Assembly: GCF_020700235.1 (NCBI RefSeq)
Contig: NZ_CP085302.1
Location: 124,001-188,000, forward strand
Source of the DNA: Haladaptatus pallidirubidus
Lineage (GTDB): Archaea; Halobacteriota; Halobacteria; Halobacteriales; Haladaptataceae
Direction of reading: 5' to 3'
Length of the DNA stretch: 64,000 nt
The notes beneath the pieces were generated by a model. The model did no database searches. It was not told the DNA's origin and worked only from the letters and a program-made list of their open reading frames with translations. This document shows, one piece after another, positions 1 through 64,000 of the stretch. The translations under genes and the position numbers were made by a program. Within the stretch, counting starts at the first letter, position 1. Each line of letters begins with the position of its first letter.

Positions 1-358
1 GTAAAGCGTTCGCAGTGTTACGAGGTATCGAGGGCATCCGTCCACTGGGCGAACGTTGCGTCGTGATCCGCCTCACCGAACTCGTGATACTGCCATGCGT
101 GGATCAATTCGTGGCGTACGGTCGAACTGAATTGTTCCCACCCGTGTTGTTCGTAGGCCGTCCAGTCAACGCAATCGTGATCTCCTCTGTTGCAGGGTCG
201 TACTTTGTGACGCCTGCCTGTCGCTGCGCTCGATGTGAAATTTCCCAGTCGATCGTGTCGACCGGCAGATCTGGGAAGTGCTCGGCGGCGACGTTCGTTG
301 CGTGCTGTTGTGCTCGGCCGAGGAGGGCTGTCGGTGTCTCGAGGGAATCATCGGTCAC
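1..358 (-). pseudogene. SprT-like zinc metallopeptidase remnant, frameshifted
   Basis: The minus strand begins MTDDSLETPTALL at 358, then shifts frame near position 170 and continues as YEQHGWEQFSSTVRHELIHA with the SprT zinc motif HELIH. An in-frame TAA lies at 18-20, where the related copy at 32.6 kb has a glutamine codon. SprT-like proteins are small zinc-dependent peptidases, usually with a C-terminal zinc ribbon. That ribbon is beyond the left edge here. The frameshift and the stop make this a broken gene. Related fragments lie at about 770-850, 30442-30745 and 32412-32890. Confidence 0.75.
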
Positions 359-401
359 AACAGTTAGATATCTCTAGAAAGAGAACGTGAGAGATTTTGG
401 A

Positions 402-587
402 TTAACAACTGCCGAGGTTCCGGAAGTCGTTCTGGTTGCACTTTGAACAACGAGATGGTTTCGAGATAAAGGTGGTACCGCATTCTTCGCATTCAAAAAT
501 ATCACCGGTCGCCCGTACCTGCTGTTCCGTCTGTCGAGAAGGTCTTTCTGAATTAAAGACACCGCGTAACCGATGTAGTATTTCCAT
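402..587 (-). CDS. Small zinc-ribbon protein
   Basis: A 61-residue protein starting MEILHRLRGV. It ends with a compact zinc ribbon, CEECGTTFISKPSRCSKC, in which two CxxC knuckles are about 10 residues apart. Small single-ribbon proteins are common in haloarchaea and few have known partners. A TATA-like GATAAAAC around 622-630 on the minus strand would give a short leader before the ATG at 587. An in-frame ATG exists at 614, but the 587 start fits that promoter better. No function can be assigned beyond likely zinc binding. Confidence 0.55.
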   Translation of the reverse strand: MEILHRLRGVFNSERPSRQTEQQVRATGDIFECEECGTTFISKPSRCSKCNQNDFRNLGSC

Positions 588-769
588 AGCAATGCATAGA
601 CACTTGCTCCACATGCATAGGTTTTATCACCAAAATGCCATAATGGTCTCCATTATTACTGTATAGAATATTGTTAACGAAGTTGGCTCACTGATTATGA
701 GATGCCGCTGAAACCCTCATAGTCGCACTCCTTAGATTTGTCATTCTCCACCCTCCAAGGAAAGCCCCA

Positions 770-850
770 CGCGTTCCAGGAAGTACTCGGCGACGATATC
801 AGCCGCGTGCTGTTGGTGTCTCAGGAGTATCGTCGGTCGTTGCACCCGTA
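770..850 (-). pseudogene. SprT N-terminal fragment
   Basis: The minus strand encodes QQHAADIVAEYFLE, which aligns with QQHATNVAAEHFPDL of the SprT remnants at 1-358 and 32412-32890. It is joined directly to the downstream side of the SWIM fragment below, as in the copy near 32.9 kb. The rest of 588-930 shows no supported gene. Confidence 0.5.
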
Positions 851-930
851 TTTTCCGTGAGCGGTCGCTAGTCGGTGATCTCCGAGATCGTCAATTGGCG
901 TACCACGGATAAAAAAGACTGAAACGGTGG

Positions 931-1236
931 TTAGTTCGGCAGTTCCTTCCGTCCTGTTCTCACGCACGGCCAGCACGGAAAATCACCGAGACCGTCGCAG
1001 TCGCAATCGTCTGGTTCGGCATCGTCTTCGCTGTCCTCCGACGGGAAGGCGTTGAGCGTCCCGTCGTCAGTGGCGGTTTCGACGGCGGCCATGTGTTTGC
1101 AGTAGGCGTTGCGGTGGATGTGATGCGGACACGTGCAGGCCATCAGTTCCTCGGTCACGTCGTCGATGGCAACGGTGTACTGGTGGGCTGCGGGGTTCTC
1201 GTGGCTCTTGTTGGTGACTTAGACGAGTTCGGGGAT
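931..1236 (-). pseudogene. SWIM zinc-finger protein, N-terminally truncated
   Basis: The minus strand encodes SHENPAAHQYTVAIDDVTEEL, then a SWIM zinc motif with ligands in CTCPHH and YCKH, followed by an acidic, cysteine-rich tail ending CWPCVRTGRKELPN. The reading frame is closed upstream by a TAA just before the SHENPA segment, so the N-terminus is missing. SWIM domains bind nucleic acid or protein. This block is nearly the same as 32980-33305, and in both places it is followed by SprT sequence, so the pair was duplicated as a module. Confidence 0.7.
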
Positions 1237-1260
1237 TTCGTCTTTGGGCCTTTTATTCCA

Positions 1261-2055
1261 TCAAATGGAATAGGAACCATCATCAAGCTTCTGCTCAATG
1301 TTTTGGACTGTCTGATCGAGTTGTGAAGCAAACTCATTGATGGAATCATTGTTTATTCGATATTTAGGACTATCTAAACTAACCGCTCCACAAACGCGAC
1401 CATCGGTATGCATGACTGGCTTTGCAACAGAAAAAAGGCCAGTAACAACTTCTTCATCGTTAATAGCATATCCTCGCTCTTGTGTCTCTTCAAGTTCCAT
1501 ATAAAGTTCATCAAGGGTTGAGATCGAGTACTCAGTTTCAGAAGGAAGTCCCCACCGGTCTATTACTTTCTCTACCTTTGATTTCGAAAACTCGGCGAGA
1601 ATGGCCTTTCCAGACGCAGTGTTATGCATATAAAAAGTACGTCGATCACTAAGAAACGACGATTGAGTATTATAGAGTTCACTATAGAGTGAAAGTACTC
1701 GTCCGTGTTCCTCAACACTAAAATCAGCTATCTGATCAACTCGCTTATTAAGAGCATTAACCTCTTGCTCAGCAATTTCATAAATATCTTTACGAGAGAT
1801 TACATACTCACCCAACTCAAAGAATTTTAGCCCCAAATGGTAGAATTCCCCTTCTTTAACGACATATCGATTGTTTCTAAGTGTGGTCAAATGGGCATGA
1901 ACCGTACTTTTTGAGAGATCAAGTTCCTCAGTTAAGGTCCTCAATCGAATTCCATTATGAGCACGGATCTTCTCTACGATTGCTAAGGAAGTTTCGGTAG
2001 TAGATAGTGATGAAGGGGTTTTCCTATTTTGGTCGCCCATGGTCATGAGTAACAT
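1261..2055 (-). CDS. IclR-family transcriptional regulator
   Basis: A 264-residue protein with an N-terminal winged helix (SLAIVEKIRAHNGIRLRTL through the recognition segment SKSTVHAHL) and a C-terminal IclR effector-binding domain (GKAILAEF, RGYAINDEE, VCGAVSLDSP). IclR proteins bind small carboxylates or aromatic ligands and control catabolic genes. It is divergent from the permease-EutA-M24 cluster at 2404-5675, so it most likely regulates that operon. The start could be 2055 or an internal ATG at 2040 (MGDQNRK). AT-rich boxes between 2070 and 2100 fit either. Full length for the family. Confidence 0.9.
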   Translation of the reverse strand: MLLMTMGDQNRKTPSSLSTTETSLAIVEKIRAHNGIRLRTLTEELDLSKSTVHAHLTTLRNNRYVVKEGEFYHLGLKFFELGEYVISRKDIYEIAEQEVNALNKRVDQIADFSVEEHGRVLSLYSELYNTQSSFLSDRRTFYMHNTASGKAILAEFSKSKVEKVIDRWGLPSETEYSISTLDELYMELEETQERGYAINDEEVVTGLFSVAKPVMHTDGRVCGAVSLDSPKYRINNDSINEFASQLDQTVQNIEQKLDDGSYSI

Positions 2056-2372
2056 TGACCACCACTAATATGTTCGCTATACTCAAATCGACTTAAATAA
2101 CGTAAATTGGTTGTGAGTATCTCATTCTTCGCATAGTCTTTCTCCTAGAAAACTGTGCTACCCTTATAGAAAGTTGCGTAGAGTTTTGCAGAGAGGAACT
2201 ATTATATGGTTATTTCCTTAACGAACAAGAATTTCAGGCTCCAGTATTTAAGCGGGGGAATTAAATCGCGATTTTCCACTGGGTTAAAAAACGGCACGTA
2301 TTTAGTTGTTCGACAGAGCAAAACCAAAATGGCGCTTTTTCCTAAGAATTTTCATAAAATGGGGATGAAAAC

Positions 2373-2380
2373 TTTAATAT
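2373..2380 (+). promoter_or_regulatory. TATA box of the permease operon
   Basis: TTTAATAT is centred about 27 bp before the ATG at 2404. That is the haloarchaeal spacing for a leaderless transcript. It supports starting the permease at 2404 rather than at the upstream ATG at 2206. Confidence 0.6.
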
Positions 2381-2403
2381 CCAATACTCACGTGCTATGG
2401 GTT

Positions 2404-3606
2404 ATGTTCGCACGCCTCACAGAGACCCGAATTGGACGAATTATAATCCCAGCAATTGTCTTCCAATCTGTAAGTATCGGTGGGGGATTTTCGACAGGGA
2501 GAGAAGTAGTAGAGTACGTAGCAAAATATGGTGCTCTGGGAAGTGTTTCGATACTTACCTATTTTACTGCCCTCGCTATTTGTGGAGCTCTGGTTTACGA
2601 GTTTTCGAGGAAATTCGATTTATACGACTATAAATCGTTGATGAAGAACCTCATTTGGCATGGCTGGCCTATCTTTGAGCTTATTTACGTAATCTTAGCA
2701 GTTGTCATCATCGCAGTTGTTGCCTCTGCAGGTGGCAATCTGATGAATCAAATCCTTGGTGTTCCAGTGTTTGTTGCAAATGTCCTTCTTATTGGGTTCA
2801 TCTTCTTTGTTCTCTACTTTGGTCGAGGAGCTATTGAACGATTCAGTGTCGTTGGTACAACATTTATCTATGCGGTATATATTACGATGTTTGCCTACGT
2901 TCTCATAAACAATGGCGGACAGACCCTTGAGGTTCTGAGAAGCGGAAGTACAGCGTACGTGGACAACCCAAGTATTAGTGCTGCAATGAAATCTGCATTG
3001 ATCTACGCCGGATATTCACTTATCGGTTTTATTCCACCACTGTTCTTAATTGATCGGATGGAAAGCCGTTCAGAAGCAGTTCTTTCGGGGGTACTAAGCG
3101 CATTCATGCTTGCCATCCCGCTCGCGCTATCCTACCTTTCTCTGTTGGCTTACTATCCCAGTGAGCGTGTTATGGGAGCGTCAGTTCCGTGGTTAGCAAT
3201 GCTTGGTTCACCAGTTCTCTTAGTTCTCTATGGAGTGGCAATCGGTTGGACGCTGACCGAAAGCGGGGTGGGATTTGTGCACTCCATCACTGAGCGCATT
3301 GACGAAAATATCCGGGAGTCCGACTATCGATTCTTTGCAACAAGGGATGGGCTCTCAGCATTTGAGCGTGGATCGGTGGGGCTGCTTATCCTTCTCAGCG
3401 CAATATGGCTTTCTCGAATAGGTATTATCAGTCTTGTCAGTGAGGTGTACCCAATCTTGGCTGTCTTGTTCACCGCAGTTCTCGTTCTTCCGTTACTCAC
3501 TGTTGGACTCTACCGACTCTCTAACCCAACGTGGAAACAGGAGTTTTGGCAAGGTTGGAGGAGTGACTCACAAAGTAAAGCAGCTGACATTGAACAGGTA
3601 GAATAA
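2404..3606 (+). CDS. YkvI-like membrane transporter
   Basis: Polytopic membrane protein of about 400 residues starting MFARLTETRIGRIIIPAIVF. It has roughly ten hydrophobic segments and an early glycine-rich break, SIGGGFSTGREVVEY, typical of the LeuT-fold YkvI group (COG3949) of uncharacterised permeases. An upstream in-frame ATG at 2206 adds 66 residues that look non-coding and is not preferred given the TATA box at 2373. The stop overlaps the next gene's ATG (TAATG), so the two are probably co-translated. From the neighbours it may import the substrate of the EutA-like and M24 enzymes; this is inference. Confidence 0.75.
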   Translation: MFARLTETRIGRIIIPAIVFQSVSIGGGFSTGREVVEYVAKYGALGSVSILTYFTALAICGALVYEFSRKFDLYDYKSLMKNLIWHGWPIFELIYVILAVVIIAVVASAGGNLMNQILGVPVFVANVLLIGFIFFVLYFGRGAIERFSVVGTTFIYAVYITMFAYVLINNGGQTLEVLRSGSTAYVDNPSISAAMKSALIYAGYSLIGFIPPLFLIDRMESRSEAVLSGVLSAFMLAIPLALSYLSLLAYYPSERVMGASVPWLAMLGSPVLLVLYGVAIGWTLTESGVGFVHSITERIDENIRESDYRFFATRDGLSAFERGSVGLLILLSAIWLSRIGIISLVSEVYPILAVLFTAVLVLPLLTVGLYRLSNPTWKQEFWQGWRSDSQSKAADIEQVE

Positions 3607-4322
3607 TGTATGGGTGGAGGAATCGGCTTGGGGTCGTCGTGACGTCGTCTGATCGAACCAGTGAAGGAGAGTACTTCCGATACACGCCTGATGGCGTCTC
3701 TGTCCACGCCTCGCGAATGTTGCTCGAAGATGGGGTTGCTGATGCAGAAACATTGGAGCAGATGTCAAACGATGTTGAGCGATGTGCGAAGCTTCTGAAG
3801 ACGACAAATGTTGATGTAATCGCCTACTCCTGTACTGCTGGCAGTCTGCTCAAAGGGGTGGGATTTGAAACGGAAATCGAACAGCGAATTGAAGACGTTG
3901 CAGGAGTGCCTGCTGTCGCGACTGCGGCGTCGATTAAGCGTGCATTTGATACGCTGAAGATGGAATCCATAGCACTTGCGACACCATATATTGAGGAACT
4001 TAACGAGTTAGAAGTAAACTTTCTTGAAGAATCCAACTATGAAGTGGTCGATATCCACGGATTAGGTTGCCGGACAGATGAGGAAATTTGCACTCACCGT
4101 CCAGAGACGGCGTATCAACAAGCGCGGAACATTAACTGCGAGAATGCTGATGGTATCTTCATTAGCTGTACTGGGTATCGGACGTTTGAGATTGTCGATC
4201 AATTAGAACGAGATCTTGACAAACCGGTCGTGACGAGTAATCAAGCGACACTTTGGGATGCACTTCGGACAATCGGCATCGATTACTCTGAGGTCGAACT
4301 AGGATCGTTATTTGAACACTAG
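3606..4322 (+). CDS. Maleate isomerase / EutA-like Asp/Glu racemase-fold protein
   Basis: A 238-residue protein of the maleate cis-trans isomerase / arylmalonate decarboxylase group. The two cysteines expected for cis-trans isomerisation or racemisation are visible in AYSCTAGSLLKG (about residue 76) and FISCTGYRTFEI (about residue 189). In bacterial ectoine-utilisation operons a protein of this fold (EutA) accompanies the M24 ectoine hydrolase EutD/DoeA, and the same pairing is seen here. The true substrate is not shown by sequence. The start overlaps the permease stop by one base. Codon use matches its neighbours. Confidence 0.75.
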   Translation: MYGWRNRLGVVVTSSDRTSEGEYFRYTPDGVSVHASRMLLEDGVADAETLEQMSNDVERCAKLLKTTNVDVIAYSCTAGSLLKGVGFETEIEQRIEDVAGVPAVATAASIKRAFDTLKMESIALATPYIEELNELEVNFLEESNYEVVDIHGLGCRTDEEICTHRPETAYQQARNINCENADGIFISCTGYRTFEIVDQLERDLDKPVVTSNQATLWDALRTIGIDYSEVELGSLFEH

Positions 4323-4450
4323 TGTTGCTGTGTTGCTCTGGATCCGTGTTTCTGTAAATGCCGTTTTATTGAAAACCCATCGTCAAGGTCCACCACAACA
4401 ATTCCAAGCACCATTCATACACAGAAATTGTTACCAACGTACTCAAAAAG

Positions 4451-4456
4451 TTTATA
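4451..4456 (+). promoter_or_regulatory. TATA box before the M24 hydrolase
   Basis: TTTATA lies about 40 bp before the ATG at 4494, which predicts a start site near 4480 and a short leader. It suggests the hydrolase has its own promoter besides read-through from the permease operon. Confidence 0.4.
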
Positions 4457-4493
4457 CCGTTATTTACTGAATGCCTTTCTGTGTATCGTCATC

Positions 4494-5675
4494 ATGGCGC
4501 AAACAATATTTGACCGCACCGAGTTCGACAGCCGTCTAGAGCGGACGAAAGAACGGATGCGCGAAGAGGATCTCGACGCCCTCGTCGTCTCCGATCCTGC
4601 GAACATGAATTACCTCGCAGGGTACGAAGGATGGTCGTTCTACGTCCACCAGGCCGTCGTGGTAACAACAAATCACGACGAACCAGTGTGGGTAGGTCGT
4701 GACCAAGACGCAAATGGAGCACGTGCAACTACCTGGCTCGACGAGGAGAGTATCCATGCATATAGTGATGATCACGTTCACTCGCCATACGACCTGCACC
4801 CAATGGACTACTTAGGGGAAGTTCTCGAGGACCTCGATGTGAAAGATGGTCACATTGGCGTGGAGATGGACGCGTACTACTTCACCGCAAAGGCCTATAC
4901 ACGCCTCCAAAAGAACCTCCCTGAGGCCACGTTTGAGGATGCGACGCTCCTCGTCAACTGGCTTCGAATCAAGAAGAGTGAGCGCGAACTTGAGTACATG
5001 CGAGAGGCCGCGCGGATCTCCGAAGAGGCAATGGTAGCCGCCCTCGATACCATCGAAGCAGGTGTCCCTGAGTACGAGGCTGCAGCCGCCATCTACGATG
5101 CCCTCATCCACGGCGCCGACGGCTTCGGCGGCGACTACCCTGCTATTGTCCCGCTAATGCCTTCCGGTGACCACACGGGAACGCCCCACCTAACGTGGAC
5201 AGACCGTAAATTCGAAGAAGGTGACCCCATTATTATTGAGCTCTCGGGTTGTCGACACCGATACCACTCACCACTTGCCCGTACAACGTTTGTCGGTGAC
5301 CCACCAAAGGCGGTACAGGAGACGGCAGACATCGTCGTAGAGGGGCTTGAGGCCGCTCTTGACACCGTCGAACCGGGAGTCACCTGCGAGGAAGTCGAGA
5401 AGGCGTGGCGAAATGTCATCCAACAATATGACATTGAGAAAGAGGATCGAATCGCCTATGCAATGGGACTTGGCTACCCACCGGATTGGGGTGAACACAC
5501 TGCCAGCATGCGACCGGGCGATGAAACGATACTCGAAGAGAATATGACGTTTCATATGATCCCCGGTCTCTGGTTTGATGACTTCGGTGTCGAGATGAGC
5601 GAGACGTTCCGTGTCACTACCAACGGAGCCGAAGTACTCGCAGAGTTCCCGAGAGAGTTATTCACTGCGCGATAA
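4494..5675 (+). CDS. M24-family hydrolase resembling ectoine hydrolase (DoeA/EutD)
   Basis: About 393 residues from MAQTIFDRTEFDSRL. It has a creatinase-like N-terminal domain and a pita-bread M24 domain. Features remembered from ectoine hydrolases are present: GYEGWSFYVHQ, a GRDQDANGA segment, the HPMDYL stretch and IGVEMDAYYF. Several residues that would be metal ligands in aminopeptidases differ (IIIELSGCRHRYHSPLART), as expected for non-metal M24 members such as creatinase and ectoine hydrolase. The upstream ATG at 4428 adds an unlikely hydrophobic stretch. Together with the permease, the EutA-like protein and the IclR regulator, it suggests osmolyte catabolism. A generic Xaa-Pro peptidase is the alternative. 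Confidence 0.7.
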   Translation: MAQTIFDRTEFDSRLERTKERMREEDLDALVVSDPANMNYLAGYEGWSFYVHQAVVVTTNHDEPVWVGRDQDANGARATTWLDEESIHAYSDDHVHSPYDLHPMDYLGEVLEDLDVKDGHIGVEMDAYYFTAKAYTRLQKNLPEATFEDATLLVNWLRIKKSERELEYMREAARISEEAMVAALDTIEAGVPEYEAAAAIYDALIHGADGFGGDYPAIVPLMPSGDHTGTPHLTWTDRKFEEGDPIIIELSGCRHRYHSPLARTTFVGDPPKAVQETADIVVEGLEAALDTVEPGVTCEEVEKAWRNVIQQYDIEKEDRIAYAMGLGYPPDWGEHTASMRPGDETILEENMTFHMIPGLWFDDFGVEMSETFRVTTNGAEVLAEFPRELFTAR

Positions 5676-5769
5676 CACGGCCAATAAACGACCAGGAATA
5701 AAGCTGTAAGTTTTCGTGTAAAAGATGCAATTCAGAGAAAATGGACTGACGGCTACAATGACAGGAGAG

Positions 5770-5944
5770 AGTGCGCGATACTCGTGGTCAATTTGCAGAG
5801 GAAACGACTGACGACGATATTCTGACGGCGATGCGTGAGTCCGAGTTTCCGGCAGTGACCGCTCGGTGGGTCGCAGATACGATTGGAATGAAGCGGCGGC
5901 CAGTGCATCTGCGATTTGAGGACCTTCAATTATCAATGACGTAG
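5770..5944 (+). pseudogene. Winged-helix protein fragment
   Basis: The plus strand reads VRDTRGQFAEETTDDDILTA, then WVADTIGMKRRPVHLRFEDL, ending in TAG. This is the opening of the common haloarchaeal small wHTH proteins (RDxxGQFxEE followed by a helix-turn-helix). There is no start codon, the frame is closed upstream by TGA, and the C-terminal half is lost. It is a remnant lying tail to tail with the arylsulfotransferase gene. Confidence 0.5.
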
Positions 5945-7228
5945 ATATTGAACACCCCCAATAAGAATCAAGGCGAGTGAGAGCAGTGACAAAGCTAACT
6001 GAGGAATACCGAACCAGAATGGTGTCGCTGGGACAATCGCTCGAAGGAGAACGAGGAGTGATGAGAGGACCGGGATGTCATTCCCTGGTGTAACGATTAA
6101 TGACGTATCCGAACTGTATTGTGGTCCACCGACTGTTTCGCCCACCGGGAGTCGGTCCGCTTCATACGGGATCCGTGGTGTTCTTGTACTCCATACGACT
6201 TTGCCTTCGGAATTCACTTCGACGATCCGTCTGTTTAGCGTGTCGGTGATGAGCGTATTTCCATTTGGCAGTCGATCAGCGTCACGTGGCCAATTAAATT
6301 CGACGCCACTAGCACTTCCTACCGTCCAAACAGGACGCCATTCCCCACTCTCGGTACGGTGAAGTTCAACAATACGGTCATTGTCACTATCGGCAACGAG
6401 TACGGCACCGTCTCCTATCCACTGTGGATTGTGTTGATGATTAAGCACAGAGGGATCACCACAACGAACATCGCCATCATTGTCATAATCCGCTAACTGG
6501 CCCGATCGTCGACAGCTTTCATCAGAGCTTGTTGGAGTATCCTTGTTAATTACCTCGACAACACCTTTGCCTCGTTGAATGACCAATAATTGGTTTGTGT
6601 TCCGAATCGAAATCAGATATCGACCATCACCAATGACGTCGACATCGTTGATGTGCAGCCAGTCCGACTTTGTTGGATCACTTGGCGCATCGTAGAATGA
6701 ACGCCCATTCCATTGCCACGTGACTGCCCCATTTTTTACCGTAAAGATGCGCTCGTGTTCCATATCGGTCATCAGGTATTCCCCTGACGGGAGGCGCTCG
6801 ACATCGTGGACCTCACTATCCTTTTTGTCACGAACTGAGAAACTATATTCCGAGATGACATGGGGGGTGGGTGTGGGATCAATCACACGAAATCCGGAGC
6901 GTGAACATGGAGATTCATACGGAGCACATTTCTGATATCCCCCATCCATAAATCCTGCCAATACCGTTCCATTGCTCGTCTTCGTCACGTCGAAATAGCT
7001 ACCTGCGCTGGCTTCGCGCCATGTCACATTCCGCCCAGTCAAAAGATACACACTTCCATACTCGTGCCAACCAGGCCCGCCACCTTGTGAACCTACTAAA
7101 GTTCGGCGGCTATCGCTATCACCGACGGAACCAATCTCTGGCGCAAGGGCCCCGCTGACTACTACAGTCAATACGAAAAGGATGACACCGATTACGACGA
7201 GCCAGGTACCTTGACGGCGGGGATTCAT
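5933..7228 (-). CDS. Arylsulfotransferase (ASST)-like membrane-anchored beta-propeller
   Basis: From the ATG at 7228 (MNPRRQGTWLVVIGVI) the protein has about 431 residues: an N-terminal transmembrane anchor, a beta-propeller with repeats such as HDVERLPSGEYLMTD, HINDVDVIGDGRYLISIRN and RDADRLPNGNTLITDTLNRR, and a C-terminal membrane segment ending YLRH. This matches haloarchaeal proteins labelled aryl-sulfate sulfotransferase. The catalytic histidine cannot be assigned with certainty. The frame stays open to 7573, but that stretch is antisense to a plus-strand remnant, so the longer start is rejected. Confidence 0.7.
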   Translation of the reverse strand: MNPRRQGTWLVVIGVILFVLTVVVSGALAPEIGSVGDSDSRRTLVGSQGGGPGWHEYGSVYLLTGRNVTWREASAGSYFDVTKTSNGTVLAGFMDGGYQKCAPYESPCSRSGFRVIDPTPTPHVISEYSFSVRDKKDSEVHDVERLPSGEYLMTDMEHERIFTVKNGAVTWQWNGRSFYDAPSDPTKSDWLHINDVDVIGDGRYLISIRNTNQLLVIQRGKGVVEVINKDTPTSSDESCRRSGQLADYDNDGDVRCGDPSVLNHQHNPQWIGDGAVLVADSDNDRIVELHRTESGEWRPVWTVGSASGVEFNWPRDADRLPNGNTLITDTLNRRIVEVNSEGKVVWSTRTPRIPYEADRLPVGETVGGPQYSSDTSLIVTPGNDIPVLSSLLVLLRAIVPATPFWFGIPQLALSLLSLALILIGGVQYLRH

Positions 7229-7349
7229 TATATTTCGTACTCTGAGATGTCGCAAAGGGTTTCCGATCCCTAATAGGTGATACAAAACCTGCAGGCAATA
7301 GGCCGATACCGAGCGATCATGACGGAGACCGATTGAGAGCACGTTCGTG

Positions 7350-7513
7350 ATGAGAGCGACCCCTCGAACCAACAGCGTGATCAGGCCGTCTATCGGGTGA
7401 GTAAGCGAATCACCGAGAAACTCCCAAAGGACATTGCTGTGCTTGCTGAGCACCGACGCGACAAACTCGAAGAACTCCGTGAGATCGTTTGTGAGGAAGT
7501 CGACGAAGGGTAG
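7350..7513 (+). pseudogene. Unidentified charged C-terminal fragment
   Basis: The plus strand encodes RDQAVYRVSKRITEKLPKDI, then AVLAEHRRDKLEELREIVCE, ending in TAG. The charged amphipathic composition is protein-like and unlike the antisense frame, but no start or family is recognised. Confidence 0.3.
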
Positions 7514-7658
7514 ATGGTCGTATCCAATGTGGGCACAGACATCTGTGACATCGTCCCCCAGAGTGAGCCCCATTGAAACGGGATAGACGAACTGAGGGGT
7601 AATTATCTACCAATAATAGTAGGAATTATTATTCTTATAGAGCGTCTCTTTGTCGTCA

Positions 7659-8034
7659 ATGACGAACTTCGAATACCGATCACCACGAACCCCGCTTGGC
7701 CTACTCGTTGGAGCGTGGGCCATTTGGTCGCTTTTTGAGATTTAGACGAGCGGAATTGATTGACAGAGTGGTGGTGCTATCGCGACTGTTGGGGTATTCA
7801 CAGCAGTCTGTCTCGGATGTCTCGTGTGGGCAATTGGTGCAACGACTGGTGATTCTTTGGAGCGACCGATCCCGTATCGGCGGCTTATGCAGCTCTTGGA
7901 ATCGTGTTTCTCGGTGTACTCGCTCAATCACTACAATTAGACGTGGCACCGACTCGCAAACCAAAAATTCAGGCCCTCCTATACAGCAGAACTCCTTACC
8001 CCAAATCCACTGCCCGCTCTAATGCCGCCACACT
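7659..8034 (+). pseudogene. Small membrane protein, frameshifted
   Basis: It starts MTNFEYRSPRTPLGLLVGAW, stops after SLFEI, and resumes in other frames as AIATVGVFTAVCLGCLVWAI and YAALGIVFLGVLAQSLQLDV, then LLYSRTPYPK. Three hydrophobic helices can be put together across at least two frame changes. This is the decay pattern of a small membrane protein. It runs into a polB remnant on the opposite strand at about 8015. Confidence 0.5.
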
Positions 8035-8225
8035 CCGCGTCGATTACGAATAGTCCTCGCGTTACTTCGAAACACGATTTGTGATTACCAACTCACTCGG
8101 ATCAACCGCTCCACGCTCAAGGCGATTAACCCACGACCGCAATTCCTCACAAACCGCCGCTGGATCTCGATACTCATCCACCGCTTGAATCAACGCTTTC
8201 TGTGTATCATCGATATTAAACCACT
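8015..8225 (-). pseudogene. Family-B DNA polymerase C-terminal fragment (copy 1)
   Basis: The minus strand encodes DDTQKALIQAVDEYRDPAAV, CEELRSWVNRLERGAVDPSE, then LVITNRVSK followed by stops, and STRSVAALERA. This is the thumb/C-terminal region of haloarchaeal PolB. It is one of four related fragments, all on the minus strand (others at 9640, 39420 and 47222). Internal stop codons show that it is not functional. Confidence 0.65.
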
Positions 8226-8274
8226 TGTCGATCCTTTCTGATTATCGGCTCGGTATCGGAACGACAAGAGCCGT

Positions 8275-9570
8275 CTATGTGGCGGCGTCAATAGCGTTCT
8301 CAAGATCAGCGATGATCTGTCCAGGGTCTTCAATACCCACCGAGAGCCGGACAAGATCATCTGTGACGCCGGAAGCGGCCTGTTCAGCGTTTGTAAGCTG
8401 TTGATGGGTTGTACTAGCTGGATGAATGATGAGTGTCTTTGCATCACCGACATTAGCGAGCAAGCTTGCCAGCTCTGTCGATTCAACGGTTTTTCGTGCA
8501 GCGTCGTATCCATCCGCGAGACCGAAAGTGATCATGCCACCATAGCCGCCCTCGAGGTATTCGGTAGCCGTATCGTGGGTTTTGTGGGAAGAGAGACCGG
8601 GGTAGTTCACCCACGCAACATCCTCATGATCCTGGAGGTACTCGGCTACTGCCATTGCGTTCTCGCAATGACGGTCCATCCGAAGGGAAAGTGTTTCGAG
8701 TCCCTGGAGAGTTTGCCAAGCGTCGAAGGGCGCTTGTTGGTTCCCAAGATCGCGGAGTCCACGGGCAATCGCAGCGTATGTGAACGCTTCATCCCCGAAT
8801 GTTTCCGCGAAGTTGACACCGTGATATGCAGGGTTATCTTGAGCAATCTCACTGTATTTTTCTGGATAATCGCTCCAAGGGAATGTGCCACCATCAACAA
8901 TCACGCCACCAATGGTGGTGCCAGAACCATGAAGCCATTTTGTAGTTGAATTCCAAACGAGATCCGCGCCATGTTCGAGTGGACGACAGAGGTAGGGTGT
9001 CGCAAAGGTATTGTCGACGAGTAAGGGAACGCCGTGGTCGTGAGCGATGTCGGCAATCTGCTGGATATCGGGTGTATCGAGGGCTGGATTCCCGATCGTC
9101 TCAAGATGGACGTAGGCAGTATTGTCGTCGATGGCTTCGTCGTATTCCTGATAGTCGAGTGTGTCAACGAATTTGGCTGTGACACCTCGGCGTTCGATTG
9201 AATGGGTGAAGTACGTGTAGGTGCCTCCATATAATGAGGAGGCCGTGACGATATTATCGCCAGCTTCAGTCAGCAGGAACGTTGCGAGGTTCAGCGCAGC
9301 CATCCCAGATGCAGTGGCAACGCCTCCTACACCGCCTTCAAGAGCGGCAAGCCGGTCTTGGAGTGTTTCAAGAGTCGGGTTCATTAACCGGGAATAAATG
9401 TAGCCAGGCTTCTCGAGCGCAAACTGGGTTGCTGCATCTTCACCATCTTCAAAAACGTATGAAGTGGTTTGATAGAGTGGCGGCGCTCGTGCCCCAGTCA
9501 CAGGATCAGGATCTTGGCCTGCATGTAGTGAGTCAGTAGCGAATGAACTATCAGTAGGATCGTCGCTCAT
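8275..9570 (-). CDS. metY: O-acetylhomoserine sulfhydrylase (aminocarboxypropyltransferase)
   Basis: A PLP-dependent Cys/Met metabolism enzyme of about 431 residues that makes homocysteine from O-acetylhomoserine and sulfide. Landmarks are YQTTSYVF, YSRLMNPTLETLQDRLAALE, the lid segment SSLYGGTYTYF, the PLP aspartate segment LLVDNTFATPYLC, and the Schiff-base lysine in WNSTTKWLHGSG. The ATG at 9570 (MSDDPTDSS) has a TATA box 27 bp upstream, so the longer start at 9642 is rejected. It stands alone and is flanked on both sides by polB fragments in direct repeat, which suggests a transferred cassette. Confidence 0.92.
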   Translation of the reverse strand: MSDDPTDSSFATDSLHAGQDPDPVTGARAPPLYQTTSYVFEDGEDAATQFALEKPGYIYSRLMNPTLETLQDRLAALEGGVGGVATASGMAALNLATFLLTEAGDNIVTASSLYGGTYTYFTHSIERRGVTAKFVDTLDYQEYDEAIDDNTAYVHLETIGNPALDTPDIQQIADIAHDHGVPLLVDNTFATPYLCRPLEHGADLVWNSTTKWLHGSGTTIGGVIVDGGTFPWSDYPEKYSEIAQDNPAYHGVNFAETFGDEAFTYAAIARGLRDLGNQQAPFDAWQTLQGLETLSLRMDRHCENAMAVAEYLQDHEDVAWVNYPGLSSHKTHDTATEYLEGGYGGMITFGLADGYDAARKTVESTELASLLANVGDAKTLIIHPASTTHQQLTNAEQAASGVTDDLVRLSVGIEDPGQIIADLENAIDAAT

Positions 9571-9591
9571 ACATTCCCAGATGAAACCCGA

Positions 9592-9601
9592 GATATTATG
9601 T
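9592..9601 (-). promoter_or_regulatory. TATA box of metY
   Basis: On the minus strand CATAATATC is centred about 27 bp before the ATG at 9570, which predicts a leaderless transcript. The polB fragment begins only about 40 bp further upstream. Confidence 0.6.
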
Positions 9602-9639
9602 GAACGTATTAAGGGAAAGATTGCCGAGATCGTTGACAG

Positions 9640-9920
9640 CATTTTAGGCTGCCAATCGTAGTCACCAATTCGTTCAGATCAACCGCCCCACGCTCGAGTC
9701 GATCGACCCACGATCGTAGTTCCTCACAAACCGCTTCCGGATCGCGATACTCGTCTACCCCTCGAATCAACGCTTTCTGCGCATCATCGATGTACGACGG
9801 CAGACTGCACTGGCGACACTCGATGGCCCGATACTTGTACTCATCCTCACCAGCAACCTTCCCGAAGTACTTCGTCAACGCACCAGCATCGGAATCACGC
9901 AACGGAACAAACGCAATCAC
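9640..9920 (-). pseudogene. Family-B DNA polymerase C-terminal fragment (copy 2)
   Basis: The minus strand encodes DEYKYRAIECRQCSLPSYID, DDAQKALIRGVDEYRDPEAV, then CEELRSWVDRLERGAVDLNE, which matches the GE-EYKYRGIECRQRS region and thumb of haloarchaeal PolB. The polymerase match ends at LVTT and passes into unrelated sequence at the metY promoter. The open frame from 9920 has no credible start, so it is a remnant. About 140 bp of it repeats copy 1 on the other side of metY. Confidence 0.65.
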
Positions 9921-10025
9921 TCGGGTACTGTGAGGTGTAACGAATCCTTCTTTTGTGCATTACACTGACCGCTCGGAGTGCGTGACGACAGTGTAACGCT
10001 GGCTTTCACTGGACTGAGAACTCGC

Positions 10026-11849
10026 CTATTGACAGTACTCATCGGTCACGTCTTTGAGGTGCACAACCCCTTCCGGAACGCGGTAGGCCGCGACGACGGT
10101 TCGATCGGCGTCCGGCGAGTTCACGGTCTTGTCGACAGCGTAGCCGACGTACGTGCAGTCATCGCGGGTGAATTCGACGATCGAGTAGCCCCAGTTGTGG
10201 CTGTCAAAGAACTCGATATGTGGGTTCATCGCCGGAATAAGCCACGAAAACAACGGTTCGGTGAGCTTGTTTCGCCACCCGCGGGTCAGGTGAAGTGCCT
10301 CAGCAACGTTGAGCGAGGTGACCGCAGGCGTCATGAACTCGACGCCGCAACGCTCGCCTTGGGCGACGCCCTCGCCGCCCGTGACGCGACCAGGATAGGA
10401 GGTCTGCTGATACGCAGCAACGTAACAATGGAGGTCGCCGGTGAGCGTGACGAAGTTGTCCACGTCCGCAGCGGCAACCGTCTCCATGATACGCATGCGT
10501 TCGCGGGTATATCCGTCCCACCCGCCTTGAACCGGGTAGATCGAGAGCGGTCCAGACCCCAACCGAAATGGGACGGTCAGTACCTCGTCAGCCCACACCG
10601 TCCACGTTGTCTCTGATTCGGTAATTGTGTCAATGAGCCACTCGCGCTGCTCGATGCCGAGCATGGTTCGTCCGGGGGGTTCGCGGTGCGGGCCTACATT
10701 GTCGACTGTGGGGATGGCCTCGCGCGGTGGATCCCGGAAGAGTCGCTCGTCAGTCAAGATGAGCGTCATGAGATCACCAACTTTGAATGACCGCCAGAGC
10801 TGAAACCGGTCTTGAAGTTTCTCGCCGTTTGGGTCGTACTCGACGCGGGCAGGCATGAACTCCCACCACGCATGCATTGCGTCGGCGATAAGCGTGGTCA
10901 TGAACTCCGGATCGTCACCACGTGGGTGGTCACCGGCAGGTGCGTCAGTCTCCTTGTCCCAGTAGAGATCGTTTATCATCTCATGGTCGTCCCATCCGGC
11001 GATAAGTGTGTGTGACTCCAATGCCTCCTGCAGGAACTGGTCGCTGCGATATGTGCGATACAGATATCGATAGTCCTCAAGATTCCAGACACGGTCGTTG
11101 CCACTCGGCAGCGACTTCTCGCGATTGGGGTAATCGGAGGAGCCAAGGCCTTTGAAATGGCCCGCATCAGACTCGTAGACGAAGTCACCGACGTGAATGA
11201 GGAAGTCCACGTCCTCTGAGGCAACATGGTGGTATGCGGGGAAGTAGCCGTTGAGGAAGTTCTGACAGGCAAGTACTGCAAACCGTATTGACTCCGGCGA
11301 GTCATCGGGATGTGGCAGCGTCCGACACCGGCCGATTCGGGAGGCGACGTCGCGGTAGATGAATCGATAATGATACTCGCGATCTGGTTCGAGGTACTCG
11401 TCGAGATCTACCTTCACCGTGTGATCGTGGGCTCGAATCCCTACTGTATCTGTGATCAGGCCGTTGTAGACGATATCATCCATCCCCTCGTCGTGCGCAA
11501 CCTGCACGGCGAGTGATTCCTCGTCGGTGAACACATCGGGCGCGATACGTGTCCAGAGGATCACACCGGTCGAGGTCGGGCCGCCGCTCGCCACGGACTG
11601 TGGGAACGTTCTAGTCGGATCGACTTGGGAGTCGAACTCGAATTCGGGCCCGTTACCCGCGTCCATGGGGTTGGTCGCCACTGCCAAATCGTGCGAGTCA
11701 AGTTCGGAGAGCAGTTCTGAATGATCATCTTCCCCACGGGACGGCACATCCCGTCCGTCCAAGCCGATTCCGTCAGGCATGACTTCCGGTTTGCAATCGA
11801 GCGATTTCGTCGTTATGGCTATTATTTCGTCACAATTCGGAATGCCCAT
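10026..11849 (-). CDS. phoD: PhoD-type alkaline phosphatase / phosphodiesterase
   Basis: About 607 residues. It has the N-terminal PhoD sandwich domain (FPQSVASGGPTSTGVILWTR) and a metallophosphatase core with FAVLACQNF, LIHVGDFVYES, GWDDHEMINDLYW, TLTGDLHCYVA and FFDSHNWGYS, which hold the Fe/Ca ligand residues. PhoD enzymes release phosphate from mono- and diesters. Most are Tat-exported, but no twin-arginine signal is visible at this N-terminus. A TATA-like CTTATACT lies only about 14 bp before 11849, so translation may instead begin at the in-frame ATG at 11780 (MPDGIGLDG). Confidence 0.88.
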   Translation of the reverse strand: MGIPNCDEIIAITTKSLDCKPEVMPDGIGLDGRDVPSRGEDDHSELLSELDSHDLAVATNPMDAGNGPEFEFDSQVDPTRTFPQSVASGGPTSTGVILWTRIAPDVFTDEESLAVQVAHDEGMDDIVYNGLITDTVGIRAHDHTVKVDLDEYLEPDREYHYRFIYRDVASRIGRCRTLPHPDDSPESIRFAVLACQNFLNGYFPAYHHVASEDVDFLIHVGDFVYESDAGHFKGLGSSDYPNREKSLPSGNDRVWNLEDYRYLYRTYRSDQFLQEALESHTLIAGWDDHEMINDLYWDKETDAPAGDHPRGDDPEFMTTLIADAMHAWWEFMPARVEYDPNGEKLQDRFQLWRSFKVGDLMTLILTDERLFRDPPREAIPTVDNVGPHREPPGRTMLGIEQREWLIDTITESETTWTVWADEVLTVPFRLGSGPLSIYPVQGGWDGYTRERMRIMETVAAADVDNFVTLTGDLHCYVAAYQQTSYPGRVTGGEGVAQGERCGVEFMTPAVTSLNVAEALHLTRGWRNKLTEPLFSWLIPAMNPHIEFFDSHNWGYSIVEFTRDDCTYVGYAVDKTVNSPDADRTVVAAYRVPEGVVHLKDVTDEYCQ

Positions 11850-12115
11850 TTGTTTCAGTAGTATAAGAGTTACCTTACAGTCAGCCCGTGGTTTCGTTCG
11901 TAGTGTCGGTCACGACGGGTGTGACTACTCAGCGAGAAAATATTAACGGAGAAACTTGTTTCGAACCGACCGCACTCGTCGAGGAGGACTGGTACGTTGA
12001 GACGCTGGAAACTGCATCCAGCGTGGGGGGCGACCGAGAGAAGTGGAATCGGATTACTTCCACCCTACATTTGGCCAAGAAACATTGATTGCGACCGAGT
12101 CTGCATTGCTGGGTA

Positions 12116-12823
12116 ATGGAAATAAATCTCGAATCATTCTCTGTGGAATGCACTGAGTGTGATATGGATGAGGATGCGGACGATTATTCGTCACTAGAGA
12201 AATTTGCCCGTAAACATGTCGAACACACTGGTCATAACATTCGATGGGTACAGGGTTCGGCAGTGCCAGAGGTCTCGGTATCAGAATCGACCGACTATCG
12301 CCTTCGATGTGAAACTTGCAACGAGTCGTGGTCATTCGACTCACGACATGAAGCTGAAGAGTTCCAATCGGACCACGCGGAGTATACCGACCATGAAACA
12401 GTTGATGAAATCGAGACAGAAGAATCTTGGACGGCCCACTGTGGCGATTGTAGGACAATGCAAGAGTTTGCAACCCAATCCGAGGCAAACGAGTGGCGAG
12501 ACGACCATCGAACCGAAGACCATCGAACTGGAATCAGAACAGTATTTGGAACAATTCGTGAGCAACAGCCGGAGTCAGCACAGGCTGATCCAACTCTCGT
12601 CGAGACCGGACAGTCAAAATCGCAACGAGATCGAATAAAGAACATCAGAGAACTCATCTCCAAACTCGAAAATGAATGCGACGACGGAGCACCCGTGCCC
12701 TTCATCGTAATCGAAGCAGAGATGGTTGGGATGACACAATCTAAAGCACAAACAGAGCTTGAGAAGCTCAAACAGAAAGGAGAGGTCTACGAACCACGCT
12801 CAGGATTTGTACGAACGACATAG
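12116..12823 (+). CDS. Zinc-finger protein with C-terminal winged helix
   Basis: About 235 residues from [17 protein letters not shown]. It has three CxxC...H units (CTECDMD with HVEHTGH; CETCNES with [15 protein letters not shown] with DHRTEDH), each looking like a separate zinc finger. A linker follows, then a winged helix ([20 protein letters not shown], then [18 protein letters not shown]) of the kind found at the C-terminus of archaeal MCM and Cdc6 proteins. It probably binds DNA. It ends six bases before the truncated TnpB gene and may have captured it, or the reverse. No named family is claimed. Confidence 0.6.
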
Positions 12824-12828
12824 AGTCG

Positions 12829-13611
12829 ATGGCTGAACGTAATCCAGACACTGTTCAATTGAAATTCGAGAATGGGAGCCTCGTTGAGCAGATGCCAGAA
12901 AAGTTCTACCTCCACGTCAGAACAAAGGCTGACGTGGACGCTCCCGAACCACGCGAGAACGGAACGGTTCTCGGTGTGGACCTCGGGATCGAAAACTTTG
13001 TCGTCACTTCGACCGGCGTGTTTTGGTCGGCCTCCGAACTTGACCACTGGCACCGTGAATACGAAAAGCGCCGTGCGTCGCTCCAACAGTGTGGGTCTCG
13101 CTATGCTCACGAGAATATGCAAGCGGTCGGTTTGAAAGAGACGGGCCGATTCAAACAGCTCTTGCACCGCGTTTCGAACGAACTGGTTGATGAAGCCGAC
13201 GAACGCGGCTGTTCGCATATCGCGTTCGAGGACTTAACCGATATCCGTGACCGGATGCCCGGCGCGAAACGGCTTCACACATGGGCATTTCGGCGTCTGT
13301 TCTCCTACGTCGAGTACAAGGCCGAAGAACGCGGTATCACGGTTCAGCAGGTGAACCCGGCGAATACCTCGCGTCGGTGTTCGTCGTGTAGCTTCACTCA
13401 CGAGGATAACCGTCCGTCGCAGGATACGTTTGAGTGTTTGAAGTGCGGCTATGCGAATCACGCGGACTACAACGCGGCGAAGAACATCGGTTACAGGCTC
13501 CTTGGCACGCAAACCGCTGGCGAAGGAGGCGCACCCGTAGGCGTGCGCTTGAACACCGGGATAGTGAACGCGAACGGCGTCACAGCCGTACCAACGTTGG
13601 TTAGAGCGTGA
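12829..13611 (+). CDS. tnpB: TnpB (IS200/IS605 OrfB) nuclease, N-terminally truncated
   Basis: 260 residues against about 400 for a full TnpB. The RuvC core is present: GVDLGIENF (first Asp), AFEDLTDI (Glu) and [11 protein letters not shown] (last Asp), with a zinc ribbon CSSC...CLKC between the last two. The N-terminal wedge and recognition domains are gone, so RNA-guided cleavage is doubtful. TnpB is an RNA-guided nuclease that helps retain IS200/IS605 elements. The partner TnpA is absent. The right-end hairpin follows the stop at 13626-13645. Confidence 0.8.
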
Positions 13612-13650
13612 GTCCACGGTGAATTCCACGGCCGTTATGCCGTGGTAGCT
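13612..13650 (+). other. IS200/IS605-type right-end hairpin (possible guide-RNA 3' part)
   Basis: CCACGGC at 13626-13632 and GCCGTGG at 13639-13645 form a perfect 7-bp stem with a six-base loop just after the tnpB stop. Elements of this family end in such hairpins, and the omega RNA scaffold is transcribed across this end. Confidence 0.5.
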
Positions 13651-13663
13651 TACTGCTTGTATC

Positions 13664-16600
13664 CTATTGGAGTAGCCGTCGTTCTATTCTTGCCGTTTCA
13701 ATTGAATCCTTGCGTGCAGCATACAAGTGACGGACAGCACCAGCGGTGAACGCAAGCGCCCCCAGAATCATCGGCGTATCCCCGAATGTCCGCGCCCACA
13801 ACAATGTCTGGATGTGTGGCTGCTCGTAGAATTCGAGGCTCCGCGCGGTGGCATAGCCATCCGTGTAGACCGCCCGAAGTTGGGCGAATCCGACCGGGAG
13901 CAACGATGCAACGACCATGATTGTGAGCCCAATGTTCATAAACCAGAATGATACCCGGAACCACGTCGGATCCCATACTGCCTCGGGCGTAACGACACGC
14001 AGAATGTACGTTCCAAGCCCAAGTGCAAGCAGACCGAACGCTCCGAATGTCGCCGCGTGGGCGTGAGCGACGGTGAGATAGGTTCCGTGTTCATAGTAGT
14101 TGATTACGGGGAGGTTGACGAAGAAGCCGAGTACACCGCCACCGATGAAGTTCCAGATACTACTACCCAGGATGAACAGAAGCGGGATTTTGTAGGGAAA
14201 TGACTCACCCTGAGATTTTAACGACCGGTATTCGCCAATGCTTCGATACAGAACGAACACGAGTGGGACGAATTCAAGCGTTGAGAACGTCGTCCCAAGC
14301 GGCACCCAGAAATCAGGGAGGCCAACCCACCAGTAGTGATGCGAGACGCCGACGATACCCGCTGCCATGATCGCAAATACCTCAAAGACGATCGCTTTCT
14401 CAGCGTCCTCTTTTTCTAAGAGCTGCATCGATACGAGGGCAACAGAGATGATGGCGATTACGAAGAACTCGAAGATGCCCTCGACCCACATGTGGACGAC
14501 CCACCAGCGCCAGAATTCCGTTACCGCCATGTTCGTCTCTGGAGTATAGAGCATGCTCGCGCCGAATAGCAGTCCGATCGAACCACCTGCATATACCAAG
14601 AAGTGTCCGAGCCCAGCGAGCGGTTCATCTAGTTGGCGAACACTCCGAAGTACTAATCCTGTCCAGCCAGCGAGCCCACCAAGCAACAGCAGTTTCCAGA
14701 GTCGACCCACCTCGAGATATTCAAGCCCTTCAGAACCAAGCCACCACCAGAGGTCGCCCTCTTCAGGTGAACCGAAGTTACCTCGTATTCCGAACCACAC
14801 TCCTGCGAACGCGCCAACGGTCGTGGTTACGAGCAATCCAAGCAGCACCGACGCTCCCGTAGCCTGCCACGGCGGATCGCGATCGCTGAACAGCCCAGGG
14901 AGAAAGAGCCCCCCAGCAAGCCATAGGGTCGTTATCCAGAGAATTGCGAGGTTGAGATGCCACGTTCGAACTGTCGCAAATGGCAACAATGAAACGAGAT
15001 CGATTCCGAGCATCTCTTCAATCCGGAAAAAGCCGGTTCGTTCGACGTAATAGTGCGCGAGAAGCGCCCCAGTAAGTACCTGCACGGCGAACAGCGCCCC
15101 AGCAACAGGGACGTACCACGCTGCAGCATACTGCGTTGGTGTGATCGACACCGAGTCAGGCGATGGAATGTCGATGATATCGGTCGTTGGTTCGGCGAAG
15201 TCAAGCGAGTGGTATGCCCACACCCCGAGACCACCGCCGAAGATAAGCAATAGGACGCTGATCGTGCTCCAGACCAACACCTGACCGGTGGGACGGTTCC
15301 CGACCGCAGGTTCATACGGCCAGTCGTTCGTATATGAGTGCGTTGAGTCTGGTCGGTTAGTGTGTGCGATCCACGCCGTCCAAACAGCGAAGTCGGCGAT
15401 ACGCTCGGCCTGTTCGGGCGTCTCAACGAATTCTGTCGGAATCCCCCGTTCGGGGTCACCTTCGTGGTACCGCTCGATGTACTGTTCACGAATTCGACGG
15501 TGGGCATACGCTTCAGCGGCTGAATATTGAATGGTCGATCCATCTGGAGCGTCGGCGTCAAGTTCTCGTTTGACGCGTTCTTCGATAGCGACTCTTTCAG
15601 CGTCATCGAGTGCCGTAACTGACTCCACTCCCTGTTTTCGTGCATAGTACTTCTGCATGAACTCAGCCTTGAGGTGCAGAGCGTCAGCTGTAAGATCGAC
15701 TCCGAAATACGATCCGTTGCCGAGGATTGACCCCTGGTTCATTAGCCCATTGGCCTGGAACAGCTTCTTCCCCATCCGGACCTGTTCGACGGTGGCGACA
15801 ATGTCTCCATTTTGGTCACGGATTTCATCGGGAATTGGCGGCGCATGCTGATAGGACTTCCACGCTCCCAGACCCATTCCTACGAGGTTGGCGATGAACA
15901 GTGCAATGAGCACTGTCGAACCAGTCAGCTTCGAGCTAAGTGTCTCGAAGTCAATATCCTCTTCTCGGATATCTCGTACGATCTCCGGAAAAGCACCGAC
16001 GAGTCCCTTATCTGGAGATCCGTCTGCATCCTCACTTTGCATGGCAAGCAGGTGGGAGGCCAGTTTAACTAGGATGCGTTCGAAGGCAGGATCGATTCCT
16101 TCACCATTCGATAGTATAGCCATCACAGTAACTGCTACTGCCGTGGCGGGTGGAAGGTGTCGCTGCTCTGCGTTTACGTCGGTCGTCCGTGTTTCTTCCA
16201 CCAATTGCGGTAGGTTCTCAACGAGCAGTTGTTCGACCTGCAGAGCCGTGTCAACAGCGTCTTGCTCTAGAAAGTCGTTGACAGAATGAACCCGATTCTC
16301 ATTACCGTCAATCACGAACCGGGATAGCACCTCCGTCAGGGTACTCTCGACCGAACGATTGACGTCTGCCTTCGAATCTCCCGAGAGTTCGGCAGCGATA
16401 CGTTCGAGCGATTGCGTCGTTTTCTCGGTGGTTCTCAAGGTTAATTGGTTTTGAACCTCCTCGAGGAGATGATCATTGAGACGGGATTTCTCTAAGTCAT
16501 ATCGACGCAAGAAGTTCTCAAGCGCACGATCATCCGAGAATTTGAGATCGTCACTCGGCTCGTACTGTTCTAAAAATTGGGTAACAGAGTACTCGATCGC

Positions 16601-16774
16601 ATGAGACGTACGTTCGTTGATGAATTGATCAATCAGCGTTGGAATCTCGGCGACTGCTTCTGTCCTTGCACTGAATTTGTCCTTCAAATAGGTAGTTGTC
16701 TGTTCCCGTAGCGACGAGACTTGTTCTTGATCAGGGGTCAATACTTTACGTGAGAGACGTTTTTTGATGGACAT
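13664..16774 (-). CDS. norZ: Quinol-type nitric oxide reductase with long N-terminal extension
   Basis: 1,036 residues. From about residue 286 it is a quinol-dependent NO reductase, which reduces 2 NO to N2O in the membrane. Visible are the periplasmic MGKKLFQANGLMNQGSILGNGSYFGVD-type domain (quoted in part: GKKLFQANGLMNQG), HMWVEGIFEF (heme-Cu-type His plus catalytic Glu), SHHYWWVG (paired His ligands of non-heme iron) and AHAHAATFGAFG (heme b and b3 His). Residues 1-280 are a hydrophilic, mostly helical domain not found in usual qNor proteins (about 760 residues). The ATG at 16774 has an AT-rich promoter; no in-frame stop separates the two parts. Confidence 0.9.
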   Translation of the reverse strand: MSIKKRLSRKVLTPDQEQVSSLREQTTTYLKDKFSARTEAVAEIPTLIDQFINERTSHAIEYSVTQFLEQYEPSDDLKFSDDRALENFLRRYDLEKSRLNDHLLEEVQNQLTLRTTEKTTQSLERIAAELSGDSKADVNRSVESTLTEVLSRFVIDGNENRVHSVNDFLEQDAVDTALQVEQLLVENLPQLVEETRTTDVNAEQRHLPPATAVAVTVMAILSNGEGIDPAFERILVKLASHLLAMQSEDADGSPDKGLVGAFPEIVRDIREEDIDFETLSSKLTGSTVLIALFIANLVGMGLGAWKSYQHAPPIPDEIRDQNGDIVATVEQVRMGKKLFQANGLMNQGSILGNGSYFGVDLTADALHLKAEFMQKYYARKQGVESVTALDDAERVAIEERVKRELDADAPDGSTIQYSAAEAYAHRRIREQYIERYHEGDPERGIPTEFVETPEQAERIADFAVWTAWIAHTNRPDSTHSYTNDWPYEPAVGNRPTGQVLVWSTISVLLLIFGGGLGVWAYHSLDFAEPTTDIIDIPSPDSVSITPTQYAAAWYVPVAGALFAVQVLTGALLAHYYVERTGFFRIEEMLGIDLVSLLPFATVRTWHLNLAILWITTLWLAGGLFLPGLFSDRDPPWQATGASVLLGLLVTTTVGAFAGVWFGIRGNFGSPEEGDLWWWLGSEGLEYLEVGRLWKLLLLGGLAGWTGLVLRSVRQLDEPLAGLGHFLVYAGGSIGLLFGASMLYTPETNMAVTEFWRWWVVHMWVEGIFEFFVIAIISVALVSMQLLEKEDAEKAIVFEVFAIMAAGIVGVSHHYWWVGLPDFWVPLGTTFSTLEFVPLVFVLYRSIGEYRSLKSQGESFPYKIPLLFILGSSIWNFIGGGVLGFFVNLPVINYYEHGTYLTVAHAHAATFGAFGLLALGLGTYILRVVTPEAVWDPTWFRVSFWFMNIGLTIMVVASLLPVGFAQLRAVYTDGYATARSLEFYEQPHIQTLLWARTFGDTPMILGALAFTAGAVRHLYAARKDSIETARIERRLLQ

Positions 16775-16910
16775 GGTTTATAATATTATTTAATTTACCA
16801 TTTTCCACAGACACTACTATGCAGCACCATGTAAACGTGTGGGTTGGATACAATCAGTACAACACTCAATTCAAACAGTTCCCACCCACGTCGGTGAACT
16901 AGTGGACTAA

Positions 16911-17536
16911 CGAAAGGATGCGGCAAAGGCGCGTGCTCACGACCGACAACAACTCAGTAGGCTCGAAGACACGGTCGAGACTATGCAAGCCGACATCGAC
17001 GACTTCACCGACGCAGAAGAGAAGAACAGTCGCGTGCGGGCGTCGGTCTCGCGACTGATCAATCTCGTGCGAGACTACGAGACTGAAGAGAGTGTTGACG
17101 GCGACTCGCCGAACCTTGTCGCAGAACCCTCGAATACAGCCAACTCTTCGAGACAGTCCAGCGCTCGGAACAGAATACTGACGTCAACTTCCGTGAGAAG
17201 CGCGCCGAGAGTCAACAAGTCGAGGACAAGTACCTCAATGTCCTTGAGCACGCGAAGAACGTCGCCAAGACGAATGACGTGATGGTTGCACGGTTGGGCT
17301 TTCGGGAAGTCATGACCCACTATGGATGTGCGTACAAGAACGACGGCTATCGGGTAATGGAGGAGATGGCCGAACGGGTGCCCGGCGTGTGTTACAAGGA
17401 ATCTCGAACGTTGTCGATCGACGACGCCATGGGCGTTGGTGGTCATCACATTGAGATCACGTTCGCGCATCCTGATCTGGCGGGGTGGATGCGAGCCCAC
17501 GAAGCTAACGCGGAAATAGAGAACAGAGGACGCTAA
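16911..17536 (+). pseudogene. Coiled-coil protein, frameshifted and truncated
   Basis: After a TAA at 16908 the frame reads DRQQLSRLEDTVETMQADID, a coiled coil that runs to VRDYETEESVDGDSPNLVAE. It then shifts frame to YSQLFETVQRSEQNTDVNFR and ends HHIEITFAHPDLAGWMRAHE plus a short tail. The function is unknown. The last ~40 residues recur at 45011-45140, each time followed by the same ~200-bp non-coding element, so gene tail and element travel together. Confidence 0.55.
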
Positions 17537-17745
17537 TTATAGCGTTGTAATCACGGGGGTTCGCAGAACCCCCACTTGGGCGGAACCACCACACGAGATT
17601 CACACCGCACTGCCGGTGAAACATGGTGGTAGTAGTTGGTTGATTACGGTGGAGTGCGTCATTTTCTGCGAAACAGAGGGGGTCGCGTTCGCGATCCGCC
17701 TCTATTACAATGGTATAATTGACGACTCCCACTAGCTCGAGGACG
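17537..17745 (+). repeat. Dispersed ~200-bp non-coding element, copy A
   Basis: It begins at the stop of the coiled-coil remnant with GCGTTGTAATCACGGGGGTT, followed by a GGTT...AACC hairpin and a conserved CACCACACGAGATTCACA block, and ends near CTATTACAATGGTATAATTG. Copy B (45143-45335) matches over the whole length, and copy C (34725-34850) matches its right end. No ORF is supported. Confidence 0.6.
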
Positions 17746-17908
17746 GCCTGAGTGAGGACGTGCCGACATGGTCCGAGCCGACGAGTCAGCATCTGGATAT
17801 CGTCCCCGTCATCTGTTAGGACGGGCGTGACAAATAGGAAGGATTGATTTGTCGGATAGACATTAACTTGATGAGCCAGAACGGTCTTTACTAGATTCAA
17901 CGGTTTAG

Positions 17909-18571
17909 GTGCTTGTGGCGAGCGAGACAAACGCGAACGGGGAAACGGGGAAACTTGTCGTGGGAACATTCTTGACACTCGATGGAGTGATGCAGGCACC
18001 AAGAGGTCCGGACGAGGACCGTGACGGTGGCTTCGACCATGGTGGGTGGTCGGTCAACTACTGGGATGAAAAGATGGGCGAGGTCATGGACGGTCAGTTT
18101 GCAGAGACTGACGCGTTGCTGCTCGGCAGAAAAACGTACGAGATCTTCGCTGCGCATTGGCCTAATGTCGATGCGGAGGACGACCCCGCGGCGGAGAAAC
18201 TGAACAGTATGCCCAAGTACGTCGCCTCCAGAACCCTCGACGGTGTGGAGTGGAGCAACTCATCGCTCCTCACAGGAGACGTCCGGAGGCTGTTGCTGAT
18301 CTCAAGAAGGATCAAGGTGATACGATTCTGATACAGGCAGTCAAAATTTAATTCAGACACTGCTCGCCCACGATCTCATCGACGAGTTCTGGCTCTGGAC
18401 ATTCCCAGTGGTGTGGAGGAGGGGAAACGATTGTTCGAGGAGGGAACAATTCCTGCAGCCCTTGAACTGACGAAGGCGGAGACATCGAGTACAGGAGTTC
18501 AAATGCTTCGATACGAGCGATCGGGAGAGATTGAGCGTGGCTCATTCGCATTAGATGACGTACCGGAGTGA
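17909..18571 (+). pseudogene. Dihydrofolate reductase-like (RibD C-terminal) protein, frameshifted
   Basis: The GTG at 17909 opens a frame containing GKLVVGTFLTLDGVMQAPRG, DALLLGRKTYEIFAAHWPN and KYVASRTLDGVEWSNS, typical of the DHFR/RibD-C family of small reductases. It shifts frame near 18290 (GDTILIQAV), again near 18360 (LLAHDLIDEFWLWTFPVVW) and near 18420 (KRLFEEGTIPAALELT), ending ALDDVPE at 18571. With at least three frame changes it is a recently decayed gene. Confidence 0.75.
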
Positions 18572-18770
18572 GTCTCGGTACTGACGCGAGCCCATCACCA
18601 GTATAACCGGAGCAAAATAGTAGCCCCCACGTGCTGTGTATTCAGTACAAGCTAGCCACTGCATTAGCCAGAGCGGCCAATTTCAAGTCTCATCATTCGT
18701 TACGAAGACCGATGATAGTCAGTGCGCTTGGAGTTTTCTTTTCGCTGACGCACGAGAAACTTTTGTGCAC

Positions 18771-18778
18771 TATTTATA
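18771..18778 (+). promoter_or_regulatory. TATA box of leader peptide / wHTH gene
   Basis: TATTTATA predicts transcription from about 18802, so the first ATG on the message is the 17-codon ORF at 18814. Confidence 0.45.
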
Positions 18779-18813
18779 GGCACCAAGCAAGATGGCAGAT
18801 ATGTCAGTTTAGG

Positions 18814-18867
18814 ATGGCCGATAGATTTGAGAAGGTTGCTCGTGTTACTCTGTCAAGACTGAAATGA
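18814..18867 (+). CDS. 17-residue leader peptide
   Basis: MADRFEKVARVTLSRLK with its TGA overlapping the ATG of the next gene (ATGA). It follows the TATA box by the right distance to be the first ORF of the transcript, which suggests translational coupling or an upstream regulatory peptide. Alternatively it could be the relic of a longer gene. Confidence 0.4.
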   Translation: MADRFEKVARVTLSRLK

Positions 18868-19295
18868 GAGTGCTCGCGTTCTTACTGCTGTGGGTTGGGA
18901 GAGGAGTATTAGTCTGGGGACTCTGTTTGATTGGCAGTCTGTTTCTCATTGTCTGGTGGTTACAGGTTGATAGTCGAGTTCTCCGGAAAAAAGCCAATAA
19001 ACAGTTAAGAACCGCATATCAAGATACTGAATTTACAAAGAGTGAGTTTATACAGATTACGGATCGGGAATACATTCGCCGGTTATTGAGGTCACATGAT
19101 GGTGAGATGTACCAGACGGAAATCGTCGAATCAACCAATTGGTCAAAAACGAAAGTAAGCGTGAAACTTTCGGAGATGCAATCAGATGGGGAGATCACAA
19201 AGATTCGTCTTGGCCGTGAAAATCTAGTTGTGCTACCGGGAAGTGAGCCAGAGATCATCTCCGAGCAAAACAGTAGGACGGGACAGAATCATTAG
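18864..19295 (+). CDS. Membrane-anchored winged-helix protein
   Basis: 143 residues. Residues 1-35 are a hydrophobic anchor (VLAFLLLWVGRGVLVWGLCL onward), then a charged linker, then a MarR-like winged helix (YIRRLLRSHDGEMYQTEIVE, with recognition helix NWSKTKVSVKLSEM, and wing GEITKIRLGRENLVVLP). Haloarchaea encode many such membrane-tethered HTH proteins, presumably sensing envelope or redox state. The target is unknown. The start overlaps the leader peptide stop. Confidence 0.7.
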   Translation: MRVLAFLLLWVGRGVLVWGLCLIGSLFLIVWWLQVDSRVLRKKANKQLRTAYQDTEFTKSEFIQITDREYIRRLLRSHDGEMYQTEIVESTNWSKTKVSVKLSEMQSDGEITKIRLGRENLVVLPGSEPEIISEQNSRTGQNH

Positions 19296-19734
19296 CGGCG
19301 TCACATCACACTTGAGACGCCGTCACAAACTCAAAGAACCCTATCTTGGAAAATAAAATTTCTAACATGTATATGAATGACGAATCGACCTAATCGACCT
19401 CAGATAGCACGCAATTCTATCTCAAAAGCAAAAGCGTACTGGAGTTCCCCATGATAGATCAGCGCTCTCTCTCTCCAGCACGAAGCCGATTTTCTGCTGC
19501 CTAATAAGCGGAAGTGGAACGACTCCGGGACCCCGGATCAATCTGTGCGCATTTTGTGGTATTAGTCTTCCATACCCCAATGTTTCAGGACTTGCTCGGC
19601 CTGGACAAGGGTGCCGCGACCCGGCAGAGCCTTCTGGCCGTTGAAGTGACATGACGAGCGTCTCGGTGGAGATGATGACGATGATGTGGGTGTTGATAAT
19701 GCTCAACCATATCATCCACAGTACTTCGTCGTGA
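19296..19734. other. Intergenic stretch with one faint remnant
   Basis: No complete gene is supported. The minus strand at about 19575-19665 reads FNGQKALPGRGTLVQAEQVL then KHWGMED before a stop, which looks like the tail of a protein I do not recognise. Nothing else stands out. Confidence 0.3.
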
Positions 19735-20649
19735 TCATGTGGATGTCTGGATCGAGCGACCTGTTTCCTTTTTTAGGTACGTCGAAAGGGAGAGTAAATC
19801 CGACTCATCTAGTCCGAACGCATCGACCTGGTTATGCTCGGTAACATTGGTCATCTCGAGCGCCCGTGCTTGGTTGATCCCAAAGGGTATCTGTGGGATA
19901 GGATCAACTGCGTACAACCCTATCCGAGTAAGGTGATCCGGTACTGAGAAAATTTTGACTGGCGTGCCCTCCGCTTGATAGAGCATCTGCGTCACTTCCC
20001 TAAACGTGAGGACTTCTGGCCCGCCGAGATTGTATGCCTTACCGACGTGCTTCTCATCTTCGAGCGCGTCAGCGGTTATCGTTGCGATGTCCCTGACCCA
20101 GATCGGTTGGAACGTTGGGTGGCTTCCCCCGTCCGGAAGAATCGTTACGTAAGGTGTTGTGTACTTTTTGACGAATGCGAATGTTTCACTTCCCTCGCCG
20201 AAAATAAACGAAGGACGGAGCACAACCCAATCGAGATTCGAATATTCGACGACCATATCACCGAGTCCTTGTGTTCGCCAGTAGGCAATCGGACTGTCTA
20301 TTTCCGCCCCTAACGAACTCATTTCGACGTATCGATCGACATCGTGTTGGCTCGCCGCGTGGGCAGCGTTTACCGCACCACCGATACAAACTGTATCGTG
20401 AAATGTTCCGGGTCGAGGTTCGTTCAGTGGCGGAAGTGCAGTGAGGTTCACCGCGGCGTCTTTTCCCTCATATGCGTCGACGATTGAATTATAATCGGTC
20501 ACGTCACCGGTCGTCGTCTCAACCTCATCGGGGAGAACCGTTGAGTCGGGAGAACGAGAGAGGGAGGTGACTGTGTGACCACGATCGACAAGTTCAGCAC
20601 AGAGATGTCGTCCGACAAATCCGTCACCGCCGGTTACGAGAATATTCAT
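19735..20649 (-). CDS. NAD(P)-dependent epimerase/dehydratase-like protein (NDUFA9-like atypical SDR)
   Basis: 304 residues with a Rossmann glycine motif VTGGDGFVGRHLC at the N-terminus. Further features are GDVTDYNSIVDAYEGKDAAV, VEMSSLGAEIDSPIAYWRTQ in place of the classical YxxxK, and VVLRPSFIFGEG. This pattern matches the atypical SDRs related to the complex I NDUFA9 subunit, which bind NAD(P)H but often catalyse nothing known. It is the last gene of the minus-strand operon beginning with GH15 at 25.05 kb and overlaps the SDR stop by four bases. Confidence 0.82.
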   Translation of the reverse strand: MNILVTGGDGFVGRHLCAELVDRGHTVTSLSRSPDSTVLPDEVETTTGDVTDYNSIVDAYEGKDAAVNLTALPPLNEPRPGTFHDTVCIGGAVNAAHAASQHDVDRYVEMSSLGAEIDSPIAYWRTQGLGDMVVEYSNLDWVVLRPSFIFGEGSETFAFVKKYTTPYVTILPDGGSHPTFQPIWVRDIATITADALEDEKHVGKAYNLGGPEVLTFREVTQMLYQAEGTPVKIFSVPDHLTRIGLYAVDPIPQIPFGINQARALEMTNVTEHNQVDAFGLDESDLLSLSTYLKKETGRSIQTST

Positions 20650-21749
20650 TCTTCGTTCCCCCTGGAGGATATTGGTGAAGAGGTATCCTCCGCCACGTCT
20701 GATTTGGTCGATGAATTGGTTTTAGCATGAGCTCCTTTTGTATTTCGCCATCGCGAGAGGGCAGCGCTGATAAACGTGACCAGTGAAAGTCCGACGACGA
20801 GCAATTGTTTAGGATGCGTCGTCGCCCAGAGCAGGTAACTGCGACTCCGAGCGCGCTCGTCGAACTCCCCGTGCGCACCATAATCTTCCCCATCATCGAC
20901 TGGTTCCCAGAGATTATACGCTCTGTCGGGGTTTTCGGTTTCATCAGTCATCTGTGAACCCCATCCGGATTGGGCTAACTTACGATCAAGTCGGCGAGGG
21001 ATGATTCGATTCCCGAGTATTGCTTTCATAGTCGAACGTCCAACCCACAGTTCGTCGCGGTCGTGGTGGGCTGCCCAGACGATGGCGTCGGCCGCGACTT
21101 CGGGTTGATATATTGGAGGAACGGGCTGTGGTTTGTTCGGGAGATGACTCTTGACCCATTCGAACTGTGGCGTGTTGAGCGCTGGCATCTGAACCATCGA
21201 CAATTGGATGTCGCTCTCCTCGTGAATCAGCTCTGTCCGTACTGACTCGGTGAATCCCTGGATGGCGTGTTTCGAGCCACAGTACGCCGACTGTAGCGGA
21301 ATCCCGCGATAGGCGAGTGCCGATCCGACCTGGATGATCGTCCCTTCGTCGCGTGGAATCATTCGGTCGAGTGCGGTCTGTGTTCCGTACACACAGCCAA
21401 GATACGTGGTCTCGGTTACTCGTCGATACTCGTCGGCTTCCATGTCTTTCGCTGGCGAGAAAACCGAGGTCATCGCATTGTTCACCCAGATGTCGATCGA
21501 GCCGAATTCGTCCTCAACGGCGTCTGCTGCTGCTTCAACCTGCTCTGGGTCGGCGACATCGGTTGACACCACGAGCGCCTCGCTACCAGCATCCTCGACA
21601 TCCTGACGGGCAGCCTCGAGCCCTGCTTCTCCGCGGGCGAGGAGTCCAATGTGTGCACCCTGTTCGGCGAACGCACGAGCAGTTGCTCGGCCAACGCCGG
21701 CCGATGCTCCTGTAATCACGACGACTTCCGGTTTGTTTTTCGTATTCAT
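20646..21749 (-). CDS. SDR-family oxidoreductase with C-terminal membrane segment
   Basis: About 367 residues. A classical SDR with TGASAGVGRATARAFAEQGA (cofactor), NNAMTSVFSP, the catalytic Ser region GSALAYRGIPLQ and YCGSKHAIQGF (Tyr and Lys). After the SDR fold a linker leads to a hydrophobic stretch, QLLVVGLSLVTFISAALSR, near the C-terminus, so it is probably membrane-attached. An ATG five codons upstream (21764) is possible. It overlaps the next gene and follows the SPW/VKOR gene closely, so the four genes are one operon. Confidence 0.85.
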   Translation of the reverse strand: MNTKNKPEVVVITGASAGVGRATARAFAEQGAHIGLLARGEAGLEAARQDVEDAGSEALVVSTDVADPEQVEAAADAVEDEFGSIDIWVNNAMTSVFSPAKDMEADEYRRVTETTYLGCVYGTQTALDRMIPRDEGTIIQVGSALAYRGIPLQSAYCGSKHAIQGFTESVRTELIHEESDIQLSMVQMPALNTPQFEWVKSHLPNKPQPVPPIYQPEVAADAIVWAAHHDRDELWVGRSTMKAILGNRIIPRRLDRKLAQSGWGSQMTDETENPDRAYNLWEPVDDGEDYGAHGEFDERARSRSYLLWATTHPKQLLVVGLSLVTFISAALSRWRNTKGAHAKTNSSTKSDVAEDTSSPISSRGNEE

Positions 21750-21773
21750 GTGGATTGTCTCCATATATTCGTA

Positions 21774-23156
21774 TTAGACGATGTACTGTGGCCACCACTC
21801 CCCGTACTCGTCCCGAATCGTCCCCTGCGGGATACTGACGAGGATCAGCAACGCACCGACGACAACGCCGTTTAGTGCCGCGATCATCGGCGCGCCGAAC
21901 AGCCACGGTGCTGCAATGGCCCATGCACCAAGTGGTATATTGATGAATCTGATTGCGCGTGCAGGTTCGGCCGTGGCGATCACAGCGAACGAGACAGCTA
22001 ATGCACCCACGAGGTGACTGCTATCAGCGATTGATCCTTGCGTCCCGAAGATGGTCGGCGAAAGCATCAACCAGAATCCGAGCGCCATTCCCCCGAGGAG
22101 GTACCAGGGGATCGAGATGCCCCAGAACATTCCTGCGGGCCGATCACGATCCGCTCGTGTTTCACCCGAGATGCCAGCGTCGTCTTCGGAGAGATGGCCA
22201 CCCATCCAGAACGCATGCCAGAGCGACACGCCCTCGGTCATACGGCGCTTGAGCAGCTGCATCATCGCGACCACTTCGTCGATAGAGAGCGAAATCATCC
22301 ATAGCATGCCGAACGCCGAGAGTAGACACAGGGTGCACCACGTTCCGACGAGAATTGGTTGGAAGATGACTAACAGAATCTGCACGAATCCGAGCGGGAT
22401 GACCACGATCCCGAAAAACGTCACCATCCACGGCATCGTCCGCCACCGGCTCTTATCACCCATGAACCCCATGAGCGACTCGAGCGCGTACGCGACAGCA
22501 CCCAGACCAGCGTCTGATACGGGGAACGCCTCCGAGACGCGAGAATTGAGTATCTGCATGGTTCCGGTCCCGAAGACGGGGTCCCAGGCGAAGTTGATAT
22601 ACCCGAGTTGAAACGCTGCCATGTAGCGGGAGATGAAAAACCCGAAGAGACCCAGTGCAATGATTGGCGCGCGTTGGGCTGCCGTCGAAGGGTTGTATGA
22701 CCAACCCGATGGGACAGCCGCGCCCTTCATTTCCATGCGCATCATGATGATGATCGAGAACGTGATCACCAGAATGCCCACCAAACTATCGTTTAGATAC
22801 GCAGCAGCCGTTGGTGCGTGGAACACGAGTGGTGCCATCAACAGCCAGAGTCCTACGAAGCCATTCGCGTACGATGCCCAGGGGTTGTTCCGAACGAGCG
22901 TCAGCCCACTTAGTCCGATGAGCACGAGACCGGTGATGATGTCGCTCCAGGTCATCAATACACTCTCATATCCAAGAGAGAACGGACTGAAAATCAACCA
23001 GAGACCGAGCGAGATGACGCCGTATTGTATCCACGACTCTTTGAGTGGATGCCGGAGCATCATCTCTCCCGGCTCTTGCATCTCTTGGTCTGTCTTCTCG
23101 TCCTGCAGATCCTGTTCATCCGCTACGGCTGATTGATGGTCTTGATTGTCAGTCAC
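21774..23156 (-). CDS. SPW-repeat / vitamin K epoxide reductase-like membrane protein
   Basis: 460 residues with about a dozen membrane helices. Two SPW-type segments (IFSPFSLGYESVLMTWSDII; ISIPWYLLGGMALGFWLMLS) flank a central VKOR-like part containing the redox pair GTWCTLCLLSAFGM. VKOR proteins move electrons between quinones and thiols. The combined architecture is common in haloarchaea next to GH15 and SDR genes. It lies two bases from the GH15 stop, within the operon. Confidence 0.78.
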   Translation of the reverse strand: MTDNQDHQSAVADEQDLQDEKTDQEMQEPGEMMLRHPLKESWIQYGVISLGLWLIFSPFSLGYESVLMTWSDIITGLVLIGLSGLTLVRNNPWASYANGFVGLWLLMAPLVFHAPTAAAYLNDSLVGILVITFSIIIMMRMEMKGAAVPSGWSYNPSTAAQRAPIIALGLFGFFISRYMAAFQLGYINFAWDPVFGTGTMQILNSRVSEAFPVSDAGLGAVAYALESLMGFMGDKSRWRTMPWMVTFFGIVVIPLGFVQILLVIFQPILVGTWCTLCLLSAFGMLWMISLSIDEVVAMMQLLKRRMTEGVSLWHAFWMGGHLSEDDAGISGETRADRDRPAGMFWGISIPWYLLGGMALGFWLMLSPTIFGTQGSIADSSHLVGALAVSFAVIATAEPARAIRFINIPLGAWAIAAPWLFGAPMIAALNGVVVGALLILVSIPQGTIRDEYGEWWPQYIV

Positions 23157-23158
23157 GG

Positions 23159-25054
23159 TTACTCACGCTCGTTTTGTGATCGTGTCGTGGCATCGGTCGA
23201 CAAATCGCGCTCAACAGTCGAATCTGTTCCAATGGCGTTTGGTTTCGGTTGATTTTCTCCCCTGGTCTCCCCGAGGTAGAGCGCGCTGGTAATAAGTCCG
23301 AGATGGCTGAACGCCTGTGGGTAATTGCCGAGAAGGATTCCTGTTTCTGGATCGACTTCTTCGGCGAGATGGCCGAGGGGACTTACATGTTGTAATACGT
23401 TCTGGAAGACCGTCGCTGCCTCCTCATCTCGGCCGGAGAGGGCAAGCGCATTAACTAACCAGAACGAACACAGGACGAACGTCCCTTCCTCACCGGGAAG
23501 TCCGTCATCGCCTTCGTAGCGATCAACTAGTCCATCGCTGATCATCAGTCGGTCGAGCGTCGCATCGATCGTCGCTTGAATGCGAGAATCGTCGGCCGGA
23601 AGGAAGCCCACGACGGGGATGAGAAGATTCGTCGCGTCGAGCGTGTCTTCGTCGCGAAACGCACGAACGAAACTGTTTGCTTTTTCGCTATAGCCCTTTT
23701 CTATAACGGCTTCTTTGATGGCTCGCCGACTCTCTTCCCAACGGTCGACAGGGCCATCGAGTTCTGTTTCCTCGACGATTTTGAGCCCCCGATCCACTGC
23801 AACCCAGCACATTACCTTCGAGTAAACAAAGTGGTGCTGGTCAGTTCGAACTTCCCAAATCCCAGCACCGGGTTCTTGCCATGCCTCACACACGTAGTTG
23901 ATCAGTTTCTTTATCGCCTCCCAGTCCTGTTCGTCGATGGTTGCCCCGTAACGGGTAGTTTCGTAGATCCCGTAAATTAGCTCGCCATAAACGTCCAGTT
24001 GGGTCTGATCCGCCGCCGCGTTACCAATTCGGACGGGAGCAGAGCGGCGGTAGCCAGAGAGATGATCGAGCGTCCGCTCATCTGGGACGGATCCACCGTG
24101 CACTCCGTAGACCGGATGGATATCTCCGGGGTCACCACGCGAGCAGTGATCCAAACAGAGATCGAAATACGCTTTCGCTTCACTCAGGTGTCCCAGTTCA
24201 GTAAGTGCTCGCACCGTGGAGGCAGCGTCACGAATCCAGTTGTATCGATAGTCCCAGTTTCGTACGCCACCAATATCTTCAGGGAGTGAGGTCGTCGGAG
24301 CCGCACAGATCGCCCCAGTCTCGTGATTAATTAGTAATTTGAGAGTCAGTGCTGATCGCACGACGATCTGGTGCCACTGTTCAGCAACCGGACACGATTC
24401 AGTGGTCGAACATTCGTGTGCCCAGTCCCGCCAGGAGCGGATCAAGTCGTCCCGTATCTCCCGATGGTTCGCCGGCTCGATCGGGAGCTCGTGATCGTAA
24501 CCGAGAATGAACCACTCTGTTTCTCCTTCGGTAAGCGTGACTGTAGCGCTCGCACCGTGGGTTGAGGCTTGTAGCGGAATCGTGCTTGAGAGAAACACTT
24601 CTTCGTCAGTTCCCGTAGCGACGACCCCGTGTCGTGCTGGTTCGACAGTCGGCACGAATCGAGCGTAATCGAGGCGCGGCTCGAAGTCAACCTGGAGGTC
24701 GATCTGCCCACTTTCGCATGTGATGTGCCGATAAATCGCTTGGTTGGGCGTTCGACTCGTCTGGGCAATCTTCGGAACAGGCATGAAATCGGTGACCGTT
24801 GCCTGACCTGACGCTGTTCGAAAGCGAGTTTGGAGGACATTCGTTCGGTCGATGTACTCCTGAACCGCCTCGAACGACGCCGTCGGTTGGATCGTGAAGT
24901 AACCACCTCGATGACTATCGAGAATTCGAGCAAAGATGCTCGGCGAATCGACGTACGGGAAACAACACCAGTCGATCGCCCCGTCTCGACCGACGAGAGC
25001 CACTGTTTCTAGATTGCCGATAATACCGTAGTCTTCGAGGGGTTTGTACTCCAT
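23159..25054 (-). CDS. Glycoside hydrolase family 15 protein (trehalase/glucoamylase-like)
   Basis: About 631 residues from MEYKPLEDYGIIGNLETVAL. It has an N-terminal beta domain (DWCCFPYVDSPSIFARILD) and a (alpha/alpha)6 barrel with GVRNWDYRYNWIRDAASTVR and the second acidic region EEVDPETGILLGNYPQAFSH. Both general acid/base glutamates are plausibly present. The family hydrolyses alpha-glucans or trehalose, and this length and opening match the haloarchaeal/mycobacterial trehalase type. The longer ATG at 25087 is possible. It is the first gene of the 25.05-19.7 kb operon. Confidence 0.88.
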   Translation of the reverse strand: MEYKPLEDYGIIGNLETVALVGRDGAIDWCCFPYVDSPSIFARILDSHRGGYFTIQPTASFEAVQEYIDRTNVLQTRFRTASGQATVTDFMPVPKIAQTSRTPNQAIYRHITCESGQIDLQVDFEPRLDYARFVPTVEPARHGVVATGTDEEVFLSSTIPLQASTHGASATVTLTEGETEWFILGYDHELPIEPANHREIRDDLIRSWRDWAHECSTTESCPVAEQWHQIVVRSALTLKLLINHETGAICAAPTTSLPEDIGGVRNWDYRYNWIRDAASTVRALTELGHLSEAKAYFDLCLDHCSRGDPGDIHPVYGVHGGSVPDERTLDHLSGYRRSAPVRIGNAAADQTQLDVYGELIYGIYETTRYGATIDEQDWEAIKKLINYVCEAWQEPGAGIWEVRTDQHHFVYSKVMCWVAVDRGLKIVEETELDGPVDRWEESRRAIKEAVIEKGYSEKANSFVRAFRDEDTLDATNLLIPVVGFLPADDSRIQATIDATLDRLMISDGLVDRYEGDDGLPGEEGTFVLCSFWLVNALALSGRDEEAATVFQNVLQHVSPLGHLAEEVDPETGILLGNYPQAFSHLGLITSALYLGETRGENQPKPNAIGTDSTVERDLSTDATTRSQNERE

Positions 25055-25152
25055 AGGTGTTGTATAAATATTCTCGATTGTGTTCAAGCCAGTTTACTGA
25101 TTCACTCGAATTGCCAGCGTTTCATGTGAGCTGGTAATAGTGGATAGTAGCG

Positions 25153-25509
25153 CTATGCCATCAGGTTTCGACAACTTTCGGCACACTCCCGGAGCACGTC
25201 GGCACAGACCTGGCAGTGGTCGGCATCGTGTTGGTCACATTCCTCTGCGCATTCTTCGGCCACACCCGCATTAATCTCCGCCAGCTCGGGACTGTAGCTG
25301 GAATCACGTGCCATGAAGCGGGCGTGCAGGGATGCGATGTCCGCGACGTCCCGACAGAGCCGAAGACAGCGAGCCATCGATTCGCCTTCGTCAGCGCACG
25401 CGTCAGCGCACCACTCGCACACTTCGGCGGCTTCGTTACAGAGTTCGATGCACTCGCGCTCTTCCTCGCTTAGGTGGTCGATCTTGGAAACGGTTTCTGA
25501 AAGCGACAT
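25153..25509 (-). CDS. Four-helix-bundle copper-binding protein (DUF326/Csp-like)
   Basis: About 118 residues from MSLSETVSKIDHLSEEEREC. Cysteines recur in helical register: CIELCNEAAEVCEWCADACA, CLRLCRD, CAEECDQHDADHCQVC, ADVLRECAESC. This pattern lines the core of a four-helix bundle that stores Cu(I), as in Csp proteins. Earlier in-frame ATGs up to 25641 add residues that lack this pattern. It is a lone gene whose role fits the copper module at 60-64 kb, although the two are not linked. Confidence 0.8.
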   Translation of the reverse strand: MSLSETVSKIDHLSEEERECIELCNEAAEVCEWCADACADEGESMARCLRLCRDVADIASLHARFMARDSSYSPELAEINAGVAEECAEECDQHDADHCQVCADVLRECAESCRNLMA

Positions 25510-26050
25510 TGCCTTCTTACATATGGTAGACTGGCTTTTGCCAGTGGTGGCTAACATTTCAAAGCCGGAAAGGCCGACCTCCTCTGTAATCGGTGATTGA
25601 CCCCGTAGAGCCAAGCGACGGACAATCCGAATCGCGATCATTGATTTCCAGAGATCCCCTCAATCGAAAATTTGTGTCTTATCTACCTTGTATTCTAAAT
25701 TTTCCCGCCAATTTTGTTTACGAGAGGTGGATCGATACCCACTAAGTTGACAGCCTCGAAGGAACAGTTTGCTCAGGCTCTTTACCGTGAGCGTCGAAGC
25801 ATATGCTATTAGACGTGCTGGCGGTAGACATAAAAAACGCAGGAATACTGAGCAGGATCACTAATATTCTAAATGTTGCCAGCGCATACTTCACGTACGA
25901 CGAGTTCCGGTAGCCAAAATACGTGACACCCGTTTTGAAGTAATACAATCACGTAGAACAAACTGCTCAAACTGTTCTAGCAGATCAATGTGTACCTGGG
26001 AGTGTTTCATTGCAATCAGTCAGATTTGCCTTCTTCGGCAATCTGTTTTT
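25510..26050. other. Intergenic stretch
   Basis: No convincing gene. A 68-codon minus-strand frame at 25742-25948 has one hydrophobic segment (ALATFRILVILLSIPAFFMS) but no promoter or recognisable family, so it is only a possible small membrane protein. Confidence 0.3.
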
Positions 26051-26821
26051 ATGCCAGATGCACTCGCCAGCGTGGAGGACGCGTTAGACATCCCTGACGA
26101 CGCAGACAATGAGGAAATCGCCGACGCTGTCGCACACTACCGAGAGCATCATCCCGTAATGAATCGATTGGCTGGTGCTCGCGAGGTCTACATCGAAAGT
26201 GAGCACACGACCGGCAATAGCCAACCCTCACAGACAGTCCGAAACGTCATGCAGGCGGTCAACGAAGGGAAACGATGCCTGCTCGTCTCGCGGGAACAGA
26301 CAGCTAGACGTGTCCATACAACGCTCCTCAAGGAACCGAAGGGCTGTCACAAGAACCATTCCGTCGATGGCGAACAACGCTTCTACACGCTCACGGGAGA
26401 CGTAGCGATCGACGGCGAGATCATAACTCGTCCTGGGAGCAGCGACAACGTCTGGGTGTATGAAGAGAGCAGTGGGGAGTATGTCCTCCGTGACGACAAC
26501 AGAACAGAGCACGCTCGCTTCGAGAACGCTGAGGCGATCTTCGAGGATGCTACTGCCTACCCGATGGGCGGCGACCGATCGATAAAAGCGCCGATCATTC
26601 CCGACTATGACACGGACATGCTGGACATCATCGTCGTCAAAGAAGACGCAAAGACGCCAGCAGACTTGTTCCTCTACCGATCTGATGGCGACCATGTCCC
26701 GCTGGATATGCTTGCTACCGACGACGGGGAAGCTATCCAGACGATCGCTGACGACGAACACAGCCACGAGGAACCCGAGTCAGAAGATGACGGCGGAGAT
26801 ATCGTTGACGCCCTCCGTTAA
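26051..26821 (+). CDS. Hypothetical haloarchaeal accessory protein
   Basis: About 256 residues from MPDALASVEDALDIPDDADN. It is acidic, with a mixed alpha/beta pattern (EGKRCLLVSREQTARRVHTT, RFYTLTGDVAIDGEIITRPG) and a very acidic C-terminus. I recognise no catalytic motif. The segment on multi-residue batches (NVMQAVNEGKRCLLVSRE) recalls NTP-dependent helicase-like linkers but without Walker motifs. Its stop overlaps that of the convergent wHTH gene by four bases, and the two sit beside the 27.5-28.65 kb repeat array. Confidence 0.6.
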   Translation: MPDALASVEDALDIPDDADNEEIADAVAHYREHHPVMNRLAGAREVYIESEHTTGNSQPSQTVRNVMQAVNEGKRCLLVSREQTARRVHTTLLKEPKGCHKNHSVDGEQRFYTLTGDVAIDGEIITRPGSSDNVWVYEESSGEYVLRDDNRTEHARFENAEAIFEDATAYPMGGDRSIKAPIIPDYDTDMLDIIVVKEDAKTPADLFLYRSDGDHVPLDMLATDDGEAIQTIADDEHSHEEPESEDDGGDIVDALR

Positions 26822-27336
26822 TTGACGTCGAGCAGGTCGCGCATCTTTGCGACGTTCTCGTCACTCACTGCATCACTTTTCGACGCCAGCAAGACGAGCG
26901 CTTTCTTGATTTTCTCCTGATCGTCCAACTGATTCTCGACTGTTTCAAGCCGATTCTCTACAGCTGCTACCCGCGCTGCTGTCTCGGTAGTTGGCGGTGG
27001 ACTGAGCGCCGTGTCAGTCGTCTCGATGAACTCCTCGGCGAACTCGGTAAGTCGCCAGATCCGTGCTGGGCGGCCACCACCAGCGGGGTATTCTCGCTCC
27101 TCTGTGTCCTCGATCAGTCCCCACTCTTCCATCGTTACCAAGTGGTGATTAGCACTTCCTGTTGGCACGTCAGCACGCTCGCGAAGAATGGATGTGTTCA
27201 ACTCGCTTTCATCTGCATTGGCGAACGCAGCAAGGATGCTCCGGCGGTGCTGGCTCCCCTGGTTGAGCTTCCGCTCGATAGTGTCCATCTGTGCACCCCT
27301 GTCCTCGTCGTCATGGTCAGATGTATCAGCTGGCAT
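26818..27336 (-). CDS. Winged-helix regulator with C-terminal coiled coil
   Basis: 172 residues. A winged helix (GSQHRRSILAAFANADESEL, SILRERADVPTGSANHHLVT) with wing GGGRPARIWRLTEFAEEF, then a coiled coil AARVAAVENRLETVENQLDD that would dimerise it. Such haloarchaeal HTH proteins are often plasmid-borne. Transcription would start next to the repeat array on its upstream side, with a TATA-like CGTAATATTATAG at about 27370-27382. It is the best local candidate for a protein binding the array, by position only. Confidence 0.72.
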   Translation of the reverse strand: MPADTSDHDDEDRGAQMDTIERKLNQGSQHRRSILAAFANADESELNTSILRERADVPTGSANHHLVTMEEWGLIEDTEEREYPAGGGRPARIWRLTEFAEEFIETTDTALSPPPTTETAARVAAVENRLETVENQLDDQEKIKKALVLLASKSDAVSDENVAKMRDLLDVN

Positions 27337-27521
27337 GAGTAGTCACAAGCAAGGATAACGGAGTGAGGAAACTATAATATTACGATTGTACCAAGTTGGT
27401 TTACCTAGGCCGAAGGAAGAGCTATGGGAACCAACCAATGGGCAAAAACTAGCGAAGCCGGGCTATCAGAGAGAATCATCAGAAACTGGAAACAAGTGTG
27501 TACGACACAACGCAGGGGGCT

Positions 27522-28651
27522 GGCACCCCCCGAATACAGAGTAGAATGAACCACCGAGAACCACAGACGAATCCAGGACAGCTGGAGCCAGTTGGCACCC
27601 CCAATCTATCACGAAGCAGATGATACTCAACACACGCGAAAAGGGGCACCCCAACAGACTACCAGCAGAGGTATCTGAGGTAATACGACGGAGCAGACAG
27701 CCAGGAGCAATAGCACCCGGACAGTCTACCAAAGTGAATCCTCGACGACAACCAGGACACGAAGAATGGGACAGTCCACTATCCAGAACAACCGGGAAGA
27801 AGAACATCGAAAGAGGAGACAGTCAGGCCGTGCCGAACCCAGAGAAGAACAGCAGAGTGACGAAAGGAGACAGTCCGACAGTGTGACGAGCAGAACCACG
27901 AAAAAGAGCGTACTGGCAGCAGGGACAGCTAGACAGCACTGGCGGCAAGCCGCCATGAGTAGTACTGGGCAGTGTACCGCACAGCGAGGAGACCGCAACA
28001 GCACAGCAATAGCACAATGACAGCCGAAGTGGAATGACGACCAACACAAGCGAGTGTGACCGTGATACCCTTGAGCCAGTGATAGCCGAGAAGAGTGGAC
28101 AGTCTGGCCTGCCAGGATATACTGAGAAAGCCGCGAAGCGACTATGAGGGGTGCCAGTATCCGCACTGGAGTGGGGTGCCGATGAGCGACACGCAATCAA
28201 CCAGTCTTGGTACACTAGTTGAGGTGCCAAGCAGCACGCACTTACGGAATGCCCGTGTGACGGCAGAGGTGGGGTGCCACATGGGCGCCATACTGGGGTG
28301 TCAACAGGAGAGCGACCGTCTTCCATAGAACGCACGAGGAGGCGGCAGTGAACAGCACTGCCAGACTGTCCACAGGACGTCAGGGGACCGCGCCTGAGCC
28401 GGTACAGGGCAGCATTTTGGACTGTCCAAGACTGAGCAGTACAGTAGAGATAAGCAGGCTAGAGCCCGGTGGACTGTCCTCTGAGTACTAGCAGGAGTAA
28501 GTCATATCTAGCGGCGGTGGGACTGTCAAGCGAGCGCTGTTACAACGGAACTCTGGTGTGTCACCAGCGGGACTGGCAGGAGCTTAGGCTGACTGTCTGT
28601 CCGGTGGAAAAGCAGAGGAAACCTGGTGTGTTTCAGCTGGGTGGGCACCCC
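27522..28651. repeat. 1.1-kb non-coding array of GGCACCCC and GGACNGTCC words
   Basis: Word A (GGCACCCC or its complement GGGGTGCC, allowing one change) is at 27522, 27594, 27645, 28148, 28173, 28221, 28271, 28295 and 28644. Word B (GGACAGTCC or GGACTGTCC, allowing end changes) is at 27719, 27769, 27817, 27869, 28097, 28364, 28419, 28471, 28520 and 28591. Orientation switches: the left half has GGCACCCC and ACAGTCC, the right half mostly GGGGTGCC and GACTGTCC. Spacing is irregular, and all six frames lack gene-like protein. A centromere, replication origin or silencer is possible; no known element is claimed. Confidence 0.6.
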
Positions 28652-28756
28652 TTCAGGTTTCATTCTATCGAGATAGAGTGAGCCTAGGTGGACGCCGAGT
28701 AATCTTAGAGACCTACCGATTGGGGAGTAGCGTGACTGTATTGGCGTACCGATACG

Positions 28757-29053
28757 TCAGTCATGGTCATCGCCGGTCAGTGGCTCGATCTGCAGACTAT
28801 CTGGGGACACCGTCACCCGACAGCCAATGTATTCGAAAGTAACCGTTGGGCCAGAGATGGCTTCGGGGGTGTTTTCAAAGAGTGAATCCAACGCAACTGG
28901 ATCAGTCCAGTTAGAGAGTGATTCTATCTTTGTGGCAGGCTGATGCAGTGCGTCGGCCATCGCCGACACCACGGCCATACTTGGCGGCTGACTGTAGTGT
29001 TGTTTGAAGACCGGTTCTATGTTGACGTCGGGTGGATATGAGTGGTCTTTCAT
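28757..29053 (-). CDS. Stand-alone HalOD1 protein 1
   Basis: 98 residues. It carries the halobacterial output domain pattern: an N-terminal helix (SMAVVSAMADALHQPATKIE), the DPVALDSLF signature in place of DPDALDALF, then a beta hairpin VTFEYIGCRVTVSPDSLQIE. HalOD1 is normally the C-terminal output part of receiver or sensor proteins, so its partner is presumably provided in trans. It lies six bases downstream of the DUF7344 gene on the same strand and is probably co-transcribed with it. Confidence 0.75.
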   Translation of the reverse strand: MKDHSYPPDVNIEPVFKQHYSQPPSMAVVSAMADALHQPATKIESLSNWTDPVALDSLFENTPEAISGPTVTFEYIGCRVTVSPDSLQIEPLTGDDHD

Positions 29054-29059
29054 TGATGA

Positions 29060-30250
29060 TTAAAACAGCGATTGCGATTCAGAATCGTGATCTTCAGTCT
29101 GATCATCAAGTTTAGCGAATTGGGAGCGTATCATTTGCTGCAGCAAGATAACGAGTGTGTTATCAGCCCCTTCAGCGAAGATCGCTTGTTCTTTGTGGAC
29201 GCCTGCATCGGACTTCTCCCCAAGTGTTCCGATCATAACGGCTTCACGGTCAGCGAATACGAGACGGCCAACGTTCTCCCCATCGACCGGAAGGTTAAGC
29301 CAGTTCGTCTGTGGTTCCCACAAGGTAACCTCTGGAGCATGTTCTCGAACGAATCCTTCGACAGTCGGATCAGCAGTCCCAAGGTAGACGTCTACACCGC
29401 GGTCGGCAGCTTGCTTGATACGGGAAAAACACCCGGCCTCAAGGAGACCAGTTGCCGTGAACATTAGGAAGAGTTCTTCGTCGGCCTCCTCACAAAGTGA
29501 TTGGCCACACGAGACCGTCTTCTCTCGACCATCGATTGTCCAGATGTCTGCATCCTTTGGCGTGTCCGTCAGGGTCGCTCTGAAGTTTGAACCGAGCTCG
29601 GAGTGCATCCATGGAACACGAAGGAGTGGGTGACCCTCATAGACGACCGTTTCTTCGTCCGTATTATACTCGATGAGCCCTGCCTCCTGCAGATGTGGGA
29701 GATGAACGTGCTGGAGGGACTGGAGAACCTGCTCGACGTCCTCTGGTGGCCCGCCTCGTTGAGTCGAAGCGATGTCGTGTGCCAGCGTCTGGAGTTTGAT
29801 CGGATGATATTGATGGCTGAGTACGTCGAGAATGGTTCGACGACGGGCATCTGCGAGCGCCCGAAAGAGTACATCGAGAGATGCGCTCTCCGCAGATACG
29901 TTATCCGTGATGGCTGCGAGGATATCGACATCCTGATAGGCTGGATGGTTGGTGAGTTCGACAGTGGTATCAGTGGTATTTTGCCGAATCAATCCCGCGG
30001 TGTCCAACTTCGGCAAATGGACGTGATGGATGGCGGTCAGTGTCTGCTTGCGTTCTTCGTTGGTCACTTGCTCCAGTGAGTGGTTTTTGTTGGCTGCCAG
30101 GCTGGTAGCGAGTTCATCTCGCGTTATAGACGCAGGAGCGTGGTCGTGAATGTATCCTAGAAGGTGGCGTCGCTCGCTACTTGCTAAGCATGAAAAGAGG
30201 GCGTTCAGGGAGCCGCCTCCCTTTTCAAGTCTGCCGTTCTTCTGACTCAT
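29060..30250 (-). CDS. Tandem DUF7344 winged-helix protein with TrmB-like C-terminal domain
   Basis: About 396 residues from MSQKNGRLEKGGGSLN. Two DUF7344 winged helices occur in series (LFSCLASSERRHLLGYIHDH with HHVHLPKLDTAGLI; LFRALADARRRTILDVLSHQ with QHVHLPHLQEAGLIEYN). A C-terminal alpha/beta domain (DEELFLMFTATGLLEAGCFS, RGVDVYLGTADPTVEGFV) resembles the effector or phospholipase D-like part of haloarchaeal HTH regulators. The minus-strand TATA-like TTTATTCATA near 30270-30282 fits the ATG at 30250 as a leaderless start. The next gene, a HalOD1 protein, follows within six bases. Confidence 0.75.
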   Translation of the reverse strand: MSQKNGRLEKGGGSLNALFSCLASSERRHLLGYIHDHAPASITRDELATSLAANKNHSLEQVTNEERKQTLTAIHHVHLPKLDTAGLIRQNTTDTTVELTNHPAYQDVDILAAITDNVSAESASLDVLFRALADARRRTILDVLSHQYHPIKLQTLAHDIASTQRGGPPEDVEQVLQSLQHVHLPHLQEAGLIEYNTDEETVVYEGHPLLRVPWMHSELGSNFRATLTDTPKDADIWTIDGREKTVSCGQSLCEEADEELFLMFTATGLLEAGCFSRIKQAADRGVDVYLGTADPTVEGFVREHAPEVTLWEPQTNWLNLPVDGENVGRLVFADREAVMIGTLGEKSDAGVHKEQAIFAEGADNTLVILLQQMIRSQFAKLDDQTEDHDSESQSLF

Positions 30251-30297
30251 TCTAAAGTAGGTTGCGAAGAGTATGAATAAACATTCGGGCTGAATAA

Positions 30298-30441
30298 TCA
30301 GCTTGTATTTCGATACTGTACAAATTCGTCGGGAGTGGCGACCCGATGTCCGCACGGACTGAGAGAGACCCGCAACGGGCTAGACACCGTTATAGGCCCA
30401 ACAACCCGCTGACAGTGGGGACACCGGTACTCAGCCATCAT
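30298..30441 (-). CDS. Small zinc-binding protein
   Basis: About 47 residues, MMAEYRCPHCQRVVGPITVS with a second half CGHRV, so four possible zinc ligands in a CPHC...CGH arrangement. It is preceded by a SprT zinc-ribbon remnant on the same strand. Small proteins like this are frequent in haloarchaea. No function can be given. Confidence 0.45.
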   Translation of the reverse strand: MMAEYRCPHCQRVVGPITVSSPLRVSLSPCGHRVATPDEFVQYRNTS

Positions 30442-30745
30442 TGTTCGGTAGCCTCCTCGACGCGGAGCGACCCGCCGCAGTCGCCACAACTGTAGTTCTC
30501 AGGCTGTTTGACGACCTTCGAGCGCCAATAGCGTGCGAACCGTTCGTTACAATCCTCGCAAATCACCCACCAGTTTGGCGATTTGAACCGCTCACAGTAC
30601 TGTGAGGTGTCGAGCGCCTCGGTTCACCGGTCGAACGTTCGCCCGTGGTTCGCCTCGCCGAACTCGTGGTATTGCTAGGCGTAGTTCAATTCGTGGCGCA
30701 TGGTCGAACAGAACTGGTTCCAGCTGTAGTATCTGAGTGTTTCAG
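30442..30745 (-). pseudogene. SprT-like protein C-terminal remnant
   Basis: The minus strand shows the SprT core as a degraded WNQFCSTMRHELNYA-like segment, then HEFGEANHGRTF, and a ribbon reading ...CERFKSPNWWVICEDCNERF then CGDCGGSLRVEEAT. In-frame stops interrupt it (the related copies read HAWQYHEFGEADH). It aligns with 1-358 and 32412-32890 and is the only copy that keeps the zinc ribbon in good condition. Confidence 0.55.
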
Positions 30746-30802
30746 GAGGTTAGCCAGAGGATATTTGGGAACACCCTTCTGAGAGAGCAATAAGAGGAAA
30801 TA

Positions 30803-31099
30803 ATGGGGCAACCAGACGAAACCGAGCTGTACTATCCACACGAAGATCGATCACTGAGCCAAGCAGCCCTGAGTGCGTTGGACGAGACGCACGAGACAGC
30901 ACTGAGAGACGCTGATTTCACTCTCTATGATCATATTGACCCTGACGCGCTCGATTCGTTGTTCCAAGCCGATGCCGATGCGCCAATCACTGTTACATTT
31001 GCGGTTGAAGAGTATGATGTGACGATTTGGGGCGATGTGGGAATTCACATCCACGTTCAAGATGACGGAGAGGATGCTCCCGGAAGAGATGAGACGTAA
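30803..31099 (+). CDS. Stand-alone HalOD1 protein 2
   Basis: 98 residues. The helix LSQAALSALDETHETALRDA is followed by the signature HIDPDALDSLFQ and the strand pair ITVTFAVEEYDVTIWGDVGI. The core matches the halobacterial output domain over most of the protein, with no receiver or sensor domain attached. It may work with the Bat-type regulator that begins 160 bases downstream on the same strand. Confidence 0.72.
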   Translation: MGQPDETELYYPHEDRSLSQAALSALDETHETALRDADFTLYDHIDPDALDSLFQADADAPITVTFAVEEYDVTIWGDVGIHIHVQDDGEDAPGRDET

Positions 31100-31257
31100 C
31101 TCAGGCATTGATGGGAGAAATTAGATAGATTACGTGGGAGAGAATGATAATTCGTTTCAACGTGATTTTCTATTAAGTAGTCGCAGATAGGGTAGATCTA
31201 GAGGAACGATATTATGTTCGTGTCTCCATTCCTAAATCGGGGAAGGAGATCAAGGTA

Positions 31258-31920
31258 ATGAGCGTGTTAGCAGAGTTCATCATTCCAGCAAACGAGTTTG
31301 TCTTGGCAGATACATTGTTGACTGTGCCGGAGATGTATATTGAAATCCAACGAGTCGTTACTGGAGAGCAGCATGTGACGCCGTATTTTTGGGCAAGTGG
31401 TGGAGATTTCACCACGTTTGAACGGGCGATCCGACAGGATTCGACGGTTCAAGAGGTACTCACCCTCGAAAATCATGACGATAACAAACGATTTTATCGT
31501 GTAGTGTGGCAGTCACAGTCTCCCAGTCTTCTCTCTGCACTTTCAGAAGCTAAAGCGACGATCATTGAAGCAGTGAGCGAAAAGGGCGAGATTTGGGAAA
31601 TGAAGATACTGTTTCCGTCACATGAGACGCTTTCTCGATTTCATGACTTTTGTCTTGAACATGAGATTGACTTTGAGGTTGAACATATTTATCATGCAGA
31701 GAACCCGCAAGAAGCGGAATATGGAGTAACTGTTGATCAACAAGAAGCACTGGTGGCGGCGTTCCATGCTGGATTTTTCCGTGTACCTCGCGATAACTCA
31801 CTGACGGAGCTAGCGGATGAACTTGGTATTTCTCGAAATGCACTGTCCGCGCGACTTCGTCGGGGGCAGCATAACCTTCTCTCACATACTTTGATTCACG
31901 ACGAAGAGGCCGGTGAGTAG
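31258..31920 (+). CDS. Bat-type helix-turn-helix regulator
   Basis: 220 residues. It has an N-terminal alpha/beta sensing region (VLAEFIIPANEFVLADTLLT; RFYRVVWQSQSPSLLSALSE) and the C-terminal HTH_10 domain (VTVDQQEALVAAFHAGFFRV, DNSLTELADELGISRNALSA then RLRRGQHNLLSHTL). This is the bacterio-opsin activator family, whose members control light, redox and stress genes in haloarchaea. It lies between two HalOD1 genes in the same orientation, which suggests a shared signalling unit. Confidence 0.88.
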   Translation: MSVLAEFIIPANEFVLADTLLTVPEMYIEIQRVVTGEQHVTPYFWASGGDFTTFERAIRQDSTVQEVLTLENHDDNKRFYRVVWQSQSPSLLSALSEAKATIIEAVSEKGEIWEMKILFPSHETLSRFHDFCLEHEIDFEVEHIYHAENPQEAEYGVTVDQQEALVAAFHAGFFRVPRDNSLTELADELGISRNALSARLRRGQHNLLSHTLIHDEEAGE

Positions 31921-31998
31921 CCGGGTATATGCGCAAACGATTCTCTAGTACTCTACTTATAAACACTGGGAGAGCGACCACACTGGATACTTCTTTAT

Positions 31999-32352
31999 GT
32001 GAACAGTAGCGCTGATGTCGGCTTCAATGGGACTATGACATCGAATACAAGAAAAACAGACACGGGAGAACAGAGAATGGAAGAGGACGATACTTTTGTT
32101 TACAATATAGAGGATGGAGAGTCAATTTCAGAAGCGATTCTGACCGCTGTCAGCTCTATTTCTGGTGTCGAAGTAACAAACTTAGAGCCGCTCTATACCG
32201 TTATTGATCCCGATGCGTTGAACGCACTCTTTGGCTCCTATAGCGATGGAACACCCCGAGATGGCAAGGGAATTGTTGTCTTTTCGTATGAATCGTACCA
32301 GGTGACGGTTCAGCCCGATCAAACCATTCTCGTGTCCGAGCCAAAAACGTAG
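31999..32352 (+). CDS. Stand-alone HalOD1 protein 3
   Basis: 117 residues counted from the GTG at 31999, about 11 bases after the start site predicted by the TATA-like CTTATAAAC at 31957. ATGs at 32035 and 32077 are also possible. The core is SISEAILTAVSSISGVEVTN, EPLYTVIDPDALNALFGSY and GIVVFSYESYQVTVQPDQTI, a textbook HalOD1 domain. It ends 60 bases before a SprT remnant on the other strand. Confidence 0.75.
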   Translation: MNSSADVGFNGTMTSNTRKTDTGEQRMEEDDTFVYNIEDGESISEAILTAVSSISGVEVTNLEPLYTVIDPDALNALFGSYSDGTPRDGKGIVVFSYESYQVTVQPDQTILVSEPKT

Positions 32353-32411
32353 ACAGCTGGGGATTGATTTTACTACGTAGCGTACATCAGAGTCACTCGA
32401 AACCAGCCCGA

Positions 32412-32890
32412 TCAGTGACCGTTGCCCTCCTCGACACGAATCGACCCACCGCACTCACTATAGTTGTACTGTTCGGGGTTGCGCGCGTTTTGAGCATCGA
32501 TACCGGGCACCCCGACCACCGCAGTCCTCGCAGACGAGCCACCACTTGGGTACAGTGAATCGCTCACAGTGCTGCGAGGTGGCGAGAGTGTCCATCCATC
32601 GGGTGAACATTGCGCCGTGGTCAGCTTCGCCGAACTCGTGATACTGCCAGGCGTGAATGAGTTCGTGGCGCACGGTCGCACTGAATTGCTCCCACCCGTG
32701 TTGTTCGTAGGCCGCCCATGTGAGCGCAATCGTGATCGCCTCCGTTGTAGGGTCGTACTTCGTGACGCCTGCCTGTCGTTGCGCTCGGTGTGAGACCTCC
32801 AGTCGATTGTTTCGACCGGCAGATCGGGAAGTGCTCGGCGACGATATCGGCCGCGTGCTGTTGGTGTCTCAAGAGTATCGTCGGTCGTTG
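32412..32890 (-). pseudogene. SprT-like zinc metallopeptidase, frameshifted copy
   Basis: The N-terminus survives as QQHAADIVAEHFP. The core appears as VRHELIHAWQYHEFGEADHG with MFTRWMDTLATSQHCERFTV, and a damaged zinc ribbon follows (WWLVCEDCGGRGARYRCSKR). Several frame changes separate the parts. The HELIH zinc site is intact. The 5' side is joined to the SWIM fragment at 32980, as in the first copy. Confidence 0.7.
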
Positions 32891-32979
32891 CAACCCGTAT
32901 TTTCCGTGAGCGGTCGCTGGTCGGTGATCTCCGAGATCGTCAATTGGCGTACCACGGATAAAAAAGGCTGAAGCGGTGG

Positions 32980-33305
32980 TTAGTTCGGCAGTTCCTTCCG
33001 TCCTGTTCTCACGCACGGCCAGCACGGAAAACCACCGAGACCGTCGCAGTCGCAATCTTCTGGTTGGGCATTGTTGTCGTCCTCGGAGGGGAAGGTGTCG
33101 AGCGGCCCGTCGTCGGTTGCGGTTTCGACGGCGGCCATGTGTTTGCAAAAGGCGTTGCGGTGGACGTGATGCAGGCACGTACACGCCATCAGGTCCTCGG
33201 TTACGTCGTCGATGGAGACGGTGTACTGGTGGTCTGCGGGATTCTCGTGGCTCTCATTGGCGACTTCAACGAGTCCGGGGGCATCATATTGGCGGTGATC
33301 GAAAT
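32980..33305 (-). pseudogene. SWIM zinc-finger protein, truncated copy
   Basis: The open frame reads DFDHRQYDAPGLVEVANESH, then YTVSIDDVTEDLMACTCLHH, RNAFCKHMAAVETATDDGPL and ends GRKELPN. The frame is open upstream but lacks a start, so the N-terminus has been lost. It is nearly identical to 931-1236, including the non-coding bases between it and the SprT fragment. One SWIM ligand region has CLHH where the first copy has CPHH. Confidence 0.7.
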
Positions 33306-33455
33306 CGTACTTCCATCCTAATAGTTGATACTCTAGTCCAGGATTGAGTTTACTGGAGTCAACTGAACATTCCCATACTATGTTGCTGCAAACATAGATT
33401 GCGCACTAGCTCCACACCACGGTCCTCATCTCTCAATGTTCATTTAGTGAAAAGA

Positions 33456-33463
33456 TTATTAAG
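33456..33463 (+). promoter_or_regulatory. TATA box of the alcohol dehydrogenase
   Basis: TTATTAAG is centred about 28 bp before the ATG at 33488, which predicts a leaderless transcript. Confidence 0.55.
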
Positions 33464-33487
33464 AATGTCCGATGTGGTCTACTTGTT

Positions 33488-34552
33488 ATGCGTGCAGCTG
33501 TCCTCGAAGAATATCAAGAACCGCTCGCGATTCACGACGTCGATGCCCCCAATCCAGAGGCCGAGGGTGTAGTCGTTGAGATGGAAGCATGTGGTATCTG
33601 TCGCAGTGACTGGCACGGATGGCAAGGTGATTGGGACTGGCTTGGCATCCAGCCCCCGAAGGGACAAATTCTCGGGCATGAACCTGCTGGTACAGTTGTG
33701 GAAGTTGGTGACGACGTTGAGAACATCACGGAAGGCGATCGAGTAACCATCCCGTTCAATATAGGTGATGGAACGTGTCATCAGTGTCGAACAGGGCACG
33801 GAAACACCTGTGAAAACGTGATGCCATTGGGATTTGCCGAGCCTGTCCAAGGAGCATTTGCAGAACAACTACATGTTCCAGCAGCTGATCATAACGTCGT
33901 CCAATTACCGGGTAGCGTTTCAGCAGTTGACATGGCAGGGCTCGGATGCCGATTTATGACCTCATTCCACGCGCTTGCCCACCAAGCAGATATTAATGCA
34001 GGAGACTGGGTCGCTGTTCACGGTTGTGGTGGGGTTGGCCTTTCAGCCGTTCACATCGCTGATGCACTCGGTGCAAATGTCGTTGCAGTTGATCTCGGTG
34101 ATGAGAAGTTAGACAAAGCACGCGAACTCGGAGCGGTTGAAACGGTCAACGCAAGCGATGCTGACGATACTCCGGAAGCCGTGCAGGCGCTCGCTGGTGG
34201 TGGTGTTGACGTCTCGGTGGATGCGCTCGGTATTGAAACCACGTGTCGAAATTCCGTGATGAGTCTCGGTACCCGTGGTCAACATGTCCAAATCGGGTTG
34301 AGTACCCAAGATGAGCAGGGGACGGTTGCGCTGCCAACAGATATGATGGTCATGAATGAGATCGAATTTGTCGGGTCGCTTGGAATGCCTCCGACGCGGT
34401 ATAATGAAATCTTCCGCATGGTGGAGACAGGGAAACTCGACCCAAGTGCTGTGGTTTCAGAAACTGTTTCACTCGACGATGTTTCTGATCGACTCGCATC
34501 AATGAGCGATTTCGAGACAATGGGTATTCCCGTCATCGATGAGTTTGCATGA
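33488..34552 (+). CDS. Zinc-dependent alcohol dehydrogenase (MDR family)
   Basis: 354 residues. Catalytic zinc ligands are in ACGICRSDWHGW and ILGHEPAGTVVEVGD. Structural-zinc cysteines are reduced to CHQCRTGHGNTC. The cofactor fold VAVHGCGGVGLSAVHIADAL is followed by VVAVDLGDEKLDKARELGA, so NAD is the likelier cofactor. Family members oxidise primary or secondary alcohols or polyols; the exact substrate cannot be told. It is monocistronic with its own promoter, between SWIM/SprT debris and a non-coding repeat. Confidence 0.9.
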   Translation: MRAAVLEEYQEPLAIHDVDAPNPEAEGVVVEMEACGICRSDWHGWQGDWDWLGIQPPKGQILGHEPAGTVVEVGDDVENITEGDRVTIPFNIGDGTCHQCRTGHGNTCENVMPLGFAEPVQGAFAEQLHVPAADHNVVQLPGSVSAVDMAGLGCRFMTSFHALAHQADINAGDWVAVHGCGGVGLSAVHIADALGANVVAVDLGDEKLDKARELGAVETVNASDADDTPEAVQALAGGGVDVSVDALGIETTCRNSVMSLGTRGQHVQIGLSTQDEQGTVALPTDMMVMNEIEFVGSLGMPPTRYNEIFRMVETGKLDPSAVVSETVSLDDVSDRLASMSDFETMGIPVIDEFA

Positions 34553-35010
34553 CTCGTTTCAAGTAATGAACTACCATTCTTTTTCTTAGCGCCACGAGCT
34601 GTCGTCCGGCAATAAGTCGTACCTCTTCCTGCTATTTTGGCCACTACCGCTACGGTGACAGCTTTAGTGGTACTTCGGTAGGATTGATGCCTTCAGTAGC
34701 GGCTTTGGTGGGTTCAGCGATTAGGTGTGGCTGCATATGGGCAAGTGGTGGCCGTCAGTACTTCAGTGTCGCACCAATTGCTACATTCACACTCTCTGTG
34801 AGCGTCCGCCCTATTACAACGTTGTAACTGACCATCCATTGACGACAAACGAGAATCGTATGATAGAACAGATGTCGATATCGACACTGGACTTGACGGG
34901 ATACCGAGCCGATCCGTGTACGTGGCTTTCGTGATGCCCGTAAAAACACGCCAATTGCTTCCTGTGAGTTACCCAAGTAGTTTTGTAGAATCGGGTTAAG
35001 CTAGCAGATA
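34553..35010. other. Intergenic stretch holding repeat copy C
   Basis: No gene is supported. From about 34725 to 34850 the sequence matches the right end of the ~200-bp element (see the separate entry). The remainder shows nothing recognisable. Confidence 0.4.
34725..34850 (+). repeat. Dispersed non-coding element, copy C (right end)
   Basis: It contains the exact palindrome TTACAACGTTGTAA in the context CCCTATTACAACGTTGTAAC, then TGACCATCCATTG. The same context ends copy B near 45310. The palindrome could be an operator or a recombination site. Confidence 0.5.
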
Positions 35011-35394
35011 ATGACTGACTTTCCCACTGAAAACAACGATACGGGCCTACCATCCCAGAAGGAACAGACCGACCACCAGGACACCACATTCCACGACATC
35101 CTTGATTATTTCTTCGCGGCCCTCACTAACCGACGAAGACGCTGCGTGCTCGCCTATCTTTCCACCGAATCGTCCGACAGTGCGACGATGCAAGAACTGG
35201 TTGAGGATATCGCAGCGCGAGAACACGGCAATAAGACTGATTCTCTTGACGAGATTGAAATCACGCTCTTCCACCATCATCTTCCGAAACTTGCTGATTC
35301 GGGACTCATCGAGTTTGACAAACAGAGTAAAACAATCCGCTATCGTGATGACCCGCAGGTAGAATCGCTGTTGACGTATCTCGAGAAATACTAG
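35011..35394 (+). CDS. DUF7344 winged-helix protein
   Basis: 127 residues. One DUF7344 winged helix: ILDYFFAALTNRRRRCVLAY, TMQELVEDIAAREHGNKTDS, then FHHHLPKLADSGLIEFDKQS and the wing KTIRYRDDPQVESLLTYLE. It is the single-domain relative of the tandem protein at 29060-30250. These proteins are probably DNA-binding regulators of haloarchaeal signalling pathways. It converges on the HalOD1 gene at 35437-35802, with about 40 bases between their stops. Confidence 0.78.
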   Translation: MTDFPTENNDTGLPSQKEQTDHQDTTFHDILDYFFAALTNRRRRCVLAYLSTESSDSATMQELVEDIAAREHGNKTDSLDEIEITLFHHHLPKLADSGLIEFDKQSKTIRYRDDPQVESLLTYLEKY

Positions 35395-35436
35395 CCCGAA
35401 TAAGCTAAACGCTTATCCTTCGTTTGATGCCGGTGA

Positions 35437-35802
35437 TTATACGTTCTGTGGCGGAGTGATTCGAATCTCGCCGTCCCAGCTAATTGCTAGTTCGCACGAT
35501 GCGAATTTGAAGGTGACATACACCCCATCGTGGTCGGGTGCGTTGCGTCTGGGTTTGTCAAACAAATCTTCGAGCGCATCCGGATCGATCACATCGTATA
35601 ATGGGCCGAACTCCCGAGGGGGATCTCCCGTGACTGCTGACACTGATCGAATAATCGTGGTCGTTAAATTCTCGACATTCTCTGTGTCGTATTGAGCGTA
35701 ATAGGTCTCCGTCTCTGGATCATATCCAACCCGGTCTTCTCGGAGCGTCTGTTCAAAATCGACTGGCCTATTCTCACTGGAAACGTCCTCAGTCATTAGC
35801 AC
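35437..35802 (-). CDS. Stand-alone HalOD1 protein 4
   Basis: 121 residues. The core is NLTTTIIRSVSAVTGDPPRE, FGPLYDVIDPDALEDLFDKP, then VYVTFKFASCELAISWDGEI and the end RITPPQNV. It resembles HalOD1 protein 3 most closely in its DPDALxxLF region. An ATG two codons in (35796) is equally likely. It lies just upstream of the large sensor gene's stop on the same strand but is not obviously in one operon with it. Confidence 0.75.
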   Translation of the reverse strand: MLMTEDVSSENRPVDFEQTLREDRVGYDPETETYYAQYDTENVENLTTTIIRSVSAVTGDPPREFGPLYDVIDPDALEDLFDKPRRNAPDHDGVYVTFKFASCELAISWDGEIRITPPQNV

Positions 35803-35892
35803 TATTTAGAGAGGGATGTTACAAGGACTTTCTACACCAATACTGAAATAGAAGTCAAAAGAGCACCTAAATACTGAAATAGAGAAATTGCG

Positions 35893-38800
35893 TCACTCCT
35901 CGTCGAATGTCAGCGCGAAGACCTTCTGCTGGGCTGCTCGGAGATGCTGTGTGAACGTCGGTGGAGAAACGTCCAGCATGTCCGCAATCTCTTGGCCTGT
36001 GTTTTCCCGCGGTGATTCGAAAAATCCGCTCAAATATGCAAGCTTGAGTACACCCACTTGGCGATCTGTAAGTGGTTCTTTGATCGCCATCTGTACATCC
36101 TGGACTGTTTCGGGCGACCGGTCACACGAGCGACGAGACGTGAGCTGTACCGAGGAATAGGTTCGCTGGAGATCATCAATGTAGCATCGAACGTCAGCGG
36201 CAGACGGGAGATCCACGACTGCAACCGCAGTATTTCTATCAAAAATGAGCGTACGTACTGCTCCCTTCTGCGTAGCAAGCTGTGATACAATCGTCGAAGT
36301 AGACACGGTTGCCTTGTACATGCATGCTTCATCGTCCTCGGCAACACACGTTAGCGCTGTAATCTCAGAGAGATCTGCTCCTGCATTCTGAATCTCGTTG
36401 CCCGACGTCTGATCTCCGGTGAAAAATATGTGTGAAAAACCATTCTTAGCGGGAACGATTCCCTTGAATTGGAGTTTCACATCAGCATCCCGAGCGAGTC
36501 GTGCGAGCACCGTTCCTGGCGCCTGAAACTGGAGCGTGAGCTCAACGACACTGTCCGTCTGTGCAGTCTCTTGTTTCTGGGCGGCATGAATTGCGTGGGC
36601 AACCGTTCGACCAAGTTCATCTAAGACATGCTGATTGCGTTCATTCGGCTGTGGCTGCGCAATATAGACAGTGAGAACGCCATATAGCGTTTCTTCATAG
36701 AGCAGTGGAATACTGATGCAGGAACGGGCACCTTCCTCGAGAATAGCCTCTCGACACGAACCAATTCGTCTATCGGTGGCGATATCCGCAACGACCTGTG
36801 GATCTCGAGTGGCGACTGTGGCAGCTACGGGATTCTGGTTTGTCGCACTGTCGTCGATGGTGATCGTACGATCCTCAACAATCCTACTATTGATACCAGC
36901 CCACTGTCGTGGTTCAATTGTTTCTCTGATCGCATCAAATTCGCCAATCCATGCAAACTCGAAGAGATCAGAGTCCGCTAGTCGCTCACAGACTGACTGA
37001 TCGATCTCGGTGACCGTGTCAGCCCGCACGAGTGCTTGATCGATTTGCCGAATGAGGGTGTTGAGCTGATCGAGACGTTCTAATTCTTGGTTTTGCCGTT
37101 TCAACTCCTGTTCGCCTTCGGCGCGATCCCACGCCGTTTTGACGGTCGCGGCGATCGTTTCCACTAGGCCGATCGTTTGCTCGTCGAACGTTCCGGCCCG
37201 CGTCGAACCAGCACAGATGACACCGTGTCGTCCCAACGGCACGAGTACCCGACTTCGCAGTAGTGAGCCCGACGCATTCTCGGGTGTATCGAGGTCGTTA
37301 TCGATGTCAATATCGTCGCCGATGAAGGTCTGCCAAACTTGCTCGGAGAACTGGTCAGGCAGTCGAATTGCAACGGGATCTATCTCTGAGTTCGTGTGAC
37401 AGGCATTCTCTTGAAGCTCCCCAGTTGTCTCGTCGTAGTGCCAGAGTGCGGCGCATTCGACATTGAGGATATCTAGAACGAGTTCAGCGACGCGGTCGCT
37501 GATCGCCTCCGTATCAGCGTTAATGAGTTCTTGGTTCGCGGCATTGAGCCGTTCGAGGGAGGCGTTGGTCTGTTGCAACCGCTTTTCGCTCTCCTGGAGT
37601 GCTTGTTCTGCTTGGGTGCGCTGAACTGCCGCCCAAGTACGCTCGGCTGTTTCCTCAATCATCGCGATTTCGGTGTCTGTCCACTCTCGAGAAGTCGACT
37701 GGTTGACAATGAAGTATGCGGTGAGACGACCGTCCTTAATGAGAGGAACACCTATCCACGCACAGATGTCCATTTGCAGGTACCTAGTCTGTTCTTCGTC
37801 ACCCAGCTCCGAAACAGTTGAAAAATCGTTTATCACCAGAGTTTCACCGGCCTGAAACCCTTCAGTGATGTACTGGCCATACTCATCGAGATAGTGTTTG
37901 CCGACTAAAGACGGAACATTACCGCGGTAATAGTCGGCGTGAACCAGATTCGTGTTTCCGTCCTCCAGCACTTCGCCGTATAGGGCGCGATCAACGTCCA
38001 GTTGCTCCCCGATGACGCGTGCAGCCTCGTGCTGCATCTCGACGGGATCAGCTATTGGGCGGAGTTCATCAATGAGTGTGACGCGGAATGCATCTAGTTC
38101 CGCCTGCTTACGCCGTTCCTTTTCTTGGTGCTTGCGCTCAGTGATGTCGAGGAGGGCGCCGTTCATCCGAATTTGATTGCCATTCGCGTCGTACTCAACT
38201 TCGCCACGTGCCAGAACCCACCGTTCGTTGCCGTTCACGTTCCGTACTCGGTATTCGGCCTCGAACTCGTCGGTTTCGTTGACAGCCGCCTCAAGTGCCT
38301 GTTGCATCTGATCCTTATCATCTTGGTGAATCGACGCGATGTAGTCATCAAGAGATGTGCCCGCAGCTGCTGTCTCGGAGTCAATACCAAATGTTTCCGC
38401 AACGGTTGTGTCGGCAGTAACCAGATCAGTCTCTAAGTCCCACACCCAGATCCCGACAGAACCTGCGGTGGTTGCGACCTCCAGTTGCTCTTTGGCCTCC
38501 CGCAGCTCCTTTTCAACTTCTTTACGCTCGGTAACTTCAATTACGATGTTAAAGACCCCCCCAATAGAGCCATCCGCAACCGGAATTGGATTGAAAGAAT
38601 AGTCGAACCAGGCGTTTTCCATCTCTTCTCCGCGATCAAGGGGCAAGCGCTTTTCTTGTTCCTTGGCAACACTCTTTTCATCCATAACACGTTCAAACAT
38701 CGGTTCAATCGACCCCCATATCTCCGGAAACACCTCTCGAGCAGGTTGTCCCAGTGCGTCCGGATGTTTGTCACCGATTAGCTCTCGCCATGCATCGTTG

Positions 38801-39267
38801 TACAGGAGTGTGTGCTCACACCCCCAGTAAATGCCGATCGCCTCGTTCGCACTCAACATAATGTTGACCGCTATTTGCAACTGTTGGGGCCAGTCGTCCA
38901 TTGAGCCGAGTGCTGTCTCAGACCAGTCCTTTTTTCGGATTCGTTTGGCCATCTCACTACCGGACTGGAGAGCGATCAGTGGTTCGTCCACGTCTGGTGG
39001 GGTTTCAGTGATCCAGTCCTGGTTCAGTTTGCAGTTTGCTCGCTGTTCAGGGTCACGCGGAGGTTGCCACCACACCCGCCCGCGAGCACCAACTTTCTTC
39101 GTTTTAAGCAATCCGTCGTTGACAAGCGCGTCTAATTTGTTGTAGATTGTTCGGTCAGTACAGTTGAATTCCTCTGCAACCTCTGTGGTGGTCAACGGTG
39201 TGCCGGGTGGACCGAAGGTATCGAATACTTCAAGAACAGTGGCAGGAGAGGGTGCGGACGAACTCAT
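35893..39267 (-). CDS. Large multi-domain sensor-regulator (wHTH, PAS, GAF, Bat/HTH_10)
   Basis: About 1,124 residues from MSSSAPSPATVLEVFDTFGP. In order: a winged helix (residues 1-60), two PAS domains (about 90-240 and 255-375, each ending in a DITERK/VTERK-type motif), three GAF domains (about 390-560, 590-740, 770-920), a Bat-type sensory domain and the C-terminal HTH_10 (DRQVGVLKLAYLSGFFESPR, TGQEIADMLDVSPPTFTQHL). There is no kinase, so it probably senses ligands or redox and binds DNA itself. An ATG at 39417 adds 50 residues with no family match. A TATA box was not found with certainty. Confidence 0.88.
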   Translation of the reverse strand: MSSSAPSPATVLEVFDTFGPPGTPLTTTEVAEEFNCTDRTIYNKLDALVNDGLLKTKKVGARGRVWWQPPRDPEQRANCKLNQDWITETPPDVDEPLIALQSGSEMAKRIRKKDWSETALGSMDDWPQQLQIAVNIMLSANEAIGIYWGCEHTLLYNDAWRELIGDKHPDALGQPAREVFPEIWGSIEPMFERVMDEKSVAKEQEKRLPLDRGEEMENAWFDYSFNPIPVADGSIGGVFNIVIEVTERKEVEKELREAKEQLEVATTAGSVGIWVWDLETDLVTADTTVAETFGIDSETAAAGTSLDDYIASIHQDDKDQMQQALEAAVNETDEFEAEYRVRNVNGNERWVLARGEVEYDANGNQIRMNGALLDITERKHQEKERRKQAELDAFRVTLIDELRPIADPVEMQHEAARVIGEQLDVDRALYGEVLEDGNTNLVHADYYRGNVPSLVGKHYLDEYGQYITEGFQAGETLVINDFSTVSELGDEEQTRYLQMDICAWIGVPLIKDGRLTAYFIVNQSTSREWTDTEIAMIEETAERTWAAVQRTQAEQALQESEKRLQQTNASLERLNAANQELINADTEAISDRVAELVLDILNVECAALWHYDETTGELQENACHTNSEIDPVAIRLPDQFSEQVWQTFIGDDIDIDNDLDTPENASGSLLRSRVLVPLGRHGVICAGSTRAGTFDEQTIGLVETIAATVKTAWDRAEGEQELKRQNQELERLDQLNTLIRQIDQALVRADTVTEIDQSVCERLADSDLFEFAWIGEFDAIRETIEPRQWAGINSRIVEDRTITIDDSATNQNPVAATVATRDPQVVADIATDRRIGSCREAILEEGARSCISIPLLYEETLYGVLTVYIAQPQPNERNQHVLDELGRTVAHAIHAAQKQETAQTDSVVELTLQFQAPGTVLARLARDADVKLQFKGIVPAKNGFSHIFFTGDQTSGNEIQNAGADLSEITALTCVAEDDEACMYKATVSTSTIVSQLATQKGAVRTLIFDRNTAVAVVDLPSAADVRCYIDDLQRTYSSVQLTSRRSCDRSPETVQDVQMAIKEPLTDRQVGVLKLAYLSGFFESPRENTGQEIADMLDVSPPTFTQHLRAAQQKVFALTFDEE

Positions 39268-39419
39268 ACGACTACGTAACCATGGACGTGCAAAAATATT
39301 CTGCCAACAGAAATCAGTTAATACTGATTTGAAGATCAGCGAGTGAGAAACAGAAAGAGATGAATTCATGTACACCCAGAGGGTGAAGACCACGGTAATC
39401 GAATGCAGCTTCAGCAAAA

Positions 39420-39990
39420 GACGCCAAACTAGATTCAGTATACTGCCCTAGCTCATGCTCAATATCCGACTCATGCTATCCAAGTGATGACAACACATTC
39501 GCTGCCGCACGAACCACCAACTCCCGACAAAACTCGACATCATACTCGTTCAATTCCTCGCTGGCCAACATCACCCGCTCTCGCGAGTCCTTCGCATCAT
39601 CAACAACCACATACGATACGCTCTGACCGGGCGCACGCGCCAACCCCAAATCAGCTGCCCGCTCTAGCGCCGCCACACTCCGTGTCGATTGCGTGTACTC
39701 CTCCCGCTTTTTCGAAACCCGATTCGTGAACACCAACTCACTCGGATCAACGCCCCACGCTCCAGTCGATCAACCCATGACCGCAATTCCTCACAAACCA
39801 CCTCTGGGTCACGATACGCATCCATCGCTCGAATTAATGCTTTCTGTGCATCGTCGATATACGAGGATGTACTCCGCTGACGATACTCGATGACCACCGC
39901 TCTGCAAGCGACAGATGCACTGTAACGCTCTTCGAACATTGGGGAAGAGTGGTCAACGAAGACACCGCAAGGAAAGCTCCTCAAGACGAG
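39420..39990 (-). pseudogene. Family-B DNA polymerase C-terminal fragment (copy 3)
   Basis: The minus strand reads VVIEYRQRSTSSYIDDAQKA, LIRAMDAYRDPEVVCEELRS, WVDRLERG, then after a frame change NRVSKKREEYTQSTRSVAAL, ERAADLGLARAPGQSVSYVV and DVEFCRELVVRAAANVLSSL. A TAG follows before HESDIEHELGQYTESSLASF. This is the longest polB remnant and shows the true C-terminus. The frameshift near 39740 and the stop near 39475 inactivate it. Confidence 0.7.
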
Positions 39991-40203
39991 TGACAACCTC
40001 AGGTCACTCCTCTCCACAGCCACAGACGAACATCTTGCCTGGAAACTGGTGTACCAGGCTTGCCGCCGTGTCGAACAATTGTCGAAAGGCCGTCTCACCT
40101 TCTTTCAGCACGACAAACACGGCTGGATGCTCAAGCAACACCGGCCGTTCTCGTCCACACAGGCTACGACCACAGAAGTGACAGCATCGCCAGGGATCAC
40201 GTA
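39940..40203 (+). pseudogene. Unidentified protein C-terminal fragment
   Basis: The plus-strand frame EEWSTKTPQGKLLKTSDNLR, SLLSTATDEHLAWKLVYQAC, RRVEQLSKGRLTFFQHDKHG and WMLKQHRPFSSTQATTTE ends with TAG. Its amino acid use looks like a real haloarchaeal protein, but no start is present. It overlaps the polB remnant's upstream end on the other strand, which suggests a junction. Confidence 0.35.
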
Positions 40204-40449
40204 GGTATTCCCGTCAATACACCCACCCCGAGAGAGATACACATCTACCACGAACCAAAACACCACGACACGAACCACTGCAAGCAACTATCGTCTACTG
40301 TGAAGCACGTCTTGTTTTGGGTTGATTTGCGGTTGGAGTGAGGACGGTGATGCGTGAAATGGTTCTGACGACGGTGCCAGTTGCTTCTGCTCGCGAGTGA
40401 ATACGGGTGAGACTCACTTGCTGTACTCCGAAATAAAACTCGCCAGTGT

Positions 40450-40464
40450 TAGTATTCAATACTA
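40450..40464. promoter_or_regulatory. Palindrome TAGTAT-N3-ATACTA, site 1
   Basis: A perfect 6+3+6 inverted repeat (TAGTATTCAATACTA) about 100 bases before the DUF7342 operon. The same site recurs at 57785 (perfect) and in weaker form at 48578 and 51245, always outside genes. Confidence 0.5.
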
Positions 40465-40525
40465 GCTTCGTGGTCTTCGAGAAATTATCGATCCTCAACT
40501 ATCACAGATATTTGCGAGTTCAAAA

Positions 40526-40533
40526 CATATATT
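40526..40533 (+). promoter_or_regulatory. TATA box of the DUF7342 / TumE-like operon
   Basis: CATATATT is centred about 28 bp before the ATG at 40558, consistent with leaderless transcription of a three-gene operon. Confidence 0.6.
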
Positions 40534-40557
40534 GTGAAACAGCACGTAACACTACCA

Positions 40558-41094
40558 ATGACCGAGTTCGATCCCACTCCCAACACAGATGCCGTCGATA
40601 CTGTCCGACAGCGGTGGCGGGAAAACACCGACACATTCGGGCGTGTTTACGATACGATTCTTGGAGTCACGACACCGACCCCCTATGCTGAAGTCGCAGA
40701 GACCGCAGAGTGCTCACCAAACGCCGCGAAAAAGCATCTCGAACGACTCGTCGAAATGGGTATCGCCCGTACTGACAACGAGAGTCGTCCAGCCCGATAC
40801 GAGCGCAACGAAGGCTATCTCGAATGGCAGGAAGCCAGTCGTATCGCGACCGACCTCACGGTCGACGAGATCATCAAACGAGTTCAGCAACTGGAAGCCC
40901 ACCGTGAGGAGTTTGAGGACAGATTCGAAACAACAGACCCATCCTCGGTCGAGGTCTTTGCACAGGACGACTACAATGCGATTCACGAACGAATGGAGGC
41001 GGTGAGCGAGTGGCATGCTGCTGAGCGAGATATTCGTCTCTACGAACTCGCCCGACAGCTGGCACAGAATGATGGCCATCTCGTACCAACATGA
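40558..41094 (+). CDS. DUF7342-family winged-helix protein (probable antitoxin)
   Basis: About 178 residues from MTEFDPTPNTDAVDTVRQRW. An N-terminal winged helix, VYDTILGVTTPTPYAEVAET with recognition segment CSPNAAKKHLERLVEMGIA, is followed by a helical C-terminal half (DEIIKRVQQLEAHREEFEDR) that could bind a partner. DUF7342 proteins often precede a second small gene in haloarchaea. Here the ATGA overlap with the TumE-like gene makes it the likely antitoxin and repressor of the operon. It has its own leaderless promoter, with a palindrome upstream at 40450. Confidence 0.72.
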   Translation: MTEFDPTPNTDAVDTVRQRWRENTDTFGRVYDTILGVTTPTPYAEVAETAECSPNAAKKHLERLVEMGIARTDNESRPARYERNEGYLEWQEASRIATDLTVDEIIKRVQQLEAHREEFEDRFETTDPSSVEVFAQDDYNAIHERMEAVSEWHAAERDIRLYELARQLAQNDGHLVPT

Positions 41095-41546
41095 GTCCAC
41101 CACCAACTGATAACGGTGGTGAGACAACAGGACCGCCAGATCGGCAGACGCTCCGGCTTCTAGAACGGATTCTGACCGACGAGCCGACCGTCGCAGCGAC
41201 AGAGTTCACGCCAGATAGCTACGAACCACGATTACTTCGTTCACTACTCGATCCAGGTCGCTATCCGTCGACGGTCGACGCTGCTCGGCTGGATATTCGG
41301 TGGTTCACAACGGGTGACTTCTCGATCCACTACATCGAAACACACGATAACAAACACTGGGAATGTCGGTGGGATCGCCATCCCAACTCGCATAACGAGC
41401 GCCTCCACTTTCATCAGCCGCCAGACGGAGACGACGTTGAGGCTCTTTCACTCGAATCAGTGCATCCGTTAGATGTGCTCTCGACGGTACTTGCTGCCAT
41501 CGAACAGCGTGTCACTCAGCAGTGGGAAGCGCAGTCGCAAGGGTGA
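41091..41546 (+). CDS. TumE-like (DUF6516-type) putative toxin
   Basis: 151 residues. The core ARLDIRWFTTGDFSIHYIET, then NKHWECRWDRHPNSHNERLH and FHQPPDGDDVEAL, matches the general pattern of TumE/DUF6516 proteins: two strands, an RWDxHP motif and a histidine-rich HFHQP strand that follows. TumE is the toxin of a widespread type of two-gene toxin-antitoxin system. The match rests on pattern memory, not a search. It starts inside the preceding stop (ATGA) and overlaps the third gene by four bases. Confidence 0.5.
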   Translation: MSPPPTDNGGETTGPPDRQTLRLLERILTDEPTVAATEFTPDSYEPRLLRSLLDPGRYPSTVDAARLDIRWFTTGDFSIHYIETHDNKHWECRWDRHPNSHNERLHFHQPPDGDDVEALSLESVHPLDVLSTVLAAIEQRVTQQWEAQSQG

Positions 41547-42274
41547 CTAAGCAAAAGGCAACCCCAATCGAAGAACTAGAAACGTCTACATCCGCAGCAC
41601 AGGCCCATCAGGAGGCGATCACTCGCAAGACACAGGCCTGTAATGAACGCATCGACGAACTCCAAGCCCGGGAGTTCGAGAAAGGTGCCCACCTCCTCAC
41701 CGACAACGTTGACGCTGACCGTATCTTCGTCGAAGGGAACAAACTCGAACGGATCACGAAAGACGACGGCAACACCTACTTCCGACTCCCTGGCGAGGAA
41801 GATGCGCTCGGTCGCGGTGGTGCAGTCGCCCATTCGACGGCTGATCTCCTGCCAATACAGCGGCTTGCTCGCTATGACGACGAAATGCTTGCGTCTGTGA
41901 CGAATCGTAAGCCCGACGAACTCGCGGGGAAGGTGTGGGGCGAACGCGATGAGGCCGGTCGCTATTCACTCTGGTGGAGGGGCAGTGACGAGATCCGTGC
42001 CTATCTTGATGCCTCAGACCTTGCCGAGTGGATTCGGCTGAAAGAGTCTGGTGTGAGCAAGAAGTACAGCCAGGAACTTGCTCGCCGGACCATGGACGCA
42101 ATGCATGAACTCTCGAATAGGCGCCTCGGGAAAATCAAACGCCAGCGATCAAAGAACGGATTGTGCTACCAGGAGACGCGGCTCGTCTTGAAAGCGGACG
42201 TCGAGCTTCCAGGAGAGGTCACGAGCAACGACACAGACGACAGTCCGACCACAGACGAGGTTGCTGGAGAGTAG
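41543..42274 (+). CDS. Hypothetical third gene of the TumE-like operon
   Basis: About 243 residues if translation begins at the GTG (GTGA overlap with the previous stop); an ATG at 41522 is the alternative. The sequence is helical and charged: TSTSAAQAHQEAITRKTQAC at the N-terminus, a central LPIQRLARYDDEMLASVTNR, and a C-terminal region DASDLAEWIRLKESGVSKKY then ARRTMDAMHELSNRRLGKIK. I do not recognise the family. Tight coupling with genes 1 and 2 suggests a shared role; a hairpin follows the stop. Confidence 0.55.
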   Translation: MTKQKATPIEELETSTSAAQAHQEAITRKTQACNERIDELQAREFEKGAHLLTDNVDADRIFVEGNKLERITKDDGNTYFRLPGEEDALGRGGAVAHSTADLLPIQRLARYDDEMLASVTNRKPDELAGKVWGERDEAGRYSLWWRGSDEIRAYLDASDLAEWIRLKESGVSKKYSQELARRTMDAMHELSNRRLGKIKRQRSKNGLCYQETRLVLKADVELPGEVTSNDTDDSPTTDEVAGE

Positions 42275-42349
42275 CGTGGTCGGGATGAACTCACGCCCGA
42301 GAGGGACAACGAATCTAACACGAACCCCTACTCGAACGCAGTTGTGGAC

Positions 42350-42374
42350 GTCCCGAATTGACACAGTTCGGGAC
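42350..42374 (+). terminator. Hairpin downstream of the TumE-like operon
   Basis: GTCCCGAA (42350-42357) and TTCGGGAC (42367-42374) form a perfect 8-bp stem with a nine-base loop, 76 bases after the stop at 42274. No strong T-run follows, so it could also stabilise the mRNA 3' end. The rest of 42275-42659 shows nothing recognisable. Confidence 0.45.
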
Positions 42375-42659
42375 AGACGCCGTACGGCTACTCGTAAGTA
42401 CGGTAGTTGTATCGGCATCTATCGGCTAGAAGCCAGCGGGAGGGGGAGAGCTGGTACCGGCCACCGCGTCTATAGTCGGAACTGCGTGACCGGAGAATGA
42501 GCTAGCTTCAGCGGAAGTAGAGTACTGCAGGCGGTTCATAGCGTTCTTTGTGTTGGTTGTGCGGTTATCCCTACTGTTTGATGCTCCAAGTTCTTCGTCC
42601 ATCATAGCAGAACAGCCAATGCATTCCCTGGTTTTCAGTACTGCCAATGAAAATAGATA

Positions 42660-43607
42660 TCACTCTCTGGGAGCAGGCGTATACGTTGAACCAATACAGA
42701 CTGTAAGTACTTGCGGATGAGTACGCAATAGCAGTTCGTCATGTGTCTGCTGTTCGCCATCGATACTGAACCGGATCGGCTCACGGTCTAACCGTCGGAC
42801 CTCTACTTGATGCGCCTTTAGGTGATGCACATGCTCGGTGTCTTCACCGAGCAATCGATGACTCATTGCTTCGGCAGCGATATCGGTGGGTGGCATCTGC
42901 TCAATGATCACAACTTCAAAGAGACCATCTTCGACATTTGCCTGGCCTCCCTCTTTTGCAAAACGGCGGGTGTTCCCAATAAGGACGCACAACGCGTCTC
43001 CCGACCATGTCGCTTCTTTCTCATCCAAGACCGCCGTGAGGTTGAGATGGAGGCTCTCAAATTCTGTCGCTTCCCGAATGCCCGCAATAATAAATCCAAG
43101 CGAGCCAAAGCGCTCTTTCAATTCACTAGAGGTTGCTAAACTGGCTTCGGCAGTCAGACCAGCAATACACGACAGCACGAATGGTTCATCGTCGGCGAAA
43201 CCAATATCGATAGAACGTCTCTTTCCTGTTTTGAGAACTTCGAACCCTTGTTCGAGATTTGTAATACCAATATTCGTCGCGAAGATATTTTTCGTTCCGA
43301 CCGGGAGTACCCCAAGTGTGACTGAGTCAAGGGCATCTACTTCAGCGAGCCCTTGAACCACCTCATGAAGAGTTCCATCGCCTCCAGCAACAGCTAGCAC
43401 CTCAACACCGTTTCCAACAGCTTCTTTTGTGAGAGAAACCGCATGACCTTCATGTTTTGTCTCGCGGATTGTATACCCGTGTTGTGCTCCCCGTTGTCGA
43501 ATTGTATCGCGATGATCGGCTGTACCACTAGTGGGATTGAGAATAAGCCAGTGGTTAGTTGCGTTCAAGCATAGTGTGTCACTCGTCTCCTGGTCGTTTC
43601 CTGTCAT
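42660..43607 (-). CDS. Diacylglycerol/lipid kinase family protein (YegS/DagK-like)
   Basis: 315 residues. The catalytic domain shows LILNPTSGTADHRDTIRQRG, then the glycine motif AVAGGDGTLHEVVQGLAEVD and GVLPVGTKNIFATNIGI. The second beta domain has DIGFADDEPFVLSCIAGLTA and the C-terminal RFSIDGEQQTHDELLLRTHP. The family phosphorylates lipid or isoprenoid hydroxyl groups using ATP. In archaea the substrate may be an archaeal diether lipid or sphingoid-like compound; this is inference. It is monocistronic on the minus strand. Length and motifs are complete. Confidence 0.85.
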   Translation of the reverse strand: MTGNDQETSDTLCLNATNHWLILNPTSGTADHRDTIRQRGAQHGYTIRETKHEGHAVSLTKEAVGNGVEVLAVAGGDGTLHEVVQGLAEVDALDSVTLGVLPVGTKNIFATNIGITNLEQGFEVLKTGKRRSIDIGFADDEPFVLSCIAGLTAEASLATSSELKERFGSLGFIIAGIREATEFESLHLNLTAVLDEKEATWSGDALCVLIGNTRRFAKEGGQANVEDGLFEVVIIEQMPPTDIAAEAMSHRLLGEDTEHVHHLKAHQVEVRRLDREPIRFSIDGEQQTHDELLLRTHPQVLTVCIGSTYTPAPRE

Positions 43608-43811
43608 TAGTGTCTGTTTTTATAGAACATCCTTGTGAATGGGTTCTCACGATCGGCGTGCGTACGCGAGGCGATTACAACAAGTCGAGACTTGATTGTT
43701 GGCATTGGGTGAGATAAAAACCCACTTATAGATGTACTTAAAGCACGCAGTTTGTAACGGGGTAGGAACGTGAACAGAGCAACCATCGAAGAGCAATTCG
43801 ACCACAATGTT

Positions 43812-43828
43812 TTTGCATATTCTGCAAA
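43812..43828. promoter_or_regulatory. Operator before the MNT/HEPN genes
   Basis: TTTGCA-TATTC-TGCAAA is an exact inverted repeat over the expected TATA position, and a further TGCAAA half-site overlaps the ATG at 43841. The first gene's own HTH could repress here, as toxin-antitoxin operons usually do. Confidence 0.5.
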
Positions 43829-43840
43829 CACTTGTGAAGT

Positions 43841-44524
43841 ATGCAAACACAGTCGGGAGTAATCCTCGATTTCCCGTTTCCAGAGGAGCGAGTATTCCGG
43901 TATCAAGCGATGCAGGACATTCTCCATCATCTCGTAAATGAACCTCACCAGGGCTTCACTCAGAAGGAACTCGCAGAGATAACAGAGACAGATATTTCAA
44001 CGATTTCTCGGTCAGTCGATCTGCTCGATCAGTTGGGCGTCGTTACACAAGATACCGGCCGTCCTGCTCAGATCCAGATTGATCACGACCATCTTCAAAA
44101 ACCGGATCCACTTCTCTCAGTCTCTCAGAGTGAGTTCCGGAAACCGATCGAAGCATTTCTTACCGAGTTACAGCAGCAGGTTACTGAATCAGATGACATT
44201 GAAACCCTCGTCGGTGTCATCCTTTTCGGCAGTGTTGCCCGCGGGACAGCCGACCGAAGCAGTGACATTGACCTCTTAGTCATTATTGACGGAAATCACA
44301 CCTACGGACGACGGATTGCAAGCCAGATAGCACGCAGCCTCGAAGAGCAATCGTTCGCTGGTGATCGATATGAGTTCGAGGTACTTGTCGAAACACCGGA
44401 AAGCGCAACACAGTATGGCGCAAAACTTCGGGAGATCTTTGATGAAGGCCTCATATTGCACCAAAGTGAGGACTTTCGACATGTTCGAGCGGCGGTGTAT
44501 GCTGATGAATCGGAGGAGATCTAA
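43841..44524 (+). CDS. HTH-nucleotidyltransferase (MNT-type antitoxin)
   Basis: 227 residues. An N-terminal winged helix (EFTQKELAEITETDISTISR-like, seen as FTQKELAEITETDISTISRS) is fused to a minimal nucleotidyltransferase with FGSVARGTADRSSDIDLLVI, the GSxxRGxxxxxSDIDL metal-binding motif. MNT proteins neutralise HEPN toxins, in known cases by AMPylating them. The next gene, only three bases downstream, encodes the HEPN-type partner. The HTH probably represses the operon at 43812. The start is taken at the first ATG after the operator. Confidence 0.85.
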   Translation: MQTQSGVILDFPFPEERVFRYQAMQDILHHLVNEPHQGFTQKELAEITETDISTISRSVDLLDQLGVVTQDTGRPAQIQIDHDHLQKPDPLLSVSQSEFRKPIEAFLTELQQQVTESDDIETLVGVILFGSVARGTADRSSDIDLLVIIDGNHTYGRRIASQIARSLEEQSFAGDRYEFEVLVETPESATQYGAKLREIFDEGLILHQSEDFRHVRAAVYADESEEI

Positions 44525-44527
44525 CAC

Positions 44528-45022
44528 ATGCCGATTGAACTCGACGACATCGAACCATTGCTCACCGAGGCCGAAGAAGCGTTCCGGTGGGGAGGTCAGC
44601 AACCAGAAGACGGACTCGACATTTCTGATGCAGGTCTCATCCAGCTTCGCAAAGCATGTCGATCTCTCTCGGGTGCCTATCGACTGCTGTCGGATGGGTA
44701 CTACACACTGACGATCGAAGCAGCATTCACATCGATCGAGAAGACGCTTCTCTTCTGGCTAATTCATGAAGGGCATCACGACCCTTCGAATCCACCGCAA
44801 TCACATACAACCGCAATCCAGCGGAGCGCAGAAGTTGGATTTATCAGCGACGAAATTGCCACTCGATTGGTTGATCTCTGGCGAATGAATCGAGCGCAAA
44901 CGTACTACCAGGATGGGCTGGCGACACAAGAACGAGCAACAGCGCTTCTCAAATTAGCAACCCACACACACAGCTATATTATTGACCTCGTCCGAGTTCG
45001 CCACGAGTGTGTCTGTGAGTGA
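44528..45022 (+). CDS. HEPN-domain protein (putative RNase toxin)
   Basis: 164 residues, all helical. LRKACRSLSGAYRLLSDGYY and TIEAAFTSIEKTLLFWLIHE form the HEPN core, and RMNRAQTYYQDGLATQERAT is where the RX4-6H motif would lie. The histidine of that motif is not evident there, so catalysis is uncertain. HEPN toxins cut RNA and are paired with MNT genes. Three bases separate it from the MNT stop. It is followed by a coiled-coil remnant and repeat copy B. Confidence 0.72.
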   Translation: MPIELDDIEPLLTEAEEAFRWGGQQPEDGLDISDAGLIQLRKACRSLSGAYRLLSDGYYTLTIEAAFTSIEKTLLFWLIHEGHHDPSNPPQSHTTAIQRSAEVGFISDEIATRLVDLWRMNRAQTYYQDGLATQERATALLKLATHTHSYIIDLVRVRHECVCE

Positions 45023-45140
45023 GCTATCTGAAGTTCTAACCGCGGTCGGCGGGCATCATATCATCACGTTTGGGCATCCCGATTTAGCCGGGTGGAAGTG
45101 CGCCTACGAAGCGAACGCAGAACGAAACGGAGGGCGCTGA
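45011..45140 (+). pseudogene. Coiled-coil gene C-terminal remnant
   Basis: SVSELSEVLTAVGGHHIITF, GHPDLAGWKCAYEANAERNG and the end GR repeat the last ~40 residues of the 16911-17536 pseudogene. The 5' part is replaced by the end of the HEPN gene, whose stop at 45020 lies inside the remnant. The non-coding element follows directly, as at 17.5 kb. Confidence 0.55.
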
Positions 45141-45142
45141 TT

Positions 45143-45335
45143 AGAGCGTTGTAATCACGGGGTTCGTAGAACCCCCTCTCGAACCAAGCCACCACACGAG
45201 ATTCACATCGCTTTGCCGGTGAAACACGGTGGTAACGGTTGTACGGTTACGGTGGAGTGCGTCTATTTCTGCGAAATGGAGGGGGTCGCATTTGCGATCC
45301 CCCTCTATTACAACGTTGTAACTGACGTCCTCCGT
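45143..45335 (+). repeat. Dispersed ~200-bp non-coding element, copy B
   Basis: It starts AGAGCGTTGTAATCACGGGG after the remnant stop. It shares CACCACACGAGATTCACA, GCCGGTGAAACA, GGTTACGGTGGAGTGCGTC and AGGGGGTCGC with copy A, and ends with the palindrome TTACAACGTTGTAA at about 45308. No ORF is supported. The sequence on to 45769 shows nothing else recognisable. Confidence 0.6.
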
Positions 45336-45769
45336 TGGCACCGAACGATGACAATGTGGTCAAAGAAGTATCGAGACGTGATCTGTGGCTATAAAGCGAC
45401 TCTCGCTATCGATTGTATTGAAATCACCTATACAATCAGCTGCCGTTTTTTGTAGCCGTTCGCGACTGCTCTGGATAGTCAAAGCCGACAACAGTTCCGA
45501 TGATAAATTAGAACTCACTAACAAACATCGAAATTGAACCCTGAGAAGACCGAACGAGTATAGTAATGACCGACTGTATTGATGATCGCCACCAGTAGAA
45601 TCATCGGGACGGTCAATCAAGATACCAGAGACGAGATTCGAGAGTTCCTCCAGAAACATGAACAGATTTGATCTGATAAAATGATGTCGACAATCAGTTT
45701 CCACACCAACGAAACACGAGATCGAAGTGCATCTTCTTCTCTCCAAAAGATAGTACGAAAGAGGCTGCT

Positions 45770-47059
45770 TTGATGACTGATTCCACACCCGACGAATCAA
45801 CTATCAAGACTGACATCGTCATCGTTGGCGCAGGACCAGCCGGGTGTGTCCTCAGCTATCTACTCGCGCGAAGTGGAGTCGAGACTGTCTTGCTCGAACG
45901 TCAGCGGAGTCTTGAGCGCGAGTTCCGTGGCTTTCTGTTCCAACCACTGGTATTGCGTGTGTTCGACCAAATGGGTGTGTTGGATCGCGTTCTCACACTG
46001 GAGCATACCAAAGTCCACGATATCGCAGTTGACGTCTATGATCGATCCTATCCGATTATGTCTCTCAAGGCAGCACCTGGTCCGTACAATTACGCGCTGT
46101 TAATGGAGCAACCACCGTTGCTTCAGGCGCTTATCGATGAGGTGTCACAGTTCAACTCGTTTACCTATTACAATGGAATGACAGCATCGGATCTGCTCCG
46201 TGAAGAGAATCAAGTCGTCGGCGTTGAAGCTACCGATCGGGAACATGACGAATCAATTAAAATTCATAGCCGTCTCGTCGTTGGTGCTGACGGCCGATAT
46301 TCGACGGTTCGGAACGCGGCTGGCATCGACCCCGGACTGTTCGAGTCAACCCTCGAACTACTCTGGTTCAAACTCCCTGCGACGGCTATTGACGACCCGG
46401 TGTTGGCGAAAGTCGGCTCCGCCGGTGCACTGCTCTCCTTCGGGCTCGGGAGGGACGAGGCACAACTAGGCTGGCCTATTGAGAAGGGGTCATACCCTCA
46501 AGTAAGAGACCAAGGTATCGAGCGGTTACACGAACAACTTGTCGCCATCGATCCGAGTCTTGCCACTGTCCTTCCAGAACATCTCACTGACTTCCAGCAG
46601 TGTTCGCTGCTGCACATCGAACCAGGTATCAGCGACGAATGGAGACGTGATGGACTATTGCTCGTCGGTGATGCCGCCCACGTTGCATCCCCCGTGGGTG
46701 GCCAAGGGAATGGAATGGCGATCCAGGATGCAGTGATCGCCCATTCGGTGATCATGACCGCACTGAATCAGACTACGGGGTCGCTCCCTGCCGAAACACT
46801 CAGAAAGTACGAATCTATCCGACGACCGGCGGTTGAAAAGGTTGTGCAATTCCAGCGGCGAGCCGAGCGGCCGTTCTCCACATTCGTCAAATACGGCGAC
46901 GTCGTCCCAGACGGGGCGAAACGCCCGCTGCTGCGGTCGCTCTTCTGGCTCATCTCCCGAACGCCGCTCCCGAAACGGGCACGAGACACATTCATGTGGG
47001 GTCCAGCGCCAGTCAGTGTCGATACGAGCTATTTGATGGAGGTTCCGCGAGAGGACTGA
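45770..47059 (+). CDS. FAD-dependent monooxygenase / oxidoreductase
   Basis: 429 residues of the p-hydroxybenzoate hydroxylase fold. The dinucleotide motif is VIVGAGPAGCVLSYLLARSG near residue 14, the DG motif VVGADGRYSTVRNAAGI is about residue 178, and the GD motif LLLVGDAAHVASPVGGQG is about residue 300. Members hydroxylate aromatic or polyketide-like substrates with NAD(P)H and O2. A nearby reductase or substrate gene is lacking, so the substrate is unknown. Two ATGs begin the ORF (45770 and 45773); either is possible. Confidence 0.86.
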   Translation: MMTDSTPDESTIKTDIVIVGAGPAGCVLSYLLARSGVETVLLERQRSLEREFRGFLFQPLVLRVFDQMGVLDRVLTLEHTKVHDIAVDVYDRSYPIMSLKAAPGPYNYALLMEQPPLLQALIDEVSQFNSFTYYNGMTASDLLREENQVVGVEATDREHDESIKIHSRLVVGADGRYSTVRNAAGIDPGLFESTLELLWFKLPATAIDDPVLAKVGSAGALLSFGLGRDEAQLGWPIEKGSYPQVRDQGIERLHEQLVAIDPSLATVLPEHLTDFQQCSLLHIEPGISDEWRRDGLLLVGDAAHVASPVGGQGNGMAIQDAVIAHSVIMTALNQTTGSLPAETLRKYESIRRPAVEKVVQFQRRAERPFSTFVKYGDVVPDGAKRPLLRSLFWLISRTPLPKRARDTFMWGPAPVSVDTSYLMEVPRED

Positions 47060-47221
47060 AGACAATCAACACTGACCACGACAAAGGTATCCTGACAGTC
47101 GTCATGCTTTCCAAAACACCAAACTAAGGATCTTCCGCAAACCAACAGCGATTCCTCTCGTTCGTTTCGCTTCAACCAACGTCCCGGTACCACGCTGTCT
47201 CGTTGTAATCATATGCCATCG

Positions 47222-47655
47222 TCAACCGAATGATGCCAAACTAGACTCGGTATACTGCCCTAACTCCTGCTCAATATCTGATTCACGCCATCCCAACGGC
47301 GACACCACACTCGCTGCCGTACGAACCAACAACTCCCGATAAAACCCAGCATCGTACTCACTCAGTCCCTCATTTGCCAACCTCACTTGCTCCCGCGATT
47401 TCTTCGAATCATCAACTACCACATACGACACACCCTGACCAGGCGCACGTCCCAATCCCAATTCAGCCGCCCGTTCCAACGCCCCCACACTCCGCGTGGA
47501 CTGCGTGTAATCCCCCCGCTTCTTCGAAACTCGATTTGTGATTACCAACTCACTCGGATCGACCGCCTCACGTTCAAGCCGATCAACCCACGGCTGCAAT
47601 TCCTCACAAACAACTTCTGGATCACGATGCTCATCCACTGCTCGAATCAAGCTGT
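47222..47655 (-). pseudogene. Family-B DNA polymerase C-terminal fragment (copy 4)
   Basis: RAVDEHRDPEVVCEELQPWV, DRLEREAVDPSELVITNRVS, KKRGDYTQSTRSVGALERAA then VVVDDSKKSREQVRLANEGL and the C-terminus GQYTESSLASFG. This copy is in one open frame from about 47655 to the stop and ends just like PolB, but it is only the last ~145 residues. Upstream it is joined in a different frame to the start of an archaeal ATPase. Confidence 0.68.
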
Positions 47656-47840
47656 TGCTCGGGGGTGCCATGTGCTGCTTGATGATAAACAGCATCCTCG
47701 CGGTCTTCGATAGATTTGACGACAAGAGCCGTTTTCCCCATCCGTCGACGACCGTATATCACACTCAAATTTGGAAATTTACTATTGTAGAGCTTCGTGA
47801 GTCGATCGAGCTCTGTTGTTCTGTTAACGAATGGTAGCAT
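47645..47840 (-). pseudogene. Archaeal AAA ATPase N-terminal fragment
   Basis: MLPFVNRTTELDRLTKLYNS then SVIYGRRRMGKTALVVKSIE (Walker A) is the opening of archaeal MNS-type ATPases (PF01637). It is intact for about 60 residues and then breaks near HQAAHGTPEQQL, where the sequence becomes the polB fragment. It is a recombination junction, not a fusion protein, because the frames differ. Confidence 0.65.
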
Positions 47841-48037
47841 TGTTCGTCAATAGATTCGAGGGCAACATAAAGAGACCAATAAGGTAGCTAAAACTACGTT
47901 AGATGACGTCATCAATTTCGAATTGCCAAGTGCCGAGACGTCAAGTACCGATGAATCAATAGCAGCCATGTCGATATAGATCAATAATGTATACCACCAT
48001 CATTAGCCCAGGTTAAACGAGAAAAAAGAGCGATCAT

Positions 48038-48265
48038 TCAATAATCGGTCAGCCGGAGCTTTCCCTCAACCTCATAAAGATGGCCCTTCATGTAGAGTCG
48101 TTCGATGATATCCTCGGCAGCGGGCTGCTCAAGCCCCTCCTGTTCTTCGAGGATCGCGTACGCTTGCTCGTACGTGAGCTCTCCCTCGTCCGGGAGTGCG
48201 CGTGCGAGTGCATCGAGCGACTCTTGCGCAAGTGGGGAGAGTGGTGATTTCCCATTTGGAACCAT
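48038..48265 (-). CDS. Small wHTH-like protein beside the origin
   Basis: 75 residues from MVPNGKSPLSPLAQESLDAL. The middle, GELTYEQAYAILEEQEGLEQ, and the C-terminus, ERLYMKGHLYEVEGKLRLTD, suggest a compact winged-helix fold. Related proteins often sit near orc1/cdc6 genes on haloarchaeal plasmids, which matches the location 1.2 kb from the origin. A related damaged stretch (QGELTYEQYRRLPS) lies inside the origin region near 51190-51230. The ATG at 48325 would add 20 residues without support. Confidence 0.6.
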   Translation of the reverse strand: MVPNGKSPLSPLAQESLDALARALPDEGELTYEQAYAILEEQEGLEQPAAEDIIERLYMKGHLYEVEGKLRLTDY

Positions 48266-48599
48266 TCGTACTCTCAAATTCGACCACCTCACGGGTAAAC
48301 CCTCGGTCAGGTCTATTCGTGCCACTAGTTAGTTCATTGTGAGAAGGGGAATGAGCACGCGATATGGGGGAGGATGGGTTTTGGGATGAACACAAGGCCC
48401 CCACATCACTTACTGGGATACGCTCACTGCATTCCATTCTTTGGACGCCATGGATAAAGTCTTCAGCCAACCAGAGCGGAAGTGAAACTGAATACACAGA
48501 GGGGATTCACGGCCCCGACGTTTCTCACCAACCACGCCGATCCGAGAGCACATCTGCCAAGGCGAATATTCTTGAGTTAGTATTCTATACAAACCACTA
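48266..48599. other. Intergenic stretch with a weak palindrome
   Basis: No gene is supported. TAGTAT-TCT-ATACAA at 48578-48592 is an imperfect copy of the palindrome at 40450 and 57785, placed just before the ATG at 48600. Confidence 0.4.
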
Positions 48600-49016
48600 A
48601 TGCCCAATAACATCAAACGCTCCGGCGATGGCCTTGCTCTCTAGGTCACAATGCCCGCTCGAGCCGCTGGACTCGTTGAAGAGACCGACGAACCCACCCG
48701 TCTTGTAGATATCCGCGTGTTTCCCTTCGACGGTCTCCTCCTCGTCATCGACCTCGACCGAATCACTGATGAAAATATCGTCGAGCTCGCAACGTCAGCC
48801 GCGCTTGACACTGTCTTGATCCATCGTGTCGCAAACGCTTCCCTCCAAACCGCAGGCAATGGCTATCAGATCCAACTGCCGGGTGCTGCAGACGCTGGAT
48901 TTCACGTTGGTGATCGAGCGCCTTGTACGCCAGCACCGAATCTGCTCGTGATTGCAGCGGAGGGATCTGAGCGAATCGCGGCGAATATGGCGACGATTCG
49001 GCGTGAGCAAGTGTGA
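48600..49016 (+). pseudogene. AbrB-like/hypothetical origin-proximal gene with in-frame TAG
   Basis: The ATG at 48600 opens MPNNIKRSGDGLAL, then an in-frame TAG at 48642-48644, then continues in the same frame as MPARAAGLVEETDEPTRLVD, VRVFPFDGLLLVIDL-like sequence and ends AANMATIRREQV. The downstream 121 codons from 48651 look fully coding. A single GAG-to-TAG change would explain it. The product could still be made by re-initiation at 48651, 17 codons in. The function is unknown. The promoter region overlaps the palindrome at 48578. Confidence 0.5.
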
Positions 49017-49446
49017 AATCGTCCGCTCTTGGTTGGTATTATATACTAAGGAATAGACGGATCCAGCCGGTCAATCGAATTGACAATGGTGGCCGATCTC
49101 GAGAAAACACCCCGCATCGAATTACGAATGAAACTAGTTCCATGAAAAGAAGAGGATTCAAAGAATAGAGGGGATGATGTGAATATTCAAAGAAAATGCC
49201 GAATTTCGTAGCAGTTACGCCACCCGATACCGTCTCTTCCAAGTATATAAAGAGACACCCCCCACTACTTCCAGCATATGTCTGACGCACGTCAGACCTT
49301 CGTTTCCAACCCAACCATCTATTCCAAGTTTTAAGTTAGGCACCCCCCACCGTTTCCAGCTTCCGACTAAATAGCCAGGCATTCCACCATTTCGAACCTT
49401 TCCAAGACTTCAAGGTATATAAAGAAGACACCCCACCGTTTCCAAC

Positions 49447-50733
49447 TCATTCACCGAGCGTCATTTGTCTATTCGCCTGTTCACGGAGATTATCTAAGTC
49501 GTTAATTTCACCGTCCTCTTCTTGTTCGAGCGCATCAATCACGGTTTCGAGTGGCGTGTCGAGCTTGTATTTATTTGGTCGGCCTCGACCGCGCTGATCT
49601 CGATTCACGTTTTTCAGTATCCCGTTATCACACATCTCAAGTAAGTGTTCGTGCGCTCCACGTCGAGTAAGGGGGTCACGACCGAATTCCTGAGCCACCG
49701 TTTTGTAGTACTCGTAGATGTCCCTCGTTTGTGCGGGCGTCTTTCCTTGGGCAGCGAGATTCGTTACAGCAAGCAAGACGTACTTTCGATGGGTGGTGAG
49801 CTTTCGAATACCAGTAGTTACCAGTTTTCGCTCGATAATCTCCTCAGCGTCACGGACGTGCTGCTCTTCGATACAATCGAGATCATCCGATTCTACGGCT
49901 TCGTTCTCTGCCAGTTCGGCTGCTTTACGCAGCAGTCGAATTGCTTGACGAGCAGACCCGCGATCACGAGATGCCAATGCTGCACACAGTTCGATAACCC
50001 CTGTCTCAGTCGTGTCCTCATAGAACGCTTGCTCGGCCCGGCGGGACAGAATCGAGATAAGATCGCTCTGTTCGTACGCGGGAAAGTGAAGCTCGGTTTC
50101 ACAGAGCGTGTCCTTCACCCGAGCAGGAAGGTCATCTCTGAAATTGAAGTCGTTGCTGATGCCGATAATACAGAGTTCAGCCTCGAGTTTGTGCATTGTT
50201 TGCGCCCGAGTGAGCTGATAGAGGAGTTCGCTATCGCTGCCAAGCGTATTCACTTCGTCCAGCACGAGGATGATGTTGTCTGCAGCCTCATTGAGGTCAT
50301 CGAAGAGTTCGTCGTAGACTTGTTCAGCAGGATAACCGGTCTTACTTAATTCGGGTTTATTGAGGTTGAGTGTCGTAAGTGGATATTCAGGATTGCGTGC
50401 CTCATTAATGAGTTCGATCGTCGACTGATACGATGTGTTTGCTGACGAGCAATTAACCTCGAGCAGATCAACGTCAATATCCTGATCCTCGGCAGTTTCT
50501 CGCAGATCGGGGAGGAGTGTCCGTGTCGCGACGGTCTTACCAACGCCAGAGTGCCCATACAGAAAGATATTATCGAGATCCCAACCCTTCAACAGTGGTC
50601 GAAGGAGTTTCACATACTCTTCGAGTTCTTCATCTCGTTCTTCCAGTTTCTTGGGTTTGTATTCCGGTTTCAGGACGCTTCGATCCTTAATAATGTATTC
50701 ATCGAGAAATCCATCATCGTCAAAGTATCCCAT
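49447..50733 (-). CDS. orc1/cdc6: Orc1/Cdc6 replication initiator 1
   Basis: About 428 residues from MGYFDDDGFLDEYIIKDRSV. The AAA+ motifs are LDNIFLYGHSGVGKTVATRT (Walker A), NIILVLDEVNTLGSDS (Walker B) and GISNDFNFRDDL (sensor 1). The initiator-specific motif is KDRSVLKPEYKPKKLEERDE, and a C-terminal winged helix begins near AQGKTPAQTRDIYEYYKTVA. It binds origin boxes and starts replication. The longer ATG at 50787 adds residues that lack family match. It is divergent from initiator 2, with origin boxes on both sides of it. Confidence 0.93.
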   Translation of the reverse strand: MGYFDDDGFLDEYIIKDRSVLKPEYKPKKLEERDEELEEYVKLLRPLLKGWDLDNIFLYGHSGVGKTVATRTLLPDLRETAEDQDIDVDLLEVNCSSANTSYQSTIELINEARNPEYPLTTLNLNKPELSKTGYPAEQVYDELFDDLNEAADNIILVLDEVNTLGSDSELLYQLTRAQTMHKLEAELCIIGISNDFNFRDDLPARVKDTLCETELHFPAYEQSDLISILSRRAEQAFYEDTTETGVIELCAALASRDRGSARQAIRLLRKAAELAENEAVESDDLDCIEEQHVRDAEEIIERKLVTTGIRKLTTHRKYVLLAVTNLAAQGKTPAQTRDIYEYYKTVAQEFGRDPLTRRGAHEHLLEMCDNGILKNVNRDQRGRGRPNKYKLDTPLETVIDALEQEEDGEINDLDNLREQANRQMTLGE

Positions 50734-51244
50734 GTGAGTTTTACTCACGGGAAGACGTAATAAAACCACCGCTTCCAACGTTTCCACCCCACACCACCAC
50801 TTCCAACCCGTCCTCTACTTATAAAACACACTCCCCCCACTATTTCCAACTTCACCTTGAGAACAAACGGAGCTGTTTGATATTGAATGTATAAGAGGGC
50901 AAAGATTTATGTTTATTAAAAATAAACTATACCCGTACTGGGATCAAAATAGACGTTAGTGTAGCCACCGACTGTTGTTTGGGTTATAGCTCTCGCGGTC
51001 TCGTTGGATGTTGGTACTCGTTCTTTGCTGAAGTTGGAAGTAGTGGGGTGGGAGGGGATTATAAAAGATCCCGTGGTTGGAAACACTGGTACGGTTGGGG
51101 GTTCTTCACTTTGTGAGACCGGAATTCGACTTGAAATGGTGGTGGGATCCATACCATAGATTGCATTTTCCGAGATAACCGACGGGAGCCTGCGGTACTG
51201 CTCATACGTGAGCTCTCCTTGTTCGAGGTGTGGATATTGTGAGT

Positions 51245-51259
51245 TAGGATAGTATACTA
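51245..51259. promoter_or_regulatory. Palindrome site 3 (imperfect)
   Basis: TAGGAT-AGT-ATACTA in the origin gap, an imperfect copy of TAGTAT-N3-ATACTA. It adjoins a degenerate minus-strand stretch (QGELTYEQYRRLPS) related to the 48038-48265 gene. Confidence 0.35.
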
Positions 51260-52729
51260 ATATCGGATTGCAGTATAATCATTGTCGGCAAAATACATAC
51301 GATGGAGATGTGCGCTTGAATTGTATGACACTGAATGTGATTTAACAAGACATGCTTCCTGCACCTCCCCTAAACAGAGATACAGAACAAGAACCACATG
51401 AAAGTCCCATCTTCAACGGAATGAACGGACGGTAGCCTCGAGCGACTATGGACTGATAGTTAATAGCCTATACAACTCCCGTAGCGATATCACAACGAAA
51501 GAGAACTGATCAGATGGCTTTTCTCGAGTTGGAATATAATACTAATTAAATATCAATTTTATGATCGACCGACTATCCACTCGACGCAACAAATGGGAGG
51601 GAGAGAGCACTGGGAACAATGCTTTCGATTTTTGAGCTCCCCCCTAATGGTCGTCCAACCCTGAAGTCAGATAACATCCTCTAAAACCCCATTGTAATCA
51701 AAGTTACTAGTGGAATACGGATTAATTTGTAACATTTATGTTAAAACTTTTCCGGGTATGGTCTGGTATATCGCGCTCCAGTTGATAGAGGGGAAGCACT
51801 AGAAACGCCATTCTCTCTGTGGTCTTCATGTTCAAAGAACGACTTTCACGAAAACTTATCCCCGCCTCACAAAACCTATAATGATTGATATCGGATGTTA
51901 GAACTGGAATTGACAGTTGATCTTTCCACGGAAACCATTCATATCTATTTCTCGACGCTAAAAGGTCACGGGTTTGTCAGTCGCATGTCAGACCCCACCG
52001 TTTCCACTAATATGATTACATGACTCGACGAGCAATTTGAGGTTAGCACTCTCCCCCCACTGTTTCCAGTAAAACACGGAAGAAGCCGGAATCAATTTTT
52101 GCTATAAATAATTTCACGAGTGTATCTACTCTAGTAACTGGTTTTTCCGAGGCTACGGGGTAACTAGAAGACAAGGGATATAAAACTTTCCATTAATTTA
52201 GTGTTTTCTCAAAGAAGACAGACGCTTCTGGAACACTTTACTGGAAATAGTGGGGAGGGGGTGTTCCGAGTATCTTCACAATTTCACCTACTCGCCTGCT
52301 TTCGATTTCTTTTTCTCGGTTAATTAGTGGAAACGGTGGGGTGTGTCCCACTTATAAATAACCATTTACTGGAAATACTGGAACAAGGTGGTTCACGCTT
52401 CGATCTCTTGGCATCTTGTTTGCGCGGCTTTTTACTGGAAATTGTGGGATCAGTAGCCGCCTCGTGGCCTCAATTTTCACAGGAAATTATGGGGGTGTCT
52501 TGGTATCAGAAGTCAATAGACTACCGAAATGGCAGTTCCATTAACGTGAGAATTGCCGCTCAGAGGAAATGCAATCTACATTGAAGTTGCCAGTAGGAAG
52601 CTTCGCTTCTTAAGGCGAGCGAGGATCTCACTACTGGAAATGATGGGGTGTAAATCCATTAGTGGAACTCGCGCCCACCGGTGGTTATACTGGAAATAGC
52701 GGAAACGTCGGTAGAAACAATTATCATAC

Positions 52730-53992
52730 ATGGCTGACTTATTTGAGACCAGTATGGCTCCTCGATTCCAACCGGATGATACGCTCTACAAGCGACGGAA
52801 TACACTAAAAGTAGAGTACGTTCCTGACGAGATCGTTGGGCGAGACAATGAAATTGAAGAGTACGAAGCCGCTCTACAGCCGATCATCAACGGGGAGTAT
52901 CCCGACAATATCTTCATCTACGGTAAGACAGGCGTCGGAAAGACTGCGGTGACGAACTTTCTACTCAATGAATTGGAAGACTCCGCGGATCACTTTGATG
53001 TCGATATCTCAGTCGTCACTGTCAACTGTGACGGTCTCAGTACGAGTTATCAAGCTGCAATCACCCTCGTTAACAAATTCCGAGAACCCGAACATCATAT
53101 CGCCGAAACCGGCCATCCACAATCCAAGGTTTACCGCCTTCTCTGGAACGAACTTAACAAACACTCAGGAACCGTTCTTATTATCCTTGACGAGATCGAC
53201 CACATCACAGACGATACGTTCCTCTATCAGATTACTCGCGCCGATAACAACGGCTACATAAACAACATTCAACTCGGTCTTATCGGCATCAGTAATGACT
53301 CGACGTTCCGAGAGCATCTCGATGCAAAGGTGCAGTCATCGCTCTGTGAAACAGAGATTTCATTCCCACCGTACGGAACGGAAGAACTCCAAAAGGTGCT
53401 CGAGCAGCGAGCCAAAATTGCATTCCATCAAAACGCGCTCGAAGATGGGGTGATTCCACTCTGTGCAGCACTCGGTCGACAGGATGGTGGTGATGCTCGA
53501 CGGGCAATTATGCTCCTTCGGAAAGCCGGTGATCTCGCTCGAACGGAGAATGCAGAAGCAGTCACGACCAACCACGTCGAACGTGCGCAGGAGAAACTCG
53601 AGGCCCAACAGAGCATGGACATCATGCGCGATCTTACCGAACATGAGCAACTCACCTTATACGCACTGATAACGCTCGCCGCCGAGAATGCAACCCCGGC
53701 CCGCTCACGTGTTGTGTACCAACGTTACAAGGAACTCTGTGAATTTCAAGGGCGTGATCCTCGCACGGCCCGTCGAATGCGGAGCTTCCTCTCCGATTTC
53801 GAGATTCTCAATCTTACTCTTTCCCAGATGGAACACCGTGGCCAAGATGGCGGCACGTATCGCGAACACGAGGTCAATCGCGACATCGCGACAGTCGTGG
53901 ACGCACTGCAAACGGTTATCAGCGAGTTCGGTGCTCACCGGAGTATCATCGAGTATCTCCCTGATTCCGGTGAGGAATTTCCTGCGATGTAG
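52730..53992 (+). CDS. orc1/cdc6: Orc1/Cdc6 replication initiator 2
   Basis: 420 residues. Initiator motif LYKRRNTLKVEYVPDEIVGR, then Walker A NIFIYGKTGVGKTAVTNFLL, Walker B TVLIILDEIDHITDDT and sensor 1 LIGISNDSTFREHLDAKVQS. The C-terminal winged helix starts about LTLYALITLAAENATPARSR. The ATG at 52730 follows origin boxes at 52630 and 52687, so the gene may be controlled by its own product. It differs from initiator 1 in the N-terminal 50 residues and lid, which suggests two separately acquired initiators. Confidence 0.93.
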   Translation: MADLFETSMAPRFQPDDTLYKRRNTLKVEYVPDEIVGRDNEIEEYEAALQPIINGEYPDNIFIYGKTGVGKTAVTNFLLNELEDSADHFDVDISVVTVNCDGLSTSYQAAITLVNKFREPEHHIAETGHPQSKVYRLLWNELNKHSGTVLIILDEIDHITDDTFLYQITRADNNGYINNIQLGLIGISNDSTFREHLDAKVQSSLCETEISFPPYGTEELQKVLEQRAKIAFHQNALEDGVIPLCAALGRQDGGDARRAIMLLRKAGDLARTENAEAVTTNHVERAQEKLEAQQSMDIMRDLTEHEQLTLYALITLAAENATPARSRVVYQRYKELCEFQGRDPRTARRMRSFLSDFEILNLTLSQMEHRGQDGGTYREHEVNRDIATVVDALQTVISEFGAHRSIIEYLPDSGEEFPAM

Positions 53993-54207
53993 CAATTTGT
54001 TTGAACACAGAACTGGCGAAGACAACTTGCATATCATCAGTCACGTTTTTTGGGCATACAGCTCTCCAACTCGGCGATGGAAAACTGGCATCTGTCGTCC
54101 ACGACCGTCGATTGTTCGGATGCTGAGATTGATGGTTCATCGCTAAGCACTTCTCGGGAAATCGAGGGCGTCCCAGTCAGTGCAATTACGGATTTTCAAG
54201 CGCAAAA

Positions 54208-54797
54208 CCTCGCCCTTCAGGGCAGGGATACGCGCGACAACAGGGCTACAACCGCAATCTACAGGTGGCCTAGCGTCGAACTGTGCGTCAAGCCAATCGC
54301 GTAAAGTATCATTTGGAAGACTCGGGGTCGCTTCCCGCTTATACGGACGGTTCCACGCTCATCACCGGCAAAGACGGTAGGGAGTGTGTGGTTGAGGTTT
54401 GTCCGCCGTCCTCACAGGACCCTTACCCGTTACTGGAGACGGGTGGCAACTCCCGCGCAAACGAGGGGGCGACAGCATACCAAAAAACACCGCGTTCGCG
54501 ATTGCACCCCGCCATCTCCGGCGGGTTACGGTCGATGGCACGACCTGTGTCCGCCCACGTTCCAACTGTGGGTGGTCACCCGGTATTCGGACGCCTTCGG
54601 TTTGATAGGCGGTATCGGGTGCGGCATAAGCGGATACCGCGCTCCTTTCGGACGCCAAATACGCCTGACCCTCGGTTCAAGGGCCGACGTGTAGCGCACG
54701 AACCCAGTACTCCACGCAGGGAGAGGAAGTTGTCTTCGGGGGCAGACGGAACGCCCCGACGCCTCACGAAGGAATCTCGCCCCTTTAGGGCGGAAAG
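54208..54797. mobile_element. Decayed IS200/IS605-type element remnant
   Basis: Ends resemble IS1341-type hairpins: CCTCGCCCTTCAGGGCAGGG at 54208-54227 and CTCGCCCCTTTAGGGCGGAA at 54776-54795. No readable transposase remains between them. The frames at 54283-54912 and 54526-54888 have open but unnatural, proline- and arginine-rich translations, as expected for a decayed GC-rich insert. Confidence 0.4.
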
Positions 54798-54949
54798 ATA
54801 TCAAAAATGTAATAAATCTGAAGGTGACGATGCCAGCCACACCAACGGAATTGACAACCAGTTCTGCAAGAACAGCGTCGTCTGCCATGGCGCAGGTGAT
54901 GATGAGTCCTAAAACCTGTTAGACATATCCTGGAGTAGTACAGCAGCGA

Positions 54950-55249
54950 GAACAGATTCGGCGCGAACGACCCGTCTCGGCACCCTCATGGTACGAGGAT
55001 GTTCCGGAGTTCGAAATTCTTGCGTACAATGTTGAGGAGATCTTCGCGGAGAAGCTCCGTGCGTTTTCCCAACGAGGCTCTGCTCGAGACCACTACGACT
55101 TTTATCAACTTTTGGAAACTGAATCAGTCGATATTGACTTCGACGCAGTCACTCCCGCCTTTGAGGCGAAGTGCGACCACTACGACCTTGTTGTCGATCT
55201 CGACATCGGGTTACTGACAAAACAGCGTGAGGATATTCTGCAACAGTAG
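54950..55249 (+). pseudogene. AbiEii/AbiGii-type nucleotidyltransferase C-terminal remnant
   Basis: The frame VQQREQIRRERPVSAPSWYE, DVPEFEILAYNVEEIFAEKL, RAFSQRGSARDHYDFYQLLE ends DIGLLTKQREDILQQ at 55249. The block AYxxEEIxAEKLRAxxxRxxxRDxYDxYxLL is the C-terminal signature of AbiEii-type toxins, which inhibit growth during phage infection. The nucleotidyltransferase core and any start are missing, and no AbiEi antitoxin is present. Confidence 0.6.
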
Positions 55250-55898
55250 AAAACCACACTCCCCGACTTGACGGGTGATCCACCACCGTTCGATATTGTC
55301 TGGGAGACGTTGGACTTGGTGGTCAGCAATGCATAATCGGATCCAATACGAGGATCCTTGACTAAAAAAATACAGCGAGAGTTCCACGGGTCAGGTAACC
55401 CATGGGTAAATCGCGTACCATTCCGCCATAAACCACACGTTCAAGAGTGTATAGCACGTTATTGCAACTGGAAGTCACCGTTAACAACCTCTCAAAACCG
55501 ACTGCAACAAACTCGGTGAGACTGGTGGTGACGGGCGGTAAGTGAAGCCGCTGACCGTCTCGGTTCGGTGAGGTCGCTGTCAGACGGAAGTGCCGAGACG
55601 ACCGAACACACCGAATCGGATGTTGTCGCTTCCACGCGACCGAAAGGGAGCGCGAAGGGAATTAAATTCGCCTGCGGCAGTCGGCCCCATTTTGGGACGA
55701 CTCCCAAGATGGTGAAGCTACAGGAACCCGACCCGCGGTACTTCACCGTTCGTCAGTGCTGTCGATCAATCCTATTCTGAAATCGATTGATATTCGTAAA
55801 TAGTGTTCTATTTCAGAATTGCTTACTATTTGCCAAATTTATACTTCCCTTGCTATCCTTTTCTATTTACGATCTTCTGATGCTCCGGGCTACCAATT
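55250..55898. other. Intergenic stretch, mostly unassigned
   Basis: The plus strand at about 55560-55780 has an open frame with a run STRPKGSAKGIKFACGSRPH and MVKLQEPDPRYFTVRQCC. It has no start and no family I know. The remainder is AT-rich and leads into the CTATTC repeat array. Confidence 0.3.
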
Positions 55899-56032
55899 CT
55901 ATCTATGCTATTCTTGCTATTTTTGCTATTTTTGCTATTCTTGTGTATGTCTGCTGTTGTTACTATTCTCACTATTTCCACGGTGGATAGCAATTCCTAT
56001 GCTTGGAACTATTCATGCTATTCATACTATTT
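55899..56032. repeat. Partition array L (CTATTC, 9-bp period)
   Basis: CTAT-starting hexamers lie at 55899, 55908, 55917, 55926 and 55935 (exactly 9 bp apart), at 55963 and 55972, and at 56009, 56018 and 56027. They are the reverse complement of GAATAG. The array lies 100-240 bp upstream of parA. Confidence 0.75.
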
Positions 56033-56134
56033 TGTATATTTATGATATTTATAAATTCAAAAGAAAGTACGCTATTCGTATCGATTTGCCGATTCATTTC
56101 CCGTAGATATAAGTCATGAGAGGAATCTATTTCA

Positions 56135-56194
56135 GAATAGCATGGCTGAATCGAATAGTATGAATAGTACAGATAGGATAAATAGCCCAAATAG
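56135..56194. repeat. Partition array M (GAATAG, 9-bp period, inside parA)
   Basis: GAATAG or near copies lie at 56135, 56153, 56162, 56171, 56180 and 56189, all in one 9-bp phase. The first is on the predicted transcription start; the rest are codons 5-18 of parA (SNSMNSTDRINSPNSP). Confidence 0.75.
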
Positions 56195-57080
56195 CCCGTA
56201 CGAATCTGTGGATACGAGCGGGACGTCACGAGCCGTCTCAGTCTGTATGCTGAAGGGTGGCGTCGGGAAGTCGACCATCGCGGTGAACCTCGCGCGTCAG
56301 CTGGCTGCCCACGATCACGATGTCCTCCTCATTGATCTCGACCCGAATGGACATGCCTCGGTCGGTCTCGGGTTCGATGACCACTACCATGACACGGATG
56401 AGAGTATCGGTGAGGTCTTCTTCGACGATGCGGATCCTGCGTCAGTCATCTCCGATACCGACTACGAATTCGATATTCTTCCTTCAAGCGAGAATCTTGA
56501 GCAGGTTGAGCGAAAAATCGTCGTGGGCGATATCTTCCAGCCGTCTGCACTGTTGCAGCGCGAGGTCGTCGACCCACTGCTTGGTGACGATTACGACTAT
56601 ATCGTTACTGACTCGCCTGCCTATCGCTCGCGATTGACTGACAACGCACTCGTCGCGACATCCAATCTCGTTCTCCCACTTGCACCCGGCAACGAGGCCA
56701 TGTCTGGACTAGAACGCACCATCGAGCGTCAGATTTCCCCGCTACGTCGACACATGGATGTCGACGTCCTTGCGCTCGTCCCGAATATGCTGAACAGTCG
56801 TATCGATCAGCAAACGCAGGATCGGCAGCTGCTCGAGCGATTGAACTCTCACGCCAGCCTGCAAGACCGCATTCCGAACTTTGCGCGAATCACGGACTGG
56901 GAGGCCGTTGACGCGGGCGACAGTAAGCCCACACCCGGTATCCGCGACCGAACTAACATCACGAAAGCATACGGCGAACGGCAACCGCTGTTGGACTACG
57001 ACCCCGATTGTGACCAATTGACCTGTTTCAACGAACTTGCGCACATCGTCGAGGCTGGCAAGGTGATTCGCAATGAGTGA
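56142..57080 (+). CDS. parA: ParA-type partition ATPase
   Basis: 312 residues. The deviant Walker A motif is MLKGGVGKSTIAVNLARQLA, followed by VLLIDLDPNGHASVGLGFDD (A' motif) and the Walker B-like YDYIVTDSPAYRSRLTDNA. ParA/Soj proteins move plasmid copies by forming ATP-dependent gradients on the nucleoid. The TATA box AGATATAAG at 56105 would start transcription near 56136, on the first GAATAG site. The first ~27 residues are made of the repeat array and add little fold. The stop overlaps the next gene by eight bases. Confidence 0.9.
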   Translation: MAESNSMNSTDRINSPNSPYESVDTSGTSRAVSVCMLKGGVGKSTIAVNLARQLAAHDHDVLLIDLDPNGHASVGLGFDDHYHDTDESIGEVFFDDADPASVISDTDYEFDILPSSENLEQVERKIVVGDIFQPSALLQREVVDPLLGDDYDYIVTDSPAYRSRLTDNALVATSNLVLPLAPGNEAMSGLERTIERQISPLRRHMDVDVLALVPNMLNSRIDQQTQDRQLLERLNSHASLQDRIPNFARITDWEAVDAGDSKPTPGIRDRTNITKAYGERQPLLDYDPDCDQLTCFNELAHIVEAGKVIRNE

Positions 57081-57495
57081 CGATGACCCGTTTGCCGATC
57101 TTGGTGAGACGCTGGATGACGCAAACGACCAAGACGATTCTGTGTCATCACAGAAAATGGCCGAGTCGACGACTATCGATTCGACATCCGAGCAAAGCGT
57201 GACTCAGGACGAGGGCAACGACGAAGACCGAGATCCAATGGAGGACACTGCCTTTTCCTATGAGGCAGCTAGCCAGCGGCCGTTCTACGCGCGTGATGAA
57301 ACCATCGAGGATTTTGACGCCTGGTTGAACTACGAACTAGAGCGTGAACTCAGTATCCGCGGCTATCAGAATATCGTTGTTCGTGAGATGACGGACGCGT
57401 TGCTACGCACGGTTGTTGAGGAAGACCTGGTTGAGGAAGTAGCCGAACGATTTGAGCAAGCACGAAATGATGCTATTTCAGAATCGGGTCAATAG
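57073..57495 (+). CDS. Partition partner protein, probably array-binding
   Basis: 140 residues. A very acidic N-terminal half (residues 1-65) is followed by a compact C-terminal domain, RPFYARDETIEDFDAWLNYE, LERELSIRGYQNIVVREMTD, ALLRTVVEEDLVEEVAERFE. The strand-helix-helix pattern resembles a ribbon-helix-helix DNA-binding fold, as in small partition proteins such as ParG or omega; the acidic tail could contact ParA. It overlaps parA by eight bases and is translated with it. Its candidate site is the 9-bp repeat. No homology to ParB is visible. Confidence 0.65.
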   Translation: MSDDDPFADLGETLDDANDQDDSVSSQKMAESTTIDSTSEQSVTQDEGNDEDRDPMEDTAFSYEAASQRPFYARDETIEDFDAWLNYELERELSIRGYQNIVVREMTDALLRTVVEEDLVEEVAERFEQARNDAISESGQ

Positions 57496-57585
57496 CCTAC
57501 TATTTTTAGCGCGAGGATGAGGGTTTCTAATCCGGATTATTGATCTTTATTGTGGTTATGAACGGACGAATAGTGTGACTCTCTT

Positions 57586-57627
57586 AAATAGCTTGAATAG
57601 CTTGAATAGTATGAATAGAATAGATAG
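57586..57627. repeat. Partition array R (GAATAG, 9-bp period)
   Basis: AAATAG/GAATAG/AGATAG hexamers at 57586, 57595, 57604, 57613 and 57622 are exactly 9 bp apart, with a lone GAATAG at 57568. The array is about 90 bp after the partner gene, in the same orientation as array M. Confidence 0.75.
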
Positions 57628-57784
57628 CGTTTTCTCAAACCGCCATATACGTCCAGTATACTGAGAGACGTCGAGATGCTGCAGGTCAGCAGGCTTCCGA
57701 GCCCGCCCATGCATCCTCCTCGAAATCAGCAGTTGATTAGACACAACCAGAAGAACAATCGCCAGTGACTCCGTGCCCTCGAGT

Positions 57785-57799
57785 TAGTATCCCATACTA
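57785..57799. promoter_or_regulatory. Palindrome TAGTAT-N3-ATACTA, site 4 (perfect)
   Basis: TAGTATCCCATACTA in the gap after the par operon. With site 1 it is the second perfect copy; the three central bases differ. Confidence 0.45.
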
Positions 57800-57875
57800 G
57801 CGTCAGTGTCGGCTTGAGTCACGCCGATGTATTATCGATTCACCACCAGCAGGTTGCTGTTTAGTGATTCGATAA

Positions 57876-58193
57876 TTAGGTCACGTGAAGCTGTGTGAGT
57901 TGGGCAAGTACCGAGTCTGTCCATCTGTCCAGCTTCTGCTGTAGCCACTCCGTGGTTTCTGCGAGAGGTTGAGCAACATGAAGATACTTGACGCCACTAC
58001 TAGTAACAGTGCGTGGATATCGAGTAACTAAGTCCTGATCATACAGTGGTTGCAGTTGCTTCCCAATTGTACTTTGATCACGGTCGAGACGTTCGGCGAT
58101 TTCGGCTCTTGTGCTGTGTGGATGATCGAGTACAGTCAGATATACACGGAATGCTGCTTTATGAACTCCACAGACCGTGGCCATCGTCTCCAT
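57876..58193 (-). CDS. Small winged-helix regulator
   Basis: 105 residues. A MarR/TrmB-like winged helix, FRVYLTVLDHPHSTRAEIAE, then RLDRDQSTIGKQLQPLYDQD and LVTRYPRTVTSSGVKYLHVA (wing), with a C-terminal helix QKLDRWTDSVLAQLTQLHVT that could dimerise it. The start is either of two in-frame ATGs, 58193 and 58184. It is divergent and partly overlaps the zinc-ribbon gene at 58192, so the two share a promoter region. Confidence 0.75.
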   Translation of the reverse strand: METMATVCGVHKAAFRVYLTVLDHPHSTRAEIAERLDRDQSTIGKQLQPLYDQDLVTRYPRTVTSSGVKYLHVAQPLAETTEWLQQKLDRWTDSVLAQLTQLHVT

Positions 58194-58440
58194 GAGCTCT
58201 AAATCGGATTTTTCATCTGAAACCGCACGGGACGACGATTACCCGTGTCAGGGAGAAGCTTGTCGAGCTTGGTGGCTCGGACGTGACCGAGAAAGAGCGC
58301 CTCGTGAGGCAGCCCCGACTGACCTCCGTCGTGAGTGTCCATCATGTGATCAGCGAACCCCCGTGATTGTTGATGAGAGCGATACTGAAGTGATCTTCTA
58401 TTGTAAGGATTGTGGGACAGAGACGGGCCAGTATACCTGA
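58192..58440 (+). CDS. Zinc-ribbon protein
   Basis: About 82 residues from MSSKSDFSSETARDDDYPCQ. CQGEAC at the N-terminus and, later, CPSCDQRTPVIVDESDTEVI followed by CKDCGTETGQYT form a zinc ribbon like those of small haloarchaeal transcription-associated proteins. It is divergent from the winged-helix gene. The function is not known. In-frame ATG choices upstream (58177) would run into that gene's coding sequence. Confidence 0.6.
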   Translation: MSSKSDFSSETARDDDYPCQGEACRAWWLGRDRERAPREAAPTDLRRECPSCDQRTPVIVDESDTEVIFYCKDCGTETGQYT

Positions 58441-58592
58441 TTCGAGTTTCCGTCCATTGTCGAAATGCCTGTCCCCTGTCTGTAGCGATTTACACGATCC
58501 CAAATCGTGGTAGGATACCTTGATCGCCGTTCACTCGAAAGTGTTATAGATGGTTGTCAAGCGCGTCTACAACAACTTCTTCAGAACAAGCA

Positions 58593-58886
58593 TCAGTTGT
58601 CTGCGTTATTTCTAAACGCCTTCCGTAGACACTCGACGATACGATCTGCACATTCACCCTTAGGGTCGAGATCCAGGTCGTAAATCGTGACCTCAAGCCC
58701 AATGCATGCTGGAGACGATAGCAATCTCGTGAGTAGTTCAGCAATATCATAAAAAGATGGACCGTCCTCCTCCGGACAATCCACAGCGGGCATCTCTCTC
58801 GCATCAACGACATCAACGTCTAAGTGAATCCAAAATCCGGTAGTATTCCGTGCTATAGTTCGCAGAACCTGATCTGCGAGTTGTGC
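58593..58886 (-). pseudogene. Arginase/agmatinase-family C-terminal fragment
   Basis: The minus strand encodes AQLADQVLRTIARNTTGFWI, HLDVDVVDAREMPAVDCPEE, DIAELLTRLLSSPACIGLEV then TIYDLDLDPKGECADRIVEC and a stop. HLDVDVVD carries the metal-binding aspartates and the TIYDLDLDP region is the family C-terminus. The N-terminal two thirds are missing; the frame is closed by TGA where the plus-strand BNR-like sequence begins. Confidence 0.75.
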
Positions 58887-59687
58887 TCAGTAGACGGAAA
58901 GCACTGGGAAGATCTGGATGTGCCTCAAGAAAAAGTGTATGCAGTCGGTGCGAAACCATCGAGTGGACGACTCTATGCCGGGACGCGACCCGCACACATC
59001 TACGTTACCGAATCCATTGAGACGTCCGAAACTACTTCTCCTGAATGGAGTGAACTAGATAAGTTTCAGGAACTGCCATCACGCAATAAGTGGCGGCTCC
59101 CTCGGCATGACAACCTCGCTCAAGTTCGGGACATCCATAGAGATCCAACAGATCCCAACCGAATCATTGCTGGTGTTGAAGTTGGCGGCGTCCATGTTAG
59201 TAATGACGGCGGAAGAATATGGATCGAACGAACAGACGGCGTTGACGAACATATCCACGAGCTCCATGTGGCCGGTCCGGAAGAATACGTCGCTGCTACG
59301 GGACACGGATTATATCGTACAAACGACGCTGGCCGGACGTGGATGCGATTAGATAAGGACGTCCCGCAGTCATATTTCAGAAGTGTGTTCTCAATCGGAG
59401 AAGATACGTACGCATCCGGAGCGCTCTCAAATTCGTCGACATGGGATGACGACGATGCTTCTCCTGTGCTATTTGCGTGTCGTGATGGCTCAATTGAACC
59501 GATCAGTATCCCTAATCCTGACGAAACCGTCACCGGGATGACCTCCGTTGACGGGAGTCTCCTGGTAGCGACACATCAAGGGAACCTATTCACGAAAAAA
59601 CCAGGAAGTTGGGATAACGTAGGCAAGTTTTCTGTCCCCGGTTCACTCACTGGCAGGTACACTCCAATTACATCGTACTGTGGTTGA
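58887..59687 (+). pseudogene. BNR/sialidase-type beta-propeller, N-terminally truncated
   Basis: Reading from SVDGKHWEDLDVPQEKVYAV, the frame has Asp-box-like repeats (SNDGGRIWIER, TNDAGRTWMRL) and blades YAVGAKPSSGRLYAGTRPAH and YVAATGHGLYRTNDAG. These are found in exo-alpha-sialidase-like and YCF48-type propellers of unknown substrate. The open frame starts at 58824, but its first ~20 codons are antisense to the arginase fragment, so the true N-terminus has been removed by the junction. The C-terminal blades look complete. Confidence 0.65.
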
Positions 59688-59992
59688 ACAGTAGTCCGGT
59701 AGGTTGCAACGGTACGCAACTAGGATGGATCCAGACTATACAAATCCACGATTTCACGTGACCGACACTTTCTACTGATTTCGCCCGCGCACCATGCGAC
59801 CCTCAACAGCACCGAGGGTTCGGATGGCTGGTAAGATTCGAATAAACGGTGTACAAATGCAGAGATGACTGTCGGTCGGGAGCGAACGTTTTTGGAGACA
59901 GTAAAGGAGGAATGGCGCCAACCCAAGCATCTCGACGCGAGGTCTTTCGAATGATCGTGGGGAAATCATACCACGACTGGCCAGCCTACGAT
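59688..59992. other. Intergenic stretch
   Basis: No supported gene. A plus-strand segment near 59865 reads TVGRERTFLETVKEEWRQPK and then stops, which may be a remnant of no known family. Confidence 0.3.
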
Positions 59993-60139
59993 TCAACAGC
60001 ATTGTACGATCCCCCACACCGACTCGTCGGTTGCGTGAACCTCCATTGAGCTGGCGTGTAGGTCCGGATGCTCGATGAATAGGTCCATCACCTCGTTAAC
60101 ACCCTTGTCGTACTCGATGGTAAAGACAAATTCGCGCAT
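59993..60139 (-). pseudogene. Bat-type HTH regulator, N-terminal fragment
   Basis: MREFVFTIEYDKGVNEVMDL then FIEHPDLHASSMEVHATDES and VWGIVQCC before a TGA. This is the start of the Bat/HTH_10 family (MRE-x-VFxxEYxxGxxPVxD), cut to 48 residues with its HTH domain gone. Family members of this kind are known beside haloarchaeal copper genes, and copA begins 190 bases further along. The rest of 60140-60328 shows nothing recognisable. Confidence 0.65.
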
Positions 60140-60328
60140 GATCTCGAATATTCCCGCTCGACGCGTTTAATCTTGTTTGGGAGGGATCCCGTCCCCCGCA
60201 TCAGTCTCGGGCAGGGCAGTTTCGACTCGTCGTGTGACGTTAGTATGTCGGCTCAGCACTCGTCGTCTCGACGGGAATGCGTGCACCGTTTGGCGGGAAA
60301 TAGTGGACACCGTCGAGAGGGGGGACGT

Positions 60329-62932
60329 TCAGCGGAGGCGGCCGAGCAACTTGTAGTCGTGGTCAGGAGTATACCGGCGGAACAGCAGGCTGTTCGACAG
60401 CACCGACACGCTCGAGAACGCCATCGCAACGGCGGCGAGCACAGGCTGGAGCAGGCCGAGCGAGGCCAGCGGGATCATCGCCGTATTGTACCCCAGCGCC
60501 CATACGAGATTCTGCTTGATCTTCACGAGCGTCGCGTCCGAAATGCGGATTGCCTTCACGACGTCGACCGGATCGTCGCGCATCAGGGTGACGTCGGCGG
60601 CTTCGATGGCGACGTCCGTGCCCGAGCCAATGGCCGTGCCGACGTAGGCGACCGCGAGTGCGGGGGCGTCGTTGACGCCGTCGCCGACCATCATCGCTTT
60701 TCGACCGCCATCCTGAATAGCTTCCACAGCGTCCGATTTGTCCTCGAGCAGCACCTCCGCGCGAATGTTCTCGGGATCGATCCCGACCTGCTCAGCGACG
60801 GCGCGGGCGGTGCGCTCGTTGTCCCCGGTGATCATCATCACGTCGACGCCGCGCTCCTGAAGCTGGCTCACGGCGTCCTTCGCACTCGCCTTGACCGTGT
60901 CGGCGTCGGCGACCACGCCCACGAGTTCACCCTCGTAGGCGACCAGCATCGCCGTCTTGCCCTCGTTCTCGAGGCGCTCCATCGTCTCCTGAGCGGGCGC
61001 GGGGTCGATCCCGTTGTCACGGAGGAGCTTCCGATTGCCGACCAGCACCTCACTGTCGCCGACAGTCGCTTTGATGCCGTGGCCGGGGACGTTCTCGAAG
61101 TCGTCGGGGTCGGCCACGTCGATGTCGCGGGCTTTGGCACCATCGACAATCGCCCGGGCGAGCGGGTGTTCGCTCCCGCTCTCGGCGATCGCCGCGAACC
61201 GAAGCACGTCGTCCTCACTAAGCCGCTCAGCAGCAGTTAGTTGACCCCCATCAGTAGCGGAAGTTCCACCGTCTGCGACAGGCTGGCCGTCGCCGTCGAA
61301 GACGACGACGTCGGTTAGCTCCATCTCGCCTTTCGTGAGCGTCCCGGTCTTGTCGAAGACGACCGTGTTGACGTCCTTCGCGCGTTCGAGGACATCGCCG
61401 CCCTTGAACAGGACGCCATTCTGTGCACCGAGCGTCGTCCCGACCATCGTCGCGGCGGGCGTCGCCAGGCCCAGCGCACAGGGACAAGCGATCAGCACCG
61501 ACGACGCGAACACGATGATCGCGAACTCGAAGACCGAGACGCCGCTAGCGGCGACGGGGCCACCTGTGACGAGGCCCCACAGCGGGAGCCACTCGACGAA
61601 GCCCGCGAGCGTCGCGGGAAAGAGGTACCAGACGACGCCCCAGAGGACGGCGTTCGCGATGACTGCAGGGACGAAGTACGCGGAGATGCGGTCGGCGAGG
61701 TTCTGGATGTCGGGCTGGCGGGACTGCGCCTCCTTCACCGTCTGCACGATCTGCTGGAGCGCCGTGTCCTTCCCGACCTTCGTCGCCTCGACGACGAGGA
61801 CGCCGTTCTCGTTGATGGTCGACCCGACCACTTCGTCGCCCTCAGACTTTTCGACGGGGACGGATTCGCCGGTCACCATCGACTCGTCGACAGCTGACTG
61901 GCCGTCGACGACGACGCCGTCGGTGGGTATCTGTTCGCCGGGGCGGACCTTCATCCGGTCACCGATGTTGACGTCTTCGAGTGGAATCTCTTCCTTGTTC
62001 CCGTCCTCGTCGACGACGGTCGCGGTGTCGGCCTCTATCTCGAGGAGTTTCCGGAGTGCCTCGCCGGCCTGCCCCTTCGAGCGAGCCTCGAGGTAGTTGC
62101 CGAGCGTGATGAACACGAGGATGAACGCCGCCGTGTCGAAGTACAGCCCACCAGCGATTAGCTCAAGCAAGACCGCCACAGAGTAGACATACGCGGTCGT
62201 TGAACCCAGCGCGATTAGTACGTCCATGTTGGCGCGGCCGTTCGTGACGAGCGCCTTGTAGGAGTTCTTGTAGAACGGCTTGCCGAGCACCAGCTGCACG
62301 GGCGTCGCCAGTGCGAACATGATCCATCTAGACGGAAGGCCGAAGAGTTCGTCCCCTACGAACCCGAGTCCCAGCAGGTGGTCGGCCATGAACACCAGCA
62401 GGGGCAGGGACAGGACGGCGCCGAACAGCGTCAGCCGAAGTTGCCGACGGATCTCCTCTTGTCGGGCGGCCTCTCGGGCATCGTCTTCTGAGCCATCGTC
62501 GGTCTTAGTATCTCCTTGAGCGGACGAGTAGCCAGCGTCTTCGATGGCGTCGTAGAAGTCCCCTAGATTCGCCTCGGCCGGATTGTACGTGACCTGTGCC
62601 TCGTCGGTCGCGAAGTTGACGTTGGCGTTGACGACGCCCGGTGCCCGTTCGAGTGCGTCCTGTATCGTCTCCGAGCAGTTCGCACACGACATATCGGTGA
62701 TCGCAATCGTGACTGAGTCGGTCACTGGCGTGTAGCCCGTCTCCTCAATCGCGTTGTATATCTCGCCGAGCGAGACCTCCTCGGGGTCGTACGCTGCCGA
62801 TCCTTCGTCGGTAGCGAAGTTGATGTTCGCCTCTGAGACTCCGTCAAGTGAGCTGACGGCGTCGGAGATAGTTTGCGAACAGTTCGCGCAACTCATCCCC
62901 TGAATATTGATTTGGCTTTTTCGCTTACTCAT
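60329..62932 (-). CDS. copA: Copper-exporting P1B-type ATPase
   Basis: 867 residues. Two N-terminal heavy-metal domains have [15 protein letters not shown] and [15 protein letters not shown]. The core has [15 protein letters not shown] (actuator), the ion-binding CPC motif in [20 protein letters not shown], the phosphorylation motif [14 protein letters not shown], the SEHPLARAI nucleotide-binding His and [15 protein letters not shown]. Eight membrane segments are expected. It exports Cu(I) using ATP. The gene and its two neighbours are markedly GC-richer than the preceding 20 kb. The regulator and chaperone follow on the upstream side. Confidence 0.95.
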
Positions 62933-63036
62933 TATCTATACATACGGGTCCCTTATTCAGTGGAGTTTCCCTTTCAGAGATTCAGCTATCGCGAGTCCAA
63001 AGTTTCGAATACAAAGTGTGGTGTGCCGTGCTCCAC

Positions 63037-63636
63037 TTAATCAGCACCCTGTTGAAGTTGGTCGTATTTCTCCTCAAATCGGGTCGCACACGACGGGCAA
63101 CAGAATTGATACAACTCTCCGTCGATATGGGTCGCTGTTCCCTCACTGTCGACCGTGTTCCCGCACTGGGCACAGGTGAGGGCAAACTCCGTTCCGCCCA
63201 AGTCGGGTGCCCAATCAGCCCCTGCCAGGAGTGTCACCCCGAAGTCGTCGAACGCTCCTTCGCCGAGGGTATCAGTAAGCCAGCTAGCGATGTCGTTATC
63301 CGGAACTCTGGCGTAGATGACCAGGTCGGCTTCGGCCGTGGTGAACACATGCTCGACTGCGCCGTCGTCCAAGAGTTGCTCTTTGATCGACGCAATGCCG
63401 GGGCCCGCTGAGGCGATATCGAGTGTAATCAGCACCGGAATTCCTCCCTGGAGTTGCGACCGATCGACATCGAGTGTGAACCGGTTGATGACACCCATCT
63501 CCTGTAATCTCTCTACTCGATCCGACACGGCCGGGGCCGAGAGACCGACGACATCGCAGATGTCACTGTACGGCCGACGAGCGTTCGACATCAGTAACTG
63601 GAGAATCTCAAGGTCGGTTTCGTCGAGGTTGCGCAT
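63037..63636 (-). CDS. Lrp/AsnC-type regulator with C-terminal TRASH metal domain
   Basis: About 199 residues from MRNLDETDLEILQLLMSNAR. An AsnC-type HTH (RRPYSDICDVVGLSAPAVSD, RVERLQEMGVINRFTLDVD) is followed by an abbreviated Lrp ligand fold and a TRASH domain, CAQCGNTVDSEGTATHIDGE then YQFCCPSCATRFEEKY, with cysteines suited to copper. Such proteins sense copper in archaea and control copA. The ATG at 63783 would extend into a stretch antisense to the chaperone. It lies between copA and the chaperone gene, which supports a copper-sensing role. Confidence 0.88.
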   Translation of the reverse strand: MRNLDETDLEILQLLMSNARRPYSDICDVVGLSAPAVSDRVERLQEMGVINRFTLDVDRSQLQGGIPVLITLDIASAGPGIASIKEQLLDDGAVEHVFTTAEADLVIYARVPDNDIASWLTDTLGEGAFDDFGVTLLAGADWAPDLGGTEFALTCAQCGNTVDSEGTATHIDGELYQFCCPSCATRFEEKYDQLQQGAD

Positions 63637-63766
63637 GGTGGACCAACGATGGCAGGTAACTAAAGCACCACGCCATGACTCGCTTCGATTCCAAAGTTTG
63701 GCTACTTCCTCACCAGCCAATTCAAGGGGAAATCCGCAAAAAAGAGGGGGCCGTACGTATTCCTGT

Positions 63767-63964
63767 ATGACGACGACTATCACCGTAGAGGGAATGACCT
63801 GTGGTCACTGTGAACAGACGGTAGAAGAGGCGATTCAAGGTGTGTCCGGCGTGACCGACGTGACCGTCGACCGGGCGGGCGAACAGGCGAGTGTCGATGG
63901 TGGCGCGGATTCCACGGCCCTCGTAGAGGCCGTCGAAGACGCCGGGTACACTGCTCATGTCTGA
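63767..63964 (+). CDS. copZ: HMA-domain copper chaperone
   Basis: 65 residues, MTTTITVEGMTCGHCEQTVE then AIQGVSGVTDVTVDRAGEQA and a C-terminal EAVEDAGYTAHV. The GMTCGHC site binds Cu(I) and passes it to the HMA domains of CopA. It is a single ferredoxin-like domain of normal length. It is divergent from the Lrp/TRASH regulator, so regulator and chaperone probably share a control region at about 63640-63766. Confidence 0.93.
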   Translation: MTTTITVEGMTCGHCEQTVEEAIQGVSGVTDVTVDRAGEQASVDGGADSTALVEAVEDAGYTAHV

Positions 63965-64000
63965 GAATAACACAGAACGTTCCCGGACAAAGGTTCCACT

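Follow-up and report, generated by a model that had tools for sequence, protein, structure and literature searches.

Which function can be assigned to an array of 1.1 kb (27522–28651) that is filled with two short words and looks free of genes? It lies in a window of 64,000 nucleotides (the whole stretch of DNA analysed here), which belongs to a replicon of 572 kb in a Haladaptatus-like haloarchaeon with a genome of 6.27 Mb in seven contigs. An earlier note on this DNA had proposed a second centromere, a cryptic origin or a silencing region.

Two words in a fixed order

The array contains four copies of GGCACCCC and three of GGGGTGCC (A-words) together with two one-mismatch copies of GGGGTGCC, as well as five GACAGTC and five GACTGTC (B-words), in agreement with the nine A-type and ten B-type words counted in the earlier note. 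These numbers are well above shuffled sequence and the background of the window: dinucleotide-preserving shuffles of the region gave a mean of 0.06 A-words compared to seven exact ones observed, the top 7-mer on both strands reached at most six copies in 500 such shuffles versus ten for GACAGTC/GACTGTC, and in the 62.5 kb of the window outside the array only three exact A-words and 13 7-mers of the B type are found. The switch in orientation described before was confirmed as well, as all five GACAGTC are located upstream of all five GACTGTC and the A-words run +++ --- +. With regard to the supposed palindromic B-word, GGACNGTCC is indeed a palindrome apart from its central base, but only a few copies retain the 9-mer in full. 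The ‘orientation’ of a B-word is therefore that base (A on the left, T on the right), and its sorting is near perfect across the arrays. The ORFs listed within the region overlap each other in several frames and look spurious, and the region is regarded as non-coding, as claimed.

Reading from the start of the neighbouring wHTH gene, a conserved TAATATTA (27375–27382), seen in an alignment of 25 copies, may represent a TATA box or an operator of this gene. Block 1 (27522–27652, + strand) consists of GGCACCCC at 27522, 27594 and 27645, and block 2 (27719–27875, +) of GACAGTC at 27720, 27770, 27818 and 27869 with a spacing of 48–51 nt. It is followed by a word-free centre (27876–28097), for which an alignment of array centres from Haladaptatus and Natrialbaceae revealed conserved stretches such as GGCGGCAAGCCGCC and AGTGT..ACCGCACAGC, and by a lone fifth GACAGTC at 28098 (28097–28104, +), 50 nt ahead of block 3. 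The latter (28148–28302, − strand) shows GGGGTGCC at 28148, 28173 and 28271 and the one-mismatch copies at 28221 and 28295, and block 4 (28364–28597, −) shows GACTGTC at 28364, 28420, 28472, 28521 and 28591. The terminal GGCACCCC (28644–28651, +) is no exception to the switch but a recurring fifth block, being also present in the arrays L045, L063, L282 and others.

At least 27 homologous arrays were identified, 24 of them in Haladaptatus genomes and the rest in Natrialbaceae and Halocatena. When 27 arrays were compared (a duplicate array was left out), their collapsed order was A+ B+ a− b−, often followed by A+, or spelled out GGCACCCC, GACAGTC, GGGGTGCC and GACTGTC, sometimes with a further GGCACCCC; departures are occasional local extra switches, one array lacking A+ and one lacking b−. 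The distances between like words cluster at 25–27, 48–52, 73–76 and 96–104 nt with a best period of 25.1 nt (R 0.62, N 674), and no helical phasing at 10.5 bp was detected in this comparison (R 0.09). When the region was compared to its own genome by BLAST, two more copies were found on the chromosome and others on contigs C2, C4 and C5, and the module on contig C7 was reached via its pump gene. Two arrays on the main chromosome (L038 and L039; G000:C1:2199754 and 1647905) are identical even though they are 550 kb apart, each with a wHTH gene, suggesting a recent segment duplication. A broader search revealed array copies in eight of the nine genomes of the genus and no convincing ones in two sister genera. 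Arrays of the same words are also found in the Natrialbaceae Haloterrigena KLK7, pHTUR02 and Natrinema zhouii as well as in Halocatena (Actinarchaeum) halophila and isolate YIM A00010; a GACAGTC triple pattern was used for genome contigs, of which only the haloarchaeal matches were considered, most matches being chance or coding repeats. In Haloterrigena KLK7 (L297, NZ_CP149788 region) approximately 1.1 kb, which looks like an insertion, splits the array between B+ words and leaves the block order intact on either side.

Two plasmids of Halococcus dombrowskii carry arrays of GGACCCC/GGGGTCC and GGATGTC/GACATCC at the corresponding position beside a homologous wHTH gene, with 10 and 12 word matches compared to shuffle means of 0.4–0.5 and maxima of 3–4. 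Their block order is A+ (a−) B+ a− b− (A+ or a−). Thus, both words and their reverse complements are respelled together in Halococcus and the architecture is unchanged. A weaker third version is present on a plasmid of Halobacterium hubeiense, with seven matches (shuffle mean 1.2, maximum 5) and a B-word that was picked after inspection.

A wHTH gene and a conjugation pump beside the array

The gene adjoining the array (26818–27336, − strand) encodes a wHTH protein with a long C-terminal helix, the coiled coil, and its product is the proposed reader of the words. All six homologues found in the genome with a family profile adjoin an array, so the gene is part of the array unit, and the link drawn in the earlier note holds true. 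Its AF2 model shows the wHTH and a helix at residues 117–153 with moderate confidence (mean pLDDT 66.7). Using Foldseek, the MarR family was the best match, and TubR was among the matches with high target coverage (TMt 0.67–0.71). A homologue from Natrialbaceae matches PF13814 (Replic_Relax) at 3e-4, which is below the curated cut-off. Judged from the sequence, the array is most likely a series of sites read by a protein as suggested before, and the wHTH protein may well be the one that binds the words.

On the other side of this gene the window holds the truncated 3' end (26051–26821, +; 256 codons) of a gene for a coupling protein (T4CP) of the VirD4/TraG/TrwB type, convergent to the wHTH gene and with overlapping stop codons. 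It aligns to the C terminus of intact T4CPs of about 915 aa, and the first 21 codons of the ORF (25988–26821) are unrelated to them. The intact T4CPs match TrwB_AAD_bind (1.1e-6), TraG-D_C (2.4e-5) and TraD-type NCBIfam models, and VirB4 is encoded upstream of them (NF045975, 1.6e-39; NF045971, 5e-29) in all nine distinct modules with an intact T4CP and an A/B array for which the upstream sequence was inspected. As shown by a comparison of Haladaptatus, Haloterrigena KLK7, Halocatena halophila and YIM A00010, the order VirB4, T4CP, convergent and overlapping wHTH, and array is kept at T4CP identities down to about 33–45%. VirB4 and VirD4 genes are clustered in the complete copies, which in the own genome are located on contigs C4 and C7, whereas the window copy retains the wHTH gene and the array with only the end of the pump gene, as does pHTUR02. 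In about nine Haladaptatus arrays, including the two identical chromosomal ones, the wHTH gene is present and a T4CP is absent from the flank read, indicating that the array outlives the pump.

Of 155 haloarchaeal genomes sampled, 36 encode related pumps, which also occur in 85 plasmid records, 78 of them typed as ‘non-mobilizable’ by MOB-suite. More distant VirD4 pumps from Natrinema and Halomontanus have no adjoining array as judged by repeated 8-mers, including the whole Natrinema plasmid NZ_CP101874. The C-terminal domain of the pump shows a conserved Q and PDG...ExE...QT..N (window 26051–26821; L226:520–3267, L229:1069–3885), and the PDG...ExE motif is suggestive of a PD-(D/E)XK nuclease; as AF2 gave no usable fold for this domain (mean pLDDT 34.6) and Pfam no match, this reading comes from inspection of the motif only. 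A virus origin was also considered and rejected, as no pump relative was confirmed in IMG/VR and the viral contigs matching the word pattern encode no relatives of the pump, the wHTH protein or VirB4. Further genes in the window are those for two HalOD1 proteins and one DUF7344 protein beside the array (28757–29053, 29060–30355 and 30803–31099), all ordinary haloarchaeal families, and for an OrfB_IS605/Cas12f-like TnpB-type protein (12829–13611; PF07282, PF01385).

A candidate transfer locus and its rivals

From linkage and architecture we infer that the array is rather probably a cis-acting recognition or transfer locus of haloarchaeal conjugation, clt-like or an oriT, with the wHTH protein as its reader. 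This protein would bind along the array to both words in their given orientations and build an ordered nucleoprotein platform, which would pass the DNA on to the VirD4-type coupling ATPase encoded by the convergent gene. Together with VirB4, this ATPase would pump the replicon into the recipient. The array would then have the role that clt has for TraB in Streptomyces, or that oriT and the relaxosome have in relaxase systems. The joint conservation of pump, wHTH and ordered array over haloarchaeal families fits a cis site for a shared transfer machine, and identical words on several replicons within a cell fit a machine that acts in trans. As the window copy keeps reader and site, the complete modules of C4 and C7 might serve to mobilise it in trans, and solo wHTH–array units would then resemble mobilisable loci. 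Against a transfer locus we count the arrays without T4CP, the AT skew of the left half described below, the missing 10.5-bp phasing and the distant VirD4 modules without array.

A search of the whole genome with Pfam Relaxase PF03432, the single relaxase family used, gave no match, and a hairpin or nic-like repeat adjoining the first GGGGTGCC was rejected as its stem length equals that of shuffled sequence. In known archaeal conjugative plasmids a relaxase has not been identified (PMC12857230, PMC3158045, PMC4390865), and how DNA is chosen and its export started in such relaxase-less plasmids is an open question (PMC3158045, PMC12857230). A tentative and rather doubtful idea is a relaxase-free transfer, in which the wHTH protein would read the lattice of A, B, reversed A, reversed B and A with its 25-nt pitch and deliver it to a VirD4 pump with a PD-(D/E)XK-like motif, so that reader, cutter and motor would parallel phage terminase on a pac site.

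The functions proposed in the earlier note found no support as first choice; the 3' end of a VirD4/TraG gene adjoins the wHTH gene, and the plasmid has orc1/cdc6 and ParA genes of its own at a distance of 22–29 kb. The most serious rival, even if unlikely, is a partition centromere, where the wHTH protein would coat the array as a TubR/ParR-like adaptor and tether the replicon to a segregation motor. A wHTH, a coiled coil and an iteron array are the anatomy of such systems, the Foldseek matches include TubR, and both Halococcus plasmids have annotated ParA genes a few kb from the array. However, ParA was looked for around the Haladaptatus arrays (TubZ and ParM were outside the search) with no match within about 3 kb, the ParA gene of the window replicon (56142–57080) is 28 kb away, and the conserved neighbour is a conjugation pump and not a cytomotive filament gene. 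Furthermore, the same words in the same order occur on several replicons of one cell and repeatedly on one replicon, which would cause incompatibility and argues against a replicon-specific centromere. A replication origin with iterons is most improbable: the repeats are iteron-like, and the ORF-free, repeat-rich section B of Sulfolobus conjugative plasmids has been called a putative origin of replication (PMC4390865), but no replication-initiator gene adjoins the array, the flanks of the arrays that were read gave no match to Orc1/Cdc6, and several arrays exist per replicon, including the chromosome. The window has two orc1/cdc6 genes on opposite strands (49447–50787 and 52730–53992), which flank an AT-rich gap (50788–52729) that is probably the origin of the replicon.

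It also seems quite unlikely that the array is transcribed, starting at the side of the wHTH gene, into a long non-coding RNA in which the left-hand words pair with their right-hand complements within or between molecules. The words on the left are the exact reverse complements of those on the right, and the left half (27522–28086) is A-rich and T-poor with an AT skew of 0.55, the 95th percentile elsewhere in the window being 0.20; over 31 arrays the mean skew is 0.45 with positive values in 30, an excess that is not accounted for by double-stranded protein sites. The flanks of B-words are more alike when compared on the same strand than after reversal, those of A-words favour the reverse strand, and this test is mixed overall. 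A structured RNA, which the earlier note had named as a refutation, did not emerge from the alignment, with its poor consensus structure, from Rfam with no match within the array, or from windowed folding, which was no better than shuffles (mean z about −0.25, the same as controls). In addition, words in the succession A B a b could not pair in a nested fashion, their numbers differ between the left and right sides, and they are invariant between copies and do not drift with compensation. Thus, the missing folding signal weakens the RNA reading and the strand asymmetry keeps it alive. We regard as very unlikely a regulatory or silencing region at which the wHTH protein as a repressor controls the conjugation operon: the protein is MarR-like and the array adjoins its promoter, but the wHTH gene lies between the array and the tra operon, the start of which is several kb upstream of the array, the at least 17 sites over 1.1 kb in fixed alternation exceed an operator, and arrays persist without the operon.

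Coming back to the transfer locus, array and wHTH gene offer a sequence-defined candidate for a cis site and its reader. The array might also be used as a marker for mobile haloarchaeal DNA in view of the many pump plasmids typed as ‘non-mobilizable’, and two words that alternate in a fixed manner but can change their spelling form an unusual DNA architecture. Such arrays are undescribed in the literature searched, which covered few of the subscription papers.

Comparison with known systems

KOPS and SRS of FtsK/SpoIIIE are oriented 8-bp words, which a wHTH domain recognises on behalf of a DNA pump. The array similarly has oriented words, a pump and a proposed wHTH reader, but it is compact, whereas KOPS and SRS are spread over a chromosome arm and serve an FtsK-type motor. 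In the centromeres TubR–tubC and ParR–parC a wHTH or dimeric adaptor sits on an iteron array; the array described here differs from them by its link to a conjugation pump and by having no recognised cytomotive NTPase next to it (with the search scope given above). It resembles an oriT with its relaxosome in being a cis site next to the genes of an accessory DNA-binding protein and a coupling protein, and oriT-type sites are often retained by mobilisable elements after pump loss. In contrast to these, the genome has no gene of the Pfam Relaxase family and the array no identified nic site or hairpin above shuffle level.

Conjugative plasmids of Sulfolobus encode VirB4 and VirD4 homologues, have no identifiable relaxase and carry the ORF-free repeat section B (PMC4390865). 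They are thus similar as archaeal plasmids that combine such homologues with ORF-free repeats, but their repeats are different (e.g. TCCCCGGAACT) and a two-word alternation has not been reported for them (PMC4390865). TraB of Streptomyces reads the 8-bp repeats of clt (PMC12857230, PMC4170104, PMC5365140), and these clustered short words (TRS) on a plasmid near the pump gene are the likeness to the array. However, TraB combines pump and C-terminal HTH in one FtsK-like protein, whereas here a VirD4-type ATPase, matching TraG-D_C, TrwB_AAD_bind and TraD models, is accompanied by VirB4 and a separate wHTH protein, and two words stand in ordered alternation on a 25-nt lattice.
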